Assembly: GCA_003598085.1 (NCBI GenBank)
Contig: QZKU01000128.1
Location: forward strand, 1 to 64,000
Source: Candidatus Abyssobacteria bacterium SURF_5
GTDB taxonomy: Bacteria > Abyssobacteria > SURF-5
Direction: 5' to 3'
DNA: 64,000 nt
Shown here: in pieces, positions 1-64,000 of the stretch
Layout: each line of letters opens with the position of its first letter
Numbering within the stretch: position 1 is the first letter of the stretch
Notes under the pieces: model-generated
Told to the model about the DNA's origin: nothing
Databases searched by the model: none
The model's input: only the letters and a program-made list of their open reading frames with translations
Program-made: the position numbers and the translations under genes

Positions 1-564
1 CATGTTGCTTTCGTCCTCCAACTCCCACGCCTCGCGGGATTCGATTCAGGAAGGAAAGGAGCAATGTGACGATTATGCTCTTCCGGTAGACCGCGGACCG
101 GGCATTCAGGACTGCTTTGCTAATCTGAGTGAATCAGCGAAATCTGCGGATCGAGTCCAGGACGGCGTCTGCGGATAGAAAATATCTTTTCAATCCCTGG
201 TAATTCGCGCAAATCCGTGGTCAAGCATCTGAGTAAATCAGCGAAATCTGCGGATCGAGTCCGGGACGGCGTCTGCGGATAGAAGAATCCTTTCCCTGTA
301 GACTGTGGACGGGGACTGAGGACTGCTTTACTAATTCGCCTAATTCGTGCGAATTCGTGGTGGTCTGTTTTTCGAATCCGTGATAATCCGTGAAAATCCG
401 TGGTGAGAAAAAGTTGGTTCATTCGTTTGATTCGGCTGTAATCCGGGACATTCGTGATAGAAAAAGATTTGCTTTGGTTGCGGCTCTCTTGATCCGTGTG
501 AATCTGGGTGCATCTGTGGTTCCAAAAATTCTGCTTTGTCTTCGTGGTTCGCTATTCGCTTCAT
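1..564. other. Non-coding region made of degenerate short repeats
   Basis: No supported gene lies here. The DNA is built from variants of phrases such as AATCAGCGAAATCTGCGGAT, AATCCGTGAAAATCCGTGGT and TTCGTGCGAATTCGTGG. ORFs across it are short, overlap on both strands, lack ribosome binding sites and resemble no protein. A related phrase recurs at about 13060-13092. This looks like decayed dispersed repeat sequence at the 3' side of the first beta-helix gene. Confidence 0.7.
125..284. repeat. 56-bp direct repeat, two copies
   Basis: Copy one is 125-180 and copy two is 229-284, separated by 48 bp. By eye they differ at two positions only. Both contain AATCAGCGAAATCTGCGGAT and GACGGCGTCTGCGGATAGAA. 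The repeat is non-coding and belongs to the larger repeat-rich block at the window start. Confidence 0.8.
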
Positions 565-2178
565 TCAATTCTTCTGAAACGACCAAATCTCATTGCTGGT
601 AACGATCGGCCGCTCCGCCGAGTCCAGGTCGATCCCACGAACCCGCCAATACAAGGGAACTCCCGCGGGAACCTTGCTCCACAGGAACGACGGCATCGCC
701 CATTGAGTCTCGGTCAGAATCTGAGATAAATTCTCATACGTCGAATAGTAGCTTGTGAAAGCGGCGCTCGTGCTCACTTCAATGGCGAACGCGTCTCTCG
801 TCCCGCCGTCGGGCGTCCAGACAAACAGCGGGGGCGCCGAAAGAGCGGCGCCGTCGGCCGGTGAAATCAACGAGATTTCCTGCAGGCCGGTCACTTCCAC
901 TATCGGATAATGGTAACCCATATCCACGATGCCCGCGTCTCCCACTCCGGTCGCATCCAATTGATCGCTGCGAGTGGTTAGCATCTGCAGGCCCAAAAGC
1001 AAAGCCTCGTCGTTTCCCGCGTCCACGCACGGGCTGTCCGATGCCTGGCCGGCATCTGTCTGGCTAAGATAAGACGAGCCGAGCGGGCCCTGGCTGAACA
1101 TCGGATCCGCACTGATATTGCTTTCAAGCCAGTACAGACTCGCCTCCGGTTCAACATAAGCCGCCGCTTTGCCTCCCTCTACGTCGCTGCTCTCAAACGC
1201 GGTCGAATCGTAGGACTGCAGCGCAATTTCGTTCCCGAGCAGCGCGGAATTCCCCCAGAAAATGCTGTTCGTTACGTTATTATGGGATTGATAGCTGTGA
1301 AATCCGCCGCCGCCCCAGCCGGCTGTATTATTCCGTACGGTGCAATTGGATATGTTGACGAAGGATGAAGAACAAAAAAAGCCGCCGCCCCACCATAAGG
1401 CGGCATTATTCTCTATGAGGCAATTCCAAAATGTGGGAGTGCAGTCCACATCAGTGACAATTCCGCCGCCGTTATCCGCTAAATTATTCCGGAGAATCGT
1501 CTCCGCTATTATTGGAGCGCCTCGAATAAGGAAGACGCCTCCGCCCTCCTCTGCCGAATTTGTTTCAATCGTGCATCCACTGATCAACGGAGAAGAATTC
1601 GTCGAGTATATGCCGCCTCCATACATGGCTTCATTTGCTGTCAACGTGCAGGCTGAAATGATGGGAGACGAATCCCTGCAACTGATCGCTCCACCGAAAT
1701 TCGCTGCGCAGGCGGTAATGGTGCAGTTCGTAATCGTGGGGGAGGCTCCGCGCTCACAGAAAATGCCTCCACCCTCTGAAGTCTCGCCGTCCATACCGTT
1801 CCTGATCGTGAATCCGCTAACTGCCGAATCTGCGCCTTCACCGGAATGAAAATAGAATCCCCTTCCGTCTCCCTGACAATCGATGATGCAATTGGCCGCG
1901 CCATTCTCAGAAACAAGCTTGATTGGTTTCCCCTGAAAATCGAGGTTCTTGTTCTCCGCTCCCGTATAGATGCCGTCTCGCACGATCACATAAATATCGG
2001 TGACCGCGTTGAGAGCCGCCTGTATCGTGGGAAAATCGTCCGGAACATACACCGCGGATGCGGGGGCTGATGCGATCGCAACCGCGCCCGGCTCAGCCGC
2101 CAAACCTCTTCTTGGGCCGAAAACAAAGATGAAAACAAGAACGATTAGGAAGACCTTGCGCCTGCTATCCCATCTCAT
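565..2178 (-). CDS. Secreted right-handed beta-helix (pectate-lyase-like fold) protein with shared C-terminal module
   Basis: The 537-residue product has an N-terminal signal peptide (hydrophobic residues about 10-28). A beta-helix follows from about residue 45, opening with the VPDDFPTIQAALNAV motif and the phrase VIVRDGIYTG. Many repeated coils of the type GGGI, ITNCTI and NNSA follow to about residue 400. The last ~105 residues are an Ig/Fn3-like module (SP..G, F.W, YSTY, YWRVRG, S.E.W.F.K) also found at the ends of the proteins at 9538-13017 and 46514-48340. The fold suggests surface or extracellular polysaccharide binding or cleavage, but no catalytic residues can be named. It is monocistronic, with a repeat-rich region upstream. 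Confidence 0.85.
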   Translation of the reverse strand: MRWDSRRKVFLIVLVFIFVFGPRRGLAAEPGAVAIASAPASAVYVPDDFPTIQAALNAVTDIYVIVRDGIYTGAENKNLDFQGKPIKLVSENGAANCIIDCQGDGRGFYFHSGEGADSAVSGFTIRNGMDGETSEGGGIFCERGASPTITNCTITACAANFGGAISCRDSSPIISACTLTANEAMYGGGIYSTNSSPLISGCTIETNSAEEGGGVFLIRGAPIIAETILRNNLADNGGGIVTDVDCTPTFWNCLIENNAALWWGGGFFCSSSFVNISNCTVRNNTAGWGGGGFHSYQSHNNVTNSIFWGNSALLGNEIALQSYDSTAFESSDVEGGKAAAYVEPEASLYWLESNISADPMFSQGPLGSSYLSQTDAGQASDSPCVDAGNDEALLLGLQMLTTRSDQLDATGVGDAGIVDMGYHYPIVEVTGLQEISLISPADGAALSAPPLFVWTPDGGTRDAFAIEVSTSAAFTSYYSTYENLSQILTETQWAMPSFLWSKVPAGVPLYWRVRGIDLDSAERPIVTSNEIWSFQKN

Positions 2179-2391
2179 CTGTCGCCTCTCCCTGATAGAA
2201 AACCAATTTCATTCTTCCAAAATTAGGCCTTCGGTTATAAAAGTTTATCGGCTAGGGGAAAAGAAAGTCAAGCAGCCAGGAAAGTCATTTAAAAAACTCT
2301 GCGGATGAACACCAGTCCGGGTTCGGCGATTAACCTGAAACGATCGCCGCAGGACTGCAGTTTCGCGGGCACAAGCCCGGAAACAGCCACC

Positions 2392-2419
2392 GTAGGGGCG
2401 ACCCGGTGAGTCGCCCGCC
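2392..2419. repeat. Dispersed palindromic repeat (GTAGGGGCGACCC type)
   Basis: A GTAGGGGCGACCCGG...GTCGCCCGCC palindrome lies in the intergenic DNA between the two secreted-protein genes. Related copies are at 7638-7665 and 45309-45336. Each can fold into a GC-rich hairpin. It is non-coding. Confidence 0.7.
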
Positions 2420-2459
2420 TTCAAACCTGCATCTATGAATACAACCCCGAGTACGGACC

Positions 2460-3179
2460 TCAATCGCCCAGGTCCTTCTCCACATGCCCGTCCAGATACA
2501 GGACGTGTCCGGCAAACGACGCGTGGTTGCCTTCAACCTCGATAACCGTCACTTCCTCGCCTGCGTTCGGGCTGTCAATACTGTATCCCGGAGTATAGAC
2601 ATAATCCGTATCGAAATCCACGAATTCTCCCCCGCGCGCCGGACACACGAATGTCATCAAATCGGACACGTAATATGGATGCAACTCTGAAAGATCATTC
2701 GGAAGCTCGCCGTCATGATCGTTGGCAAAAATCGCGAGCGCCAGCCCGATAAACTTCAGATTCCGGCCGCAGGCCGCATCAACATTCGTCCGCTCGATTT
2801 CTTCGACGATCTGAGATGCCGCGAGCTCGCCGATTCGCACGACAGAAAATTCATGCATCTCTCCGGTATCGGCATTCGTCACGCTGATCAATGCCGTATC
2901 CTCATTCACCTGTCTGAGCACCGCCCAATAGGGCGCGTTATCCTGAAAGTAAATCTCGTCCCCCACAATGATCCCGATATACGCAGTCTGCAAATCCGGC
3001 AGCACGTATACCTTGATCGCGCCGATACCCTGCTCGACTTTTGCAGCATATGTGACGCCGTCGGTGAAATCGAATTTGTAGTAGCCCTCGAGATTTTCCG
3101 ATAGCGGAATTGCATTAGCGCTTGCCGATGCTATCAAAACCGTCCACACACAACTCAGAAAAATTATTCGTTTCTTCAT
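2460..3179 (-). CDS. Secreted protein with a prepilin-associated H-X9-DG-like C-terminus
   Basis: 239 residues. The start is supported by AAACGAAGGAGGGAATTAAG-like DNA just upstream of the ATG. The N-terminus is a Sec signal peptide ending near SASANA. Residues about 135-239 contain a block with NLKFIGLALAIFANDHDGELP, a Cys-containing FVCPARGG motif and a final H-x-x-FAGHVLYLDGHVEK motif. This resembles the C-terminal half of DUF1559-type pseudopilins (H-X9-DG). The usual N-terminal prepilin cleavage and methylation motif is absent, so this is probably not a pilin but a secreted relative. Function unknown. Confidence 0.7.
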   Translation of the reverse strand: MKKRIIFLSCVWTVLIASASANAIPLSENLEGYYKFDFTDGVTYAAKVEQGIGAIKVYVLPDLQTAYIGIIVGDEIYFQDNAPYWAVLRQVNEDTALISVTNADTGEMHEFSVVRIGELAASQIVEEIERTNVDAACGRNLKFIGLALAIFANDHDGELPNDLSELHPYYVSDLMTFVCPARGGEFVDFDTDYVYTPGYSIDSPNAGEEVTVIEVEGNHASFAGHVLYLDGHVEKDLGD

Positions 3180-3374
3180 CTTAATTCCCTCCGTTTCCTT
3201 GCGGCCGCGAGCGTGGCTCCTCGCGTGACGTCAAATGCGAGAAGGTTGGAATGAACAATCGTAAAGAGCGAGCAGGCAAACCTGCTGAACTGGATTGAGC
3301 GCGTTCGGAACGAATCCCCGATCCTCCTCGAGCAGGGCCGGCCCGAGAAACCCCCTCTAAAAAAGGGGGATTAA
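3180..3374. other. Intergenic DNA with part of an AATCCCCC dispersed repeat
   Basis: No gene is seen. The right end, about 3350-3374, reads CCCCCTCTAAAAAAGGGGGATTAA. This is one half of a dispersed repeat whose other half lies at 3505-3520, the two being separated by the 130-bp element described next. A relative of the same repeat sits inside the coding region at 61488-61526. Confidence 0.6.
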
Positions 3375-3504
3375 GAGGCTGTCCCATGATTGAGATTTGT
3401 CTTCTTCTGCCAGACCCTGGATTCCTGCCTTCGCAGGAATGACGGGTCACTCCGACTTGTCGATACCGCTCTGTCATCGGCACCAACCCCAATAGGACAG
3501 TCTC
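3375..3504. mobile_element. 130-bp MITE-like element with 10-bp inverted ends and TTAA target duplication
   Basis: The ends are GAGGCTGTCC (3375-3384) and GGACAGTCTC (3495-3504), imperfect inverted repeats with one mismatch. They are flanked by TTAA on both sides (3371-3374 and 3505-3508). Removing the element and one TTAA restores an uninterrupted GGGGGATTAAGGGGGATTTT, the normal form of the surrounding dispersed repeat. The interior holds a perfect hairpin, ATTCCTGC-CTTC-GCAGGAAT, at 3421-3440 and no gene. It is therefore probably a non-autonomous element mobilised in trans. The source transposase is not in the window. Confidence 0.65.
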
Positions 3505-5448
3505 TTAAGGGGGATTTTGAGGTACATAGGCGGACGGCAGTAGTTCTTCATTATTCTTCTCCCACCATTTGGTCCACCTCTTCGCATCCCAGCCATAATG
3601 CTTGCCCGTCAATTCCGTGAGGATCTGGCCATAATGGTTTCGTTGAGAATAATGATATGTTTGAGAACGATCCTCCAGATACGAGATAAGCAGAGGAACA
3701 GTGGAATAATCTCCCATCCTTGCAAACCGAACGACATAGTCCCTGAGGAAAGGATTCGAATGCTGGCGAGAAAGTCTTGCAAGTTCCTCCCTCAAGTACT
3801 GTCTTGCTGGCAGGTCCCCCGATTCCGCGAGCGCAAAGCCCGTCTCCAGCTTCAGGACCGGAGCGAGATCGGGTTGTGAAAATAATTCTTGAAGATGCCT
3901 CCTCGCCTCGGCGCTTCTTATTCGCCCGAGTGCCTCAATTGCCTTCCGATGCCGTGCAGGGTTTTCATGTATTACCTGCAAAAGAGGCTGAGCCGCCTCT
4001 TCGCACCGTAGTTTCCCCAGCGATTCGGCCGCCCTTTCGCTGACGCGCGCATTCTCATCGAAAAGAACCTGTATCAACGGACTGCATGGGGGAGTTCCAG
4101 TCATATTCCCCATGCTCTTCGCTATACCTTCGCGAACATAGGCGAGCGGATGTTCCTGCATCAAACGAACAATGCGTGGTTGAGCTTCGCCATGATTGAG
4201 CGAACAGAGCCGGGAAGCGGCCATGCTGCATACGCGCGGATTCTCATCATCTAACAGGGGAATGAGATATTCCGCCGCATCCTGCTGCACGAGGTCCGTT
4301 ATTGCCATCACAGCTCTCACCCTGATGCTGCTGTTGGGATGACTCAAAAGCGCGATCAGTTTATCCCTGGCTTCCGGAGCTTTCTCTGCCAGCAGATATT
4401 CAAGAGCGCTATGCACGACAGAATCATTCGGATCATCCAGCAGGCTCACGACCGCAGGGGTCGCTCCCTCGACCACTCGCGATAAAGCCGCCCGCCGAAC
4501 GCCAAGCATTTTTGCCGCCTCGCTGCGCACAACCGCATCGGGATGATGGAGCGCCTCCACAAGTTCCCTGTCCACCTTCTTGTCTGTGGTCGTCTCGAAA
4601 TACCACCTTAGTATTTCTTTTCTGCCGTCACCTTTCGCGGCCAGAAGAGGAAGAATATTCTCTGCCGGTCCACGGATCAAACTAATTGATGCCGTATCTG
4701 CAGACGAGGCCAGCATCGGAATCAACCAGATTTTCGATGAGAGCGACCTGACGAAAATAAGGAAAAGGAGGACTGACGCGATCCCCAAACGCTTCCATTC
4801 GTAGGAAAGTACCATTCCTCTGACGAGAGCAAAGCCGCCTGCGCCTGCCAGCAGAACAGAGAGCAAGCCATAAAACCATACGCACTCCACCCACACGTCC
4901 TCGAGCGATTGACGCCATAACCAGACATAGCGAAAGAAGGGCGAAGCATTGATAAGAAAGATACTTCCGCAAAGGAAAACGAGGCTCGATGCGAAAGCTT
5001 TCGGCGGAGTCTCAGAAATGCAGGAAAAACAAACAGACGCTGATAGCGTGAACAAAAGGAAAGAGAACAGGATAACAACGCTCCGGAAAACGTCGTACAG
5101 GTTCAGGTTGTGAGTTGGCCTGATCAGCTTGAAAATCGCCAGCAGCAATACAAGGATGAGCATAAGGCAGCCAACCCTTAGCAGGTACTTGATGAGGTAG
5201 ACATGCAGCCGCCCCACAGGACGCGCCATAAGAAACTCGAATGTGCCGGCTTCCCGCTCGCCCGCAATCGCTCCCGCTCCCACGAAAAGGAAAATGAAGG
5301 AAAGACACAGGAGCGCCACTGCCCAGAATTGAACCTCAAAGTACTCAGGACGCCAGTTCTCCCACCTGATATGAGAGACGGCGGTAATTGCCGCCACCGA
5401 GAGCAGTGGTATCGCAAACAGTTCGCGCCATTCCTTCCACAAGAGCAT
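3505..5448 (-). CDS. ABC-2 type permease fused to HEAT repeats
   Basis: About 647 residues from the ATG at 5448, which follows the stop of the upstream permease by one base (TGA-A-ATG). An in-frame upstream start at 5478 would overlap that gene. Residues 1-250 begin LLWKEWREL and carry about six membrane segments typical of ABC-2 permeases. From about residue 290 to the end there are repeated helical pairs of HEAT/PBS-lyase type (DDPNDSVVHSALEYL, LSHPNSSIRVRAVMAI, DENPRVCSMAAS), ending in LTGKHYGWDAKRWTKWW. It is the last gene of the gntR-ATPase-permease operon and probably partners the ATPase. The HEAT part is likely a protein-binding platform. The stop codon TAA lies in the TTAA duplication of the adjacent mobile element. 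Confidence 0.8.
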   Translation of the reverse strand: MLLWKEWRELFAIPLLSVAAITAVSHIRWENWRPEYFEVQFWAVALLCLSFIFLFVGAGAIAGEREAGTFEFLMARPVGRLHVYLIKYLLRVGCLMLILVLLLAIFKLIRPTHNLNLYDVFRSVVILFSFLLFTLSASVCFSCISETPPKAFASSLVFLCGSIFLINASPFFRYVWLWRQSLEDVWVECVWFYGLLSVLLAGAGGFALVRGMVLSYEWKRLGIASVLLFLIFVRSLSSKIWLIPMLASSADTASISLIRGPAENILPLLAAKGDGRKEILRWYFETTTDKKVDRELVEALHHPDAVVRSEAAKMLGVRRAALSRVVEGATPAVVSLLDDPNDSVVHSALEYLLAEKAPEARDKLIALLSHPNSSIRVRAVMAITDLVQQDAAEYLIPLLDDENPRVCSMAASRLCSLNHGEAQPRIVRLMQEHPLAYVREGIAKSMGNMTGTPPCSPLIQVLFDENARVSERAAESLGKLRCEEAAQPLLQVIHENPARHRKAIEALGRIRSAEARRHLQELFSQPDLAPVLKLETGFALAESGDLPARQYLREELARLSRQHSNPFLRDYVVRFARMGDYSTVPLLISYLEDRSQTYHYSQRNHYGQILTELTGKHYGWDAKRWTKWWEKNNEELLPSAYVPQNPP

Positions 5449-5449
5449 T

Positions 5450-6166
5450 TCAGTATTCGCTCCGGCTGAACAGAACAATACCTGATATCGCCATGATTGG
5501 AATCAATATGAGAAGCAGAAGGATATCTCCTTTGACTTGCTCCAGCGAATCGACTTTCTGCAGAATTGCCATTCCGCGAAATGAAAAGTGTGCCGCGGCT
5601 AATATTACGCCCGATATTGCCGGCAGCACTTTCCTGGGAATAATGGTGGAAAGCAAAAGCGTGCCGGAAAAAATGAATACAACAACCAGCAGAGATAACA
5701 GCAGGTATTGCGGCGCGAGATACGGCGGCACCCACATCCATTGAAGGCGGTCATCCCAGACGCCGGCAAAAGCAGGGTGGGCCACGATCGACGGAGACGC
5801 CATATTCAGGATGCGAGCAAGAAAAAGAACGGGGCCTGTGTCCTTGACCAACTCCACCACTGTTGGAACGCAGTATATCAAGGTTACTTCTGCTCCGCGA
5901 ACAAGAAACTTTGCTGCGAGGAGCTTTTCCTTGAGGAGTGGCTGAGAGACGAGGAACGACAAAGTGCCGCCCTCGATCTCCGAAGATAATGCGCCCGAGC
6001 CGGAAACGATTGCAAATCCGATTCCGAAAAACAGGAGGAACATACTCAGCCAGTAGTCTTCAATGAGACCGCTTGTGTTGGGAAGACTGTAATATAACCC
6101 GGTGACAAAGAATAACGTCACCAGGAATCCAAAACGTGTTTCGCGCCACTCTTTCCAGAAAACCAT
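5450..6166 (-). CDS. ABC-2 type transporter permease
   Basis: 238 residues starting MVFWKEWRETRFGF, which is the same N-terminal KEWRE motif as the next gene. Six hydrophobic segments span residues 15-235. The start is 11 bp after the ATPase stop with a GAGGGCGG ribosome site. It probably pairs with the HEAT-fused permease as a two-permease exporter driven by the ATPase at 6178-7062. The arrangement resembles ytr-type efflux operons under a GntR repressor. Substrate unknown. Confidence 0.85.
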   Translation of the reverse strand: MVFWKEWRETRFGFLVTLFFVTGLYYSLPNTSGLIEDYWLSMFLLFFGIGFAIVSGSGALSSEIEGGTLSFLVSQPLLKEKLLAAKFLVRGAEVTLIYCVPTVVELVKDTGPVLFLARILNMASPSIVAHPAFAGVWDDRLQWMWVPPYLAPQYLLLSLLVVVFIFSGTLLLSTIIPRKVLPAISGVILAAAHFSFRGMAILQKVDSLEQVKGDILLLLILIPIMAISGIVLFSRSEY

Positions 6167-6177
6167 ATCCGCCCTCG

Positions 6178-7062
6178 TCAGCTCAAGACGAATTCGCTGA
6201 AGATATCATCCAGGCTCAGGTCGATTACCTCGTGATGCACTGGATCATATTGCAGCCGCAGCACGTCAACCTTTGTCTCGCTGAAATCCTTTACCGTTAT
6301 GACGCAGTCACGTCCATTCGTTTGCACCCGCAGGAGACCCTCGACCGAAATCTGCTTCGGCGGTGAATCGGCAAATGTCAGCCGAATACCCTTTGTGGTC
6401 GATTTGAGGAAATCGATCTCGCCCGCTACCTTAAGCTTGCCTCGATCGATAATGGCGACGCTGTCCGCCACTCGCTCGATCTCGGCCAAGAGATGAGTCG
6501 AAAAGAAAATCGTTCTGCCTCCTTCCCGCAAGGAGGAAATGATGTCGTTCAGGAATTCCTTCCGGCTGATCGGGTCAAGACCCATCGTTGGATCGTCCAG
6601 TATCAGCAAACGCGGATTGTGCGCGAGCGCCAGGACCAGCGCAAGCCGCATCCGCTGGCCCTGTGAAAGCGATTTGACTTTTGCCTCGGGGTCCAGTTCG
6701 AACCGCTCAATCGATTCCTGCACAAGCTCTTTATCCCACGTTGAATAGAATCCGGCGGTAAACTTGAGGATCTCTTTCACTTTCATCCAGCCATACATAC
6801 GTTGATTTTCCGCAACGTAGCCGACCTGAAGCTTGATCGCCTTTGCCTGCTTTCGTGGGTCCAGCCCGAGAACCGAAATGTTCCCGCAGGTCGGTGACAG
6901 CAGCCCCAGGAGCATCTTGATTGTCGTCGTCTTGCCCGCGCCGTTCCTTCCGAGAAACCCGTACACCCTGCCGTACGGAATCGCCAATTCCAGGCCGTCC
7001 ACGGCTACATTCCGGCCAAACCGCTTCGTCAAACCTCTTGCCTCAATCGCACATTCAGACAA
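6178..7062 (-). CDS. ABC transporter ATP-binding protein (ABC-2/Ytr type)
   Basis: 294 residues, start codon TTG preceded by GGGAGGA. Walker A is GRNGAGKT at residues 38-45, the signature is LSQGQRM and Walker B is LLILDDP. The position after the Walker B Asp is Asp rather than the usual catalytic Glu, which is a conservative but notable change. A His switch (STHLL) is present. The C-terminal ~80 residues form the extra domain common in drug and lantibiotic exporters. It overlaps the end of the regulator gene by 8 bp, indicating translational coupling. Confidence 0.92.
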   Translation of the reverse strand: MSECAIEARGLTKRFGRNVAVDGLELAIPYGRVYGFLGRNGAGKTTTIKMLLGLLSPTCGNISVLGLDPRKQAKAIKLQVGYVAENQRMYGWMKVKEILKFTAGFYSTWDKELVQESIERFELDPEAKVKSLSQGQRMRLALVLALAHNPRLLILDDPTMGLDPISRKEFLNDIISSLREGGRTIFFSTHLLAEIERVADSVAIIDRGKLKVAGEIDFLKSTTKGIRLTFADSPPKQISVEGLLRVQTNGRDCVITVKDFSETKVDVLRLQYDPVHHEVIDLSLDDIFSEFVLS

Positions 7063-7465
7063 TGCGGATGTCCTCCCTCTTCCTCGCCTGCTCGAACACC
7101 TCGATCCGCTCCGTAACCAGCCGGAGCAACTCCTCCTCGCTTACCTGCAAATGCCGGGCTTCGTCAAGGAGCCTGTCAATCAGCTTGATCAGAATCTGAT
7201 CCTTCTCTTTGCGGGAAATCTTGACCGCCTGCTGGGAAACGAATGTGCCCGTCCCGCGGCGGGTTTCCAGTATCCCCTGAAGCTCTAATTCCCGGTAAGC
7301 CTTGGCGACGGTGTTCGGATTCACCGTTATCTGTTCGGCTACCTCTCGAACGGACGGAAGCTGCTCGCCCGGCCTCAATGCGCCAACCGCAATCGAATGC
7401 CTCACTTCATTTGCAATCTGCAGATATATCGGCAATCCATCCGCAGGATCTATGTGGATTATCAT
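7055..7465 (-). CDS. GntR-family transcriptional regulator, YtrA-like
   Basis: 136 residues. It has an N-terminal winged helix (LPIYLQIANEVRHSI, PSVREVAEQITVNPNTV, GTGTFVS) followed by only ~60 residues of helix, the short form typical of the YtrA subfamily that controls adjacent ABC transporter genes. It is the first gene of the four-gene operon. An inverted repeat overlapping the -10 box upstream fits autoregulation. Confidence 0.9.
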   Translation of the reverse strand: MIIHIDPADGLPIYLQIANEVRHSIAVGALRPGEQLPSVREVAEQITVNPNTVAKAYRELELQGILETRRGTGTFVSQQAVKISRKEKDQILIKLIDRLLDEARHLQVSEEELLRLVTERIEVFEQARKREDIRIV

Positions 7466-7507
7466 TGGCTATCCTTTCAGCGTGATTGAGGGCCCGTCTA
7501 AATGGAT

Positions 7508-7532
7508 TACTGTCTGCTGTTGTAATACAGTA
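7508..7532 (-). promoter_or_regulatory. Probable GntR operator
   Basis: Inverted repeat TACTGT (7508-7513) and ACAGTA (7527-7532) with a 13-bp centre. It covers the -10 box and start point of the promoter at 7529-7557. The position is ideal for repression by the adjacent YtrA-like regulator. Its role is inferred from position and symmetry. Confidence 0.5.
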
Positions 7533-7557
7533 TATCATCAATTCCTCATTCTGTCAA
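7529..7557 (-). promoter_or_regulatory. Sigma70-type promoter of the gntR-ABC operon
   Basis: On the minus strand the -35 box TTGACA (7552-7557) and the -10 box TATACT (7529-7534) are separated by exactly 17 bp. They lie about 60 bp upstream of the regulator start codon. Confidence 0.75.
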
Positions 7558-7637
7558 TACCCAAAAAGCAATCAGAGAGGTTTCAAGGCAATCTTGTGAT
7601 GGGAAATCATTGCGAGGGGAGAGCAGGAAGGGCTTGC

Positions 7638-7700
7638 GTAGGGGCGACTCGATTAATCGCCCGCCCCGGTAGGGCCGAATTCATTCGGCCACTCTTGAAT
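7638..7700. repeat. Two adjacent dispersed palindromes
   Basis: 7638-7665 is a GTAGGGGCGACTC...AATCGCCCGCC palindrome of the same family as 2392-2419. 7668-7700 reads GGTAGGGCCGAATTCATTCG and on to TTGAAT. It recurs inverted at 55369-55401 with one difference in 33 bp. Both are non-coding. Confidence 0.75.
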
Positions 7701-7736
7701 ATGTCTCAATTCATGGACTGGCGGCCGGTTCTAAGC

Positions 7737-7976
7737 TCACGCCGTAATCCGAATGGCGCCCTTCGGGCACGTCTTCACGCAGTCATTGCACAGATCGCAC
7801 GTCACCATGAATGCGCTCACCAGCTTCCAGGATTTCGGCGCCTCGCCCGCGGGCGGCGTCTCCGCCTGCATGTACCCGATGCACTTGCGCGGGCACGCCT
7901 TCACGCACAGAAGGCATTCCTCCGGATGCTCGCATTTTCCGGTATTGAAGACAATCGTCGGGCGCATTGCAGCCAT
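7737..7976 (-). CDS. Small 4Fe-4S ferredoxin-type protein
   Basis: 79 residues. The start ATG lies 2 bp after the stop of the upstream gene, with a GAGGAA ribosome site inside that gene's end. Cys clusters are CEHPEECLLCVKACPRKC in the first half and CDLCNDCVKTCP near the C-terminus, which could bind two [4Fe-4S] centres. The first cluster has an atypical spacing. It probably carries electrons for the larger Fe-S protein encoded just upstream. Confidence 0.8.
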   Translation of the reverse strand: MAAMRPTIVFNTGKCEHPEECLLCVKACPRKCIGYMQAETPPAGEAPKSWKLVSAFMVTCDLCNDCVKTCPKGAIRITA

Positions 7977-7978
7977 AA

Positions 7979-8830
7979 TTAAAATTCCTCCGCGACCGCC
8001 GGCAACGTTCGCCGCGGCGCCAGCCTGATGGCGCCCTTGCGGCAGGCGACCTGGCACACGCCGCACCCGAAACAGCGATGTTGATCGACCACGACCTTTC
8101 TGTCGGTGGGGGAGTAGGTGAGCGCGCCGAACTGGCATCGGCTCACGCAGCGCGGAGCGCCGCCGCCGCCGGCACCGCGGCCGCGGCAGCCGTCGCACAG
8201 GTTGTTATCGATGCGAGCGACGTAATGCCCCTTGCGCGTCACATTGGTCAGCCCGTAGTGCCTGCGCGCGCGCATCGCCATGCAGTAGGGGAATTCGCAA
8301 TTGCAGATAACCATCGGGATCGGCAGCGGAGTCCAGTAGATGCCTGCCACCAATCCCTCCTCGTGAAACGACTGCTGTTGCTTCTTCGCCTCAGTCTTCG
8401 AGACTTCCTTCTGCGGCTCCCAGGGGCGGTTCTTCTGAACCATTTTTGAGACCGGATACAGCCACAGGCATGTCAGCCGCTCGACTGCTCCGAAATATTG
8501 GCGGCAGTAACAGGGAACATACAGCAGGTGATCGCCCTCGGAAAGATCGATGATCTTTCTCACTTCCTCGATGGTGACGATCTGTCCGCCGTGCCGGCTC
8601 GGCGCGAGCGCATTCAGCGCCTCAATGTTTTCTTTATCCGAAAGATCGGGAATCAGCATGTCGAATCCGGCCGCCGTCCCGATCTCGAGATCCATCTTCC
8701 CGTTGCCGCCGAATATCTCGATCATGCCCGACTCGACCACGTGCGGCATCTGTCTCGCCCGCTCGGTATAATTCTCCGGATTCAGATACCACTCATGCCC
8801 GTGCCCGTACTGCATGCAATAGGTGCACAT
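7979..8830 (-). CDS. Multi-cluster 4Fe-4S protein
   Basis: About 283 residues from the ATG at 8830, which has GGGAG at 7-bp spacing; an ATG at 8836 is too close to that site. The protein opens MCTYCMQYGHGHEW. In the middle are YVPCYCRQYFG and ICNCEFPYCMAMR Cys groups. Near the C-terminus are a ferredoxin cluster whose first half is split by an RGRGAGGGGAPR insertion (CDGC...CVSRC) and a normal one (CFGCGVCQVACRKGAI). It probably forms a redox complex with the downstream ferredoxin. The substrate is not evident. Confidence 0.75.
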   Translation of the reverse strand: MCTYCMQYGHGHEWYLNPENYTERARQMPHVVESGMIEIFGGNGKMDLEIGTAAGFDMLIPDLSDKENIEALNALAPSRHGGQIVTIEEVRKIIDLSEGDHLLYVPCYCRQYFGAVERLTCLWLYPVSKMVQKNRPWEPQKEVSKTEAKKQQQSFHEEGLVAGIYWTPLPIPMVICNCEFPYCMAMRARRHYGLTNVTRKGHYVARIDNNLCDGCRGRGAGGGGAPRCVSRCQFGALTYSPTDRKVVVDQHRCFGCGVCQVACRKGAIRLAPRRTLPAVAEEF

Positions 8831-8919
8831 CCGCATTCTCCCAGTTAAGAGGGGCCGAGGTACAACAACGGCAACCAGTGCTGCCCGATGCTTCATCTCT
8901 TAAAACATCAATAGAACCA

Positions 8920-8948
8920 TATATAGCATTGCAACAGGCGCGTGTCAA
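8920..8948 (-). promoter_or_regulatory. Sigma70-like promoter for the ferredoxin operon
   Basis: Minus-strand TTGACA (8943-8948), a 17-bp spacer and TATATA (8920-8925). It lies about 90 bp upstream of the start of the Fe-S protein gene. The -35 box is perfect; the -10 box matches 4 of 6. Confidence 0.55.
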
Positions 8949-9160
8949 ACAGTTCTTCAACTCTGGATGAAGAAGAGCAGGTGGCAGAGCTTCCAACTGC
9001 GAATTTAGAAGCAGGAATACGATTGTTTGTGCGTGCCCGCCCCGGCTCCATTCCATGAGGCTCTCCGCTCTTTCTGGTATACTCTATTTAACCAGACACA
9101 GGCACGACATCTTCAGATAAACCGGGGTGAATTTGAGAGATCAACACGATATCAAGCCTC
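8949..9160. other. Intergenic, nothing recognised
   Basis: Lies between divergently oriented transcripts. No supported ORF, repeat or RNA is visible apart from the promoter at its left edge. Confidence 0.5.
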
Positions 9161-9175
9161 TTGCGGGGCGGCGGC

Positions 9176-9475
9176 ATGGAAATGGGGCACCTCACAAGAT
9201 CAATTTTCTTCCTCATACTGATAGCGCTGGCGCTGACGCCGGACTATGGCGAGAAATCCGAGGTGATAATTTCAACGGCAGCGGCGTCTGATGGCAGCGA
9301 AGCCGTTCAACAAGAACGGTACGCCATTGATTCCGTCAGCGTTCGAGCGGTCACATCAGGCCCAAAACACCACTTCTTCGGTTACTACGGGATAAGCCCC
9401 TGGAACGAATCGAGGACGCGTCTCCTGTGTCTGGAAACCGATTTTCAGAACCGTTTGACTTTTCCTATTGGTTAA
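9176..9475 (+). pseudogene. N-terminal remnant of an oligogalacturonate-lyase/TolB-like family gene
   Basis: The ~100-residue frame starts with a signal-peptide-like stretch (SIFFLILIALALTP) and then contains GPKHHFFGYYGISPWNES and LLCLETDF. This matches the conserved N-terminal motif (HHFFGYYD...SPW) of a family whose members run to about 400 residues. Here the frame stops after RLTFPIG, directly in front of the metalloprotease gene. It is best read as a gene truncated by recombination or deletion. Alternatively it is a short secreted peptide of unknown role. Confidence 0.5.
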
Positions 9476-9537
9476 TTATAGAATCTCCTCGACACATTTC
9501 ACCCCAAGAAGTTCAGAAGAAGCGCGGGAGTCCCAAT

Positions 9538-12500
9538 ATGAATCGCTATCGGTCTGCCTACATCATTACCGTGTCCATAATCATGCTCCTTTCCCTTCCG
9601 CCATATGCCTTCGCTTTCAGAGCTCAGCAGGGCAATGCGATCCTCTCACAGGGGCATGACGGTTCGAACTTATTGAGTGACTTAAGAACCGTTCATGTTC
9701 GGAGCTCGCAAAAGGTTTCCGGTGGAAATGTCGGCAAGGCCGCTGTTGAAGCCGTCTCCTCTTTCATGACAGCGGCGAATTCTGAAGCTGTGGTCGCAAG
9801 GATTCAGAGAGATGAACTCGGATTCACGCATATTCGACTGGAGCAGCGATACAGGGGCCTGCCGGTAGTCGGCGGGCAGCTTATCGTTCACCTCAACAGC
9901 AAGGATGAAATATACCTTATCCACGGCAAGTACCTTCCGGCTCTTCGAGTCTCGACACAGCCAGGAACAGACTCGAAGGCTGCCCTGCAGGTCGGTTACG
10001 CCGCAATGGCCGGCAAGGCAGGCACCCGTCTTGCCAGGCAGCCCTCCCTTGTTATTTATGGCTCTCACCTGGCCTATCATTTTGTAATCGCGTACAGTGG
10101 TGAATCTCCCGGCCAGTGGCTTTTTTACGTAGACGCCCATTCTGGCGAACTGATCGTGGGCTACAACAGCATCAGATTTGCGGGGCCAACAGGTGTCGGT
10201 TCACACCAAGAGGTGTCGGGATATCGTCTCCCGGGCGAAGATGGCGCGCTTGCGGCGATGGCGGGATGGGAAGAAGATAACGGCAACTTCTTTGTTTATA
10301 ACTTTGATAACGTCTGGGGAGTTTATGACGAAGACGTGGTTGATTGGGAGCAGCAAGCGATAAGCTTCTGGGACGGCGCCGATCCGGCCGCAGTTTCCCT
10401 TGGTTTCAATTTCTCACTGATTCAAAGCTGGGTCATGAATACGATGAGCCGAAACAGCTTTGACGGCGCCGGCGGCTTTGCAAGGGCCAATGCGCATACG
10501 GGCGACCTGTACGTGAACGCCTACTGGGACGGCAGCGACTTTCACTTTGGCGATGGCGACGGGGTCACGGCGAATCCACTTGCTGTTCTGGATATCGCGG
10601 CCCACGAGTACGGACATGCGATCACCGAACACACTTCGGGTCTCATATATGAATACGAATCGGGCGCGCTTGACGAATCCTTCGCCGATATCATGGGCGC
10701 CGCAGTAGAATTCGCCTTTCAGCCGGACGGCACAGGAGCTTATCCATTGGGCAATCCGGGGCAGTCGGACTGGCTGATCGGAGAGGATTCTTGGCTGGAA
10801 AGTGAGGCGCTTAGAGATTTGCGAGATCCCCAGCGTTTCGGCCAGCCATCGTTTTACGAGGGCACGAACTGGTATGTCGGACCGGACGACAACGGCGGCG
10901 TGCACACCAACAACGGAGTTCAGAACTTTGTGTTTTACCTCCTCGCGCAGGGGGGCAGTGGAGTGAATGATGGCGAGCCTTACAATGTCACAGGAATAGG
11001 AATTGCGAACGCCGCGGCAGTGGCTATGCGCGCCAATATGTATTACCTCCTTCCGTCTTCCCAGTTCATCGACGCCCGGAGCGCATGGGTGGATGCGGCG
11101 GCCGATCTCGGTTTTTCGACCGGCCCTGTGAAAGACGCATGGGAAGCCGTGGGCGTGGGTGGATTTGTGGTCCCGGACGATTATCCCACTATTCAAGAAG
11201 CGATCAACGCCTCAGCCAATGGCGATGTTGTCATCGTGCGCGACGGGATTTACACGGGTCCAGGAAACACCAACGTCAGATTCTATGGAAAACAGATCAC
11301 GGTGCGCTCTCAGAACGGGCCGCAGAACTGCGTCATCGATTGTCAAAATAGCGCGAGAGGATTCATCTTCACTGAGAGTGAGACGTCTTCCTCAAAACTT
11401 GTAGGCGTCACAATCACAAATGGTTTTGCTCTCGGGAATGGGGGGGGCATCTGTATAGATGGTTCCTCGCCCACGGTCGCGAACTGCGTGGTGAGCAACT
11501 GCGGGACCTCGGCGCCAACCAGCCATGTCATCCTTGATAACGACGATATCGGAAACGGCGGCGGTATTTATCTGGCAGAATCGGCATCGGCGTTCGAACG
11601 TTGCATAATCGCCGGCAATACCTCAGCCAGTGACGGGGCCGGAATGTATTGCACATACTCATCAATATCCATAATCAACTGTAACATTGTCGGCAATAGC
11701 ACGGCGGAGGACGGCGGCGGAATCGAAGCCAACAGCAACGCGTCGGTGATGATCACCAATTGCTCCATTGTTGGTAATACCGCGAGCGAACGCGGTGGCG
11801 GAATTGACTGCATCAACGGCTCGAACGTGACCGTCACAAATTCTATTCTGTGGGACAATTCCGGTACCGGAAGCCAAATCGGCATAGCGGGTTGGGATAA
11901 CCCCTCTTCGGTTACCGTTCGCTACAGTGATGTAATGGGCGGTTCGGGAGGCGTTCACATCGACCCGCCCGATTGGTGCCCGGACTGCGCGCTATACTGG
12001 GAAGCCGGCAATATCGATGCAAATCCACAATTTGCCGGAGTCGGCAACTATCACCTTCTTGCATCCTCACCCTGCATCGACGCCGGAACCGCTGCAGGAG
12101 CGCCCGACGAAGATATCGAAGAAGACCTTCGCCCCTTTGCCGCGGGCTTTGATATGGGCTCGGATGAGTACGTAGGCGACTGCGAATATTCAGTTTCCCC
12201 CATGAGCCAGACTTTCGGTCCTGACGGAGGCGATGGCGTAATCGATGTGACGACTGACGATTGGTGCGACTGGAACGCAATCAGCAACGCCGACTGGATT
12301 CACATTACGTGGGGCAGCGGCGGCGGCGGGAACGGGACTGTGTATTATTCGGTTTCGTCGAATCCTTCGACGTCACCACGCCTCGGCTCGATAAATGTCG
12401 AGGATCAGAGCTTTCCAATTCAGCAGGAGGCGCTCACCTGCTCCTACTCCATCTCGCCTGAATTCACATCCTTCGATCCGTTTGGCGGTCCGGGAAGTGT

Positions 12501-13017
12501 GAGTGTGATCGCGCCCGGTGACTGCGATTGGAGCGCCCAATCCAACAGCTCATGGATAGTTGTCACGTCGGGCGGTTCAGGAACCGGCAATGGAATGGTC
12601 AACTACAACGTATCGGCAAACTATACCGGTCGTACCCGCAACGGAACGATAACTATCGCAACGAACACTTTTACGGTTACTCAGCCGACCGCTTGTTTTC
12701 TGACAACGATACATCTCACATCTCCGCAAAACGAAGCAGTTCTGACGTCCGCTCCCACATTCACTTGGATGTCGGACGCATGCCCCGGGGATATATTCGC
12801 GGTGGATATCGCTGTCCCGCCATGGGTTTCGTTCTGGTCTACCTATAACAATTTGGGGCTTCGCATAATCCAGCCTTATTGGACTATGCCCGAAAATTTA
12901 TGGAGTCAGATACCATCTGGCGCCACCGTATACTGGAGGGTTCGCGGAAGAAACGGATATCAAAACCCGCCCGCAATAATCAACAGTGACGAGGTGTGGC
13001 GGTTCCGAAAGAATTAG
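9538..13017 (+). CDS. Secreted M4 (thermolysin-like) metalloprotease fused to beta-helix, two BACON domains and C-terminal module
   Basis: 1159 residues from the ATG at 9538, which has GGGAG at good spacing; the frame is open upstream but lacks a signal peptide there. Order: signal peptide (1-25); FTP/propeptide domain (~50-140, with GFTHIRLEQRYRGLPVVGGQ); M4 catalytic domain (~215-540) with H356-E-x-x-H360 and third ligand E380, spaced as in thermolysin, plus catalytic H456 in GGVHTNNGVQN; right-handed beta-helix (~540-880, opening VPDDYPTIQEAIN); BACON domains at ~882-967 and 968-1051; and an Ig/Fn3-like C-terminal module (~1056-1159). All visible zinc and catalytic residues are intact, so an active extracellular protease is likely. 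BACON domains often bind glycans or mucin-type substrates. Confidence 0.9.
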   Translation: MNRYRSAYIITVSIIMLLSLPPYAFAFRAQQGNAILSQGHDGSNLLSDLRTVHVRSSQKVSGGNVGKAAVEAVSSFMTAANSEAVVARIQRDELGFTHIRLEQRYRGLPVVGGQLIVHLNSKDEIYLIHGKYLPALRVSTQPGTDSKAALQVGYAAMAGKAGTRLARQPSLVIYGSHLAYHFVIAYSGESPGQWLFYVDAHSGELIVGYNSIRFAGPTGVGSHQEVSGYRLPGEDGALAAMAGWEEDNGNFFVYNFDNVWGVYDEDVVDWEQQAISFWDGADPAAVSLGFNFSLIQSWVMNTMSRNSFDGAGGFARANAHTGDLYVNAYWDGSDFHFGDGDGVTANPLAVLDIAAHEYGHAITEHTSGLIYEYESGALDESFADIMGAAVEFAFQPDGTGAYPLGNPGQSDWLIGEDSWLESEALRDLRDPQRFGQPSFYEGTNWYVGPDDNGGVHTNNGVQNFVFYLLAQGGSGVNDGEPYNVTGIGIANAAAVAMRANMYYLLPSSQFIDARSAWVDAAADLGFSTGPVKDAWEAVGVGGFVVPDDYPTIQEAINASANGDVVIVRDGIYTGPGNTNVRFYGKQITVRSQNGPQNCVIDCQNSARGFIFTESETSSSKLVGVTITNGFALGNGGGICIDGSSPTVANCVVSNCGTSAPTSHVILDNDDIGNGGGIYLAESASAFERCIIAGNTSASDGAGMYCTYSSISIINCNIVGNSTAEDGGGIEANSNASVMITNCSIVGNTASERGGGIDCINGSNVTVTNSILWDNSGTGSQIGIAGWDNPSSVTVRYSDVMGGSGGVHIDPPDWCPDCALYWEAGNIDANPQFAGVGNYHLLASSPCIDAGTAAGAPDEDIEEDLRPFAAGFDMGSDEYVGDCEYSVSPMSQTFGPDGGDGVIDVTTDDWCDWNAISNADWIHITWGSGGGGNGTVYYSVSSNPSTSPRLGSINVEDQSFPIQQEALTCSYSISPEFTSFDPFGGPGSVSVIAPGDCDWSAQSNSSWIVVTSGGSGTGNGMVNYNVSANYTGRTRNGTITIATNTFTVTQPTACFLTTIHLTSPQNEAVLTSAPTFTWMSDACPGDIFAVDIAVPPWVSFWSTYNNLGLRIIQPYWTMPENLWSQIPSGATVYWRVRGRNGYQNPPAIINSDEVWRFRKN

Positions 13018-13155
13018 CGGGAATCTCATTTCCAATTAAAGGATAATGTGCGCAGTCTCTAATCAGCGAAAATCAGTAAAATCAGCGGATAAGACATTTC
13101 GGCTTGCCTGGCACAGGGTCGCAGGAATAAGCCGCGAGAGTATCGGCAAAGGAAG
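13018..13155. repeat. Intergenic repeat fragment
   Basis: Between the protease stop and the tRNA terminator. About 13060-13092 contains AATCAGCGAAAATCAGTAAA and ATCAGCGGATAAG, the same kind of phrase as in the repeat block at the start of the window. No gene is seen. Confidence 0.5.
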
Positions 13156-13189
13156 AAAAAAAGCCGCCCAACTCAAATCGCTGAGCGGC
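13156..13189 (-). terminator. Intrinsic terminator of the tRNA-Ala gene
   Basis: On the minus strand an 8-bp stem GCCGCTCA/TGGGCGGC (one G-T pair) encloses an 11-base loop and is followed by seven T. It lies just downstream of the tRNA. Confidence 0.75.
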
Positions 13190-13207
13190 CATTCTCTGTC
13201 ATTCAAG

Positions 13208-13280
13208 TGGAGATGAAGGGAATCGAACCCTCGACCTTTTGACTGCCAGTCAAACGCTCTCCCAACTGAGCTACATCCCC
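13208..13280 (-). tRNA. tRNA-Ala (anticodon GGC)
   Basis: 73 bases. On the minus strand it starts GGGGATGTAGCTCAGTTGGG and contains GGTTCGATTCC in the T arm. The anticodon stem TTTGA/TCAAA encloses CTGGCAG, giving anticodon GGC (codon GCC). The acceptor stem has the G3:U70 pair that identifies alanine tRNAs. CCA is not encoded. It has its own promoter and terminator. Confidence 0.96.
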
Positions 13281-13311
13281 AACCGGGAAAATCTCTCGTT
13301 TTCCGTTCGTT

Positions 13312-13340
13312 ATTATACGAACAATCGCAACTATTGTCAA
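13312..13340 (-). promoter_or_regulatory. Consensus sigma70 promoter of tRNA-Ala
   Basis: Minus strand TTGACA (13335-13340), a 17-bp spacer and TATAAT (13312-13317), a perfect consensus. The start point would be about 25 bp before the mature tRNA 5' end. Confidence 0.85.
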
Positions 13341-13382
13341 GGAAGTAACCGCACGATTTTTGAATTGTCGAGCGGCTTCTAT

Positions 13383-13850
13383 TTATTTGTTTCCCTCGTA
13401 TGCTCGCTCGAGGGCTTTAATGTCTAGTTTCTTCATTGTTAGAAACGCTTCGGTCACCCGCGCGACCTTCTTCTTATCTTTGTCCTTCATCATATTGTCC
13501 AGGGCGACGGGAACAATTTGCCACGAGAGGCCGTACTTGTCTTTCAGCCATCCACATTGCTCGGCTTCGGGGACCGCGGAGAGCTGGTCCCAGTAGTAAT
13601 CAATCTCTTCTTGGGTATCACAGTGCACGACGAAAGAAATCGATTCGTTGAATCTGAAAAGCGGACCTGCGCTTATAGCCATAAATTGCTGTCCCGAAAG
13701 TTCAAAGGTGACGACATTCACCGTCCCTGATGGGGTGTCGTGAAGCGTCGTCGTATCCTTAATTCTTGAATTAGGGAAAACGTAGACATAGAACTCGGCC
13801 GCCTCCCTGGCTTCTTTATCAAACCATAAATGTGGCGTGATTTTTTGCAT
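13383..13850 (-). CDS. VOC-superfamily PhnB-like protein
   Basis: 155 residues, start preceded by GGAGGA. The sequence [21 protein letters not shown], then [39 protein letters not shown] and [16 protein letters not shown], is the standard pattern of the PhnB/3-demethylubiquinone-methyltransferase-like group of vicinal-oxygen-chelate proteins. These are of diverse and usually unknown specificity. It probably shares a transcription unit with the genes to its right. Confidence 0.88.
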
Positions 13851-13986
13851 GGATGTTCCTCCTTTCCTACTCTTTGATATTCCTCATGGACTCCTCCGAG
13901 AAACTCGCCCTCTTCCGGCTTATGCATTTGCAACCGATGGCTGGCGCCACTTCATATGTCAATGACCCGTTCTGCTTGTCCGGTGG

Positions 13987-14565
13987 TCATTCTGTTTCTT
14001 GTATTCTCTTGAAAAGCCCGGGGTATATGAGCACCAAGCCTTCCTGGTCCGTCTCGATCTCGCGAACGAAACCAGTATCCATTTGCTCGAAGCGAAATCG
14101 CCTGTTAGGGATTAAGCAGGTATATCGTTGTCTCTCAGCCGAGACATTGAGTTCGGGAACCGTAACATAAACGACTGATATCTCTTTGGTTTCATTTTCT
14201 TTAAGTCTCAGGCGGCGGATAGGAAGCGTGTTGGTAAAAGGAGTGGCCGAAATATCAATATCGACTGCTCCATTGATCTCAGCGCCGACGTCGGGGTCAT
14301 GCGACCATCTGCCGAAACCGTCTGATTCCAGCCTTAGTTTTTCGTTTTGCTCGATCAATATGATTTCGAAATTCCTTGTTCGCCACGAAGCATCGCAGGC
14401 AATCGTATACCGTACAGTAAAACTCTCCGGTCCACTTTTCGTTATAATGCTCTCAACAAAAATACCTTCTTTCGTTTCTCTTAGGGTAAGGCTTTCGGTA
14501 GCATCTCCCTCCCAATTTTGCCAGCCGGCTTTTACAATCCTTTCTCCATTGTTTTCGGCGACCAT
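13987..14565 (-). CDS. Putative glycolipid-binding (DUF1089-like) protein
   Basis: 192 residues of mixed beta structure with no signal peptide. It contains RYTIACDASWRTRNFEI, DGFGRWSHD and a C-terminal RFRFEQMDTGFVREIETDQEGLVLIYPGLFKR, which resemble the putative glycolipid-binding family. The fold is a beta-barrel-like sheet. Actual ligand unknown. It sits between the VOC protein and a secreted protein on the same strand. Confidence 0.6.
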   Translation of the reverse strand: MVAENNGERIVKAGWQNWEGDATESLTLRETKEGIFVESIITKSGPESFTVRYTIACDASWRTRNFEIILIEQNEKLRLESDGFGRWSHDPDVGAEINGAVDIDISATPFTNTLPIRRLRLKENETKEISVVYVTVPELNVSAERQRYTCLIPNRRFRFEQMDTGFVREIETDQEGLVLIYPGLFKRIQETE

Positions 14566-14681
14566 ATCATTTCCAGCCTTCAGGAATTGCGTCCCTAATA
14601 CGGAGTGAACGAGGACGCCGGCTCGGTGTTTTGTTATTCAGCCTTGTCCGGCGAACCTTATGCGTCGATCCTCCTTTCGTA

Positions 14682-15458
14682 TTATTTCTCTTTTGGTAAA
14701 CACCACTCTTCTTTGATTTCGCAGAGTCTTGAAAGCATTTCTTCATACTCTTTATTAATAGCCGCCCTTTCCATCAAGCCGAGAGGCTGGACGATGTATC
14801 CATGAGGGCCAGGCATTATCACGAAAGGGTACATGCCCCCGAGCTCTCCGGCGCCGATGTCTTCACCGGAAACACCAGGTGCGTAATACATGATGTGCGG
14901 ATAGTTCGTGGTGATGACACGGTCGCTTTCTTCCGGATTAAAGTAAGTCCTCAATATTGGAGATAGCATGTATGAGATGCCGGCGCGTTCCGGCGCCTTG
15001 TAGTATCCCGTCTTGTAACGATCTTGGATGATCTTCTTCAATTCGATCGGAGGAGTACCGCCGGCCTGCATCTCTGCGGCGTCAAAAAAGACACGCATTT
15101 GCGCCTTCGCGCCCGCTTTGTCAAAGGAAATCGGATAGAGAATATCATCTCTATATTCCGTTAACGGCCAGGACCCTCTGAACGCATCATCGCCGGTTCG
15201 AGCGACAAAGGCGTGGAATCCGTTACTGCCCTTGCGGGCGACTTCGAACCCCTTGGCAGGGTTCAAAACGTATACAGTTGCATTGTCTCTGAGGTGTGGC
15301 GGCAGCGCGCTGAGCGCCAGTTGAATTTCCAGGTCTCGCGGTAACGGCCCTATTGTTTTTATCACATTTTGAGTCTCTTGATTCTGCTGATTCTGCGCGT
15401 TCGCCGTAAGCGAGAACAACAGCCCTGCAATGACTATCATTATTTGAATCTTTCTCAT
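14682..15458 (-). CDS. Secreted protein of unknown function
   Basis: 258 residues. The signal peptide MRKIQIMIVIAGLLFSLTANA is followed by a Gln-rich linker. The start has a strong AAAGGAGGTC site. The body contains PPHLRDNATVYVLNPAKGF, GSNGFHAFVART and a C-terminal GGMYPFVIMPGPHGYIVQP block; the paired aromatic and Gly motifs suggest a compact beta-rich fold. I do not recognise the family well enough to name a function. Two Cys near the C-terminus could form a disulfide. Confidence 0.6.
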   Translation of the reverse strand: MRKIQIMIVIAGLLFSLTANAQNQQNQETQNVIKTIGPLPRDLEIQLALSALPPHLRDNATVYVLNPAKGFEVARKGSNGFHAFVARTGDDAFRGSWPLTEYRDDILYPISFDKAGAKAQMRVFFDAAEMQAGGTPPIELKKIIQDRYKTGYYKAPERAGISYMLSPILRTYFNPEESDRVITTNYPHIMYYAPGVSGEDIGAGELGGMYPFVIMPGPHGYIVQPLGLMERAAINKEYEEMLSRLCEIKEEWCLPKEK

Positions 15459-15505
15459 GTTGACCTCCTTTAGGCTTCAACCACCTATTGCATTTCACCA
15501 CTTTC

Positions 15506-16222
15506 TCAGTATCCGCCAAAGAGCGGTCCGGCAGCGAACCTGCGTTTCCAGTCATCATATTCGATCACATAATTGTAGCCACAGGCGAGGGAGAGCTTCC
15601 GCCCTTCGAGGATGTCGCGGATGCGGCGGCCCCCTTCGACGGTCTGGCCCGCGGGACCGAAAGGGTTATACTTCATGCCGGAGTCATCAAGAAAAACGTA
15701 GTCGCAGATGAAGAGCACATCCTCGAAAAGGTAAAAGGTGAAGCCCGGAGTATGCCCATCGACATGGAAGGCTTCAATTCCCTGATGAACGAAGTTTTCA
15801 TCGAAGACGGCATCGAAAGTGAAGGGCCGGCAGATCTCATGGACCGAGTCATCGCGGTGAATTTGTACCTCGGCAGCGAAGAGTTCTCTGTACAGGTTGG
15901 AAGCTCCGAGGAAGTGGTGGTGAGTGAAAAAAATCTTCTCCGCCCGTTTCAGGGATGAGTCGAAAGATGAAGGACAGTCAATCCAACAGGCGCCGCCGCC
16001 GGTCTCGATGCGGTAGGCAGCGTGCTCAATGCCGAGGGGAGGGTCTGAATTCAGCCTCGTCACTCTGTCGCTGACAGGCGTAGCCACCACCTTGTAACGG
16101 GCCGAACACTCTTCAACTGTTATGAAATGCTCCTTCGCTGCGCCACAGAAGGGACAACGGTCTGGATGAAAGCCGATCATGTTGAAGCCGCAGACCAGGC
16201 AGACGTACTGCTTTCGTTTCAT
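15506..16222 (-). CDS. Rubredoxin-like domain plus metallo-beta-lactamase fold protein with altered metal motif
   Basis: About 238 residues from the ATG at 16222, preceded by AAAGGGGG; an upstream in-frame ATG at 16249 lacks a site. The N-terminus has a rubredoxin-type zinc or iron knuckle: C8, C11, C23 and C26 (VCLVCG...CPFCGA). The MBL fold follows. The canonical HxHxDH metal motif is replaced by THHHFLGAS, lacking the Asp and third His, while the later HVDGHTPG and ICDYVF ligand segments are kept. It may bind one metal only or act as a non-hydrolytic redox relative of flavodiiron-type MBL proteins. Confidence 0.75.
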   Translation of the reverse strand: MKRKQYVCLVCGFNMIGFHPDRCPFCGAAKEHFITVEECSARYKVVATPVSDRVTRLNSDPPLGIEHAAYRIETGGGACWIDCPSSFDSSLKRAEKIFFTHHHFLGASNLYRELFAAEVQIHRDDSVHEICRPFTFDAVFDENFVHQGIEAFHVDGHTPGFTFYLFEDVLFICDYVFLDDSGMKYNPFGPAGQTVEGGRRIRDILEGRKLSLACGYNYVIEYDDWKRRFAAGPLFGGY

Positions 16223-16249
16223 GTGACCCCCTTTCATAAACTTGATCAA

Positions 16250-16717
16250 ATCTGCTCCGGATTCTTTTCCCTCTGGATCCGTCTGCTCTCAGAAATCGCT
16301 GTCCGAGAAAATCGGCGTAGACTGCCTTGTCAACAAATTTCATGACTGCTGTCGTATCATTAAATCTGTCACAATTGTACAATCCTGTCCAAAGGGAACG
16401 GCTTCGGCTCTTTCGAGAAATGACGCATGAGAGAAATTAACGTAAAATCTTCTTCAAAAGTTTTCTCTGAATACGTACGTACCGTGAGACCGTTTTGGAA
16501 GGATAGGATTCGCGAGGGTATCAGCAAGGAAGAAAAAGGGGCGAAGACGACTTTTCGAGTCTTTCTCAACCGCAGAGGCGCAGAGTTCGCAGAGAAAAAC
16601 ATGGAATTGGAGGAAGCCTCTTTTGCCGCCTCTGCGTCCTCCGCGCCTTTGCGGTTCAATGATTTTTCAATAGTCGCGGACGATTTTCTTACAAGACAGA
16701 ATCAGAATCTGAAAATC
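16250..16717. other. Non-coding region with a large imperfect inverted repeat
   Basis: No supported gene. At about 16570-16664 the sequence CCGCAGAGGCGCAGAGTTCG and, inverted, CCTCTGCGTCCTCCGCGCCTTTGCGG bracket a 40-bp centre. This is the widespread CCGCAGAGACGCAGAG type of intergenic repeat. ORFs across it on both strands are repeat translations. The rest shows nothing recognisable. Confidence 0.6.
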
Positions 16718-17422
16718 TTAACTCACCGCCTCATCCATCATCAGATCGATCGTGTCCGTCGGCGCGACAGCCGGAATCGCGAGCGCGAACGGCAGCATCT
16801 CGCCGGGCTCGATCGGAATCCGCGGAATCTGCGCCGTGACGATGTGCGCGGTCTTGCCTTGATTGTCCAGCACGCGCGCGCGCAGATCGGGAACGAATCC
16901 CGCCCTGTCGTCTATGTTCCGCACGAACCCGTAAAGTGACGCCGTATAACTGCCGTCATAGCGGGTGGCCGCCGATTCTATGGTGCAGTTGACCACTTCC
17001 GCGGCAATTTCCTCTTTTTTCCATCGGAGCGAAATTTGCTGCTCGTAGTCCGGATTATCGTATTCCGGCAGGCCGGTCGGAAACCGTACGAATTCCTCCT
17101 GGCCCGGTTCGAGAGTGCCTGCCCCCACTTGAGCCCAGGTTGTGTGTATAAGCTCGCCCGTCTTGATGTCCCATGTGCTCGCCAGAACATGCACATAATA
17201 GGCAGGCGAGATTCCCATGTTCTTGACGATTCCGGTCAGAAAACACGGGCACTCCGACATCCCGCCGGCTTCTCCTGCCGCTGTCGGGCGGACATCAGGA
17301 CCCTCCCAGAAGATACATTCAGCATTCGCGGGTTGAGCTTGCGCCACAACAGGTGCGAAAGCAAAACTCAAAGCGATCGCAAAAACCAAGAGCGATGGAC
17401 GCAGAAGAGAATTCGTTTTCAT
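16718..17422 (-). CDS. Secreted protein with FxLYD-like domain
   Basis: 234 residues from the ATG at 17422, which has a perfect GGAGG site; the open frame to 17530 is untranslated leader. A signal peptide runs to about AQAQ. Two similar beta domains follow, each with a G.V.N motif (LTGIVKNMGISPAYYVHV and SLYGFVRNIDDRAGFVPDL) and a later EPG.....PF stretch, as in FxLYD/DUF3426-like extracellular domains. It probably acts outside the cytoplasm. No enzyme motif is visible. Confidence 0.65.
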   Translation of the reverse strand: MKTNSLLRPSLLVFAIALSFAFAPVVAQAQPANAECIFWEGPDVRPTAAGEAGGMSECPCFLTGIVKNMGISPAYYVHVLASTWDIKTGELIHTTWAQVGAGTLEPGQEEFVRFPTGLPEYDNPDYEQQISLRWKKEEIAAEVVNCTIESAATRYDGSYTASLYGFVRNIDDRAGFVPDLRARVLDNQGKTAHIVTAQIPRIPIEPGEMLPFALAIPAVAPTDTIDLMMDEAVS

Positions 17423-17675
17423 TTTGTCCTCCCTCGCGGTCCGGGGACACTCTGCAGTTGCCTCTTTTCGTTGGGCCCAGCCAAATCTTTGCGGGATCCG
17501 CTGAAAACCAAGACTCCGAGGCTTTCCCATTGTTCTTTTTGAGCGGGGGAATACAGAAAGTACTACAGAGGGAAACTTACAAGTGGCAAATCGGAAACAA
17601 CTTTTGATGGTGCTTCTAAATCATTTCGATGCTTCATCCCCTTACCGCAAAAGCATCCACTCCTGCTTTATCTAA

Positions 17676-17704
17676 AGTATAAAAATAAACACGTGCTTTG
17701 TCAA
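17676..17704 (-). promoter_or_regulatory. Sigma70 promoter for the FxLYD-like gene
   Basis: Minus strand TTGACA (17699-17704), a 17-bp spacer and TATACT (17676-17681). It implies a long leader of about 245 nt before the start codon at 17422. Confidence 0.65.
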
Positions 17705-17712
17705 GGAGGGTT

Positions 17713-18264
17713 TTACTTCAGCGTCGGACCTGAGCACTCAGGGGTGGGCGCGGGATAAACAACCATTTTCTCAGCGGTCACGACTGCCCCTTTCAGCAAC
17801 TCATGCCGCCGCGCCTGCTCATGATCGATGATGTGGATCACCTCAACATCGTGAGCCACAAGATAATCGGATATCAGCATGCGATGACATTTCCAGTACA
17901 GTAACTCTGCGCACATAAGAACCGTCGCGTGCTGCCGCGCCATCTGCAGGAGCGCGTCCACGCCGGCTCGGAACTGATCGGTAAGCATGTAATCGGCATA
18001 ATTGCGAAAGCCGGCGCTTCTCAAGAGCATGTTTACGGAAGTCTTTTTCAGCTTTTTCCTGCGCCCGCCAATATCTTCAAACCATTCGTAGCCGATCTCG
18101 TTTCTGTCCAGAAACTCTCGCAGGTGCTCCTGATTGAAGTGGGGGTTCGTTCGAGAGGAAGGAAAGCGCCGGACATCGGCAACCGCTTCAATTCCATACT
18201 TCTTCAAAAGCGAGAGGAAATCTTCCGCCGATCGGTTGGAGTGCCCAATCGTGAAGATCTTCAT
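17713..18264 (-). CDS. DUF488 family protein
   Basis: 183 residues starting MKIFTIGHSNRS, with ADVRRFPSSRTNPHFNQEHL, YEWFEDIGGRRK and a VLMCAELLYWKCHR motif. These are all hallmarks of DUF488, which has a conserved Cys and Arg-rich pocket and no firmly known reaction. It overlaps the preceding endonuclease-family gene by 4 bp (ATGA), so it is the last gene of a three-gene operon with the PLD-VTT gene. Confidence 0.88.
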   Translation of the reverse strand: MKIFTIGHSNRSAEDFLSLLKKYGIEAVADVRRFPSSRTNPHFNQEHLREFLDRNEIGYEWFEDIGGRRKKLKKTSVNMLLRSAGFRNYADYMLTDQFRAGVDALLQMARQHATVLMCAELLYWKCHRMLISDYLVAHDVEVIHIIDHEQARRHELLKGAVVTAEKMVVYPAPTPECSGPTLK

Positions 18265-19067
18265 AGGCGGGTTTCTCCGTCTTGCGCACCCGCAAGCGTG
18301 GCCGGAGCAAATGCAAGTTCGGCGACAATCGGAAGATGATCAGATGCAATACGCGCATGCCAGCTCTTGTGAACGCGGATCGAGCGCAGCACCGTCTTCG
18401 GCTTTACCCAGATTCGGTCAAGAGCCACCAACGGCAAGAAAGAGGGAAACGTGCGTGGCGCCGGCAATTTGCCGAAACAGGCATCGAGCGCCCGTATCCG
18501 GGGGCTCAGCGGCGCCCATTCATTAATATCGCCGGCGACAAGCAAAAGCTCATCCGAGTTGCTCGAGCAGATTTTCAACAGGCGATCCACCTGGCTGCGG
18601 CGCTCGGCGGCCCTCAATCCCAGATGCGTCACAAGCACCCTCACCGCCACGCCATCGACATTCACAACTGCATTAATGATACACCGGGGCTCCCACCTGT
18701 GAACGCTGATATCGAAGCACTCGTTCTGTATAACAGGATATCGCGTCAGCAGAACGTTCCCATAGTATCCCTTACCATTTCGTATCGCCGGGCCGGCTAT
18801 CGCGGTAAGGCCCGTTGTTTGCGCAAGATAGTCCGTCTGCGATCCGTCGCTCTCCAGCGAATCAACTTCCTGCAGGGCTACGAGCGGAGCGTCCAGCTCA
18901 GACAGCACATCGGCCACGCGCTGTGGCCTCCGTTTCCCATCGGAGCCGACGCACCTGTGGATATTATAGCTGACGACTCTCAGATATATGGTATCGGTCG
19001 GAGCCGCGGATTTGATTTCAACTTCCGTGCTTCGGTTTTCCATCAGATCGGTTCTTGTCTGCGCCAT
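18261..19067 (-). CDS. Endonuclease/exonuclease/phosphatase (EEP) family protein
   Basis: About 268 residues if started at the ATG at 19067; alternatives are TTG at 19103 and ATG at 19043, none with a clear ribosome site. The EEP fold is shown by LRVVSYNIHRCVG (Asn), ALQEVDS (metal Glu), LLVAGDINEW (catalytic Asp-x-Asn) and ASDHLPIVAEL (catalytic Asp-His). Members cut nucleic acids or phosphoesters of lipids and inositols. Overlap with the PLD-VTT gene suggests a joint role in phospholipid or extracellular phosphodiester metabolism. Confidence 0.88.
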   Translation of the reverse strand: MAQTRTDLMENRSTEVEIKSAAPTDTIYLRVVSYNIHRCVGSDGKRRPQRVADVLSELDAPLVALQEVDSLESDGSQTDYLAQTTGLTAIAGPAIRNGKGYYGNVLLTRYPVIQNECFDISVHRWEPRCIINAVVNVDGVAVRVLVTHLGLRAAERRSQVDRLLKICSSNSDELLLVAGDINEWAPLSPRIRALDACFGKLPAPRTFPSFLPLVALDRIWVKPKTVLRSIRVHKSWHARIASDHLPIVAELAFAPATLAGAQDGETRL

Positions 19068-21183
19068 TTGAATATTTGGAGAGCCACTTCCGCATTCCCA
19101 CAAATATGATTATCGTCAGGACGGCCCATCCTCCAAGAAACGCGAAACCGCCGGGTGATGGATCATGGATAAGCGTTTCGAGTCCGTGGCCGAGTATCGT
19201 GATGGCAAAAATACCCGGGAATAGCCCGAGGAAAGTAGTCAGGAGATATGACCCGAACCGGATGTGCGAGGCGCCGGCAACAATATTGACGGCGGTGAAG
19301 GGCGCAATCGGAACAATTCGCAGCGCGAGCAATGCCGTCAGCCCGTTTTTCCCCAAGCGCTCGCTCAGCTTGTTGACGCTTGCTCCACTTAATCTGCGGA
19401 CGATATTGCGGCCCATAGTGCGTCCCAGAAAGTAGGAGAAGGATGCGCTTAACAGGCAGCCGGTAAGCGAATAGAAAAATCCTCGCAATGGCTCGAAGAA
19501 GAGCGCAGTCGCGAGAATCATCACCATGACTGGAAAGAACGTCAGCCCGCCGATAAGGTAGAAGAGGTACACGAAGATGGGCATTAACGCGTTTCCCTTC
19601 AACTGGTTCGCCTCGTGCAGAATATTCTGCATGCTGAACCATTCGCCGAGCGCGGTCCAGCGCCACATGCCCGCCAGCGCGACCACAAGCAGGATGATCA
19701 AAAAGATACCCAAAAAGTTGATGTAACTCTTCTTGAGGTCTTCCTTCGGCAACAGGATCTGAACCAGCCGATCGGCCTTAATGGGACGTTCGGGGTCAAT
19801 AAGCGAGCTGCCCGGCATTATCTTGTCGAGCCATTTCGGCGCCTCTCGTTCCAGCGGAACCAGAGTTCGCTCATTTCCCTGCAACTTCTCAATCGTCTTG
19901 ATCAGCGAACCTTCTGACTCGAACGTCCTGCTCACCATCTCTTCCGGCACGCCCAGATGCTGGCCGAGGAGCCGATTGCGGAATCCGGCGATTACTTTTT
20001 TAATGTGACCGTCCTCCCTTGCTTCCACCGCCAAATCGCACTCGGTATCGATGCCCATCGATCGATCACAAAGATTCGCCGATCCGATTCGCACAAGCGC
20101 ATCGTCAACGATGCACAATTTGTCGTGTACTTCAACAAAATCCTCTCCCAGCCCCGGAACTACCGGAACATAAACACGAAGCCGGTGATGAATGTCCCCC
20201 GCCCGCAGCTTTTTCAGGAGACGCGTGCGGCAGACGTCCATTGTCGACTCGGAGAGCCAGCCCGCGCTGCGCTCGGGCACCACCATGACAACTTCCGGAC
20301 CGTCCTCTTCCTTCAGCCGGTCCAACAGCGCCTTCCCGATGATCGAAGAGGTAAAATACTGGTTTTCTATGTAGATGAACCGTTTGGCGGCCGCGATCGA
20401 ATCCAGATACAGCCGTTCGACTTCGCGGACCTCGGGATATCTCTTATATGCAGGCTCCGTGCGCGCGATCGCAACATCCGCATTCTCCAAATCCGGCTTT
20501 ACACTTTCCGGCCATGCATCGACAACCCCCTCAAACCTCTTTCGCAAACGACGGCAGGTCGCTCGCCTCCATCGTTCGCGCGCGAGATCGCCCAACGCCT
20601 CCGCCGCCGGACCATCAACGGCAATTTGTATGTCATGTGTCGGCGCATACGCTTTGCCGCCTGCGTCGGTTCGAAGCGGATCGGTAGTGGCGTGCCGGGG
20701 CGTGTCCCAGCGTCGGTTTGCAAGGTCGATCCCGCCGGAGAACGCAATCTTGTCATCGATAACCACAATCTTTTGATGATGTGATGCGCCGATGGGATGC
20801 GTGCCGTCAAATTGAAAATGAAGTCGCCGATGCGCCCAATCCAGATTGTAAATCGGGAAAAACTCGCGCTCGAACGCATAGACAAACGCGAAATCCCAGC
20901 CCAGCATGTAGACGTGAAGGTGAGGCGTGCGCGACACGAGCGCTTTGAGAAATTCACCCAGCCGTGCCGGATATTCGCCGGAAGAATCACCGCGAATCAG
21001 TTCGATGCGGCTGTCGATGTCCCATCCAATAATCAGAACCTGTCGCTCGGCCCGCAGAAGCGCGTCAGCGAGAACTGCAAAATAGTTCGCGGCATCGACC
21101 AGGAAAGCGACTCGATGTGCTTTAACTATTCGCCAGCAATTTCTCCCTTCTTCGATAATGCGGGAAGAACCTTCTTGAGCCAT
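19018..21183 (-). CDS. Phospholipase D-type protein fused to a VTT/DedA membrane domain
   Basis: About 721 residues from the ATG at 21183 (a GTG at 21198 is the alternative). Two HKD motifs are present: H136-x-K138-x4-D143 followed by GGID, and H353-D-K355-x4-D360 followed by GSAN. This is as in cardiolipin synthase and PLD enzymes. The C-terminal ~220 residues have about six membrane helices with the VTT signature (GRTMGRNIVRRLSG, RIVPIAPFTAVNIVAGAS, FLGLFPGIFAITILG). The enzyme probably acts at the inner membrane on phospholipids, with the VTT part possibly as a scramblase-like module. It heads the operon with the EEP and DUF488 genes. Confidence 0.88.
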   Translation of the reverse strand: MAQEGSSRIIEEGRNCWRIVKAHRVAFLVDAANYFAVLADALLRAERQVLIIGWDIDSRIELIRGDSSGEYPARLGEFLKALVSRTPHLHVYMLGWDFAFVYAFEREFFPIYNLDWAHRRLHFQFDGTHPIGASHHQKIVVIDDKIAFSGGIDLANRRWDTPRHATTDPLRTDAGGKAYAPTHDIQIAVDGPAAEALGDLARERWRRATCRRLRKRFEGVVDAWPESVKPDLENADVAIARTEPAYKRYPEVREVERLYLDSIAAAKRFIYIENQYFTSSIIGKALLDRLKEEDGPEVVMVVPERSAGWLSESTMDVCRTRLLKKLRAGDIHHRLRVYVPVVPGLGEDFVEVHDKLCIVDDALVRIGSANLCDRSMGIDTECDLAVEAREDGHIKKVIAGFRNRLLGQHLGVPEEMVSRTFESEGSLIKTIEKLQGNERTLVPLEREAPKWLDKIMPGSSLIDPERPIKADRLVQILLPKEDLKKSYINFLGIFLIILLVVALAGMWRWTALGEWFSMQNILHEANQLKGNALMPIFVYLFYLIGGLTFFPVMVMILATALFFEPLRGFFYSLTGCLLSASFSYFLGRTMGRNIVRRLSGASVNKLSERLGKNGLTALLALRIVPIAPFTAVNIVAGASHIRFGSYLLTTFLGLFPGIFAITILGHGLETLIHDPSPGGFAFLGGWAVLTIIIFVGMRKWLSKYSNGADKNRSDGKPKHGS

Positions 21184-21366
21184 AAATCTGCATATCACTC
21201 CTGAGAGATCAGGTTGCGAAATATCTGTCTCGCGCGCGAAAGAAGTGTCTCTTTTTAGTATACCTTTTTCAGATAAACGGCGCTATTATGGCTCTTTCTC
21301 CTTTTGAGTATTTTATTTTCCCCCGCAGCCCGGTCAGCTATCCGTAAGCAGGCTTACTATTTACCC

Positions 21367-21963
21367 TTACTCATGCCTGTTGCCGCCGATCTCTTCAATC
21401 CTCTTGCCGCTTATGACCGACTCCGGCCGGTCCACTGTCACGTCGCCCTCGACGTCCGCATGCTCGTCATTCATTTTCACGAGGAGCCAGCTCTCGTCCT
21501 TGCCTTTCCGGAAACGCGTGAGCGCATAACCGCCTCTCAGCTTTTTTCCATCAAGCCAGATGGTTGCGTGTCCATGCTCGAGCGCCTTTGACATCGGAAC
21601 GGGCTCGCCGCGCTCTTCTTTCATGTTGCGGTACGTTCCCCTGTCCCACACCATCACCGTGCCGCCCCCATATTCCTCCTCAGGGATCACGCCTTCAAAA
21701 TCGGCATAATCCATCGGGTGGTCTTCCGTCGGCACCGCCAGACGTTTTTCTTTCGGGATTAGAGACGGCCCTTTCGGAATCGCCCACGATTTCAAGACGC
21801 CGTCCACTTCAATGCGAAAATCATAATGGAGCCGGGTGGCGGCATGCTTTTGGATTACGAAGATCGGCTGCTCCGACCTCTTCTTTTTCTTGCCTGCCGG
21901 TTCCGATGTCTTCCGAAGGTCCCGCTTCTTCTTGTATTCATCGAGCGGATCCTTTCTCCCCAT
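21367..21963 (-). CDS. Stand-alone LigD-type 3'-phosphoesterase (PE domain)
   Basis: 198 residues. The core has FVIQKHAATRLHYDFRIE, SWAIPKGPS and TEDHPMDYADFEG. Residues H40, H46, D48 and H82 fall in the same spacing as the catalytic residues of the LigD phosphoesterase domain. A Lys-rich N-terminus precedes them. No polymerase or ligase domain is attached and no Ku gene is seen in this window. It probably trims 3' phosphate or ribonucleotide ends in DNA repair. Confidence 0.88.
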   Translation of the reverse strand: MGRKDPLDEYKKKRDLRKTSEPAGKKKKRSEQPIFVIQKHAATRLHYDFRIEVDGVLKSWAIPKGPSLIPKEKRLAVPTEDHPMDYADFEGVIPEEEYGGGTVMVWDRGTYRNMKEERGEPVPMSKALEHGHATIWLDGKKLRGGYALTRFRKGKDESWLLVKMNDEHADVEGDVTVDRPESVISGKRIEEIGGNRHE

Positions 21964-21988
21964 TCAGAAATCCTCCAAGCGGCCGCGG

Positions 21989-22786
21989 TTAAAAGGAATG
22001 CTGAAATCCGACAACTATCCGCGCATCCGGCGATTCATCCCCGAAACCGAAACCCACGCCGGCAGCCAGCACGGTAAGCGGCGTCACTTGATACCGCACG
22101 CCCGTCTCAAAGATATTGGACTCCTCGTCGTCTTCCATGGCCTGCTCGCGAACGAGATCGACTACCAGCAGCAGGTCGGCTGTCAGGGCACGGTCGTACC
22201 CGATGATCGCGACATACCGATCCTCGCGTTCATCGTTGCGATCCTCATCATTATGTTTCCAGGCGGCGTTAAAATGAACCCGCTGAAACGTTGCAGTTGC
22301 TCCAATCGTCTTCGTCGCGATGAATTTCAGTGTCGTATCGACGCCCTTACCGTCGTCGCTTGTCGGAAACTCAACGTGCCCCGACACGGAAATCCCGGGA
22401 ATCACAAGCGATTCCTGATTGAAATTATACAACGCGCCGACCTCGATGTCGCCAATGCCGTCGTCCTCAACTGCCTCGCCAAATTGGAATGGCACCGTCA
22501 GTTCCGCCTGCGCATTCAGCGCAAAACCGTACTCGAACCTGACCTCGGGCCGAAACTCCTCCCCGCCGGCATGCGTATGGTCCCATCGGAATGCGCCCTG
22601 AATCTCACGGTTCCGGTATGAGGTCGGCAGTGAATCGACCACCTGAGCCGGCAGCCCTTCCTCAAGATTATAATGGTCGGCCGCATCGACCGGCGTGGCG
22701 CCGAGCGGCAGGCAGAAAGCCAGCGCCACCGACAACGACAGCAGAACGAAACTCTTCAGGACCAGTTGTACCAGTATCTTTTCCAT
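21989..22786 (-). CDS. Outer-membrane beta-barrel, transporter-like
   Basis: 265 residues. A signal peptide runs to about VDAAD. Alternating amphipathic strands follow, with FEYGFALNAQAELTVPF, GIGDIEVGALYNF and VSGHVEFPTSD, and the protein ends ...VVGFQHSF with a terminal Phe typical of outer-membrane insertion. It resembles the MetA-pathway-of-phenol-degradation/transporter barrel family. It lies 25 bp upstream of the PE gene on the same strand. The substrate is unknown. Confidence 0.7.
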   Translation of the reverse strand: MEKILVQLVLKSFVLLSLSVALAFCLPLGATPVDAADHYNLEEGLPAQVVDSLPTSYRNREIQGAFRWDHTHAGGEEFRPEVRFEYGFALNAQAELTVPFQFGEAVEDDGIGDIEVGALYNFNQESLVIPGISVSGHVEFPTSDDGKGVDTTLKFIATKTIGATATFQRVHFNAAWKHNDEDRNDEREDRYVAIIGYDRALTADLLLVVDLVREQAMEDDEESNIFETGVRYQVTPLTVLAAGVGFGFGDESPDARIVVGFQHSF

Positions 22787-22860
22787 AGCCCGCTCCCGTC
22801 GTTTTGATTTGCTTCGCTTAATCCGGCGTCATAAACCTGTTTCTGAAAAATAACGGTCCG

Positions 22861-24210
22861 CTACTCATCCTGAAGAACCGGCGGCATCGGATCGACGTCC
22901 ATCGAAATCGGCGCAACATCGGGCAGATTCCCATATTTCTCGCGCCAGCCTTCTAACATCATCTCAACCATCTTTGCGTCCGCAACGCCCGGCTCCATCG
23001 CTTCGTGCGACATCTGCATGTCCGGCATCAGCTTTTTCAGCGCGTCATGCAGCGAACCCTCGCTCTCACCCTGTTCGATTCCCGGCCGCATCTTCATCGC
23101 GAATTGCCGGAACACCCTCCCGCGCATCTGTTCGTCCATTCCGCCTTGCATCATATGCGGCATCATTTCGTCGAGCATCTCTCTCATGATGCGCGTCATG
23201 TCGCCCTCGCCACTCTGCATCCAGTCGTAGTACACGCGCGGGTCCATGTCGGGGTGCGGAATGATGAACTTGCGCGCGAGATCGCGGTCGCCCGGCTGAT
23301 AGCTCATCGCCCGAATCACCCGCTCCATTTCCGCCTTTTTCTGTTCGAGCGACCAGCCCTCATACGCCAGAATATCGTAGGCGATCCCGTGAAGCATGTG
23401 CAGATTATCGAATATGTTGGCCGACTCGGGCGAAAGACGCGAGTAGCGCGGCATCGCCTCGCGACTGAGCAGCATCCTCAGGGGGCGGTTCTCCAGCACC
23501 TGAGAAAAATAGATGACATCCGTCTGCATGACCATTGATTCCTGTTCCTCGTCGTTTCCCCCGAGCATCATTGCCTCATAAATCACCGGATGCCACCAGT
23601 GCGCTGCATAAAAGAAATTGTTCGAGCGGGGATAGTAGTTGCGGAACAGCGTGAAGTACGGCTTCATCATGATCGCGGCGCGCCGCATCGTGACGTCGAG
23701 TGGCGCCGGACTCCGAGGAATGTCAAATGTTTCCAGGTAATACTCGACCGCGCGATCGGTCCATTGCTTCTTCTCATGCCACGGAATCGAGCGCTCCGAC
23801 AAAATATCATACGTCTGCTCGTGATGCATATGCGTCCAATCAATGGCTCGATACAAATTGAAAATGCTCTGCGCCACATACGGGCCATAATACTCCATCG
23901 TCGGCTCCGTTCGCGGCGGGTTGTAGAGGCAATGCAGATATTCGACGTCCGTCGAGACGTCCATGTCCCTGCAGCAAATGGCCGGCGTCAACTGGAGGAT
24001 ATCATGCTGCTTCGCATGCGCGAAATGGATCGCAGCCGAAATCCGAAACGCTGCATTGTGTCGATAAAAAAAATCGATGTTGTACGGCCCGCGCAGGTAT
24101 GAAACCATGTTGCGCTGATCCGAAAAGGCCGCATGAGACCAAGAGATGCCTGCTATGATAAGACCGACGGTGGCACAAATTATCGGAAAGCGGGAAGTCC
24201 ATTTAACCAT
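22861..24210 (-). CDS. Met/His-rich secreted protein of unknown function, possibly metal-related
   Basis: 449 residues. A signal peptide ends near WSHA. I do not recognise the family. Residues of interest are a CC pair (CCRDMD), HMHHEQ, HWWHP and a Met-dense C-terminal third (residues ~345-425: MTRIMREMLDEMMPHMM, LMPDMQMSHEAM). Aromatic-rich motifs (NYYPRSNNFFYAAHWWHPV) suggest a helical periplasmic fold. It lies next to the CopB-type copper ATPase, so binding of Cu or Ag is a plausible inference but not shown. Confidence 0.6.
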   Translation of the reverse strand: MVKWTSRFPIICATVGLIIAGISWSHAAFSDQRNMVSYLRGPYNIDFFYRHNAAFRISAAIHFAHAKQHDILQLTPAICCRDMDVSTDVEYLHCLYNPPRTEPTMEYYGPYVAQSIFNLYRAIDWTHMHHEQTYDILSERSIPWHEKKQWTDRAVEYYLETFDIPRSPAPLDVTMRRAAIMMKPYFTLFRNYYPRSNNFFYAAHWWHPVIYEAMMLGGNDEEQESMVMQTDVIYFSQVLENRPLRMLLSREAMPRYSRLSPESANIFDNLHMLHGIAYDILAYEGWSLEQKKAEMERVIRAMSYQPGDRDLARKFIIPHPDMDPRVYYDWMQSGEGDMTRIMREMLDEMMPHMMQGGMDEQMRGRVFRQFAMKMRPGIEQGESEGSLHDALKKLMPDMQMSHEAMEPGVADAKMVEMMLEGWREKYGNLPDVAPISMDVDPMPPVLQDE

Positions 24211-24281
24211 TGCGCCCCTCCTTTCAACGCTTCCTGCGTCTAGAAATTACCCCTGCCTGAATTCATTGGTTGAAAAACCGA

Positions 24282-24395
24282 TGTAGCGACATGGCTTGCT
24301 GTGTTCTCTAAGACGACATCTCCTCTGAATCTCATTCGTGAAATTTAAAACCGAAAACATTTTTCATGCTCAGGTAGCGACACGGCATGCAGTGC
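24282..24395. repeat. Pair of GTAGCGACA-type repeats
   Basis: GTAGCGACATGGCTTGCTGT at 24282 and GTAGCGACACGGCATGCAGT at 24373 are imperfect copies flanking AT-rich DNA between the Met-rich gene and the ATPase. The core GGCATGC is palindromic. It is non-coding. Confidence 0.5.
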
Positions 24396-24417
24396 CCTCT
24401 TCCGTCGCGCCTTTCTC

Positions 24418-26520
24418 TCACCCAACGAACAGGTCTTTCCGCGCCCGCTCGAGAAGCTTCGCGTTGATTGCGACAATGACCGTGGAAATCGACATCAATG
24501 CCGCGCCGACGGCGGGCGAGAGAATGATGCCGGCCGAGTACAGCACGCCGGCCGCGAGCGGAATAGCCACAATGTTATAGCCGGTCGCCCACCACAGATT
24601 CTGGATCATTTTAGAATAGGTCGCGCGCGAAAGTTGGATAATGGCCGCAACGTCGCGGGGGTCCGACCGCACCAGCACGATGTCGGCCGATTCCATCGCG
24701 ACGTCTGTGCCCGCTCCGATCGCGATCCCAACATCCGCCTCCACCAGAGCCGGCGCATCGTTTACGCCGTCGCCCGTCATCGCAACCGACAGGCCCCGGC
24801 CCTTTACTTCTCTGATCTTGGCCGCCTTCTGATCGGGAAGAACTTCGGCGAAGTAATCGTCAAGCGCCAGTTCCGACGCCACCCATTTGGCTACGGCGAC
24901 GGCGTCGCCCGTCACCATCATCACCTTGATTCCCATCTCCTTGAGCTTGTGGAGCGCCTCCCTCGATTCGGGACGAATTATGTCCGCCAGTGCGATCGCC
25001 CCTACGGGCCGGTCATCGAGCAGCACGTAAACCACCGTCTTCCCCTGCGCGGCAATCCGCTCGACCTGCTCATTCTTCACGCGCATATTCCGCTCATTCA
25101 GATAACCCGGACTAACCACCTTCACGTCGGTCCCGTCAACAAGCGCTTGCGCGCCTTTCCCGGGAATCGCCTTGAAATCTTTTGGCGTGGGGAACTGGAC
25201 ACCCCTCTCGTTTGCCGCCTGGACAACGCCCTCCGCTATCGGATGCTCCGATTGGCTTTCAATGCTTGCCGCCAGTCGAAGCATTTCCTCCGCCTTTTGG
25301 TTGTCCAGCGGAATGAGATCGCTCACCCCAAAGCGCCCTTGCGTGAGCGTGCCGGTCTTATCGAACACGATCGCATCCAGTTTTCTTGCGCGCTCGAATG
25401 CCGATCGATCGCGGATCAGCAGCCCCGTTCCCGCGGCCATTGCGGTCGAAACCGCGACCACGAGCGGGATCGCGAGTCCGAGCGCGTGCGGGCACGTGAT
25501 AACCATAACCGTCACCATGCGCCCCAATGAGAATGAGAACGCCTGCCCCAACAGCAGCCACACGGCGAGCGTGATAGTGCCGGCGCTCAACGCAATGATT
25601 GTGAGCAGCAGCGCCGCCCGATCGGCCAGATCCTGTGTCCTGGAGCGCGACTCCTGCGCCTTTCGCACCATCTCGATCACTTGCGCCAGATACGTTTCTT
25701 CGCCTGTTTTCTCGACCTCCACCGTTATTGCGGACTCTCCGTTAATCGAGCCGCCGATCGCCGTGTCGCCCTCGCCCTTCTCCACCGGCTTGCTTTCACC
25801 CGTCAGCATCGCTTCATTTACCGATGTCCGCCCCTCGACGACCACCCCATCAATCGGAACCTTTTCGCCCGGCTTCACCAGCACCCGCATGCCCTTTTTC
25901 AATTCCGTCACCGGCACGTCCCTCGTGCCGCCGTTCTCGAATACATGGGCATCCGCCGGCATTATCTTGATGAGTTCCTCCAATGCGCCCGATGCTCCCA
26001 TCACCGACCTCATCTCGATCCAGTGGCCCAGCAGCATCACGTCGATCAGGGTCGCCAACTCCCAAAAGAATACTTCTCCGCGCAAGCCGAACACCACGAC
26101 CGAGCTGTAGCTGTAGGCCACTGTAATCGCTAGCGCGATCAGTGTCATCATTCCCGGCCGCTTCTCGCCGAGTTCCTCGCCCAGCCCCCGCAGGAATGGC
26201 CAGCCGCCATAGAAAAATACGATACTCGCCAAAACGAATTGGACGTAACGGTCGCCGGGAAACCTCAACTGCTCGCGCACTCCCAGCGCTTCCTGGATCA
26301 TCTCGGCGAGAAACAGAATGGGGATCGTAAGAATGAGGGAAACCCAGAAACGGCGGCGGAAATCGGCCACCATCATCTTGTGATGGTCACCCTCCATCTC
26401 GTGCTCGCCATGTCCCTCGGGCATCCGTTGGGCGTGCTCCTCATGACGGGCCGCACTCAGCAGTTCATCTTCTTTCTCACCGCCGCTTTGGCCATGAGGA
26501 TTCTTTTGGTGGCGGCTCAT
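24418..26520 (-). CDS. CopB-type copper-translocating P-type ATPase
   Basis: 700 residues with an AAGG ribosome site. A His/Met-rich N-terminus (residues 4-50) replaces Cys-type metal-binding domains. The CPH motif (343-345) in the sixth membrane helix marks the P1B-3/CopB class, usually transporting Cu or Ag outward. TGES at 240-243, DKTGT at 387-391, SEHPIAEG and TGDGVNDAPAL are all intact. It probably exports Cu(I)/Cu(II) or Ag from the cytoplasm. The Met/His-rich secreted protein downstream on the same strand may be its partner. Confidence 0.92.
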   Translation of the reverse strand: MSRHQKNPHGQSGGEKEDELLSAARHEEHAQRMPEGHGEHEMEGDHHKMMVADFRRRFWVSLILTIPILFLAEMIQEALGVREQLRFPGDRYVQFVLASIVFFYGGWPFLRGLGEELGEKRPGMMTLIALAITVAYSYSSVVVFGLRGEVFFWELATLIDVMLLGHWIEMRSVMGASGALEELIKIMPADAHVFENGGTRDVPVTELKKGMRVLVKPGEKVPIDGVVVEGRTSVNEAMLTGESKPVEKGEGDTAIGGSINGESAITVEVEKTGEETYLAQVIEMVRKAQESRSRTQDLADRAALLLTIIALSAGTITLAVWLLLGQAFSFSLGRMVTVMVITCPHALGLAIPLVVAVSTAMAAGTGLLIRDRSAFERARKLDAIVFDKTGTLTQGRFGVSDLIPLDNQKAEEMLRLAASIESQSEHPIAEGVVQAANERGVQFPTPKDFKAIPGKGAQALVDGTDVKVVSPGYLNERNMRVKNEQVERIAAQGKTVVYVLLDDRPVGAIALADIIRPESREALHKLKEMGIKVMMVTGDAVAVAKWVASELALDDYFAEVLPDQKAAKIREVKGRGLSVAMTGDGVNDAPALVEADVGIAIGAGTDVAMESADIVLVRSDPRDVAAIIQLSRATYSKMIQNLWWATGYNIVAIPLAAGVLYSAGIILSPAVGAALMSISTVIVAINAKLLERARKDLFVG

Positions 26521-26951
26521 TTGTAGCCTTTTCGCTGGCGTGGAATGAGAACATGCAGAACAATCTTACGTGCCATTACCTTCAAAAGTTAAATTTACCC
26601 GCAATGTTGACGAACTTTTTAAGAATATAGCAGGATTGGCATTGAACCGCTAATTGTTTCCGAGTGGCCGACAGCATCACCTTTTCAGCAAATTGAAGTC
26701 ACGGTGCAGAAATCGATGCGAGTGGATCCCCTCTTTTGAAAGTTGCTTAATATCAAACAGCAGACCGTTAAAAAACAGACCGTTTTTCCTCCTCCAGCCC
26801 TGTCCCATTAATGAGTTGCATCGTCCCAAGCTCTTATCCTCAATGCCCTTAGAACTTATTTGTTGAGTCTTATCATTTGGTACTTTTTATGCCTTGTTTG
26901 GTGGGGGAGAGAAACAGGAGGACCAGAGGAATTCAGAAAGAGGTGAGTAGG
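26521..26951. other. Divergent intergenic region, nothing firmly recognised
   Basis: About 430 bp between the CopB gene and the next plus-strand gene. It is AT-rich with several stop codons. Short ORFs lack ribosome sites. It must hold the promoters of both flanking genes, but no clear -35/-10 pair or metal-regulator palindrome was found by eye. Confidence 0.45.
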
Positions 26952-27443
26952 ATGAAAATCAAATTATTGGTGGCGGCGGCAATGCTTATTGCTATCGGAT
27001 CGACATCTTCCGCAATGGCCGAGGAGCTTTCAGCCGTTGTGAAGGCGCCCGAACGCTATACGGAAAAGCGGATCGAGTTGACAGCTCCAGTGGTTCTGAA
27101 TCCAGAGCCTGAAGGCGGGGAGTATAAGAAATGGGAGTTCACGATTGGCTCACAACAGGAGCAACTCAAAGTAGAACGCAAGGGATTTAATCCGGCTGTC
27201 ATTGTAAAAGGATATCAATCGGCCGAAGAAGCGCGCCGAGCAGGCGAGACAGTATCCCTTTCCGGCCACCTGGAACGCACAGCCACAGGGCCGATCCTGG
27301 AACTGGAATCGCTTGAATACAAGGGAACAACGATCCATATGAACGAAGGGCCATTCGTGGATACGGTGTATGGAGACTGCTATCCCGGTTCTCCAAAATT
27401 CTACGACGGGTACACCTATTATCCGGGCAAGTTCCCCTATTAG
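26952..27443 (+). CDS. Small secreted protein of unknown function
   Basis: 163 residues from the ATG at 26952 (preceded by AGAAAGAGGTGAG). A signal peptide runs to about SAMA. The body (LSAVVKAPERYTEKRIELTA, VSLSGHLERTATGPILEL) looks like a small OB- or SH3-like beta barrel of the kind that binds nucleic acid or metal sites in periplasmic proteins. The tail is Tyr/Pro/Gly-rich (YDGYTYYPGKFPY). Family not recognised. Confidence 0.6.
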   Translation: MKIKLLVAAAMLIAIGSTSSAMAEELSAVVKAPERYTEKRIELTAPVVLNPEPEGGEYKKWEFTIGSQQEQLKVERKGFNPAVIVKGYQSAEEARRAGETVSLSGHLERTATGPILELESLEYKGTTIHMNEGPFVDTVYGDCYPGSPKFYDGYTYYPGKFPY

Positions 27444-27812
27444 GTGAGGGAACTGACCTTGGGTTCTGAGTCATAGTCTGGCCAGCATATTCAAGCAATC
27501 TCCGGATCCCACGCGACCTTTCCATATGTAAAGGATCAAAGGAGAAAGAGGTATCGGGATGAGGAAGATATCAGTTGGAGGCAATGTGATCAATATTCCG
27601 GGTTTGCTTACCGAATACAGGTTTTCAGGGAAGGCTTCCATCTCCCTACCAAAATCCCGCAGGGGAACTCCGCGTGCCCAGTGGAAACCTTCCCTGTTTT
27701 CATTCATACAGAATGGATGTCATCTTTTTCGGGGAAGACAACGAGTATCACAAAAGGTTATGGGGCCAATGAGTGGCTTCTCGTGAAGAAACCAAAAGGA
27801 CAGGAGGGGCAT
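27444..27812. other. Intergenic region, no supported gene
   Basis: A 76-codon frame starting at 27559 has a passable ribosome site but no recognisable content and ends inside the leader of the methyltransferase gene. I do not call it. No repeat or RNA is recognised. Confidence 0.4.
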
Positions 27813-28475
27813 TTGGCTATTCCAACAAAGAAAGAAATAATCAACCTGTATCGAAAGCGCGGGAAACGGTATGACTTTACCGCAAATCTTTACTATCTGC
27901 TCGGTTTCAGAGAATACGCCTATCGGAAGCGGGCTGTGGAAGAACTCGGCTTGACGCAAGGGGATACAGTAGTCGAGATAGGCTGCGGAACAGGATTGAA
28001 CTTTCCTTTCCTTCAACAAAAAATAGGACCTAACGGGAAAATCATCGGCGTGGACTTGACAGACGCGATGCTTGCCCAAGCTCGAAAGAGGGCAGAAAAG
28101 AATGGATGGAAAAACGTTGAACTCGTTCAGCAGGACGCTTCGACGTTTTCTTTTCCATCAGGAGTGGATGGGATTATTTCCACATTTGCGTTGACCCTGG
28201 TTCCGGGCTTTGAACAGGTGATTCGCAACGGCTGTCATGGCCTGAAACCGGGGAAAAAATGGGTTGTTCTGGATTTCAAATTGCCATCGGGCCGACTGTC
28301 GGCTCTCGTTCCGCTCGCAATCTTTATAACAAAGCCTTTCGCAGTGACAAAGGAACTCGCTGAGCGGCATCCGTGGGAGGCGATTGAGAAATACTGTAAG
28401 AACGTCCGGATGACCGAACTCTACTTCGGATTTGCATACATATCTTCGGGCGAGCGGGGAGACGACGGTTGTTGA
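27813..28475 (+). CDS. SAM-dependent class I methyltransferase
   Basis: 220 residues if started at the TTG at 27813, which has a perfect AGGAGG; the open frame extends to 27681 but without a ribosome site. The start region reads AIPTKKEIINLYRKRGKRYD, as in UbiE/PmtA-like enzymes. SAM motif I is VVEIGCGTGLNFPFL, motif II follows in GKIIGVDLTDAMLAQA, and the post-motif is DASTFSFPSGVDGIIS. Phospholipid or quinone methylation is possible. Substrate not determined. Confidence 0.8.
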   Translation: MAIPTKKEIINLYRKRGKRYDFTANLYYLLGFREYAYRKRAVEELGLTQGDTVVEIGCGTGLNFPFLQQKIGPNGKIIGVDLTDAMLAQARKRAEKNGWKNVELVQQDASTFSFPSGVDGIISTFALTLVPGFEQVIRNGCHGLKPGKKWVVLDFKLPSGRLSALVPLAIFITKPFAVTKELAERHPWEAIEKYCKNVRMTELYFGFAYISSGERGDDGC

Positions 28476-28555
28476 GATGCTGGAGCATTCATCGCTCGAT
28501 GGCTGCTTTCGCCACTATTTGCCGCCTTACTCAGCCAGGGTAAGCTGCATACGGG

Positions 28556-28879
28556 CTACTCTTGCAGGTCACGCTTCATCGCTTCAAACTGCTCTTTCGT
28601 TATCTCGCCCTTCGCATAGCGCACTCGCAAAATTTCCAGAGGCGTCTCTTCGCGTCTGGTTGGAGGAGCTTCGCGACGGCCGGATCGCGCGGCAACAACA
28701 ATAAAGTAGACCGCAATGCCAAGGATGAGCAAAACGACTATCCACATGAGGATTCCTCCATACCAGTAATCCATCATCCCATGCCCCCTGTCATCCATAT
28801 GCCCCCAATAGTCTCGCGCATGGCACCCGGACAGCAAAGAGATCAACAGAATACTTGTAAGAATGCGACCTGCTCGCAT
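28556..28879 (-). CDS. SHOCT-domain lipoprotein/membrane protein
   Basis: 107 residues from the ATG at 28879 (AGGAA upstream). The N-terminus is a lipobox-like ILLISLLSGC, then a His/Met/Tyr-rich patch (HMDDRGHGMMDYWYG), one membrane helix (ILMWIVVLLILGIAVYFIV) and a C-terminal SHOCT motif (PLEILRVRYAKGEITKEQFEAMKRDL). SHOCT proteins are often encoded with metal and stress genes. The His/Met patch would face the outside. Confidence 0.8.
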   Translation of the reverse strand: MRAGRILTSILLISLLSGCHARDYWGHMDDRGHGMMDYWYGGILMWIVVLLILGIAVYFIVVAARSGRREAPPTRREETPLEILRVRYAKGEITKEQFEAMKRDLQE

Positions 28880-29066
28880 GCCGGATTCCTCACGTTCCGC
28901 TTCACCGACAAGAAAGGTGTTCAGAAGGAATCGAACTGGAAATTTCATGACTCGCACCCGTCGAATACATATTCAACAATAACAATGATCCGAAGCGCCC
29001 GCTAATGAGATACTTTTGTCGGCAGGATGTAATCCATGAAGCTCTACCATTTTCCGGCCCAGAAAA

Positions 29067-29958
29067 TCAGCTTTCCGGGGCGGATTCGGCGGGGACGGTA
29101 TCCGGGACTCTCTCCGGCGACGACGAGTCTCCGATGACCCAGACCGGGCAATTTGCTTGACGGACAAGACGGATCGCAACGCTTCCAAACAGGAATTCTT
29201 CCGACCGCGTCAAACGGTGGCGGCCAACAACAATCGCGCTGTGTCCGCCCGACTCCTGCTCGGCCAGGAGTACGTCTGAAACACGAGCGTTCTTCCGGTC
29301 AACAAGCTTGCTTTCGATGCTTGTGGATTGAAACCCGCTTTCCAACAGAAGTGAACGCGCCAGGGTGGCGACTTCGTAACTCGATGAGATGTGCGCGGGG
29401 AAATTTCCGTTCTCCCTGGTTGTATTTGACGAGGACGGCTCCGCCTCTGGCGTATTAACCACTTTTAAAGGCGTTACTCTGATATCCGGAGCACCCTTGA
29501 ACAGGTGAGCGATATACCTGACGGCATTTATGGAAGCGCCGGAATCGTCCAGATAGACCAGAAGCTTCTGTTCCGCCGGGAATACAGCGGGAGAATATAA
29601 GTTGCCGCCGCTGATTGCCCGGCCATAGCTGATTCTCATATCGGAATAGGTGCCAATGAAGGCGCCTGCGATAAAAAACAGAACAATCTGAATCCCATTC
29701 CCCACCATCATTTCCGCGGTTGGCATCATGACCGTCACCGCATGATGGATGTAAACGAGGAAAACCACAGTGGCGGCTAGCAGCCCCCCTTTTTTTCCAA
29801 ACCACCATCCGCAAACTGAAACCGGGATAAAGAACAGTGCCTGGAGGAAGACGTGGAAGGAACATCAGATGATGAGGGGTGCCGTAGTGAAAAGCTGTGA
29901 TGGCAACGATGAAACATAGAACAGTAACGAGCCTGACTCTCTTAATGGAAGACTTCAT
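29067..29958 (-). pseudogene. Membrane-sensor/universal-stress-protein gene with a single-base frameshift
   Basis: The first frame starts at 29958 (MKSSIKRVRLVTVLCFIVAI, then HYGTPHHLMFL) and goes out of frame after about residue 35. Removing one C of the CC at 29855-29856 restores continuity into HVFLQALFFIPVSVCGWWFG, then KKGGLLAATVVFLVY and the frame ending at 29067. The combined ~296-residue product has an N-terminal four-helix membrane domain like those of sensor histidine kinases. A Usp domain (AVRYIAHLFKG..., SAIVVGRHRLTRSEEFLFGSVAIRLVRQANCPVWVI) replaces the kinase. It is either a true frameshift mutation, a programmed shift or an assembly error. The start overlaps the kinase-like gene by 4 bp. 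Confidence 0.7.
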
Positions 29959-30959
29959 TTAACACCTTTAATCTGCTGCTGTTTTTCGAAGTGTGCCGGT
30001 GGCAGAGACATTATGGCGTCACCAATATCTTCCACGATCTCCGGGATCGATTCATAAAAAAGCTCTGCCCCATGACTGAAATGCATGAGCACTTGATTCA
30101 GCTTGGGCGGTATGTAAGGATATAGTTTCCTCCAGTTCATCAGACGGGTGTTCTCAACAACAGAGAAATCGTTTTCTTCAAGGCGCTCAAGCGCCTCGAT
30201 TGGGGGGACGCGGCGCGCGAGATTATGAAGTGTTCTCGCACCCTGCCCCACCAACTCGCTCAAGATATTGCCAATACCGAACAAGTCAAGCGCAAACGGC
30301 TTTTCATCAAAAACAAAATCATAATCGAAATCGATCCACCGAAGCTTCTTTGATTCGTTATCCAGTATCAAATGGTCGCTTCGCACATCTCCATGGCGGA
30401 TGCCGGCATCGTGCAGCTCATGCAACGCTGTCAGGCTTGGAAGAAAGAGTCGGAGCAGCGAAGGCAGAGCCTGGTTGAAGTAGGCTTCGTGCGGTCCATT
30501 GAAATACTCAACCTCATCGAGAAGAGTGCGCCCGCCAATGTGGTCTATGACACGCACGTGTTCGTTTGCGCTGGTGGTGATCGTACAACCCTGCATGAAG
30601 TAGGGGTTTCCCCTCACGTGTTCCAGCGCATACCCTTCTTTTAGCGGGCTGCGGAAGCAGCGTATCCTGTATTCCCCGTATTTCAGGGTAAATTGCTCCT
30701 GAAACACCAGTTTAATGATCTTCCTCTTTCCGGTTGGAACTTCGAAAGCATACTTCACCCAATGTTTTGGCTCATCGTCAAGTCCAAAGCTCCGTTCTCT
30801 GGCGATCCCGCTTACGACATAATAGCGGCCGTCAAGCACAACCACATCCCCTCGATTAATTGCGAAAAAATCACCCAACTCCCGATGAATGATGATTTTC
30901 GAGGGGCAAGCGCCCAGATACTGCTCAACCGCATTCCTTAGGTCGGTTTGAGCATCCAT
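29955..30959 (-). CDS. Protein-kinase-like (RIO/Bud32-type fold) protein
   Basis: 334 residues from the ATG at 30959 (GAGGAG upstream). The catalytic-loop-like motif HGDVRSDHLILDN and the metal-binding-like WIDFDYDF correspond to HxD and DFG of the kinase-like superfamily. A Lys-rich segment VPTGKRKIIKLVF could hold the ATP lysine. The N-terminal ~60 residues are family-specific. Phosphotransfer to a protein or small molecule is likely but unproven. It is coupled by an ATGA overlap to the membrane-Usp gene, suggesting they work together. Confidence 0.7.
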   Translation of the reverse strand: MDAQTDLRNAVEQYLGACPSKIIIHRELGDFFAINRGDVVVLDGRYYVVSGIARERSFGLDDEPKHWVKYAFEVPTGKRKIIKLVFQEQFTLKYGEYRIRCFRSPLKEGYALEHVRGNPYFMQGCTITTSANEHVRVIDHIGGRTLLDEVEYFNGPHEAYFNQALPSLLRLFLPSLTALHELHDAGIRHGDVRSDHLILDNESKKLRWIDFDYDFVFDEKPFALDLFGIGNILSELVGQGARTLHNLARRVPPIEALERLEENDFSVVENTRLMNWRKLYPYIPPKLNQVLMHFSHGAELFYESIPEIVEDIGDAIMSLPPAHFEKQQQIKGVK

Positions 30960-31340
30960 TGTGATACTCCTCAAGAACATGATTGCCGGTCACCGCTCTG
31001 GTGGGGTTCCAAACCGGATACAGCAAGTTCGATGCCTGTCTTTATCATGGGTGTTTCCCCTTTGTCGCGGTGATGCACAAAGGATGTAAATAAAATGGAC
31101 TCATAACCTTAAGATAGATGGCTGAATCTATCCGGAGGAAAGGCTTTCTTCATCTGTTGTCACGGCCATTTTCCCATACGAAACAGTCGCTGTCGGATTT
31201 CAAACAATCGAACATCATCCGATCGGTCTTCCCCCCTCGCCGGGTTGGCCAAAAGAGCAGGTTTTGCCATGGGAGTGCAGAGTTCCGGGCGCTGGCATTG
31301 GAATTGCATTTTGAACTCATGACAGCAAGGAGAAGATGCC
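30960..31340. other. Intergenic, nothing recognised
   Basis: About 380 bp between divergent genes. Short frames on both strands overlap each other and have no family features. No repeat seen. Promoters for both neighbours are expected but not clear. Confidence 0.4.
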
Positions 31341-31532
31341 ATGAATTCACATACAATTTGTCAGGTATGCGGAAAGCTGATAGGCCCGAAGGAAATGCAC
31401 TTCAAGACGACATATGAGGGGAATACCTATTATGCTTGTTGTTCGATTTGCCTGTCGATATTGCAGAAACAATCCAGAAAGCACATTCGCGCCCGTATGG
31501 ATAATTTGGGAGACATCAAAAGATGCTGCTGA
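31341..31532 (+). CDS. Cys-rich mini-protein, TRASH/YHS-like zinc site
   Basis: 63 residues with a strong AAGGAGAAG ribosome site. The motif ICQVCGKLIGPKEMHF...YYACCSICLSIL gives C-x2-C and C-C-x2-C, like TRASH or YHS metal-sensing modules found with heavy-metal transport genes. A final CC is present. It lies within the P-type ATPase region, so a metal-binding accessory role is plausible. Confidence 0.6.
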   Translation: MNSHTICQVCGKLIGPKEMHFKTTYEGNTYYACCSICLSILQKQSRKHIRARMDNLGDIKRCC

Positions 31533-31810
31533 TTCCGTCCCGGATTAACCGTCGTAATAGGTGACGGTTTCATTCATAAGCCGGAGGCCGGCTTCTGCAA
31601 AATCATCATTCATCAAGCCGCGGTCAAACTGGGCTCTTGCGCGGATCGTTAATTCTTAGTCTGTTCAACTTCACTCACGATTTAGGGCATTTGCAGAGAT
31701 CCCCTTTGGCCGCCGGATATACTCTTCCTGTTTTCGCATCTCTTGCACAGGAAAAATCTCCCTTTACAACTTAATTGTTGAGCTATTGGAATAGTGATTG
31801 CGGGACCGGC

Positions 31811-34513
31811 TTAAGGGAAGAAGCGGTTGAATAGCTGGCCGATCACCAGGGGAACAAGGCTCATTCCGACGATCAAGGCCCACCCTTTTTGTCCCGGATC
31901 GGTCAAATTCAAGACAAGCGCCAGGATCGGCAGGTAAACGGCCAGCAGCAGCAGCCCCACGCAGAGGATTAATGCCCCCCAGACGTACCGGTTGCGTGTG
32001 ATCTCATTCCGGAACGGAACGGTGTCGCGATCGCGCATGTTGAAGACGTGCCACAACTGAGCAAGCGCCAGCGTGACGAATGAGACGGTGACCGCCAGCT
32101 TGTAATCTGCGTCCAGCCAGACAAAGGCGAGGCCGAATGCAGTCAGCACTGCAACCGTTATCAACGCTCCATAGATCGATATCGCCCCCCAATGACGGCG
32201 GGTGATGAGTGATTCCTTCGGGTCGCGGGGCGGCCGCTTCATGATTTCCGGATCGCCTTCGCCGACCCCCAGCGCGAGCGCGGGAAAGACGTCAGTGACC
32301 AGATTCAAGAACAATATCTGCAGCGGCAACAGAGGCAGCGGCGCGCGCACAATGGATGCGAGCGACACAATCAGTATTTCGCTGACGTTACACGAAAGCA
32401 GATACACAATGAACTTCCTTATATTGTTAAAGATGACTCGTCCCTGTTCGATGGCGGCGACGATCGTGGAGAATGCATCATCCTTGAGCACCATATCCGC
32501 CGCCTCGCGCGCCACCTGCGTCCCGCGCAATCCCATCGCCACGCCTATGTCCGCTTTCTTCAGCGCCGGCGCATCATTTACGCCGTCGCCCGTCATCGCG
32601 ACTATGGACTTGCTCTTCTGGTGCAGCGTGATCAGGTCGAGCTTCTGCTTAGGGCTGACCCGCGCAAATATGTTCGCCTCGATCAAACGCCGCCGGTCCT
32701 CCTCCGATAGTTGCTCCGGATCACGAAGATGCTTTCCCTGGATCACCTCGGCTTCGCCGTCGGCGCCCAAGCCGACCGAGGCGCCCACGCTGCGCGCCGT
32801 GACCGGCTGATCCCCGGTCACCATGATCACTCTGATGCCTGCCTTGTGACACAGAGCGATGGAATCGCGCACCTGGCTCCGCGGCGGATCGAGCAGACCC
32901 ACGAGGCCGACCAGCGTCAAGTCCTTATACGGCGGCTCGCCCGTGGACGCAATCGTCTTCGTCTCCAGCGCCAGAATCCGCAGCCCCTCCTGCGCCATCT
33001 TTTCGTTCCGCTCCAGCCATTCGCGGCGCACCTGCTCGGTCATCTCCTTCATTCCCTCCGGAGTGCGAATCGACGAGCACGCGCTCAATACCGCCTCCGG
33101 TGCGCCTTTCACGGCCACCCGAAATCCTTCGCTCAACTTATTAAACGTGCCCATCAGCTTCGTATCGGAATCAAAGGCCTCCTCCCGCGCCTCTGGCTGA
33201 GCCGCGGTAAGCTCCCGCTGGTTTATTCCCGCTTTGGCGCCGGCGATAAGGAGCGCAACTTCGAGAGGATCGCCGACCGACGCCTGTTCCTTTGAACCCG
33301 GTTCCGGCAGCGCGGCGTTATTGCACAAAACGCCGATTTCGAGCGCATTGCGCAGGATGTCGTCTGCCTTCGGATCAATTGGTTGGCCGTTCCTGCGGAA
33401 CTTCGCTTCCTCCTCCTCCGATCCGACGGTTATCTCGCCGGATGATAGAGCGTACTTCATGACCGTCATTTTGTTTTCCGTCAGGGTTCCGGTCTTATCG
33501 GTGAAAATCACGTTTGTAGAACCGAGCGATTCTACCGCAGACAGTTGATTGATGATGGCGTTGCGGCGAGCCATGCGGAACATTCCTCGCGCCAACGCGA
33601 TCGTGGCGACGATGGGGAGACCCTCGGGTACCGCGGCCACCGCGAGCGCGATTGCCGTTTTCACCATCAGCACCATTTCCTTGCCCGCGAAGATTCCGCT
33701 GATAGCGACAAATATTGCGATAGCCAACGTCAACCAGATAAGGTTTCTGCCCAATTGATGCAGCCGCTTCTCAAGCGGGGTCTGCTCTTGTACCGCCTCT
33801 TCCACGAGCGCCGAGATATGTCCGAGTTCGGTCGCCATTCCGGTCGAAACGGCGACCCCTTCGCCGGAACCGCGGGTCACAGCCGTCCCCTTGAACAGCA
33901 TATTCTTGCGGTCGGCGAGCACGCTGTCGGCATCCACCGTCTCCCGATGTTTCCCCACGGGCACCGATTCGCCCGTGAGCGCCGATTCGTCCGCCTGCAA
34001 CTTTGACGCCTGAATCACCCTCAGATCGGCGCTGACGATGTCGCCGCCTTCCAAGACAACAATATCGCCCGGCACAAGCTGATCGGCCGGAATTTCCTTC
34101 ACAGTACCGTTACGCCGGGCCTTGGTGCTCACTTTGGTCATTCGCTGCAGCGCTTCCATCGAGCGGACCGCGCTCATCTCCGTAAGGAAGCCGATCGCGG
34201 TGTTGATCGCTATCACCGCCGCAATCGCTATTCCCTCAACGTATTCCTGGAAGAAAAGGGAGACGGCCGCGGCCATCAAAAGCAGCACGATCATGAGACT
34301 TCTGAACTGATCCATTAGAATGCTGATGATGCTCTTGCGCTTGGTCTCCGTCAGGCTGTTGTGCCCATACTTGTGCAATCGTTTTCTGACTTCTGAATGA
34401 GAGAGCCCGTGCAGCGGATCGACCTCGAGCTCTCGAAGAATCTCCTCAACAGGACGCGCCCAGGCATCTCGCACCGGCGGCGCCGGCTTTTGATCCACAA
34501 GTTTCTTCTGCAT
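31811..34513 (-). CDS. Calcium-type (P2) cation-transporting P-type ATPase
   Basis: 900 residues. It has a cation-ATPase N-terminal domain (~15-80), TGES (180-183), PEGLP in M4 (296-300), DKTGTLTENKMT (339-350), a nucleotide-binding domain and TGDGVNDAPALKKADIG, then ten predicted membrane segments ending in a cation_ATPase_C domain. This is the layout of PacL/SERCA-type pumps. The likely substrate is Ca2+, or possibly Mn2+. It is on the same strand as PfkB and the N-ATPase operon but about 180 bp downstream of PfkB. Confidence 0.93.
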   Translation of the reverse strand: MQKKLVDQKPAPPVRDAWARPVEEILRELEVDPLHGLSHSEVRKRLHKYGHNSLTETKRKSIISILMDQFRSLMIVLLLMAAAVSLFFQEYVEGIAIAAVIAINTAIGFLTEMSAVRSMEALQRMTKVSTKARRNGTVKEIPADQLVPGDIVVLEGGDIVSADLRVIQASKLQADESALTGESVPVGKHRETVDADSVLADRKNMLFKGTAVTRGSGEGVAVSTGMATELGHISALVEEAVQEQTPLEKRLHQLGRNLIWLTLAIAIFVAISGIFAGKEMVLMVKTAIALAVAAVPEGLPIVATIALARGMFRMARRNAIINQLSAVESLGSTNVIFTDKTGTLTENKMTVMKYALSSGEITVGSEEEEAKFRRNGQPIDPKADDILRNALEIGVLCNNAALPEPGSKEQASVGDPLEVALLIAGAKAGINQRELTAAQPEAREEAFDSDTKLMGTFNKLSEGFRVAVKGAPEAVLSACSSIRTPEGMKEMTEQVRREWLERNEKMAQEGLRILALETKTIASTGEPPYKDLTLVGLVGLLDPPRSQVRDSIALCHKAGIRVIMVTGDQPVTARSVGASVGLGADGEAEVIQGKHLRDPEQLSEEDRRRLIEANIFARVSPKQKLDLITLHQKSKSIVAMTGDGVNDAPALKKADIGVAMGLRGTQVAREAADMVLKDDAFSTIVAAIEQGRVIFNNIRKFIVYLLSCNVSEILIVSLASIVRAPLPLLPLQILFLNLVTDVFPALALGVGEGDPEIMKRPPRDPKESLITRRHWGAISIYGALITVAVLTAFGLAFVWLDADYKLAVTVSFVTLALAQLWHVFNMRDRDTVPFRNEITRNRYVWGALILCVGLLLLAVYLPILALVLNLTDPGQKGWALIVGMSLVPLVIGQLFNRFFP

Positions 34514-34689
34514 AATCAGTAACCTGGTCCTCCCGATCCTCTCCTTGCATTGCTCCTATGATTGCGGTCGCTTTCTTTGTCGTTCCGTCCTGCTCCGCTC
34601 TCGGCCTTCGTGCCTTTGACTTCCCCCTTCAGCTGCGCCGTCTGCGCCCTCCGCCTGTCCACTTAGTATATCTCGTCCATCCGAGTTTC

Positions 34690-35637
34690 TCATTTCTCCG
34701 AGCCAGGCGCTGCCGCCATTTTCTGAAAGAGCCGGTCTGTATCATCCTTTCGGCAAAGCTCTGTCCCCGGCGTCATTACCGCGGCCGCGCCCGCAGCCAC
34801 GCCATATTGAACCGCCGTCTCGATCGCTTCACCTTCTGCGAGTTTCAGAACGATTCCGCCAACCATGCTGTCGCCGGCGCCCACTTTACTTACAATAGGC
34901 ACCGTCGGCGCCCGCAGATACCGAAGGTGCTCGCGCGTCGCCAGCAGCGCGCCGCCGGCCCCAAGCGAGACCACCAGCACCTCCGCCTCTCCGGTCTCGA
35001 GAACCTCGCGCGCCGCCCCTTCTATCCGCGATTCATCCTCTACGTCATGCTGCACCAGAATCTGAAGCTCCTTCAGATTGGGCTTGAGCAGAAATGCGCC
35101 CGCACGAGCCGCATGCACCAGCGCACTGCCGGACGTATCCACAATAAAGCGCGAGCCAAACTCATGCGCAAGGCGGCCGACCCGAGCATAAAAATCCTCG
35201 GGCACACCCGGCGGCAAGCTTCCGCTGGCCACCAGATATTCCGGTCGCGGTGAAATTTCGGAAAGCGCCTTGTAGCAGGCGTCAAGCTCCGATTCCTGCA
35301 ACTCCGGTCCCGGCGTCTGAAACCGATACTGCTTCTTCGATCTCTCGTCCAGGATGATCAGGTCCTGTCGTGTCGAGCCTTGAATGGGAATGGGGACATG
35401 ATCTATTTTTTCTCGATCAAGCAGTTCCTTCAGCTTCTCCCCGTACCAGCCGCCGGCAAAATAAAATGCTTTCGACTCGCCCCCCAACTTCTTTATCGCC
35501 CTTGATACATTTATGCCGCCTCCGCCCGGGTCGTCGCGCGGTTGCCGGCATCTCAGTTTCTGTTCCGCGATAACATAGCTCGTGCTCGTACTGGTATCTA
35601 TTGTTGGGTTCATTGTCAGCGTCACAATCCCGGCCAT
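34690..35637 (-). CDS. PfkB-family 1-phosphofructokinase/6-phosphofructokinase
   Basis: 315 residues. The motifs are MAGIVTLTMNPTIDTST at the start, GGGGINVSRAIKKLGG, LVASGSLPPGVPEDFY, KPNLKELQIL and the ATP/catalytic motif SKVGAGDSMVGG. These match the bacterial PfkB (Pfk-2) and FruK group. It phosphorylates a fructose or tagatose phosphate with ATP. It lies 12 bp downstream of atpG and may be read from the N-ATPase transcript. Confidence 0.88.
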   Translation of the reverse strand: MAGIVTLTMNPTIDTSTSTSYVIAEQKLRCRQPRDDPGGGGINVSRAIKKLGGESKAFYFAGGWYGEKLKELLDREKIDHVPIPIQGSTRQDLIILDERSKKQYRFQTPGPELQESELDACYKALSEISPRPEYLVASGSLPPGVPEDFYARVGRLAHEFGSRFIVDTSGSALVHAARAGAFLLKPNLKELQILVQHDVEDESRIEGAAREVLETGEAEVLVVSLGAGGALLATREHLRYLRAPTVPIVSKVGAGDSMVGGIVLKLAEGEAIETAVQYGVAAGAAAVMTPGTELCRKDDTDRLFQKMAAAPGSEK

Positions 35638-35649
35638 ACAAGCGCCTCT

Positions 35650-36537
35650 TCACTTTTCTTCCTTCAACGCCTCAAAACCGGACACAATATCGAGCAGCTC
35701 TTCGGTGATAGCCGCCTGCCGCTGCTGATGATATTGAGTTTGCAATTCTCCCAGGCGCTCTTCTATATTCTTTTCGGCCCCTTGCATGGCGGCAAGGCGG
35801 CTTGCATTTTCACTTGCAAGTGATTCCGCAAAAGCCCTGAATATGGAAGTGAAAATAAAAGTGCGCACAAGGGCCGCGAAAAGCGCCTCCCACTCCATTG
35901 TGAACGTGGGAATAGTGCGGGTGCGCCACTCGCGCCGCTCCAGAGTGCGCAGCCATTCGATATCCAGCGGCAGCAGGCGAACTGTTTGCGGGCGGTACGC
36001 GGCTCCCGACAGGTGCTCGCTGAAAAAGAGAAACATGTGTTCAATGCCCCGCTGAAACCTCCAGCGTTCCACCAGCAAAACAAGCTCCTGCACCTTCGGC
36101 TCAATTCCGGAAACTGAGCCGGGAACAGGAAACACGAACTCGCAGGAATACCCGGCCTCCTCGAGCCTTGTGGCCGCCCGATCTCCGACTGCGGCGACGG
36201 CGTATTTTTCGGGTGAAAGCGAAAGCTCATTGAGCTCGCGTGCGGCGCGTGTAACAATGTGATCGTTGATCTGTCCACACATTCCCTGATCGGAACCAAA
36301 GACGACGGCTGCAACTCCAGTAACAGGCGGGGGCTTATACCCCCTTGTCACCTGCGGCCGGGCTTTCAACAGTATTTGGAATCCCATCTCCATGACTTCG
36401 TTATAGAGATCAAGAGATTCGGTAGCCTTCTCGTATTGCCTGATGTTTACGGCCGCGAGCGCCTTCATCGTCTTTACGACCGACTGCAAGTCCTCAGTCG
36501 TTCGTATCTTCCTTTTCAGTATCTCTCCGGTCTGCAT
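35650..36537 (-). CDS. N-type ATPase gamma subunit
   Basis: 295 residues. N-terminal coiled coil MQTGEILKRKIRTTEDLQSVV KTMKALAAVN, then VVFGSDQGMCGQINDHI as in all F-type gamma subunits, and a C-terminal helix ELQTQYHQQRQAAITEELLDIVSGFEAL. It forms the rotor shaft of the ATPase. The start directly abuts the alpha-subunit stop codon. It is the last subunit gene of the operon, as expected for atpDCQRBEFAG. Confidence 0.93.
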   Translation of the reverse strand: MQTGEILKRKIRTTEDLQSVVKTMKALAAVNIRQYEKATESLDLYNEVMEMGFQILLKARPQVTRGYKPPPVTGVAAVVFGSDQGMCGQINDHIVTRAARELNELSLSPEKYAVAAVGDRAATRLEEAGYSCEFVFPVPGSVSGIEPKVQELVLLVERWRFQRGIEHMFLFFSEHLSGAAYRPQTVRLLPLDIEWLRTLERREWRTRTIPTFTMEWEALFAALVRTFIFTSIFRAFAESLASENASRLAAMQGAEKNIEERLGELQTQYHQQRQAAITEELLDIVSGFEALKEEK

Positions 36538-38076
36538 CTATTCCGCCAGTGTCTCCAGCGCCTCCCGCCCGATGGAAACCAGCTTCTCGCGTTCCTCGTC
36601 GCTCAGTTTCTCGCCCGCGAGAATACGCTCGTTTACGTCGAGCAGTCGCTCGACCACCCTCTGTCGGATCGCTGTTTCCGCCTGTCCCAGTCTCTCGAGA
36701 GGAAATCGATCGAATAACCCTTCATTAACGGCTACTAAAACCGCTATTTGTTCGGGAACCGAAATCGGCTTATACTGCGGCTGCTTCAGGATTTCACGCA
36801 CGCGCCGGCCGCGGTCGAGCTTCTTCCTCGTTTCCTCATCAAGCCGGGTTCCGAAACGGGCGAACATCTCCAGTTCCTCGAACTGAGAGTATGCCAAGCG
36901 TAAATCCCCCGCTACCGCGCGATACGCCGGTAACTGTGTTTTGCCGCCGACCCGGGACACCGATCTCCCGACGTCAACTGCGGGCAGTATCCCTTTCTGA
37001 AACAGATCCGGCGACAGATAGATTTGCCCGTCCGTTATCGAGATCAGGTTCGTCGGAATGTATGCGGAGATATTCTGAGCTTCCGTCTCGATAATGGGAA
37101 GGGCCGTTAACGAGCCTCCCTTCAGTTGCTCGCTCAGATGCGTCGAGCGTTCGAGCAGGCGCGAATGAATGTAAAAGATATCCCCCGGAAATGCTTCCCG
37201 CCCGGGCGGCCGCCTGAGCAGCAGAGACAGTTCGCGGTAGGCGCGGGCATGCTGCGTGAGATCATCATATACCACCAGCACGTCGCGCCCCTGTCGCATA
37301 AAGAATTCCGCAATGCTGGTGGCGGCATACGGCGCGGTGAACTGCAATCCGGGCGTGTCTTTTCCCGTGGTTGACACCACAACCGAGTAACCCAGCGCCT
37401 CTCTCTCCCGCAAGTCCTCAATCACCCGCGCAACGGCTGAATTCTGTTTTCCGATTGCGCAGTAAACGCAGATGACGTCCTTATCCTTCTGATTTATGAT
37501 GGTATCGAGTGCGATCGCCGTTTTTCCCGTCTGGCGGTCCCCAAGGATCAATTCCCTTTGACCTCGGCCAATCGGGATCAGCGCGTCAACCGCCTTCAGG
37601 CCGGTTTGCAACGGAACCGTCACCGGGAGGCGATCCATCAAAGCCGGCGCATCTTGTTCGACCGGCAGCCGCTCTGAAGCCTCTATCGCTCCCAATCCGT
37701 CCAGAGGACGTCCTATCGCATCAAGCACGCGCCCGATTAGCGCCTCTCCCACGGGCACATCCATGACCCGGCCCGTACGCCGAACCTCGGTTCCCGCGCT
37801 GACTATTTCACTTTCCCCCATGAGAATGATGCCGAGTTCCTCGGGGTCCGCATTGAAAACCATTCCCTCCAGGTCCCTGGCAAGCCGAACTATTTCCTCG
37901 GACTTTACGCCCGGAAGACCTTCAACCCGGGCAATGCCTTTCGCAAGATAAACGACCTCGCCAACCTCTTCTTGAGTCAGCGCCGCTTTCTGTCCTTCCA
38001 GCGTCCGATCGACCGCCATAAGCGCTTCATCCAATACCGATTTCAGTTCCTTGTATTCCGCATGGGAATTCGCCAT
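36538..38076 (-). CDS. N-type ATPase alpha subunit
   Basis: 512 residues. The Walker A motif is GDRQTGKT at 179-186, and [35 protein letters not shown] is the standard alpha-subunit block. The C-terminal region is shorter and more divergent than in housekeeping AtpA, as in N-ATPases. It forms the non-catalytic sites of the F1 head with the beta subunit. Confidence 0.95.
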
Positions 38077-38101
38077 AACGCCTCATCCCCATTCCATCTG
38101 T

Positions 38102-38872
38102 TTAACCCGCCTGTGATGCTCTGGCTTCAATGGTTTCGGAAAGCCTTTCCTCCAGCGACTCCATATATTCGTCCACGCTCCAGGCGATCTTGTGGCCGCG
38201 CGCCTTCAGCTTGATCCCTGCCAACATTTCCGGGGGCGTTTCGTAAGTCACATCGATGTCCTCCCCAAGTTCCCGATTTACTGTCTGCGCTATTCGCTTG
38301 CGGTCCTCTGCAGAAATCATAAAAGCGCTCTGTATCACGATCGTCTTTGTCTCCCGGACGGCATCCGCAACGGCCGCTTTCTTTTCTCTGTCCAAATCTG
38401 CAATGCGCTGGAGAAAAACGTCAATCATTTGCTTCTCGAAATCGACATTCGCCAGATCGGCCAAGGCGCGCCGTGCAACCGCGGAAACCTCATCGCCCAC
38501 TCTTCGCCGCAGGTCATACAGAAACATCTCCTTCTCGCGGAGCACCTTCTTGTACCATCTCGTGCGGAGGCCTTCCACGTCCGCGCGGGCCTTGCTCAGC
38601 CACTTTTGCTTCTGCTCGTCGGCCTTCCTTTTTGCCTGTGCAAACAAGGCCGAGCGCTCCCTCTCCAGTTCCTTGCGGCGCTCGTGATAGACGCGAGTTT
38701 CTTTTTCTGCTTGCGTCCGCTTTTCTTTCGCGTCTTCAAGGCGCCCCGCAATAGTGCGTTCGCGCTGATCCATCGCATGAATGATGCGGCTGTAAAGGAA
38801 GCGCTTGAGCAGCCAGATCAGTATCAGAAGATTGACTATTTGAGCGAAGACCGTAAACCAATCGATGAGCAT
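38102..38872 (-). CDS. N-type ATPase b subunit
   Basis: 256 residues from the ATG at 38872 (the frame continues upstream in the c-subunit gene). One N-terminal membrane helix (IDWFTVFAQIVNLLILIWLLKRFLY) is followed by a long charged coiled coil (EKRTQAEKETRVYHERRKEL) and a C-terminal domain (DIDVTYETPPEMLAGIKLKA) resembling delta subunit. This longer b subunit compensates for the missing delta gene, as is typical of N-ATPases. Confidence 0.92.
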   Translation of the reverse strand: MLIDWFTVFAQIVNLLILIWLLKRFLYSRIIHAMDQRERTIAGRLEDAKEKRTQAEKETRVYHERRKELERERSALFAQAKRKADEQKQKWLSKARADVEGLRTRWYKKVLREKEMFLYDLRRRVGDEVSAVARRALADLANVDFEKQMIDVFLQRIADLDREKKAAVADAVRETKTIVIQSAFMISAEDRKRIAQTVNRELGEDIDVTYETPPEMLAGIKLKARGHKIAWSVDEYMESLEERLSETIEARASQAG

Positions 38873-38880
38873 CGCCGCCC

Positions 38881-39150
38881 TCACTGTTGCGTGACGTAGT
38901 TCCAGAAAGGATTCGCAAACAGAATAATCATTGATATGACAAGACAATAAATTGCAGTCGATTCGATCATTGCCAGTCCGATGTAAAGATTGCGCGTGAT
39001 GGTGTTGGTCTCGTCGGGCTGCTGAGCGATAGAGCTCAACGCCTGGGCTACCGCGCGCCCCTCGCCGAGGGCGGGCCCAATCGCCCCGATCCCGATGGTG
39101 ATGCCTGCCGTAAATATCGATACAATCGCCACCCACGTCATATTATCCAT
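38881..39150 (-). CDS. N-type ATPase c subunit with two carboxylates
   Basis: 89 residues and two membrane helices. Helix 1 contains GPALGEGRAVAQAL with Glu30. Helix 2 has AMIESTAIYCLV with the ion-binding Glu63, Ser64, Thr65 and Tyr68. The EST..Y set is the Na+-coordinating pattern; the additional Glu30 in place of Gln is characteristic of N-ATPase rings. Ion specificity (Na+ or H+) cannot be decided from sequence. Confidence 0.94.
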   Translation of the reverse strand: MDNMTWVAIVSIFTAGITIGIGAIGPALGEGRAVAQALSSIAQQPDETNTITRNLYIGLAMIESTAIYCLVISMIILFANPFWNYVTQQ

Positions 39151-39174
39151 ATGAGCACCCTCCTTCTTTCTCGG

Positions 39175-39885
39175 CTACCGCCGTGTTTCCGGTTCCTTCC
39201 CTCCATGCGCACGTGTTCCGGATGCGATATATACCAGCGCGAGGATTGCGAAAATGTACGCCTGGATCACGCCGGTAAGCAGTCCGAGCAAATGCATGAA
39301 GACGGGAAAAATCAACGGAATAACCGCGAGCAAGATCGCTGCGATCTTATTCCCGCTCATGATATTGCCGAAAAGCCGGACCGCCAGCGCCAGCGTTCTC
39401 GAAAATTCGCCCATGACATGAAACGGCAGCATGAATACCGTCGGTTCGACATATCGTTTCAGGTATCCCCGCACGCCCTGATTCATGATGCCGTACAGAG
39501 GCACCGCCACAAAAACGCAGATAGCGAAGGCGGCCGTTGTCGACAGCGAGGCCGTGGGCGGCACATAGAGCGGCGCCACAGTGAGGATGTTCGAGACGAG
39601 AATGAACACGAACAGTGTGCCGATGAATGGCAGATACCGGTCGGGATCCTGCTGGCTTACTTCCCTGATCTGCTGCCGCATGAATTCAACGACGATCTCC
39701 AGCAGATTCTGCCAGCGCGAGAACCCGGGTTCCGGAGAAAGCCGCCGGGTCACCAGCCAGGAGCCGATAGTCAGCAGCGCCATCAGTCCCCACGTGAACG
39801 CGAGCGTGGCATTGACTTTGACAAAGCCCCATTGCCAAATGATTACCGCATCCGGGCTGATATCTTCGAGGGTCATTATGTCCAT
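39175..39885 (-). CDS. N-type ATPase a subunit
   Basis: 236 residues and about six membrane segments. The essential stator Arg lies in FSRTLALAVRLFGNIMSGNKIAA, and the C-terminal HLLGLLTGVIQAYIFAILALVYI is conserved. It forms the ion half-channels against the c ring. Confidence 0.94.
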   Translation of the reverse strand: MDIMTLEDISPDAVIIWQWGFVKVNATLAFTWGLMALLTIGSWLVTRRLSPEPGFSRWQNLLEIVVEFMRQQIREVSQQDPDRYLPFIGTLFVFILVSNILTVAPLYVPPTASLSTTAAFAICVFVAVPLYGIMNQGVRGYLKRYVEPTVFMLPFHVMGEFSRTLALAVRLFGNIMSGNKIAAILLAVIPLIFPVFMHLLGLLTGVIQAYIFAILALVYIASGTRAHGGKEPETRR

Positions 39886-39895
39886 GTATCTTCTC

Positions 39896-40177
39896 TTATC
39901 TCTCCTCCGCCTTGCGCTGCGCGAGCCGGCGAACGAGTATCTTCCGCATCAACACAAACCCCAGAAGCGCGATGAGCAGGCGCTCCCAATGGCCTTGCAT
40001 GATCAGGTAAAACCCAAGCATGCAAACGGAGCCGCGAATAACAAAACTGACCGCCAGGTGGAGTGCCGGCGCACGCGCGGATGCGAGCGAACGAACCGTT
40101 ATCCAGAGAAGCCCGAAATAGAAAAGGCCAAGCAGCATTCCCGCCGGCAGCGCAAGGCATGCATATGCAAATTCCAT
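39896..40177 (-). CDS. N-type ATPase subunit AtpR
   Basis: 93 residues with three hydrophobic segments and Arg within the membrane part (SFVIRGSVCMLGFYLIM). This matches the N-ATPase-specific AtpR, thought to interact with the c-ring Glu. The start ATG is immediately preceded by GACGAGGA. Confidence 0.88.
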   Translation of the reverse strand: MEFAYACLALPAGMLLGLFYFGLLWITVRSLASARAPALHLAVSFVIRGSVCMLGFYLIMQGHWERLLIALLGFVLMRKILVRRLAQRKAEER

Positions 40178-40277
40178 TCCTCGTCATCCCGTTTGCGGTA
40201 TTCGAGAAAAAGCAGAAGAACCGCACAAAAATTGTGCAACAGCGCCCACCAAACCACTGCCACAGCGTGGCAGAGCT
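40178..40277 (-). other. Gap between atpQ and atpR holding an overlapping membrane-helix frame
   Basis: A TTG at 40281 overlapping the atpQ stop opens a 60-codon frame (KLCHAVAVVWWALLHNFCAV, then LLLFLEYRKRDDEE) that runs on into atpR in another frame. The hydrophobic-then-charged pattern is protein-like, but the gene-specific ribosome site is missing. It may be a small extra subunit or chance. Confidence 0.3.
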
Positions 40278-40584
40278 TCAATCACGTTTGCTCTCCCGTT
40301 TTATCCAGAACCATGCATTCAGACAGCCGAGAATCACTCCGATAAGCATACATATCAGTGTCCAGGAAATGCGGCCGGGCCAGCGGGTATCGATCCAGAT
40401 GCCGACTGCAGTTCCGATCAGCGTCGGTATCATCACCGACCAGCCGACCAGTCCCAACATGCCGAGGCCGAACCAGATGCCGCGCTCCTTCTCCCGGCGC
40501 GACTTTAGCTTTCGGGCCTCTTTCTTTTCGACCTCGCCGAAAAAATCCTTTTTCTCCCGCGTCCGCGCCTGACCGCGGCGTCTC

Positions 40585-40592
<8 letters not shown>
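40278..40592 (-). CDS. N-type ATPase subunit AtpQ (AtpI-like)
   Basis: 104 residues. A strongly charged N-terminal ~37 residues are followed by two membrane helices (GIWFGLGMLGLVGWSVMIPT and ISWTLICMLIGVILGCLNAW), as in AtpQ/AtpI, which help assemble the c ring. The start codon overlaps the epsilon-gene stop. Confidence 0.88.
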
Positions 40593-42389
<1,797 letters not shown>

Positions 42390-42565
42390 TCAAGCCGGTT
42401 AACAAACGTAAATATCTCTCGTGTCTGACTGAAAAGCAGCAGGACAAGCCTCGAATGCCCGGCTCATACAACTATTTTGTAACCATAACAGGAAGGTCCG
42501 CCGCCGGCTAATCAGAATGGCGCTTTCGCTCCTAGCGGCCGGCGGAACCGGCCGACAGGGAATGC

Positions 42566-43246
42566 CTATTTGGCGGAAACCTGAAATGACTGCTCGAAGG
42601 TTCCGATCGCCGTGCCGATATCGGCGAATGTTTTTGTGACCTCGATCGGTTCGATGTCGCCGCCGTCGAGCAGTTTTCCCGAGAGGAGCTTGCCCTGTTC
42701 GACGGCCTTCGAGATAGTTCCGGTATCCTTGTACGCTGTCCGAAGAACGGCGTTCTCGATGTTTGTCGTCGATGCTCCAAGGGCTTGGCCCGCATCCGCA
42801 TGGTTCTTCTCATCCCATGCCTGCTGTGCTCTCTTGACATGATGCTTCGCAAGCACCAGTTCGGCCCGGGCGAACACCTCGTGCAATACTCTCGGAGATG
42901 AGACCCGCCCCTTTTCTACGCTGTCCGCCAGCGCTTCCATTCCTTGCATGGATGCCAGAATCGCCGGACGAAGCTCGTCCGCGCATACGGTGAGATGCTT
43001 TTTCAGCGAGTCGGCGGCCTGACGGACTTGTTTTGCGGATGTCTGGAGATCGTTCTCGACATAGCTGGTGCTGGCCAAATGAAAAAAATATTCGGTTTCA
43101 TCGGGAATTTTCTCAATGATCCTCTCCGCCCGTTCGCAGTTCTCTTCCCCCGCCGCCTCGTACACCTTCGTCGCCGCGGCGGCTTGTTCCGCGGGCGCAT
43201 TCGAAGCCGCGCATACCCACACAAAAATCGGTATCAACCACTGCAT
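42566..43246 (-). CDS. Secreted helical protein of unknown function (possibly YfdX-like)
   Basis: 226 residues from the ATG at 43246, with GGAGGAG at good spacing; the frame is open to 43354 without a site. A signal peptide ends near NAPAEQ. The rest is alpha-helical with a periodic Ala/Leu pattern, and helices with KKHLTVCADELRPAIL and ELVLAKHHVKRAQQAW suggest a helical bundle. This is somewhat like YfdX proteins, but I cannot be sure. It is divergent from the TetR gene. Confidence 0.6.
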   Translation of the reverse strand: MQWLIPIFVWVCAASNAPAEQAAAATKVYEAAGEENCERAERIIEKIPDETEYFFHLASTSYVENDLQTSAKQVRQAADSLKKHLTVCADELRPAILASMQGMEALADSVEKGRVSSPRVLHEVFARAELVLAKHHVKRAQQAWDEKNHADAGQALGASTTNIENAVLRTAYKDTGTISKAVEQGKLLSGKLLDGGDIEPIEVTKTFADIGTAIGTFEQSFQVSAK

Positions 43247-43367
43247 CGGTCTCCTCCGAAATCTTTCCGGCTGCTGTTGAGATTTTAAAAAATATTGGCA
43301 AAAAATGTCCGCCGGCGCTATGCAATGCCGGTGCGGCGCCGCAGTTTGCAGCATTCGGCTTCATCGC

Positions 43368-43397
43368 TTGACAAAGCGTTCGACCCTTTGATACACT
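43368..43397 (+). promoter_or_regulatory. Putative promoter of tetR
   Basis: TTGACA (43368-43373), an 18-bp spacer and TACACT (43392-43397), about 40 bp before the TetR start codon. The -10 box is imperfect. Confidence 0.4.
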
Positions 43398-43438
43398 CTT
43401 TTAACTGGCTGGCCAATTTAAAAAGCAAAGCCCTTCCC

Positions 43439-44035
43439 ATGTCGCCTAAAGTTGGTATCGCCCCCAAGCGAAGAGCCGAAATCATTGAGGCAACCTTCTT
43501 CTGTATCGCCCTCAAAGGGTACAGCAATATCACGATGCAGGATATCGCCGACTCCGCCGGCGTCAGCAAAGGCGTGATCCATTATTACTTCCATAATAAG
43601 GAAGAGCTTTTCCTTTCCGTTTTCGACAAGCTCATCAAGGATCTTGATACCCACCTCGGCAGGAAGGTGCAGCGCGCGAAAACGCCGCCCGAAAAAATCC
43701 GGGCAATCATTACCGCCGTTTTTGAAAAGGTAAGGGAGAACAAGAAGTTCCAGGTGGTGCTTCTTGATTTTTGGGCGCATTCCACCAAGATTCCGAAATT
43801 GCAGGACGCAACCGCCAACCAGTATGCGCGCTATCGGCATCTGGCCAAAAAGATCATCTCGGAGGGAGTTGACAAGGGATATTTTATTGAATGTGATCCC
43901 GCGCGAATCGCATCGGCCCTGATCGGGCTGGTCGAAGGCCTGATGATCCAGTGGATATTCGATCAGAACGCTTTCGATCTTTCCCGGGCCCAGAAGATGA
44001 CCGACGAGATCATTATGGGATATCTGCAAAGATAG
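43439..44035 (+). CDS. TetR/AcrR-family regulator
   Basis: 198 residues from the ATG at 43439. The N-terminal helix-turn-helix reads ITMQDIADSAGVSKGVIHYYFHNKEELF, and the C-terminal ligand-binding helices include LIGLVEGLMIQWIFD. TetR genes beside acyl-CoA dehydrogenases (FadR/PsrA-like) commonly respond to acyl-CoA. Its stop is 33 bp before the dehydrogenase start, so co-transcription and autorepression are likely. Confidence 0.9.
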   Translation: MSPKVGIAPKRRAEIIEATFFCIALKGYSNITMQDIADSAGVSKGVIHYYFHNKEELFLSVFDKLIKDLDTHLGRKVQRAKTPPEKIRAIITAVFEKVRENKKFQVVLLDFWAHSTKIPKLQDATANQYARYRHLAKKIISEGVDKGYFIECDPARIASALIGLVEGLMIQWIFDQNAFDLSRAQKMTDEIIMGYLQR

Positions 44036-44068
44036 GTGCTTTTTCAAGGGATAAGGAGGGTAGTCCTC

Positions 44069-45214
44069 ATGTTTAGTTTTTCGTTGAATGACGAACAAAA
44101 GATGCTCCAGGAAACGGCGCATAAGTTTTCCGAGCAGGAGATCCGTCCCAAAGCCGAACACCACGACCGCACCGGCGAGTTCCCATACGAGATTCTGCAG
44201 AAGGCGTTCGATGTCGGCCTCATGAACGAGACGATTCCCGAATTCTGCGGCGGGGGCGGGCTGTCAACCCTCGACTCGTGCATCATCAACGAGGAAATGT
44301 CCTGGGGCTGCGTCGGCGTCAACACGTCGCGCTCGGCCAATTCTCTTGCAGTCACGCCGATCCTCATCGCGGCAACCGACCAGCAGAAAAAGCAGTTCCT
44401 CTCGCCTCTGTGCGAGAAGCTCACATTCAGCGCCTTCGGACTCACGGAACCCAACGCCGGCTCCGATGCAGGCTCGGTCGCGACCACCGCAAAACGAGTC
44501 GGCGACGAATACGTGCTGAATGGAACGAAATGCTTCATCACCAACGGCGGCGTCGCCGAACTGTTTACCATTTTCGCCTCGACCGACCGCAGCAAAGGCT
44601 ACCGCGGCCTGAGCGCGTTCATCGTCACCAAGGATATGCCCGGCGTTTCCGCGGGAAAAGAAGAAGACAAGATGGGCCAGCGCGCCTCCAATACTTCCGA
44701 GGTTATTCTTGAAGAGGTGAGAGTCCCCAAAGAGAACCTGCTCGGCAAAGAGGGCGATGGCATGAAGATCGCCATGATGACGCTCGACAAGGCGCGTCCC
44801 GGAGTTGCCGCCTCGTCCGTCGGCGTCGCCCGCGCAGCGCTCGAATACGCAATCAACTACGCCAACCAGCGCGTCCAGTTCGGCAAGCCCATCTCCGCTA
44901 ATCAGGCGATTCAGTTCATGATCGCCGACATGACCGTCAAAGTCGAGCTTGCCCGCTTGATGACCTACAAGTCGGCGTGGCAGATCGATAACGGCGAGCG
45001 CAACACGCTTCATGCCGCCATTGCCAAGCTCTACGCATCCGACATCGCGATGGAGGTGACTACCGACGCTGTCCAGATTTTCGGCGGCTACGGCTACATG
45101 CGCGAGTATCCGGTCGAAAAGCTCATGCGCGACGCCAAGCTGCTCCAAATCTACGAGGGCACCAACCAGGTCCAGCGCATGGTCATCGCCCGCGAAATGC
45201 TGTCCGGCAAATAA
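44069..45214 (+). CDS. Acyl-CoA dehydrogenase
   Basis: 381 residues from the ATG at 44069 (AAGGAGGG upstream). The usual domains are N-terminal helical, a FAD-binding beta domain (AFGLTEPNAGSDAGS) and a C-terminal helical bundle with QIFGGYGYMREYPVEKLMRD and the catalytic-Glu motif IYEGTNQVQR. It oxidises acyl-CoA and passes electrons to ETF. Chain length is not predictable from sequence. Confidence 0.95.
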   Translation: MFSFSLNDEQKMLQETAHKFSEQEIRPKAEHHDRTGEFPYEILQKAFDVGLMNETIPEFCGGGGLSTLDSCIINEEMSWGCVGVNTSRSANSLAVTPILIAATDQQKKQFLSPLCEKLTFSAFGLTEPNAGSDAGSVATTAKRVGDEYVLNGTKCFITNGGVAELFTIFASTDRSKGYRGLSAFIVTKDMPGVSAGKEEDKMGQRASNTSEVILEEVRVPKENLLGKEGDGMKIAMMTLDKARPGVAASSVGVARAALEYAINYANQRVQFGKPISANQAIQFMIADMTVKVELARLMTYKSAWQIDNGERNTLHAAIAKLYASDIAMEVTTDAVQIFGGYGYMREYPVEKLMRDAKLLQIYEGTNQVQRMVIAREMLSGK

Positions 45215-45623
45215 GAGCAGGGGGCGAGTCTACGGAATTCACGTCTTTTTGAATTCGTAGAATAGGCCTGTTCCTGAAGCCAACAGGCACCTTGGCTGTT
45301 TCTTTGTCCTGGGGGCGACCCGGTGGGGATCGCCCGCCGTGCACTCCTTTTCTTTTTCACGAATTACTGTGCCAACCTCCTTGTTCGTCATCCTGACCCC
45401 GCGCTTCGCGGGGGAAGAATCTCTCCGCTCAACAAACAGGAGTTTGACAAGCCTCTCCCCGAGTGATACATCCTGCACTTTCCTGCGAATTGGTCATGGA
45501 GGTTAAACTCGTGACGACGGGGAGGACTAATGGTAGGATTGGAAGGACTCAGAAGCGCAGGCGTCTCGGCTTCAATATTCCTTTTGTTCCTTCCTCCCAA
45601 TCAAAAATCCAAAAAGGGATCTT
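45215..45623. other. Intergenic region with dispersed repeats
   Basis: No gene. It contains a GGGGGCGACCCGG...ATCGCCCGCC palindrome (45309-45336, family of 2392-2419) and a CGTCATCCTGA...GAAGAATCTC repeat whose core CCCCGCGCTTCGCGGGG (45397-45413) is a strong hairpin. The remainder shows nothing recognisable. Confidence 0.6.
45266..45306 (+). terminator. Possible terminator with two exclusive hairpins
   Basis: AGCCAA (45278-45283) pairs with TTGGCT (45292-45297) and is followed by a T-rich GTTTCTTTG. GCCTGTT (45266-45272) can instead pair with AACAGGC (45282-45288), which would block the first hairpin. It follows the acyl-CoA dehydrogenase gene by about 50 bp. Terminator function is plausible; the switch may be chance. 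Confidence 0.35.
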
Positions 45624-46433
45624 TCACTCTTTCGACATCCGCGCCTCGAGCCTCTCTTGAAGATCAAGCATCGCTTGCTGGTTAATCCTGGTCACGCCCA
45701 GTTTTCCGCCGCCGGAACGGTCGAGATCGGCTATCAGCGCGACGACCAACGAAAACGCAAGCGCGAGCAAAAGAATGAGCGCCCAATTGACTTTTTCGGA
45801 CTTCCCGAACAGATACCCTACCGAGATCATTGACAGGATAGTGATTCCCAGCAGCGCAGACCACATCGGCGCTGGAAGGCGGTACATCAGTGCCACTACC
45901 ACGCGCGATGTTTGCAGATCGATCATCTCGTTGAGCGACTCCACGAAGAGCGCGGCGATATCGGGGTTCTTGATATCCGCGAGCGAAAGCGCCTGTGCGA
46001 AGGCCCACATTCGCTCTTGCAGTTCCTCCGAACGTTTGATTCCTTGCATGGCGGTCGCGGGATTTCTTATCATGTCAACCCTGATATCGACGTAGTTCTT
46101 CAGCAGCCTGCGAACCTCCGCGCGGTGCGGCTCGGGAAGGAAATCCGTTCGAAGAAATGTTGTACCGATCGCGTTCACCTCGTCCAGCAACAACTGTTTC
46201 CGGCTGTCAAACCGGGCTGCCGTCAGCCCGACTGTGAAGGCTAACAAGAACGCGAGCAGAGCCAGGACCGCGGCGACCACCGTGTCGACCGCCTCCTCTC
46301 TCTCCTCTCCAAAGCGTTTTCTCCAGAAACGGCCAAACCAGATGCCGGCGACAATCGAGAACAGCACAATGGCTATCGTGCCGGCATAAATCAACAAGAG
46401 CGGCAGCGTATCGATCAGTCGACTGATAATCAT
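45624..46433 (-). CDS. DUF4239 (bestrophin-like) membrane protein
   Basis: 269 residues from the ATG at 46433 (GGAAAGAG upstream). Two N-terminal membrane helices are followed by RFDSRKQLLLDEVNAIGTTFLRTDFLP and a soluble helical part, then two C-terminal helices (MWSALLGITILSMISVGYLFG and WALILLLALAFSLVVAL). This matches DUF4239, a family of unknown activity with channel-like topology. Confidence 0.82.
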   Translation of the reverse strand: MIISRLIDTLPLLLIYAGTIAIVLFSIVAGIWFGRFWRKRFGEEREEAVDTVVAAVLALLAFLLAFTVGLTAARFDSRKQLLLDEVNAIGTTFLRTDFLPEPHRAEVRRLLKNYVDIRVDMIRNPATAMQGIKRSEELQERMWAFAQALSLADIKNPDIAALFVESLNEMIDLQTSRVVVALMYRLPAPMWSALLGITILSMISVGYLFGKSEKVNWALILLLALAFSLVVALIADLDRSGGGKLGVTRINQQAMLDLQERLEARMSKE

Positions 46434-46513
46434 TGCTCTCTTTCCGTTACTAGGTTTGTGAGAAGACCAAAATGCCTTTTCGGGCAAAATTTCCTCTTTC
46501 GGCGATGACTCCT

Positions 46514-48340
46514 CTATTTTGTCAGCGACCGCACTTCCTCGCTGGTGACAATGACCGGCGGCGAGTCTTCAAGGTCCGCCCCCCGCACGCGCCAATACAG
46601 GCGACCCGGAGGGATCATGTTCCAGATCGTGGGCGGCATTGTCCAGCAGCTTTCCCGGATGATCTGATGCAGATGCTCGTACGTCGAGTAGATGGGGCCG
46701 AGAGGGGACAACGCGACATCTACGGAGAATCCATTGTTGCAGCCGCCGGTGGCCGACCAACAGAACGTCGGGGGCGACGTGGCGATGGCGCCATTGGCAG
46801 GAGATTGCAGATCAATTTCGGTCAGGGCGAGGGGAATATACTCGTCCGCGCCCATATCGAATCCCTCCTCTTGCGGTCGGTTGTCTCCGTCCATGTCAAT
46901 GTAAACTCCTGCTTCACTACACGCATCAACGCAGGGGGAGAGACAAGCAAGATGATGATCCTCCGACAGAAGCGGTTCCTCAGCGATATTGCCGCCGCCC
47001 CAATCCAGCGAACATCCCGGCCCTACGCTTATGCCGGCTGCCCCGTTTTCGATGTCGCTGCAATAAACTGCAAGAGCGGAATTATTTACCAGATTGATGC
47101 CGGACGAGTTGTCCCAGAAAATGGAGTTTGTAATTGTGGCCGGCGTTTGTTCCAGGGCAAGCGTTCCGCCTGCGCCAGATGAATTTGCTGCAATGGTGCT
47201 ATGCGTGATGATCAGCTCACCCGCCTCCAGGATCGACAACGCGCCGGCCTGCCTGAGCGCTGTATTTCCACTGATCACAACATTGGTCAGATCGGGTGGT
47301 AATCCGCCTTCGATATAGAGGCCCCCGCCGTTATCATGGGAGAAGTTGCCGCTTATCGTGCAGTCGTTTAGTGAAATACCGGAATGATAAGAGAAAATGC
47401 CGCCGCCCATACCGGTGGCCGAGTTATCTGCGACCGTCGAATTCCGAATATTCAGGCTGGCTAACCACGTCGCTATCCCCCCGCCGCCGGAGGGACTGGA
47501 GTTTCCGGTTATGGAACAATTATCGATCCATGCGCCGCACAGTTCCAATTCTATGCCGCTATCCTGATTTCCAGCGACGACGCAATTTTCGAGATTGAAA
47601 GCGACTTCACTTAAAACACGAATTCCGAGGCCGGAGTGGCCGGTAATGATACAGTTGGAGATGCTGATTGCACCATCTCTGCCGCAGAAAATTCCGGTGC
47701 CGGCGCTGTTGGTGATCGTAAAGCCATCCAGCCTTTCGTCATAGTAAGTCAGGTCCCACCTGTTGAACGAGAATCCGGCACCGTCGACCACGCAGTTTGC
47801 GGGTCCATTCTCGGACCGAATGACGAGCGGTTTATCGATCACTGTCCCTCCCGAGGTATACGTTCCGTCTCGCACCACGATCTCATCTTGGTACCAGGCG
47901 TTGTCGATGGCCGTTTGGATTTGACAGTAGGGCTCGGCGCTCGTTCCCGAGCCCGGGCAGGCGACGTCGTCATCGACATAGATCTCCATCACCTCACGAA
48001 GAATGCAGGCCTCGTTTGAGGCCGGAGATTCGCCGCTGCTGTTGTATGCGGTGATGAAGTAGCAGTACTCCGTTCCGGCAGAAAGGAATTTGTTGTCGTC
48101 GTGTGTGGTGGTGTTCGCAGGCAGGTCCTTTATGCGCGTACCGTTTCGATAGACGCAGAAGCCATCCTCATCTGTCGAATTGTCCGTCCATGACAGATGG
48201 ACGATGCCGTTCACGTCGGGTTGCGCCTGCAGGTCGCTTGGCGCGGCTGGCGCAGCCAGCGCTTCCTTCGCGGGCGCCTGTGAACAGATAACAGAAAATA
48301 CGGCCAAAAATACAAGAACTGTGGAGCGAATGAGATACAT
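46514..48340 (-). CDS. Secreted Fn3/beta-helix protein with shared C-terminal module
   Basis: 608 residues. The signal peptide is followed by an Fn3 domain (~30-110: APSDLQAQPDVNGIVHLSWT ... YCYFITAYNSSGESPASNEA). A right-handed beta-helix (~115-500) follows with repeated ITNCSI/NNSS coils and phrases such as VVRDGTYTSGGTVIDKPLVI seen in the other two beta-helix proteins. The last ~100 residues are the shared module (SPANG, PTFCW, YSTYEHLHQI, WTMPP.IW, LYWRVRG, S.EVR). It is probably extracellular or surface-bound. No catalytic site can be assigned. Confidence 0.85.
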   Translation of the reverse strand: MYLIRSTVLVFLAVFSVICSQAPAKEALAAPAAPSDLQAQPDVNGIVHLSWTDNSTDEDGFCVYRNGTRIKDLPANTTTHDDNKFLSAGTEYCYFITAYNSSGESPASNEACILREVMEIYVDDDVACPGSGTSAEPYCQIQTAIDNAWYQDEIVVRDGTYTSGGTVIDKPLVIRSENGPANCVVDGAGFSFNRWDLTYYDERLDGFTITNSAGTGIFCGRDGAISISNCIITGHSGLGIRVLSEVAFNLENCVVAGNQDSGIELELCGAWIDNCSITGNSSPSGGGGIATWLASLNIRNSTVADNSATGMGGGIFSYHSGISLNDCTISGNFSHDNGGGLYIEGGLPPDLTNVVISGNTALRQAGALSILEAGELIITHSTIAANSSGAGGTLALEQTPATITNSIFWDNSSGINLVNNSALAVYCSDIENGAAGISVGPGCSLDWGGGNIAEEPLLSEDHHLACLSPCVDACSEAGVYIDMDGDNRPQEEGFDMGADEYIPLALTEIDLQSPANGAIATSPPTFCWSATGGCNNGFSVDVALSPLGPIYSTYEHLHQIIRESCWTMPPTIWNMIPPGRLYWRVRGADLEDSPPVIVTSEEVRSLTK

Positions 48341-49108
48341 TTTCTGGCCCTCCTAAGTTTTGAATGCGGCCCCTGTGCATCTCGGCCAAACCGTATGTGG
48401 ATGTTCCCGCGCATCTAAGGTGGTTACCTTATTTATGTCACCACCGTTCCCGCGCTGTCTATGAAAATTCTTTAACAAAAGCAAAAACTTTTGTCCTTTT
48501 GCATATCGTTCTCTCAAGAAAACGTCTTCTTGGCCCTGATCGGAATTGAAGAAAGAGACAATCTTGTGTCGCACGGTTCAAGTTATTTCGCTCCGCTGAA
48601 GATAGACGGAGAACCCGTCGCCTGTTGCTGACCAGCCAGGTGGCCCAATGGCGGGTTCAAGGTTCCAAGTTCAAGGTTTAAAGTCGAGAACTTGTAACCC
48701 GAATGCCCATCGAGCTTTTTCGCTGGTCGCGACTGGAGAGGGAGGAAAGGCATGGATGAACATGGAAGGACACGACGTGGACGGAACGGGCTGGAAATGA
48801 GGGATGAGGTTTTCCTTAATTGAGCGGGACAAGCCGGCGGCAGTTTTCTCTGTTCCAAGTCTGCCGAAGGGACGGGGGGATCAGGTATCGCTCTGGGAGA
48901 ATTGGGTTTTAATTGGACTGAAATTGCGATCAAGAAGCAAGATTGCCGGCCAAGCACTTACGATAATGAATGGATTTTGAATCATGGGGGCCTGAGGCAG
49001 GTGCCTGAGGCTGGTCTTCTGATATACTTACGTGAGCTGAGGGCCGGGCGCGCTCACGGGGGCGCGCCGCCGTGTGAATTAAGACAAGCAATCGCGGGAG
49101 GAGATGGC
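48341..49108. other. Intergenic region of ~770 bp, repeat fragments only
   Basis: No supported gene. About 48655-48690 contains a GGTTCAAGGTTCCAAGTTCA phrase repeated within itself, and 48745-48795 contains GACACGACGTGGACGGAACG-like sequence related to the tract at 51310-51480. Short ORFs on both strands lack ribosome sites. Confidence 0.5.
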
Positions 49109-49540
49109 ATGATTCAGGGAATTCATCATCCGGGAATCGGCGTGCGCGATATGGAGACGTCGCTTCGTTTTTATCGCGACCTTCTCGGGTTGACTGTGAC
49201 GGCCGACATGGAGTTGGAGGGGCCGGTGCTCGACGATATCGTGGGGCTCAAGGAGGCGAAGGTTCGAATTGTTCATCTGAAATGTTTGGACAATCAGGAG
49301 GTCGAGCTCTTTGAGTACAGCAAGCCGGCTTCGAGCGCGTTTCCGAAGGACTATCGGCAGTGCGACGGCGGCATAATTCATGTCGCTTTTCGGGTTGACA
49401 ATCTGATGGAACTGTACCAGAAGCTGAAGGAGAACGGCGTAAAGTTCAACAGCACGCCGTATGATCTTGGCGGGACCCTCTGTGTATACCTGCGCGATCC
49501 GGACGGAATCATGCTTGAGCTGCTGCAACCGGGTGTTTAG
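49109..49540 (+). CDS. Glyoxalase/VOC-family protein
   Basis: 143 residues from the ATG at 49109 with GGGAGGAG. It starts MIQGIHHPGIGVRDMETSLRF and has a metal-ligand pattern His-Glu (GIHHPGI, QEVELFEY, GGIIHVAF, DPDGIMLELLQ), the two-fold VOC repeat seen in methylmalonyl-CoA epimerase and glyoxalase I. The exact reaction is unclear. Confidence 0.88.
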   Translation: MIQGIHHPGIGVRDMETSLRFYRDLLGLTVTADMELEGPVLDDIVGLKEAKVRIVHLKCLDNQEVELFEYSKPASSAFPKDYRQCDGGIIHVAFRVDNLMELYQKLKENGVKFNSTPYDLGGTLCVYLRDPDGIMLELLQPGV

Positions 49541-49599
49541 TGGTTGGGTGAGAACTATCCGCGTGGACACGAAACCGAACGAGTCACCACAATCGATAA

Positions 49600-50160
49600 T
49601 TATTCCGGTTGGCCTGCATTCAGTTCCTGGTTTATCAGTTGCGCCTGCTGGAGGTGGTCCCTCAACACCGGCAGTGTCTTTGTTATCCAGGCCTTGAGCT
49701 CGGGGTCAGTGGTTTGCGCCTGCTGCTTCTGGAAATTGGCGACGTCTTCCTGGTGATCCCTCACCATGAGGTCCATGTACGTCTTATCAAAGTCTTCTCT
49801 GGCGGCGTTGGCAAGCTGGTCGTACAGGTTCTGCTTCTCGCGTTGTACCTGCTGAGGCAACTGCACGCCCTTCATCCGGGCAAGTTCCTGCAGCTCCTGG
49901 TTGGCTGTCGAGTGGTCATTCACCATTTTCTCGCCGAATTGTTTGACGGAGCTGTTTGTTGCCGAATCCTGCGCCAGTTTTCCGGCCTTCACCTCAAACA
50001 GGTTGCCTTCAGCCGCTTTGCTCATGAACTCTTTTTCCGTGTCCGAAAGAACGCCCTGCTGCTGGGTCTCAGTCGGCGCCGGCTGCTGCTGAGCCGCTAC
50101 GACGAGCGTAATTCCCCAAATCAAGATAACCGCGGGCACAAGTAAGAGTCCCTTCCTCAT
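49600..50160 (-). CDS. DUF4142 secreted protein
   Basis: 186 residues from the ATG at 50160 (AAAGGAGGG upstream). A signal peptide is followed by a Gln/Pro-rich linker and then a ferritin-like four-helix DUF4142 domain: DTEKEFMSKAAEGNLFEVKA, then EKMVNDHSTANQELQ and MVRDHQEDVANFQKQQAQTTDPEL, with paired His. The family is often in the periplasm of stress-exposed bacteria. Function unknown. Confidence 0.87.
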   Translation of the reverse strand: MRKGLLLVPAVILIWGITLVVAAQQQPAPTETQQQGVLSDTEKEFMSKAAEGNLFEVKAGKLAQDSATNSSVKQFGEKMVNDHSTANQELQELARMKGVQLPQQVQREKQNLYDQLANAAREDFDKTYMDLMVRDHQEDVANFQKQQAQTTDPELKAWITKTLPVLRDHLQQAQLINQELNAGQPE

Positions 50161-50469
50161 ATCCCGCCCTCCTTTGTGTCTTGACACATTGATCACGCCT
50201 CAAATGATTGTTTTGATCTTGCTCTTTCATTCAGATGCAAGTATGACACGCTGCTTTTGGGGATGCCAGCCGGATAATTTTGCTCTCGGATCGGAGTAGA
50301 TGATAATGTTTTCTTGATTCCGTGTTGGCAGAAAGAACGAAGTCGGACATGCAACTGACAAGATGCCTGCTCCAGGATTTGAACGGGTGGGTTGTTACTG
50401 CTTATAATTATCCACAGAAATGAACATGTACAACATGCCGGATCCAGAAACCTAACCAGGGAGAGCATC
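50161..50469. other. Intergenic, nothing recognised
   Basis: Lies between the divergent DUF4142 and cupin genes. Frames overlapping it on the minus strand have no ribosome site or family features. No clear repeat. Confidence 0.4.
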
Positions 50470-50805
50470 ATGTATTTCCACAGCAAGAATTCGCTTCCGC
50501 GTAAGGAGGTGCTGCCGGGCATTGTCTTGCGCAGCGTGTACCTCGACAACTCAATGATGACGTTCTTCGATATCCAGCCCAACAGCCGGATCCCGCTGCA
50601 CAAGCACCCGCACGAACAGATCAGTTATCTGGTGAAGGGAAAGATGAAGATGATCGTTGGCGGGGAAGAGAGATCAATGCAGGAAGGCGATATTGCTATC
50701 ATCCCGCCGAATGTGGAGCATGAGGTGCAGGTGGGTGAGGAGCCTGTCCTCGCGATTGATGCGTGGCATCCGCGGCGCGCCGATTACATTCTGGACGGGG
50801 AATAG
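50470..50805 (+). CDS. Small cupin-domain protein
   Basis: 111 residues from the ATG at 50470 (AGGGAGAG upstream). It is a single cupin barrel: motif 1 is RIPLHKHPHEQISYLVKGKM with His and Glu ligands, and motif 2 is EGDIAIIPPNVEHEVQVGEEP. It binds a metal through three His and one Glu. Substrate unknown. Confidence 0.88.
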   Translation: MYFHSKNSLPRKEVLPGIVLRSVYLDNSMMTFFDIQPNSRIPLHKHPHEQISYLVKGKMKMIVGGEERSMQEGDIAIIPPNVEHEVQVGEEPVLAIDAWHPRRADYILDGE

Positions 50806-51079
50806 CCGCGCTCAGGCGAACGACGTGGATGATGCGGACAAGATGGACGAGGATACTGAAATCCAGACTTTGGGCTTGAGGTCTCCGATGCGATGAATTC
50901 CATTGAGGGGTGGGTGCAGGCAGTCAAAAATTGCTGGTTTGTCGGAAAAATTGTCACTTGGTGCGAGTCCAAATTTGTAGCCTCGATTTCAAGGTGTGTG
51001 ATCATAAGAAATGGGAAACACTTGAGTTATGCTGCTTGATTCGGCGATGGCACTTAACTTGCTCATAAGGTTCACGATC

Positions 51080-51244
51080 ATGACGAAAAGGAGGATACGC
51101 GGGGTGTTCATACCTTACTGCCAATGCGCCGATCTTGATGATTTCGAGAACATGAAAACGGTTCTTATTCGAAATGGACAGCTTCGGCGGACGGTTTTGT
51201 TCTGTTGCGAGAAGTGTTTTGAGAAGTTCTTCGGGAAGAAGTAA
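51080..51244 (+). CDS. Small Cys-containing protein
   Basis: 54 residues from the ATG at 51080 (AAGG upstream at 9 bp). The sequence has PYCQCADLDDFENM and FCCEKCFEKFFGKK, a C-x-C / C-C-x2-C set that could hold zinc. A hairpin terminator follows directly, which supports it being a real gene. Family not recognised. Confidence 0.45.
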   Translation: MTKRRIRGVFIPYCQCADLDDFENMKTVLIRNGQLRRTVLFCCEKCFEKFFGKK

Positions 51245-51274
51245 CTGACGGGTTAGTGGGTCAACTTTTGCTGA

Positions 51275-51306
51275 GGGCTCGCCTGTGCGCGAGCCCTAAC
51301 TATTTT
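51275..51306 (+). terminator. Probable intrinsic terminator
   Basis: A perfect 8-bp stem GGGCTCGC (51275-51282) / GCGAGCCC (51289-51296) with a 6-base loop, followed by TAACTATTTT. It lies 30 bp after the small Cys-protein stop codon. Confidence 0.55.
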
Positions 51307-51309
51307 GGT

Positions 51310-51480
51310 GAAGGAACCGACGTGGACGAGACGACCCGAATGGACGGAATGGAGGAACACGGACGGGCACGGCGAACAAGGACGAACACAGACGGACACG
51401 GACGGACACGGACAGGCACAGACAGCATGGCCAACACTGACGAAGAGACGGACACGGACGGGTACGACGGAGGAGAGAAG
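51310..51480. repeat. GGACACGGACGG degenerate tandem tract
   Basis: About 170 bp of degenerate 6- and 12-bp units such as ACGGACACGGAC and GGACGGACAC. In every frame it translates as Asp/Thr/Gly/Arg-rich nonsense. Similar tracts are at 55195-55260 and 59180-59320. It lies downstream of yqeK in non-coding DNA. Confidence 0.7.
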
Positions 51481-51514
51481 AAGGTTAAGAAATACGGGGA
51501 GGGGGAGAACCTTG

Positions 51515-52108
51515 TTATTGGGTTTTTTTGGTGAGGTCGTTCCAAAATTCGATGGCGTGCCTGTCGATCGGCCTGTTCTCCCGCAGCAGGTGCTCGAGCT
51601 TGCGCCGAAGGATGGCCATCGCCAGTTCATCGAGTGTGAGCGCCCCGTGGCTTCGCAGTTCGGCCGCTCCGGGGAAAACGCGGGTGAACTCTATGAAATC
51701 GGCGACAAAAATTACCTTGCCGAGTTTTCCCATGCCGGCGCGTCCGGTGCTGTGGAATTCGACGGCCTCAAGGATTTCGGGATCGTCAATGCCGAGTTCC
51801 TTATTGGCGATAAGGGCGGCGACCGGCCCATGTAATACCGGCGGCAAATACGATTGGATCTTGGCCGGCGTCATGCCGAGCTCGCGGGCACGGGCAACGC
51901 GGCTGTCGTGGGGCATTGGTTTCGCCACGTCATGAAGATAGCAGGCGGCAGCGGCCTTATCTTCGTCGCAGCCGAATTTGCGCGCCAGCTTTTCGGCGGT
52001 ATCGGCGCATCCCAAGACGTGCTCGAGCAGCGTGCCGCCGAGTTTCTCCTCGGCGTATTCCTGTGCCCTCTTTGCGTACTCCTTGGTTTCAAATGCCTGT
52101 TTGCTCAT
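51515..52108 (-). CDS. YqeK-like HD-domain bis(5'-nucleosyl)tetraphosphatase
   Basis: 197 residues. The HD-domain metal ligands are in LLEHVLGCADTAEKLA (His30), ACYLHDVAKP (His59-Asp60), VLHGPVAALIANKELG and AVEFHSTGRAGM, ending FVADFIEFTRVFPGAAELR as in YqeK. YqeK hydrolyses diadenosine tetraphosphate symmetrically. It follows nadD on the same strand by 11 bp, the standard nadD-yqeK neighbourhood. Confidence 0.9.
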   Translation of the reverse strand: MSKQAFETKEYAKRAQEYAEEKLGGTLLEHVLGCADTAEKLARKFGCDEDKAAAACYLHDVAKPMPHDSRVARARELGMTPAKIQSYLPPVLHGPVAALIANKELGIDDPEILEAVEFHSTGRAGMGKLGKVIFVADFIEFTRVFPGAAELRSHGALTLDELAMAILRRKLEHLLRENRPIDRHAIEFWNDLTKKTQ

Positions 52109-52119
52109 GCTTCCTCATT

Positions 52120-52698
52120 CTATTCGAGATAGAGCCGGTGCCCGTAGATGTACTCTTCCACGATTTTAGGGAGCAAAAATCGTACCGGCTGTTTTTCAGT
52201 GATTCGCCTGCGAATTTGAGTGGAAGAGACATCCACCTGCGGGGCATCCAGGACAATTATTTTATTTCTTAGGGCGGGATCGACCTTCGAGAGGTCGAAA
52301 CCCGGCCGGGGCGCCACAATAAGGTTTGCCAGACGGATAACGTCTTCCGGGTCCTCCCATGTCTGAAACTCCAGGATCGAGTCGCCTCCGACGATCCAGT
52401 AATGCGAAGCGGCGGGATAGAGTCGGTGCAACTCATGCAGCGTCTGCACCGTGTAAGAGTTGCCGCCACGCTCAATTTCGAGCCGCGATGGCTGGAATTC
52501 GGTTATTCCCTGCAACGCCAACTCGACCATGTTGTACCGATCCTCGGCGCGGGCTCTGGGGGCTTTTTTATGCGGGGGCTGAGCGGTGACCATGAAGAGG
52601 ACGCGGTCGAGCTCACACTGCCAGAGAGCTTCCTGCGCGATGACCAGATGCCCGATATGTATGGGATCGAAGGTGCCTCCGAGAATTCCTATCTTCAT
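52120..52698 (-). CDS. Nicotinate-nucleotide adenylyltransferase
   Basis: 192 residues. The N-terminal nucleotidyltransferase motif GGTFDPIHIGH (7-17) and the C-terminal ISST-like motif DVSSTQIRRRI define NadD, which makes deamido-NAD from NaMN and ATP. It is the middle gene of the CCA/poly(A) polymerase-nadD-yqeK operon. Confidence 0.95.
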   Translation of the reverse strand: MKIGILGGTFDPIHIGHLVIAQEALWQCELDRVLFMVTAQPPHKKAPRARAEDRYNMVELALQGITEFQPSRLEIERGGNSYTVQTLHELHRLYPAASHYWIVGGDSILEFQTWEDPEDVIRLANLIVAPRPGFDLSKVDPALRNKIIVLDAPQVDVSSTQIRRRITEKQPVRFLLPKIVEEYIYGHRLYLE

Positions 52699-52735
52699 GT
52701 GTTATAGGCCCTTGCAAAGGATGCCGAACGTTCAA

Positions 52736-54118
52736 TCAGGTGTTTCCCGCCTTGGAGAGGAATTCGAGGTAATACGCGTAATCGCGGCCCGGCTCGAGCT
52801 CGCCCTCGTCGACAGCCTTCAGCAGCTTCTTCATGTGCATACCCACTTCCGGTCCTTCCTGGATGCCGAAGTGCTCCATGATAGCGGTGCCCATGCCTTT
52901 GGGCAGGAGCGGCTGTTTTTCCTCTTCCTCCAGCACCTTTTTGACGCGGTGCTCGAGTTTATCGAGCCGCTCGAGGCCGCGCCGGACGGTTTCGGGCCGC
53001 TGGGAGGTTATATCGGCGCGCGAGAGGTTGATGAGGTCGAACACGTGTCCCTGCATGTCGCGGGCGAGTCGGCGGATAGCGGAATCGTTCCAGTCGTCAT
53101 CGTACATATTTGGCCGCATGTGGTTGAAGATGAGCATCGAGACCTTCTTGCGCTGCTCACTTGAGAACCTGAACCGGAACATGAGGCTGCGGGCGAGCAT
53201 TTCGCCGACAAGTTCATGGTGATAAAAGTGGACCTGGCCGTCCTGCACGGATTTGGTGTAGGGTTTGCCGATGTCGTGGAAGAGCAGAGCCCAGCGGACG
53301 TCGATCTGTTTTACGGAACTCTTAAGCGCGCGCTTGGTGTGTTCCCACACGTCCTTGTGGTGGTAACGATCCGTTTGATTGAACCCGCGAAGCACGGTGA
53401 GCTCGGGCATCATGAAATTCAGGAGCTCGGTCTCGAGCATATATTCGAGGCCGCGATGGACGTCCTCGCCCATCAGCAGTTTATCCATCTCCATTTTCCA
53501 CCGCTCGCGCGAAACGGTGGTAATGAGGAACGACATCCTGTGAGCGGTTTTCTTCACGGACGGGACGACGGAGAACCCGAGCTGCGAGACGAAGCGAGCG
53601 GCACGCAGAAGCCGAAGCGGGTCATCGCTGAACGTTCTCTCCGGATCCTGCGGAACCGAGATATGCTTGTTCAGGATGTCCTTCACGCCGTCAAACGGGT
53701 CGATCAGGTCTCCCGATTTGGTCATGGCGATGGCGTTCATACAGAAGTCTCGCCGCCGCAGGTCCTCCTCGATGCTGCCGCCGAAGTCGACCTGCGGATG
53801 GCGCGAATGGGGCTGATATTCCTCGCCCTTGCGGAACGAGGTTATATCTATTCGTAGTTCGCCCAGGTGCGCGCCGATGGTTCCAAACTGGATTCCGATG
53901 GGGATCGGCCTGATGCCGGCCTTTCGGAGGATACGCGAGGTGTCGTCGGCGGAGGTCGGGGTGGCGAAATCGAAATCATTCAGTTCCTGGGTCAGTCCGC
54001 GCAGGATTTCCCGGACGGTTCCGCCGACGAGGTACACCTCGACGCCTTCGCGCTCGAACGCTTCGAAAATCGGCAGAACTTGCGGGGGTATCGAATATTG
54101 TATCTTCAATCCGGTCAC
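52736..54118 (-). CDS. CCA-adding enzyme/poly(A) polymerase family protein with HD domain
   Basis: 460 residues if started at the GTG at 54118 (AAAGGTGA at 7 bp). An upstream ATG at 54160 overlaps the -10 box and is unlikely to be transcribed. The nucleotidyltransferase class II head is YLVGGTVREILRG and NDFDFATPT with the DxD metal pair, followed by RRRDFCMNAIAM and the neck DPERTFSDDPLRLLRAARF. A C-terminal HD domain (LLFHDIGKPYTK) could add phosphohydrolase activity. It repairs tRNA 3' ends or adds poly(A). Confidence 0.88.
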   Translation of the reverse strand: MTGLKIQYSIPPQVLPIFEAFEREGVEVYLVGGTVREILRGLTQELNDFDFATPTSADDTSRILRKAGIRPIPIGIQFGTIGAHLGELRIDITSFRKGEEYQPHSRHPQVDFGGSIEEDLRRRDFCMNAIAMTKSGDLIDPFDGVKDILNKHISVPQDPERTFSDDPLRLLRAARFVSQLGFSVVPSVKKTAHRMSFLITTVSRERWKMEMDKLLMGEDVHRGLEYMLETELLNFMMPELTVLRGFNQTDRYHHKDVWEHTKRALKSSVKQIDVRWALLFHDIGKPYTKSVQDGQVHFYHHELVGEMLARSLMFRFRFSSEQRKKVSMLIFNHMRPNMYDDDWNDSAIRRLARDMQGHVFDLINLSRADITSQRPETVRRGLERLDKLEHRVKKVLEEEEKQPLLPKGMGTAIMEHFGIQEGPEVGMHMKKLLKAVDEGELEPGRDYAYYLEFLSKAGNT

Positions 54119-54158
54119 CGATATGTCACCTTTCGAAAATTTCTGAGTCCATCTTCTC

Positions 54159-54187
54159 ATCTTATAAACAGTGTCGATAAATGTCAA
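54159..54187 (-). promoter_or_regulatory. Promoter of the CCA-nadD-yqeK operon
   Basis: Minus strand TTGACA (54182-54187), a 17-bp spacer and TAAGAT (54159-54164). Because the -10 box overlaps the ATG at 54160, it places the translation start downstream, at the GTG at 54118. Confidence 0.55.
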
Positions 54188-54256
54188 GAGCCCGCAAGGG
54201 CTTAGGATTGACGTATGATATAATGTGATGCGGCTGATGATTCGCGGGAGGAGCGA

Positions 54257-55099
54257 ATGCGACACGATAGGGGAGTGTATGTCGCCAACTTGACGGCGTT
54301 CACCAAAAATCGAGTGGATCTGGACGCGATGTGTTCGCACGCCGAATTTTTGATCAAGGCGGGCATCACCGGGCTATGTCCGGCGGGAACGACAGGCGAG
54401 TTTTTGTATTTGAAGCCGCAGGAGAAGAGGGAGCTTTTCTCCGCGCTGATTGATGGGTTTGGCGAGAGGGTCGACATCTGGTGCTGTACCTGGGACGCCG
54501 ACGCGGATACAATGGCTGCGCTCTGCCGTCATGTCTCCGCCAAGGGGGCCGACGGCATTTTTCTGCCGCCTCCGCTGTACTATGAATTCACTGAAAAGGA
54601 GATTATCGATTTTTATGAATTCGTTCGCCGCAACAGCGAGATTCCCGTTTACTGCTACAATATCCCGAAATACACGAACAACGAGATCAGTTTGTCGGCG
54701 CTCGAGAAGATGGCGGATAGCGGCTCGGTTGCGGGAATCAAAGACAGTTCGGCAAATGAAGACAGGGTACGGGAGATGGTCGCCCGATTTGGTGATGTCC
54801 TCGATATTGTCGCAGGCGGCGATCATTTTGTGTTGAGGGCGAAGGAACTGGGAGCGAACGGATTCATTTCGGCCCTCGCAAATATTTATCCAGAGCTCTT
54901 CGTTAAGCTCTGGAATTCACCCACCGAAGAGGCGCAGGCCGGGATCTCGCGTATCCGGAGCGCAATCAAGGGATATGGCGGCATTTCGGCGCTCAAGCAT
55001 CTGTTGTCGCGGCGCGGTCATGTTTTCGGGTGCCGCTTTCCATTTCAGGAGCTCGACGAGGCGCAAAAGCGAAGCCTTGACGAGCTGCTACAAGATTAA
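54257..55099 (+). CDS. DapA/N-acetylneuraminate lyase family aldolase
   Basis: 280 residues. It is a class I aldolase barrel with GTTGE (44-48) for the carboxylate, Tyr134 in CYNIPKYT and the Schiff-base Lys162 in GIKDSS. It could act in lysine synthesis or sugar-acid cleavage. The family does not fix the substrate. It is divergent from the CCA-nadD operon. Confidence 0.9.
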   Translation: MRHDRGVYVANLTAFTKNRVDLDAMCSHAEFLIKAGITGLCPAGTTGEFLYLKPQEKRELFSALIDGFGERVDIWCCTWDADADTMAALCRHVSAKGADGIFLPPPLYYEFTEKEIIDFYEFVRRNSEIPVYCYNIPKYTNNEISLSALEKMADSGSVAGIKDSSANEDRVREMVARFGDVLDIVAGGDHFVLRAKELGANGFISALANIYPELFVKLWNSPTEEAQAGISRIRSAIKGYGGISALKHLLSRRGHVFGCRFPFQELDEAQKRSLDELLQD

Positions 55100-55819
55100 A
55101 ATCCTTTCAGATTTTTCCATCCCGGTTTCAGATTTCGATTAATTCAACAGGCGCGTGCTTCGTAACTGTGGGCGGCTCCCGCCGTGAGTGGGCGTTCGAC
55201 ACGGACGAGCACAGGCATGCACGGGCGACAGGGGCGACAGGGACGACACGGACCAAGAAACCGAAGCGATGTTTTGGATGGGGATCGTGGGGCGTCTTTA
55301 CGGATTCTGCCGCAAAACCCCCACTCTCGGGTTCAACCGCGCTATGGTAGGTGCGAATTTATTCGCACATTCAAGACTGGCCGAATGAATTCGGCCCTAC
55401 CAAAGGGGATTCTGCAGCGGAATCTTTACGGAGAAGAAGAATCCAGGGGCTGTAAGCCTGCGCCACCAAAGCCCGCGGACCGGAAAGGCAATTCGTGTCG
55501 AAGTATATCATTGGCAACGTGATGTCACACTTTTAAACCATTTGTCTCGATATCCCGAGTGGCATGAATGGTACAGCCTGTGCTTGGTTCTGTCTTGTTA
55601 GGGTTCAATCTCAACAAAATGTTGCATTTGTGGAATATTTGTGCTATCCTTTGTGCGAGAACTGTGACACCCGCTCTTGCTGAGGATGGTGACATTAGGG
55701 GATGTCGGTTCAGGAATCAGCGGCAAGAGTGTCATGGTTTGGCCGGGCGGTCAAGCAGTTCCCGTATAAGCACCCCGCGGGTTGATAAGGATCCGGCCGT
55801 AGCTGTAGAGGAAGATTAG
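55100..55819. other. Intergenic region of ~720 bp with repeats
   Basis: 55195-55260 carries GACACGGACGAGCACAGGCA-type sequence (as at 51310). 55369-55401 is the inverted copy of the 33-bp repeat at 7668-7700, preceded by a TGCGAATTTATTCGCA palindrome (55352-55367). An 84-codon frame ending at 55819 has no clear content. No RNA element was recognised in the leader before 55820. Confidence 0.5.
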
Positions 55820-55954
55820 ATGAATTCCCGCTCTGACGCATACCCGGAGTACAAGGAAAGGTTTCTGTGCCTGCAGTGTGCGCTTTTCGGTCTCCGATCA
55901 CCCATATGTGTCGATGCAGGGAGAGGCGCCACCCAGAAGGAGAGACACGCATGA
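55820..55954 (+). CDS. Small 44-codon ORF coupled to the NarI-like gene
   Basis: It starts at ATG 55820 with GAGGAAGA 5 bp upstream and ends with GCATGA, sharing ATGA with the start of the next gene. The peptide begins MNSRSDAYPEYKERFLCLQC and has a C-x2-C pair and a third Cys (SPICVD). The position, ribosome site and overlap argue that it is translated, perhaps as a coupling peptide. It matches no family I know. Confidence 0.45.
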   Translation: MNSRSDAYPEYKERFLCLQCALFGLRSPICVDAGRGATQKERHA

Positions 55955-56910
55955 TTCTCACCGCAGCACTCCATGTTTTCAGTTATGCAGCATTCGCCGT
56001 GTTTGTAATCGCCGTGGCTGTCCGGTACCATCGGATTCAAAGCATGCCGCTCCACCTCAGGTGGGACCTGTATCCGGTCGCGCATGAGGGAAAGCGGGCG
56101 CATTACGGCGGTTCATATTTCGAAGAGCTCGATTGGTGGACGAAGCCGCGCGAATTTTCACTGGTGGGCGAGCTGAAGGGAATGCTCCCGGAAATGCTCT
56201 TCATGAAAGCGCTGTGGGAGCACAACCGCCCGCTGTGGTTCCGCTCGTTTCCATTTCATTTTGGGCTGTACCTGCTGATCGGATGGGCCGGCCTGCTTCT
56301 GATCGGTGCGATCGCCGAGGTTGCGGGCGTGGCCGTATCTTCCGAGGGGGGAGTGGGCGCGCTCATCCATTACCTTACGATCCTTGCAGGCGCTTTCGGT
56401 TTTATTCTTTCGATCATTGGAGCCGTGGCCTTGTTGCACCGGCGACTGACGGACGAGGAGGTTGACGGCTACACGTCGCCGGCGCACATCTTCAATCTAT
56501 CGCTCTTCATTCTGGCTCTTGCTGTCGGGTTCCTGACGTATATACTGGCCGACCAGACTTTCTCGCTTGCGCGCGGATATATACGCAGCCTCATAACGTT
56601 CAATCTGACGACGCCGATCGGCAGCGGAGCGGTGGCGGCGGAATTCCTTCTGTTTTCGATTCTGGTCGCGTATGTCCCGCTCACGCACATGTCTCACTTC
56701 TTCACGAAGTATTTCTTCTATCACAAAATCCGCTGGGATGACGAGCCGAATTTCAAAGGCTCGCGCATCGAGAAAGAGATCACTCAGGCGCTGGGTTACC
56801 GGGTGAGCTGGTCTGCGCCTCACTTGAAAGCGGACGGCAAGAAGAATTGGGCCGACATTTGCACCGAAGAAGTCGATAAGGAAGTCCGAGAGGAGGCCAA
56901 GAAGAAATGA
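55951..56910 (+). CDS. DsrM/TmcC/NarI-like cytochrome b membrane protein
   Basis: 319 residues from the ATG at 55951 (AAGGAGAG). There are five or six membrane helices with His at the ends of helices (HVFSYAAFAVFVIAVAVRYHR, FHFGLYLLIGWAG, VPLTHMSHFFTKYFFYHK), the pattern of di-heme b quinone-reacting subunits. The next gene overlaps by 4 bp and encodes the Fe-S partner. Together they resemble DsrMK or TmcBC, which connect the quinone pool with cytoplasmic redox enzymes. Confidence 0.82.
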   Translation: MILTAALHVFSYAAFAVFVIAVAVRYHRIQSMPLHLRWDLYPVAHEGKRAHYGGSYFEELDWWTKPREFSLVGELKGMLPEMLFMKALWEHNRPLWFRSFPFHFGLYLLIGWAGLLLIGAIAEVAGVAVSSEGGVGALIHYLTILAGAFGFILSIIGAVALLHRRLTDEEVDGYTSPAHIFNLSLFILALAVGFLTYILADQTFSLARGYIRSLITFNLTTPIGSGAVAAEFLLFSILVAYVPLTHMSHFFTKYFFYHKIRWDDEPNFKGSRIEKEITQALGYRVSWSAPHLKADGKKNWADICTEEVDKEVREEAKKK

Positions 56911-58514
56911 AGAAAACGAAAAAGATAAAGGTGGAAGATATCGGGAAGGCGAACGGGAAGCTGACTCACACCGACCCAAAGGATTTTATGCCTTTGCCGC
57001 CTCCCTACGATAATCCGGAGAATCTGCCGCCGTGGGATCCGCTCAAGAACAGCGACAGCGTCGAGGCCTCGCTCGACGACACGATCGCCGTCGCGATCCC
57101 GAAGCCGAAAAGCAAGCAGGAAGAAGAGGAACTGGTGAAGAAGTTCCTCTCCGGGCTCGAGAAGCTGTTCACGAAAGAAAATAACTGGCCGTTCCTCCAA
57201 TTGCTGACGCTGACGATGGAGCATTGCGCGAAGTGCCAGACGTGCTCCGATGCGTGCCATATTTTCGAGGCCAGCGGAAGAAACGAAGTGTACCGGCCTT
57301 CCTATCGCTCGGAAGTGTTGCGGCGCATCTATAATAAGTACCTCAAGCCGGGCGGAAAATTTTTTGGGCGCTGGAAACACGGCCCCATCGATTTGAACTG
57401 GACCACGGTCTCGAGGTTGGCCGAGCTATCGTACCGGTGCAACATCTGTCGAAGATGCGCGCAGACGTGTCCGATCGGCGTCGACAACGCTCTGATCACT
57501 CACGAGCTTCGCAAGCTGTTCAGCCAGGAACTCGGCATTGCGGCGCGCGAGTTGCACGAGAAGGGATCGATGCTGCAGCTTCGCGTCGGCTCGTCGACCG
57601 GCATGAACCCGCTGGTGGTCAAGGATAACATGGAGTTCATCGACGAGGACATGACCGAGAAGACCGGCATGAAGATCGAGACGCCGTGGGACAAGGTCGG
57701 CGCCGATGTGCTCCTGATTCACAATGCCGGCGAGATCATGGCGTGGCCCGAGAATCCGGGCGCGTTCGCTGTCATCCTCGAGGCGGCGGGTGTCAGTTGG
57801 ACTCTCTCGAGCGATATTCCGGCGTATGACGGAATCAACTACGGGTTATGGTATGACGATTTCCAGCTTGCGCGCGTCGCCATCAAACACGCGCAGGCCG
57901 CGAAGAAGCTGGGAGTGAAGAAAATCGTTGTTGGCGAATGCGGGCACTCGACGAAGTCGCTGATGGTGATCGCCGACCGCGTGCTGACGGGCGACCTGAA
58001 CATCCCGCGCGAGAGCGCGATGACGTTTCTCGAGGACATCGTTTTCAGCGGCAAGTTGAAGCTCGACCCGTCGCGGAACGATTTTCCCGTAACCCTGCAC
58101 GATCCGTGCAACATGGTGCGCCTGATGGGGATCGTCCAGCCGCAAAGACGCATCCTGAAATATATTTGTCCGAAGTTCCGCGAGATGACGCCCTGCGGCG
58201 TGAACAATTACTGCTGCGGCGGCGGCAGCGGATTCGCCATCATGAGCGGGTACAATTTCCAGACATGGCGCAACCACATCTCGGGCCGCAGGAAGCTGCA
58301 GCAAGTACTCAACGCTTTCAGCGATGATTTGAGTCCGGAGACGCACAAGTATCTGTGCGCGCCGTGCAGCAATTGCAAAGGGCAGTTGCGCGACCTGTTG
58401 TTTGCGTATGACGCCTGGGAGAAATGCGGTATCCTGTACGGCGGGTTGGTTGAGCTTATCGTGAACGCGATGTCGGACGTCAACCCGGGTTTTATCGAAT
58501 GGGAATGGCATTGA
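56907..58514 (+). CDS. DsrK/TmcB/HdrD-like Fe-S protein
   Basis: 535 residues. Two ferredoxin clusters are C107/C110/C113/C117 and C178/C181/C184/C188. Two CCG-type cysteine regions follow: HDPCNMVRLMG with NNYCCGGGSG, and CAPCSNCKGQL near the end, the site of the special 4Fe-4S centre of heterodisulfide-reductase-like proteins. It is homologous in layout to DsrK and TmcB, but no dsrAB is in the window, so the electron acceptor is unknown. Confidence 0.88.
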   Translation: MKKTKKIKVEDIGKANGKLTHTDPKDFMPLPPPYDNPENLPPWDPLKNSDSVEASLDDTIAVAIPKPKSKQEEEELVKKFLSGLEKLFTKENNWPFLQLLTLTMEHCAKCQTCSDACHIFEASGRNEVYRPSYRSEVLRRIYNKYLKPGGKFFGRWKHGPIDLNWTTVSRLAELSYRCNICRRCAQTCPIGVDNALITHELRKLFSQELGIAARELHEKGSMLQLRVGSSTGMNPLVVKDNMEFIDEDMTEKTGMKIETPWDKVGADVLLIHNAGEIMAWPENPGAFAVILEAAGVSWTLSSDIPAYDGINYGLWYDDFQLARVAIKHAQAAKKLGVKKIVVGECGHSTKSLMVIADRVLTGDLNIPRESAMTFLEDIVFSGKLKLDPSRNDFPVTLHDPCNMVRLMGIVQPQRRILKYICPKFREMTPCGVNNYCCGGGSGFAIMSGYNFQTWRNHISGRRKLQQVLNAFSDDLSPETHKYLCAPCSNCKGQLRDLLFAYDAWEKCGILYGGLVELIVNAMSDVNPGFIEWEWH

Positions 58515-58569
58515 TTACCCCGGCGCTTCCGAATGTTCCATAAGAGCGCGTCGAATAGCGGAAAGGACG

Positions 58570-58992
58570 ATGAAGATGGCGGACGCAAACAAGAAGAAGA
58601 AAATCCTGGTGCTCGACGATGAGCCCGATGTGGTTACCTATCTCGTGAGCTTGTTCGAGGACAACGATTATGTTGTTGTTTCGGCAATGGACGGAAACGA
58701 AGGTCTGATGAAGGCGAGATCGGAGCGGCCCGACCTGATTACGCTGGACATTTCGATGCCTGAGAAATCCGGGATTCGATTTTACCGGGAGATACGGGCC
58801 GACGATAATCTGAAAGGTATTCCGATTGTGGTTGTAACAGGAGTATCGAGCACGCAGGATGGCGGAACCGGAGAAGACTTCAAACGGTTTCTTGGAAAAC
58901 AAAAGCACGTCCCGCCGCCCGAAGGTTTCATCATGAAGCCCATCGAGCGGGACGAACTGTTGGGTACCGTGAGGAAGCTGCTGGAGAATTAG
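58570..58992 (+). CDS. Single-domain response regulator
   Basis: 140 residues. Acidic pocket DDEPD, phospho-acceptor Asp60 in LITLDISMP, conserved Thr in VVVTGVS and Lys in FIMKPIERDEL. An unusual ~25-residue insertion (after VVTGVSSTQ, DGGTGEDFKRFLGKQKHVPPP) sits between beta4 and beta5. No output domain. It follows the DsrMK-like pair by 55 bp. No histidine kinase is nearby. Confidence 0.9.
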   Translation: MKMADANKKKKILVLDDEPDVVTYLVSLFEDNDYVVVSAMDGNEGLMKARSERPDLITLDISMPEKSGIRFYREIRADDNLKGIPIVVVTGVSSTQDGGTGEDFKRFLGKQKHVPPPEGFIMKPIERDELLGTVRKLLEN

Positions 58993-59392
58993 TCAAATCA
59001 GTTAAGGCGGTCAGGCGGCAGGCATTTTTCATATTGCCCTCTCTCAGGTATTTCCGCTTGACCGCCGTTTCGTTTCTATCCCGGCGTCCCACCCTCCGCC
59101 TCGGCAAAACCGCCACACGCTTTCCTTCCTTCCGGAATTCTCGTATAATTTCATGCAATTGGCGGCGGAGAAGCTTTTGATGGACGATGTGGACGACATG
59201 GACGATGTGGACGACATGGACGAGGTGGACGGCAGGGACGAGGTGGACGGCAGGGCGGCAGGGACGGACACTGACTAACACGGACGGACACGAACGATAA
59301 AGACGGCACGGACGAACACTGACGAAAAAAGTAGAGTTTAAAGGAGCGGGACAGCGTCGGTTTGAAGGTTGATGAGGAGAGGGTTTTGGGGT
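58993..59392. repeat. Intergenic DNA with a GACGATGTGGACGACATGGA repeat tract
   Basis: About 59180-59320 consists of 12- to 20-bp units of the type GTGGACGACATGGACGA and GACGGACACTGACTAACACG, related to the tract at 51310-51480. Every frame is repetitive nonsense. The rest of the gap shows no gene. Confidence 0.6.
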
Positions 59393-60184
59393 ATGGCCGC
59401 AGCGAGTGGGGACGGGGCCGAACTGTACTATGAAGAATTCGGGCAAGGCGAGCCGCTGGTGATGGTTCCCGGGCTGGGGGCGCATTCGCGCATCTGGGGG
59501 CCGTTCCCGAAGATGCTGGCGGAGCGGCGGCGCGTGATTGTATACGATCCGAGGGGACTCGGCCGGTCGGCTGCGGACAGTCGTCCGCTTTCCCTTGAGT
59601 TAATGGCTTCGGATGTCGCCGCGGTGCTTGATGCCTCCGGCGCTGAGAAGGCCGATGTGCTCGGCGCCTCGCTCGGGTCGCTCGTAGCGCTGCGGTTCGC
59701 GCTGGACTTCGGCAGGCGCGCCGGCAGACTTGTTCTGGTCACTCCGGCTCCAGTTCGCACGCGGTACGGCGATTGGCTGGTGCAAACGCTGCGGCTGCTA
59801 GCCGAGCGGGTTTCGCCGGAGGAATTTATTCAGGCGCTGATGTTGTTTTCATTTTCGCCGCCGTTCTTCGACAAAAGCTACGGCATGATCAAGGAAGTGG
59901 GCCGGATGTTGGCGCCGTCGCATTCCGAGATGGAGCAAATAAAGCGGCAGTTGGAGATGCTGAAAGATGTCGAATTGCCGCAGGATCTTTCCGCGATTGA
60001 TGTTCCTGTTCTTATACTTGCGGGGCAGCGCGACGTGCTTGCCCCAATTGAGGCTGCTCGCCGCCTGGCCTCAAAACTGCGGCGCAGCGAGCTGGTCTCG
60101 TTTCCGGATGCGGGGCACAGCCCGTTTGTCGAGTCGACGGAGAAGGTCATACAGGAAATCGAGCGGTTTCTGCAGCGAACATAA
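59393..60184 (+). CDS. Alpha/beta-hydrolase
   Basis: 263 residues from the ATG at 59393 (an in-frame TTG at 59369 is the alternative). The alpha/beta-hydrolase triad is nucleophile Ser in LGASLGSL, Asp in LAGQRDVLAP and His in DAGHSPFVES. The oxyanion region is VMVPGLGAHSRIW. It could be an esterase, lipase or C-C hydrolase. Substrate undetermined. Confidence 0.87.
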   Translation: MAAASGDGAELYYEEFGQGEPLVMVPGLGAHSRIWGPFPKMLAERRRVIVYDPRGLGRSAADSRPLSLELMASDVAAVLDASGAEKADVLGASLGSLVALRFALDFGRRAGRLVLVTPAPVRTRYGDWLVQTLRLLAERVSPEEFIQALMLFSFSPPFFDKSYGMIKEVGRMLAPSHSEMEQIKRQLEMLKDVELPQDLSAIDVPVLILAGQRDVLAPIEAARRLASKLRRSELVSFPDAGHSPFVESTEKVIQEIERFLQRT

Positions 60185-60453
60185 CAATCGGCGCTTCGTG
60201 TAAGGTACATGTCGCCGCGGTAAATCCCGAATTGCTACAACCATTGCATAGTCTGATAGATCCCCACGCAGAGAAATTCCCTCAGTCCTCCTCTTTGAAG
60301 TCGCCGTTTTAGGCGAATGAACGCAGTTGGAGGGCAGCTCGCGCAGCAAGTCAGGCCGCCTCTGAGGCATTCCGCTACTAGCCATCGTTTTCGGTTCATG
60401 CTAAATTAGCTATTAATAAAAACTGTTACGTTTATGTCAAGGAGGGATATGCG
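60185..60453. other. Intergenic, nothing recognised
   Basis: Some 270 bp with short overlapping frames only. A TTGACA on the minus strand (near 60438-60443) has no gene downstream. Confidence 0.4.
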
Positions 60454-60747
60454 ATGAGAGTCGTTTGTGAAATTCCGCAGGTGAAGCAATGTAAGGTGAG
60501 CGAATGCGGCTACAATCGGGATAAAGCCTGTCATGCTCTGGCGATCACGGTGGGTGAATCCGACAATCCGAAATGCGGGACATTTTTCAAATCGGACACC
60601 CATACATCAACGGAGCAACTTGCCGGTGTCGGGTCGTGCAAAGTCTCTTCATGCTTCCATAACGCCGATTTTGAATGTCATGCCGACGGCATAACGGTGG
60701 AGCGGAATGGCGGGACTGCGTTGTGCATGACATACAGGAGGCGGTAA
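60454..60747 (+). CDS. Tandem DUF1540 protein
   Basis: 97 residues (AAGGAGGG upstream). Two copies of the DUF1540 Cys pattern: VKQCKVSECGYNRDKACHALAITV ending PKCGTFF, and VGSCKVSSCFHNADFECHADGITV ending ALCMTY. It probably binds metal through four Cys per copy. The role is unknown. Confidence 0.85.
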   Translation: MRVVCEIPQVKQCKVSECGYNRDKACHALAITVGESDNPKCGTFFKSDTHTSTEQLAGVGSCKVSSCFHNADFECHADGITVERNGGTALCMTYRRR

Positions 60748-60845
60748 ATAGAGGGAAGTGGTAGGGACAGGCCCCTAGCCCACGAATGCAACAAGAGAGG
60801 ATGCTGTAAATAAGATCAGTCTCTTTAGGAGGGCGGTGTAATAGG

Positions 60846-62573
60846 TCAGAGTGCCAAAGTGAAGTACCTGATGAGGGCATGGATATCCGGGAAACTCAGA
60901 TCGGCAGTGGATGAGTATACCTTTTTGTCGTCGTAGAGGATGCAGACCCATCCGCAGCCCGCATCGCGGCAGGCGAGGATATCGTAGAGCGAATCGCCCA
61001 CACACAACGTCTTTTCGAGGCGCGCGTTCATGCGCCTGACGGCCTCGGCGACGGGTGCACCCGATGGCTTGTAAAGGCCCGAGTCCCGCGTGATGACGAC
61101 ATCGAAGGCGAGTCCGAACTTCTCGATGAGGTAATGAGCGTTCTCATCCGAGTTGTTGGTGACAAGAGCGGTTTTTATGCCTTTTCTCTTGAGGAGGGCG
61201 AGCAAGTCTGCTGCGCCCTCTTTTACATGCGCGATAATGCTGGCCGAGCGCTCGATCTCGCGCAGCTCCGCCAGCCTGGATTCTCTTTCGGGCTCCTGAA
61301 GGTTGTTGAGATGTTCGATGATGGAGCCGGCGCCGACATTGAACTGCGTGCGCATGGCGGCCCAGTCGTAGGTGGAGTGGATCACGGTGCCGTCCATGTC
61401 GAACACGACGGCCTCGAGCCCTTCCAGCAGTCTTGCCTTCAGGATTTCATCCCGCTCGAAGCGGGGCACAGCCGCAGGTAAATCTTTAAAATCCCCCTTA
61501 ATCCCCCTTTTCCAAAGGAGGAAATCGCCGGGTTCTTTCATGGCGGGCTTTTTCGCGCCAGCTTCTTTCACGCCGGGTTCCTTCACACCGGATTCTTTCG
61601 TGGCGGGTTCCTTCACACCGGGTTCCTTTACGCCGGGTTCTTTCGCGCCGGGTTCTGCGTTCAGCGCTCTTCCGATCCAGGTGAAGGGGACGTTTTTTTC
61701 GGCGAGCGCCCGCTCGAGTTCTTCTTTTCCCTCGGGCGAACATCCGATGAGGAGGCTTCCCGATCCGATGAGTCCGAACGGATTCATCCCGAAATCGGCG
61801 CACACCATTTTCGTTGCAGGAAGTATAGGGATGCTCTCGGGGTCAACTTTCAGGAGAAGGCCGGATGCCGCTTCCATCTCATGCAGTGCCTCTCCGATGC
61901 CGCCTTCGGTTATATCGTGGAGCGAGGTGACAGAGGGGGACTTGGCGGCTGTTGCTGCTTCGGGGAGGATACTGAGCCAGTTTTCTCCGGCGGCGGAACG
62001 AAACTCATTGACAAACTCAGGTCCATGAATGTCGCGCAGGCGATCCTCGAAATCTGTGAGAAGGATGGTCGTTCCCTCGAGACCGGCCCATTTGGTCATG
62101 CCGATCAGATCGCCATGCCGGAGTCCGCCGGTCGTGATCGGTCGTCCGGCGACTTTTCCGAGCATAGTTCCCGCGATGATGGTTTGTGGCAGACCGGCGG
62201 TCACCTCGGTGTGTCCGCCGATCAAGACGATTCCCATCGTTTCGCACGTCGTCCGGATTTCATCCAGGAGTTCATAGATGGAGTCCTCCTCCGCGTGCTC
62301 GGGCGAAATAAGGATGATGGCGGTGAAATAGAGGGGGGTCGCTCCGCGGACGGCCACGTCATTGGCGTTCACGAAAACCGACAGCTTGCCCGCGTCTTTT
62401 GAAGTGAACGTAATGGGGTCGGAAGCAACCGCCCAAATTTCGCCGCCGACCTGAATGAGAGCGGCATCCTCTCCCTCGGCCGGCCCGAGCAGGACCTCCG
62501 GCGGCAATTTGGCGCTCACTTTCTGCGCAATCTTTTTCCAGGGTATTTTGCCCGTCAAGAATTTGTCTTTCAT
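60846..62573 (-). CDS. AIR-synthase-like (HypE/ThiL type) domain fused to a HAD phosphatase domain
   Basis: 575 residues. Residues 1-305 form an AIR-synthase-related domain with GEDAALIQVG, SDPITF and VNANDVAVRGATP as in HypE/ThiL. Residues 307-350 are nine five-residue repeats (KEPGV/KEPGA type). Residues 351-366 (FLLWKRGIKGDFKDL) are encoded by the dispersed AATCCCCCTTAATCCCCC repeat at about 61488-61526. From ~385 there is a HAD domain with the nucleophile in VVFDMDGTVIHS (Asp392), LVTNNS and VGDSLYDILACRDAG, as in phosphoglycolate phosphatase. The reaction of the fusion is unknown. Confidence 0.85.
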   Translation of the reverse strand: MKDKFLTGKIPWKKIAQKVSAKLPPEVLLGPAEGEDAALIQVGGEIWAVASDPITFTSKDAGKLSVFVNANDVAVRGATPLYFTAIILISPEHAEEDSIYELLDEIRTTCETMGIVLIGGHTEVTAGLPQTIIAGTMLGKVAGRPITTGGLRHGDLIGMTKWAGLEGTTILLTDFEDRLRDIHGPEFVNEFRSAAGENWLSILPEAATAAKSPSVTSLHDITEGGIGEALHEMEAASGLLLKVDPESIPILPATKMVCADFGMNPFGLIGSGSLLIGCSPEGKEELERALAEKNVPFTWIGRALNAEPGAKEPGVKEPGVKEPATKESGVKEPGVKEAGAKKPAMKEPGDFLLWKRGIKGDFKDLPAAVPRFERDEILKARLLEGLEAVVFDMDGTVIHSTYDWAAMRTQFNVGAGSIIEHLNNLQEPERESRLAELREIERSASIIAHVKEGAADLLALLKRKGIKTALVTNNSDENAHYLIEKFGLAFDVVITRDSGLYKPSGAPVAEAVRRMNARLEKTLCVGDSLYDILACRDAGCGWVCILYDDKKVYSSTADLSFPDIHALIRYFTLAL

Positions 62574-63070
62574 TGGTTGGATCCAGGAAGAATAACGGAA
62601 TTATCGCTTCCGATAAAATTATATCAGATAGCGGGCGGCATCAAAAGTCCCGAAGAGCTCGTGCTGACATTCGATTTGTTCGAGGAGGCGGGAGGGACAG
62701 GCGCCGGAAAAAAGGGGCATGAACCGTTCGTGAGCAGCCTCGTTGTCGTTTCTCTTTAATTTGTTCGAAGGCGGCGAAGATTCTCTGTTTTTCTTCAGGT
62801 CGCATGAATTCTGCGGGTAGCGGCGGTCTGGGGCGTCCCAAGCTGTTGTGGCAGTGGATAAGTGATGGACGGTTCTGGAGGACATTTTGACCGAGTTCGG
62901 CGCCCCTGCAATGGGACCCTTGAATTGCTGGTTTTTTTCGCGATGGGCCTCCGCGCGTTAAGGTGTGATTGCAATGCAGGGGTGGGCGCGACTATAATGG
63001 ATTGATTGATGGATTGGTATGACTGTTGGTGCCGGGAAGGACGCAATTCTCTTAAGGAAACAGATGCCGC
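62574..63070. other. Intergenic region, no supported gene
   Basis: About 500 bp. A minus-strand frame at roughly 62641-62840 (RPEEKQRIFAAFEQIKEKRQRG) looks protein-like for ~25 residues but has no usable start and soon turns unnatural. It may be a decayed gene remnant. Confidence 0.35.
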
Positions 63071-63721
63071 ATGGCCAAGAACCTGAATAATCTGCAGCAA
63101 TACAGCGCGGGCGAGGAAATTTTCAACAGCGTTACGCATGGGATCGGCGCGCTTTTGAGTGTCGCAGGGCTCGCTGTCCTGGTGGTGTTTGCCGCATTGC
63201 ATGGTGACAGGTGGCATGTTATCAGCTTCTCCATATTCGGCGGTTCGCTTATTTGCCTTTACGGAGCCTCCACGCTCTATCATGGTTTTTCCCGGCCCTC
63301 CATAAAAACTTTCTTCAAGAAATTGGACCACTCCGCGATTTTTCTTCTCATTGCGGGCACATACACGCCGTTCATGCTCGTGACTCTGAGAGGCGCTTGG
63401 GGGTGGAGCCTGTTCGGTATCATCTGGACGATGGCCGTTGCTGGGATCTGTATTAAAAGCGTCAGCGGTTTCAAGTTCCGAAAGTTATCGGCCCTTGTCT
63501 ATCTTTTCATGGGGTGGCTCGGCGTTGTGGCTATAAAAGAAATCATCAGCGCCGCACCACCGCCGACTGTGGCGCTGCTCGTGGTCGGCGGGCTGTCATA
63601 CACGGCCGGCGTCTTGTTTTATTTGTATCGAAAACTTCCGTTCAATCACGGCATCTGGCACATGTTCGTCCTTTGCGGAAGCGTCTCGCACTATTTTGCC
63701 GTCCTCTTTATCCTGCGGTAA
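63071..63721 (+). CDS. Hemolysin III/PAQR (TrhA-like) membrane protein
   Basis: 216 residues and seven membrane helices. Motifs are EEIFNSVTHGIGALLSVAG, ASTLYHGF, KLDHSAIFLLIAGTYTPF and GIWHMFVLCGSVSHYFAVLF; their His/Asp residues form the metal site of PAQR proteins. TrhA-type members affect membrane energetics and lipid homeostasis. Confidence 0.92.
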   Translation: MAKNLNNLQQYSAGEEIFNSVTHGIGALLSVAGLAVLVVFAALHGDRWHVISFSIFGGSLICLYGASTLYHGFSRPSIKTFFKKLDHSAIFLLIAGTYTPFMLVTLRGAWGWSLFGIIWTMAVAGICIKSVSGFKFRKLSALVYLFMGWLGVVAIKEIISAAPPPTVALLVVGGLSYTAGVLFYLYRKLPFNHGIWHMFVLCGSVSHYFAVLFILR

Positions 63722-63934
63722 GAGGGATTGGGCGGAAAATCCGTTTTTCATCCCTATCCGCTGCCGGATACCCGCTTGGACCTGCCCTCTCGACATCAAG
63801 CGCCGATGGAGGATTTCCTGTTCCCGAAGCTGGTCCTGGATTTCTCGGGCCGAAATGTCGTAGAATGGCCCCGAAATGTCGGGTTATGTGTGGGGGGCTG
63901 GATCGAAAGTTAACCGGAAGAAATGGAGCAAGAA

Positions 63935-64000
63935 ATGCGCATTGTTGTCTATGGTGCGGGCGCGATCGGCAGCATTATCGGGGGCTATCTTCATAATAGC
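63935..64000 (+). CDS. Start of a ketopantoate-reductase-like gene, cut by the window end
   Basis: The first 22 codons read MRIVVYGAGAIGSIIGGYLH. This GxGxxG dinucleotide-binding start is that of 2-dehydropantoate 2-reductase and related NADP enzymes. The start has GGAG 6 bp upstream. The rest lies outside the window. Confidence 0.7.
   Translation, partial: MRIVVYGAGAIGSIIGGYLHNS

Follow-up and report, generated by a model that had tools for sequence, protein, structure and literature searches.

Why would three differently built secreted proteins, encoded within one stretch of a bacterial genome, end in the same hundred or so residues? The question is raised by 64,000 nucleotides of the Candidatus Abyssubacteria genome SURF_5 (the whole stretch analysed, hereafter the window), for which a preliminary description had reported a common C-terminal module with an Ig/Fn3-like fold and had proposed for it a lineage-specific role in sorting or anchoring. 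As set out below, the same folded tail stands on more than 20 different exported proteins of this little-known deep-subsurface bacterium, and it looks like a new address label of the cell envelope. The genome comprises 5.10 Mb in 145 contigs, the one that carries the window being 208,377 bases long; SURF_5 was published as a genome of 5.1 Mb in 145 scaffolds, the longest of 208,377 (Ca. Abyssubacteria; PMC6121073).

All three tails are present in the window as described, each a module of 105-108 residues that occurs once in a secreted protein and stops at the stop codon. Protein 1 (1159 amino acids; 9538..13017, plus strand) combines an FTP propeptide, an M4 peptidase, a beta-helix, a choice-of-anchor Q domain (12046..12171; NCBIfam NF041518) and two BACON domains, the second of which (12454..12687) immediately precedes the module at 12691-13014 (12691..13017 to the stop codon). 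Pfam matches the FTP, M4, M4_C and both BACON stretches, in agreement with the order of M4 protease, beta-helix and BACON first read from the sequence. The catalytic region of the peptidase lies at 10348..11157 (PF01447, PF02868) and a signal peptide-like N-terminus at 9538..9615 (a heuristic prediction, with an approximate cleavage point). A homologue of the M4 region was sought in the two family relatives of SURF_5 (SURF_17 and NC_groundwater_1808, the latter labelled Ca. Poribacteria), and none was found, so that a protease seen only in SURF_5 bears a tail of the whole family.

The other two proteins lie on the minus strand. Protein 2 (537 amino acids; 565..2178) consists of a signal peptide-like N-terminus (2095..2178, heuristic), a beta-helix and the module (568-891; 565..891 to the stop codon). 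Protein 3 (608 amino acids; 46514..48340) has a likewise heuristic signal peptide (48251..48340), a right-handed beta-helix (47258..47698; PF13229) and a choice-of-anchor Q domain (46838..46963), which immediately precedes the module (46517-46831; 46514..46831 to the stop codon) and whose NF041518 match scored 23.4 bits against a curated cut-off of 25 in one search and above the cut-off in another. Its description as an Fn3 and beta-helix protein stands for the beta-helix, which Pfam matches, and is weaker for the N-terminal Fn3, a PF00041 match below the Pfam cut-off. The common motifs noticed earlier are reflected in 30 columns that are identical across the three tails (identity to the tail of protein 1, 38-42%), with the exception of EVW.F, which is absent from protein 3, as its tail ends in SEEVRSLTK. 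Elsewhere in the window (3508-5478, minus strand), a single protein joins an ABC-2-type membrane region to HEAT repeats.

Distribution and fold of the module

A profile built from the three tails detected 26 copies of the module in SURF_5, 13 in NC_groundwater_1808 (G001) and 6 in SURF_17 (G002). The best E values in SURF_5 are 1e-58 for the three query tails and 1e-45 for a copy outside the profile, and the copies in this genome are far beyond chance. In a wider search, which covered 386 sampled genomes at E <= 1e-6, matches outside the three Abyssubacteria were confined to one copy in ARS67 (G119), a genome labelled Gemmatimonadetes (L070, NYZA01000258.1, 7149-8318), with an E value of 1e-41, and to a weak one in a further genome (G030). 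With a single strong copy outside the lineage, the module is lineage-specific, as had been proposed. The ARS67 copy sits on a C39-like protein whose cargo part is 65% identical to that of a SURF_5 protein; lateral transfer is therefore likely, judging from this similarity.

We found no family model for the module in Pfam or NCBIfam and no real sequence match in the PDB. Among 35 module members, one matches Ig_Rha78A_N (PF25788, an Ig domain) with an E value of 1.8e-4 and none matches PF00041 at E<=1. A search for papers on its motif, on choice-of-anchor domains and on secretion in Hydrogenedentes likewise returned nothing on the module. An AlphaFold2 model computed from 35 rows has a pLDDT of 97.1 and a pTM of 0.88. 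Foldseek places mostly domains of Fn3 and Ig type at the top of its list for this model, with a best E value of only 3e-3 and TM scores of 0.5-0.6. The module is thus predicted with high confidence to be an Fn3/Ig-like beta-sandwich, as first supposed, without a close structural relative, and the best reading is that it is new as a family and derived from the Fn3 fold. STYENL, MP...W..IP.G and a terminal K are strongly conserved; conserved, too, are a segment S49-T50-Y51 and the W70 helix of the EF region.

Position, export and cargo

Position and export were counted over 44 full-length module proteins, of which 43 belong to the lineage and one to ARS67. The module ends at most four residues from the C-terminus in 38 of them, and none carries two modules; the remaining six copies are followed by 15, 57, 118, 122, 302 and 378 residues, one of them at a contig end. 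By comparison, PF00041 matches seven Fn3 domains in the three Abyssubacteria genomes, every one of them internal (Fisher p 1.5e-5). The penultimate position is occupied by K or R in 32 of the 38 terminal modules, against a background of 4.6%. A candidate Sec signal peptide was found in every one of the 44 proteins with a heuristic rather than SignalP; as this heuristic is lax, better evidence than the raw count comes from the contrast with neighbouring genes in a gene-level control (42 of 44 module proteins and 81 of 217 neighbours). The expectation that the module would always be C-terminal and secreted thus holds for the export signal and, for position, in 38 of 44 cases; it is not mainly internal, and the proteins that carry it look Sec-exported. 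In one place in SURF_5 (C140, L035; reverse-complement 9961-10165), a small ORF between two module genes contains nothing of the module but its last 21 residues and is perhaps a relic.

The upstream parts are as unrelated as the window had suggested. They fall by blastp into 23 cargo groups among the 44 proteins, and their types include M4, M6, C39-like and S8 (subtilase) peptidases, LVIVD propellers, PKD and beta-helix proteins, proteins with a MopE motif and haem-binding proteins. Terminal, never repeated, placed on many kinds of cargo and with a signal peptide at the other end of the protein, the module follows the general pattern of C-terminal sorting signals. Its tree is at odds with the cargo: it groups the M4 protein with a propeller (99/93) and a further cargo likewise with a propeller (97/91), and it separates cytochrome-like orthologues by a 99/96 branch. 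The cargo parts of these orthologues are 66-73% identical and their modules 35-50%, close to the median of 46% over all pairs of modules. As the backbone of the tree, drawn from 107 columns, is unresolved, the sequences support a replacement of the module on its cargo for some pairs and suggest it for the rest.

A search with the choice-of-anchor Q domain revealed two alternative ends on related beta-helix passengers, this module (module A) and another one of about 110 residues, which we call module B and whose consensus comprises YWTNVTLPNG, YPPSGALFGP, PLGTYTYNAYIG and NEYHFNFEV. There are 15 copies of module B, five in each of SURF_5, G001 and G002 (L132, L135, L137, L140, L141, L150-L154, L157-L172), mostly on choice-of-anchor Q beta-helix proteins, and all 15 are terminal (0-4 residues from the end); among 60 genomes searched, it is confined to the three Abyssubacteria. 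Module B weakly matches the RbmA-like FnIII family PF22021 (best E 6.7e-5; six of nine members), and its AlphaFold2 model has a pLDDT of 47. It constitutes a matched alternative to module A on the same type of passenger. In G001, an exosortase gene stands directly beside and downstream of a beta-helix protein with module A (L077, C55), and at the matching exosortase locus in G002 (L157, C118) the beta-helix protein, truncated at the contig end, carries module B.

Other ends occur as well. One choice-of-anchor Q protein (L149) ends in a dockerin-like repeat, another (L156) in a third kind of tail with ADWWLLAETPKG, and some stop directly after the Q domain. Four proteins (L037, L044, L078, L108) have in common a C-terminal segment that starts with CFIATAAYGS and ends in a hydrophobic stretch, which we take to resemble CFI-box-type tails.

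A putative targeting domain and its rivals

On balance, and with moderate confidence, we regard the module as a C-terminal domain that the Abyssubacteria dedicate to targeting, be it sorting or anchoring, and that is probably used with type II secretion. What favours this reading is the terminal position of a single copy where PF00041 Fn3 domains are internal, the penultimate K or R, the export signals, the unrelated cargo groups and a module tree that does not follow them, together with beta-helix passengers that choose between module A, module B, other ends or none, the high pLDDT of the model, and the presence of type II components in the genomes that carry the module. Cargo would cross into the periplasm via Sec, as the signal peptides suggest; its last ~105 residues, predicted with high confidence to fold independently into an Fn3-like beta-sandwich, could then be read by one common envelope receptor, and the type II system would be the most likely route across the outer membrane. 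Of the original proposal of a sorting or anchoring module, the lineage-specific distribution, the export, the unrelated cargo, the Fn3/Ig-like fold and the terminal position in 38 of 44 proteins stand, the six internal copies do not fit, and the sorting step itself is one that we infer from these features.

The type II route is favoured because, of the candidate machineries looked for in SURF_5, no other was found, and the link is one of elimination and of co-occurrence in four genomes. Contig 25 of SURF_5 carries a near-complete type II operon, in which GspC, D, E, F, G, J and K are matched and H weakly so, whereas GspL and GspI are assigned from their position, supplemented by a weak match for the former and by a methylation motif for the latter. 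GspG is present in all four module-bearing genomes, including ARS67 outside the lineage, and is not specific to the module. As to the job that the module would do for its cargo, we think that non-covalent retention at the cell surface or in the matrix is more likely and that recruitment to the type II system comes second.

The main rival, which we consider possible, is that of an ordinary Fn3-like accessory domain, a stabiliser, spacer or weak adhesive, multiplied in this lineage by the shuffling of gene ends and without a dedicated receptor. Several observations count against a targeting domain and suit an accessory one: the ordinary Fn3/Ig fold, the six non-terminal copies, a distant relative in another phylum that lies inside a long protein, and the choice-of-anchor Q passengers without any module. 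That the module diverges faster than its cargo would likewise be in keeping with an accessory domain under weak constraint. A further point against a targeting domain is that we found no receptor gene and, as recurrent neighbours of module genes, only generic-looking families such as sensor kinases. An accessory domain would, however, hardly be expected to keep to the C-terminus so strictly, with one copy per protein and a near-invariant terminal K/R, or to retain a median identity of 46% on unrelated cargo and across genera, and generic Fn3 domains in the same genomes behave differently.

More speculative is the idea, which we put forward tentatively, that an Fn3 domain turned into a portable C-terminal tag read by the type II system or by a downstream surface receptor, with module B serving another destination. 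If true, this would be a general, transferable address for a pathway that is not known to use one.

Rather unlikely is a narrower form of the targeting reading, with which its probability therefore overlaps, namely that the module is a portable signal for type II recruitment, a folded Fn3 sandwich bound by GspC or GspD in the periplasm. Beyond the type II genes described above, it has a precedent in PelI and Pel3, pectate lyases of Dickeya and Pectobacterium, which possess an Fn3 domain whose loops 3 and 5 serve as signals for type II secretion, loop 3 touching both GspC and GspD (PMC7949064). That Fn3 domain, however, is N-terminal and is not common to different cargo. STYENL as a counterpart of the loop 3 signal of PelI was rejected, as the order of strands puts it at strand D and the DE loop and not at CD; conservation is also seen in the EF region, where part of it is what every Fn3 shows, and passengers with module B or with no module would need another signal. 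The recruitment mechanisms of type II secretion are called elusive in the paper on Pel3 (PMC7949064). It is an open question how this pathway selects folded substrates, and with more than 20 cargo proteins that have one end domain in common, a signal for recognition or anchoring would become directly testable. The module also offers a means of predicting surface and secreted proteins in the poorly known Abyssubacteria.

We consider it decidedly unlikely that, by analogy with the Fn3 domains of RbmA, the module binds matrix or polysaccharide and so retains exoproteins in a biofilm; being another form of anchoring, this too would overlap with the targeting reading. The weak PF22021 match of module B and the exosortase gene adjoining a module A protein in G001, with a module B protein at the corresponding locus in G002, are in keeping with it, but module A has no RbmA match.

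Comparison with known systems

The C-terminal domains (CTDs) of type IX secretion are necessary and sufficient for secretion and are cleaved by PorU in many substrates. They are about 100 residues long and stand, many per genome, at the C-terminus of otherwise unrelated Sec-exported proteins (PMC10202324), and the module is like them in length, position and unrelated Sec-type cargo. That it is such a domain, missed by current models, is nonetheless very improbable: SprA_N (PF14349), the sole type IX component searched, was found in none of the three Abyssubacteria, while the same search, run over 145 sampled genomes, gave matches above the cut-off in 36, and the module has no sequence match to the CTD models of Pfam and NCBIfam, be they of type A (PF18962/TIGR04183) or type B (PF13585/TIGR04131).

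PEP-CTERM-type tags are lineage-specific C-terminal suffixes on signal-peptide proteins that are alike only there (PMC3237569). The module, too, is a lineage-specific C-terminal part of signal-peptide proteins, a likeness that extends to the GlyGly-CTERM/rhombosortase system as well as to PEP-CTERM/exosortase. Whereas these tags consist of a motif, a transmembrane helix and a basic end, the module is a folded domain of ~105 residues without a transmembrane-like stretch (highest 19-residue hydropathy 1.31, median 0.65, over 44 modules), and the GlyGly-CTERM/rhombosortase and myxosortase systems need such a helix. No exosortase (PF09721) was found in SURF_5 with its 26 module copies, and one was found in each of the two relatives; a tripartite tag of the PEP-CTERM type was rejected for the module for want of the helix and of an exosortase in SURF_5. 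By the features tested, the module is neither a type IX nor a PEP-CTERM tag, two of the comparisons suggested at the outset. PEP-CTERM-like tails of their own, VPEPATLLLLGSG and VPEPSTLMLLGSG (L060, L093), occur in the two relatives with exosortase.

With PelI and Pel3 the module has in common an Fn3 fold joined to a beta-helix, which is relevant to secretion in their type II system; there, however, the Fn3 domain is N-terminal and confined to one enzyme group, whereas the module is C-terminal, is common to many cargo proteins and conserves different loops. RbmA-like FnIII domains (PF22021) are approached by module B, with its weak match, and not by module A. Finally, generic Fn3 and Ig domains (PF25788, PF00041) are of the same fold class, from which the module differs in being single, C-terminal and lineage-specific, and in its STYENL, its MP...W..IP.G and its terminal K.
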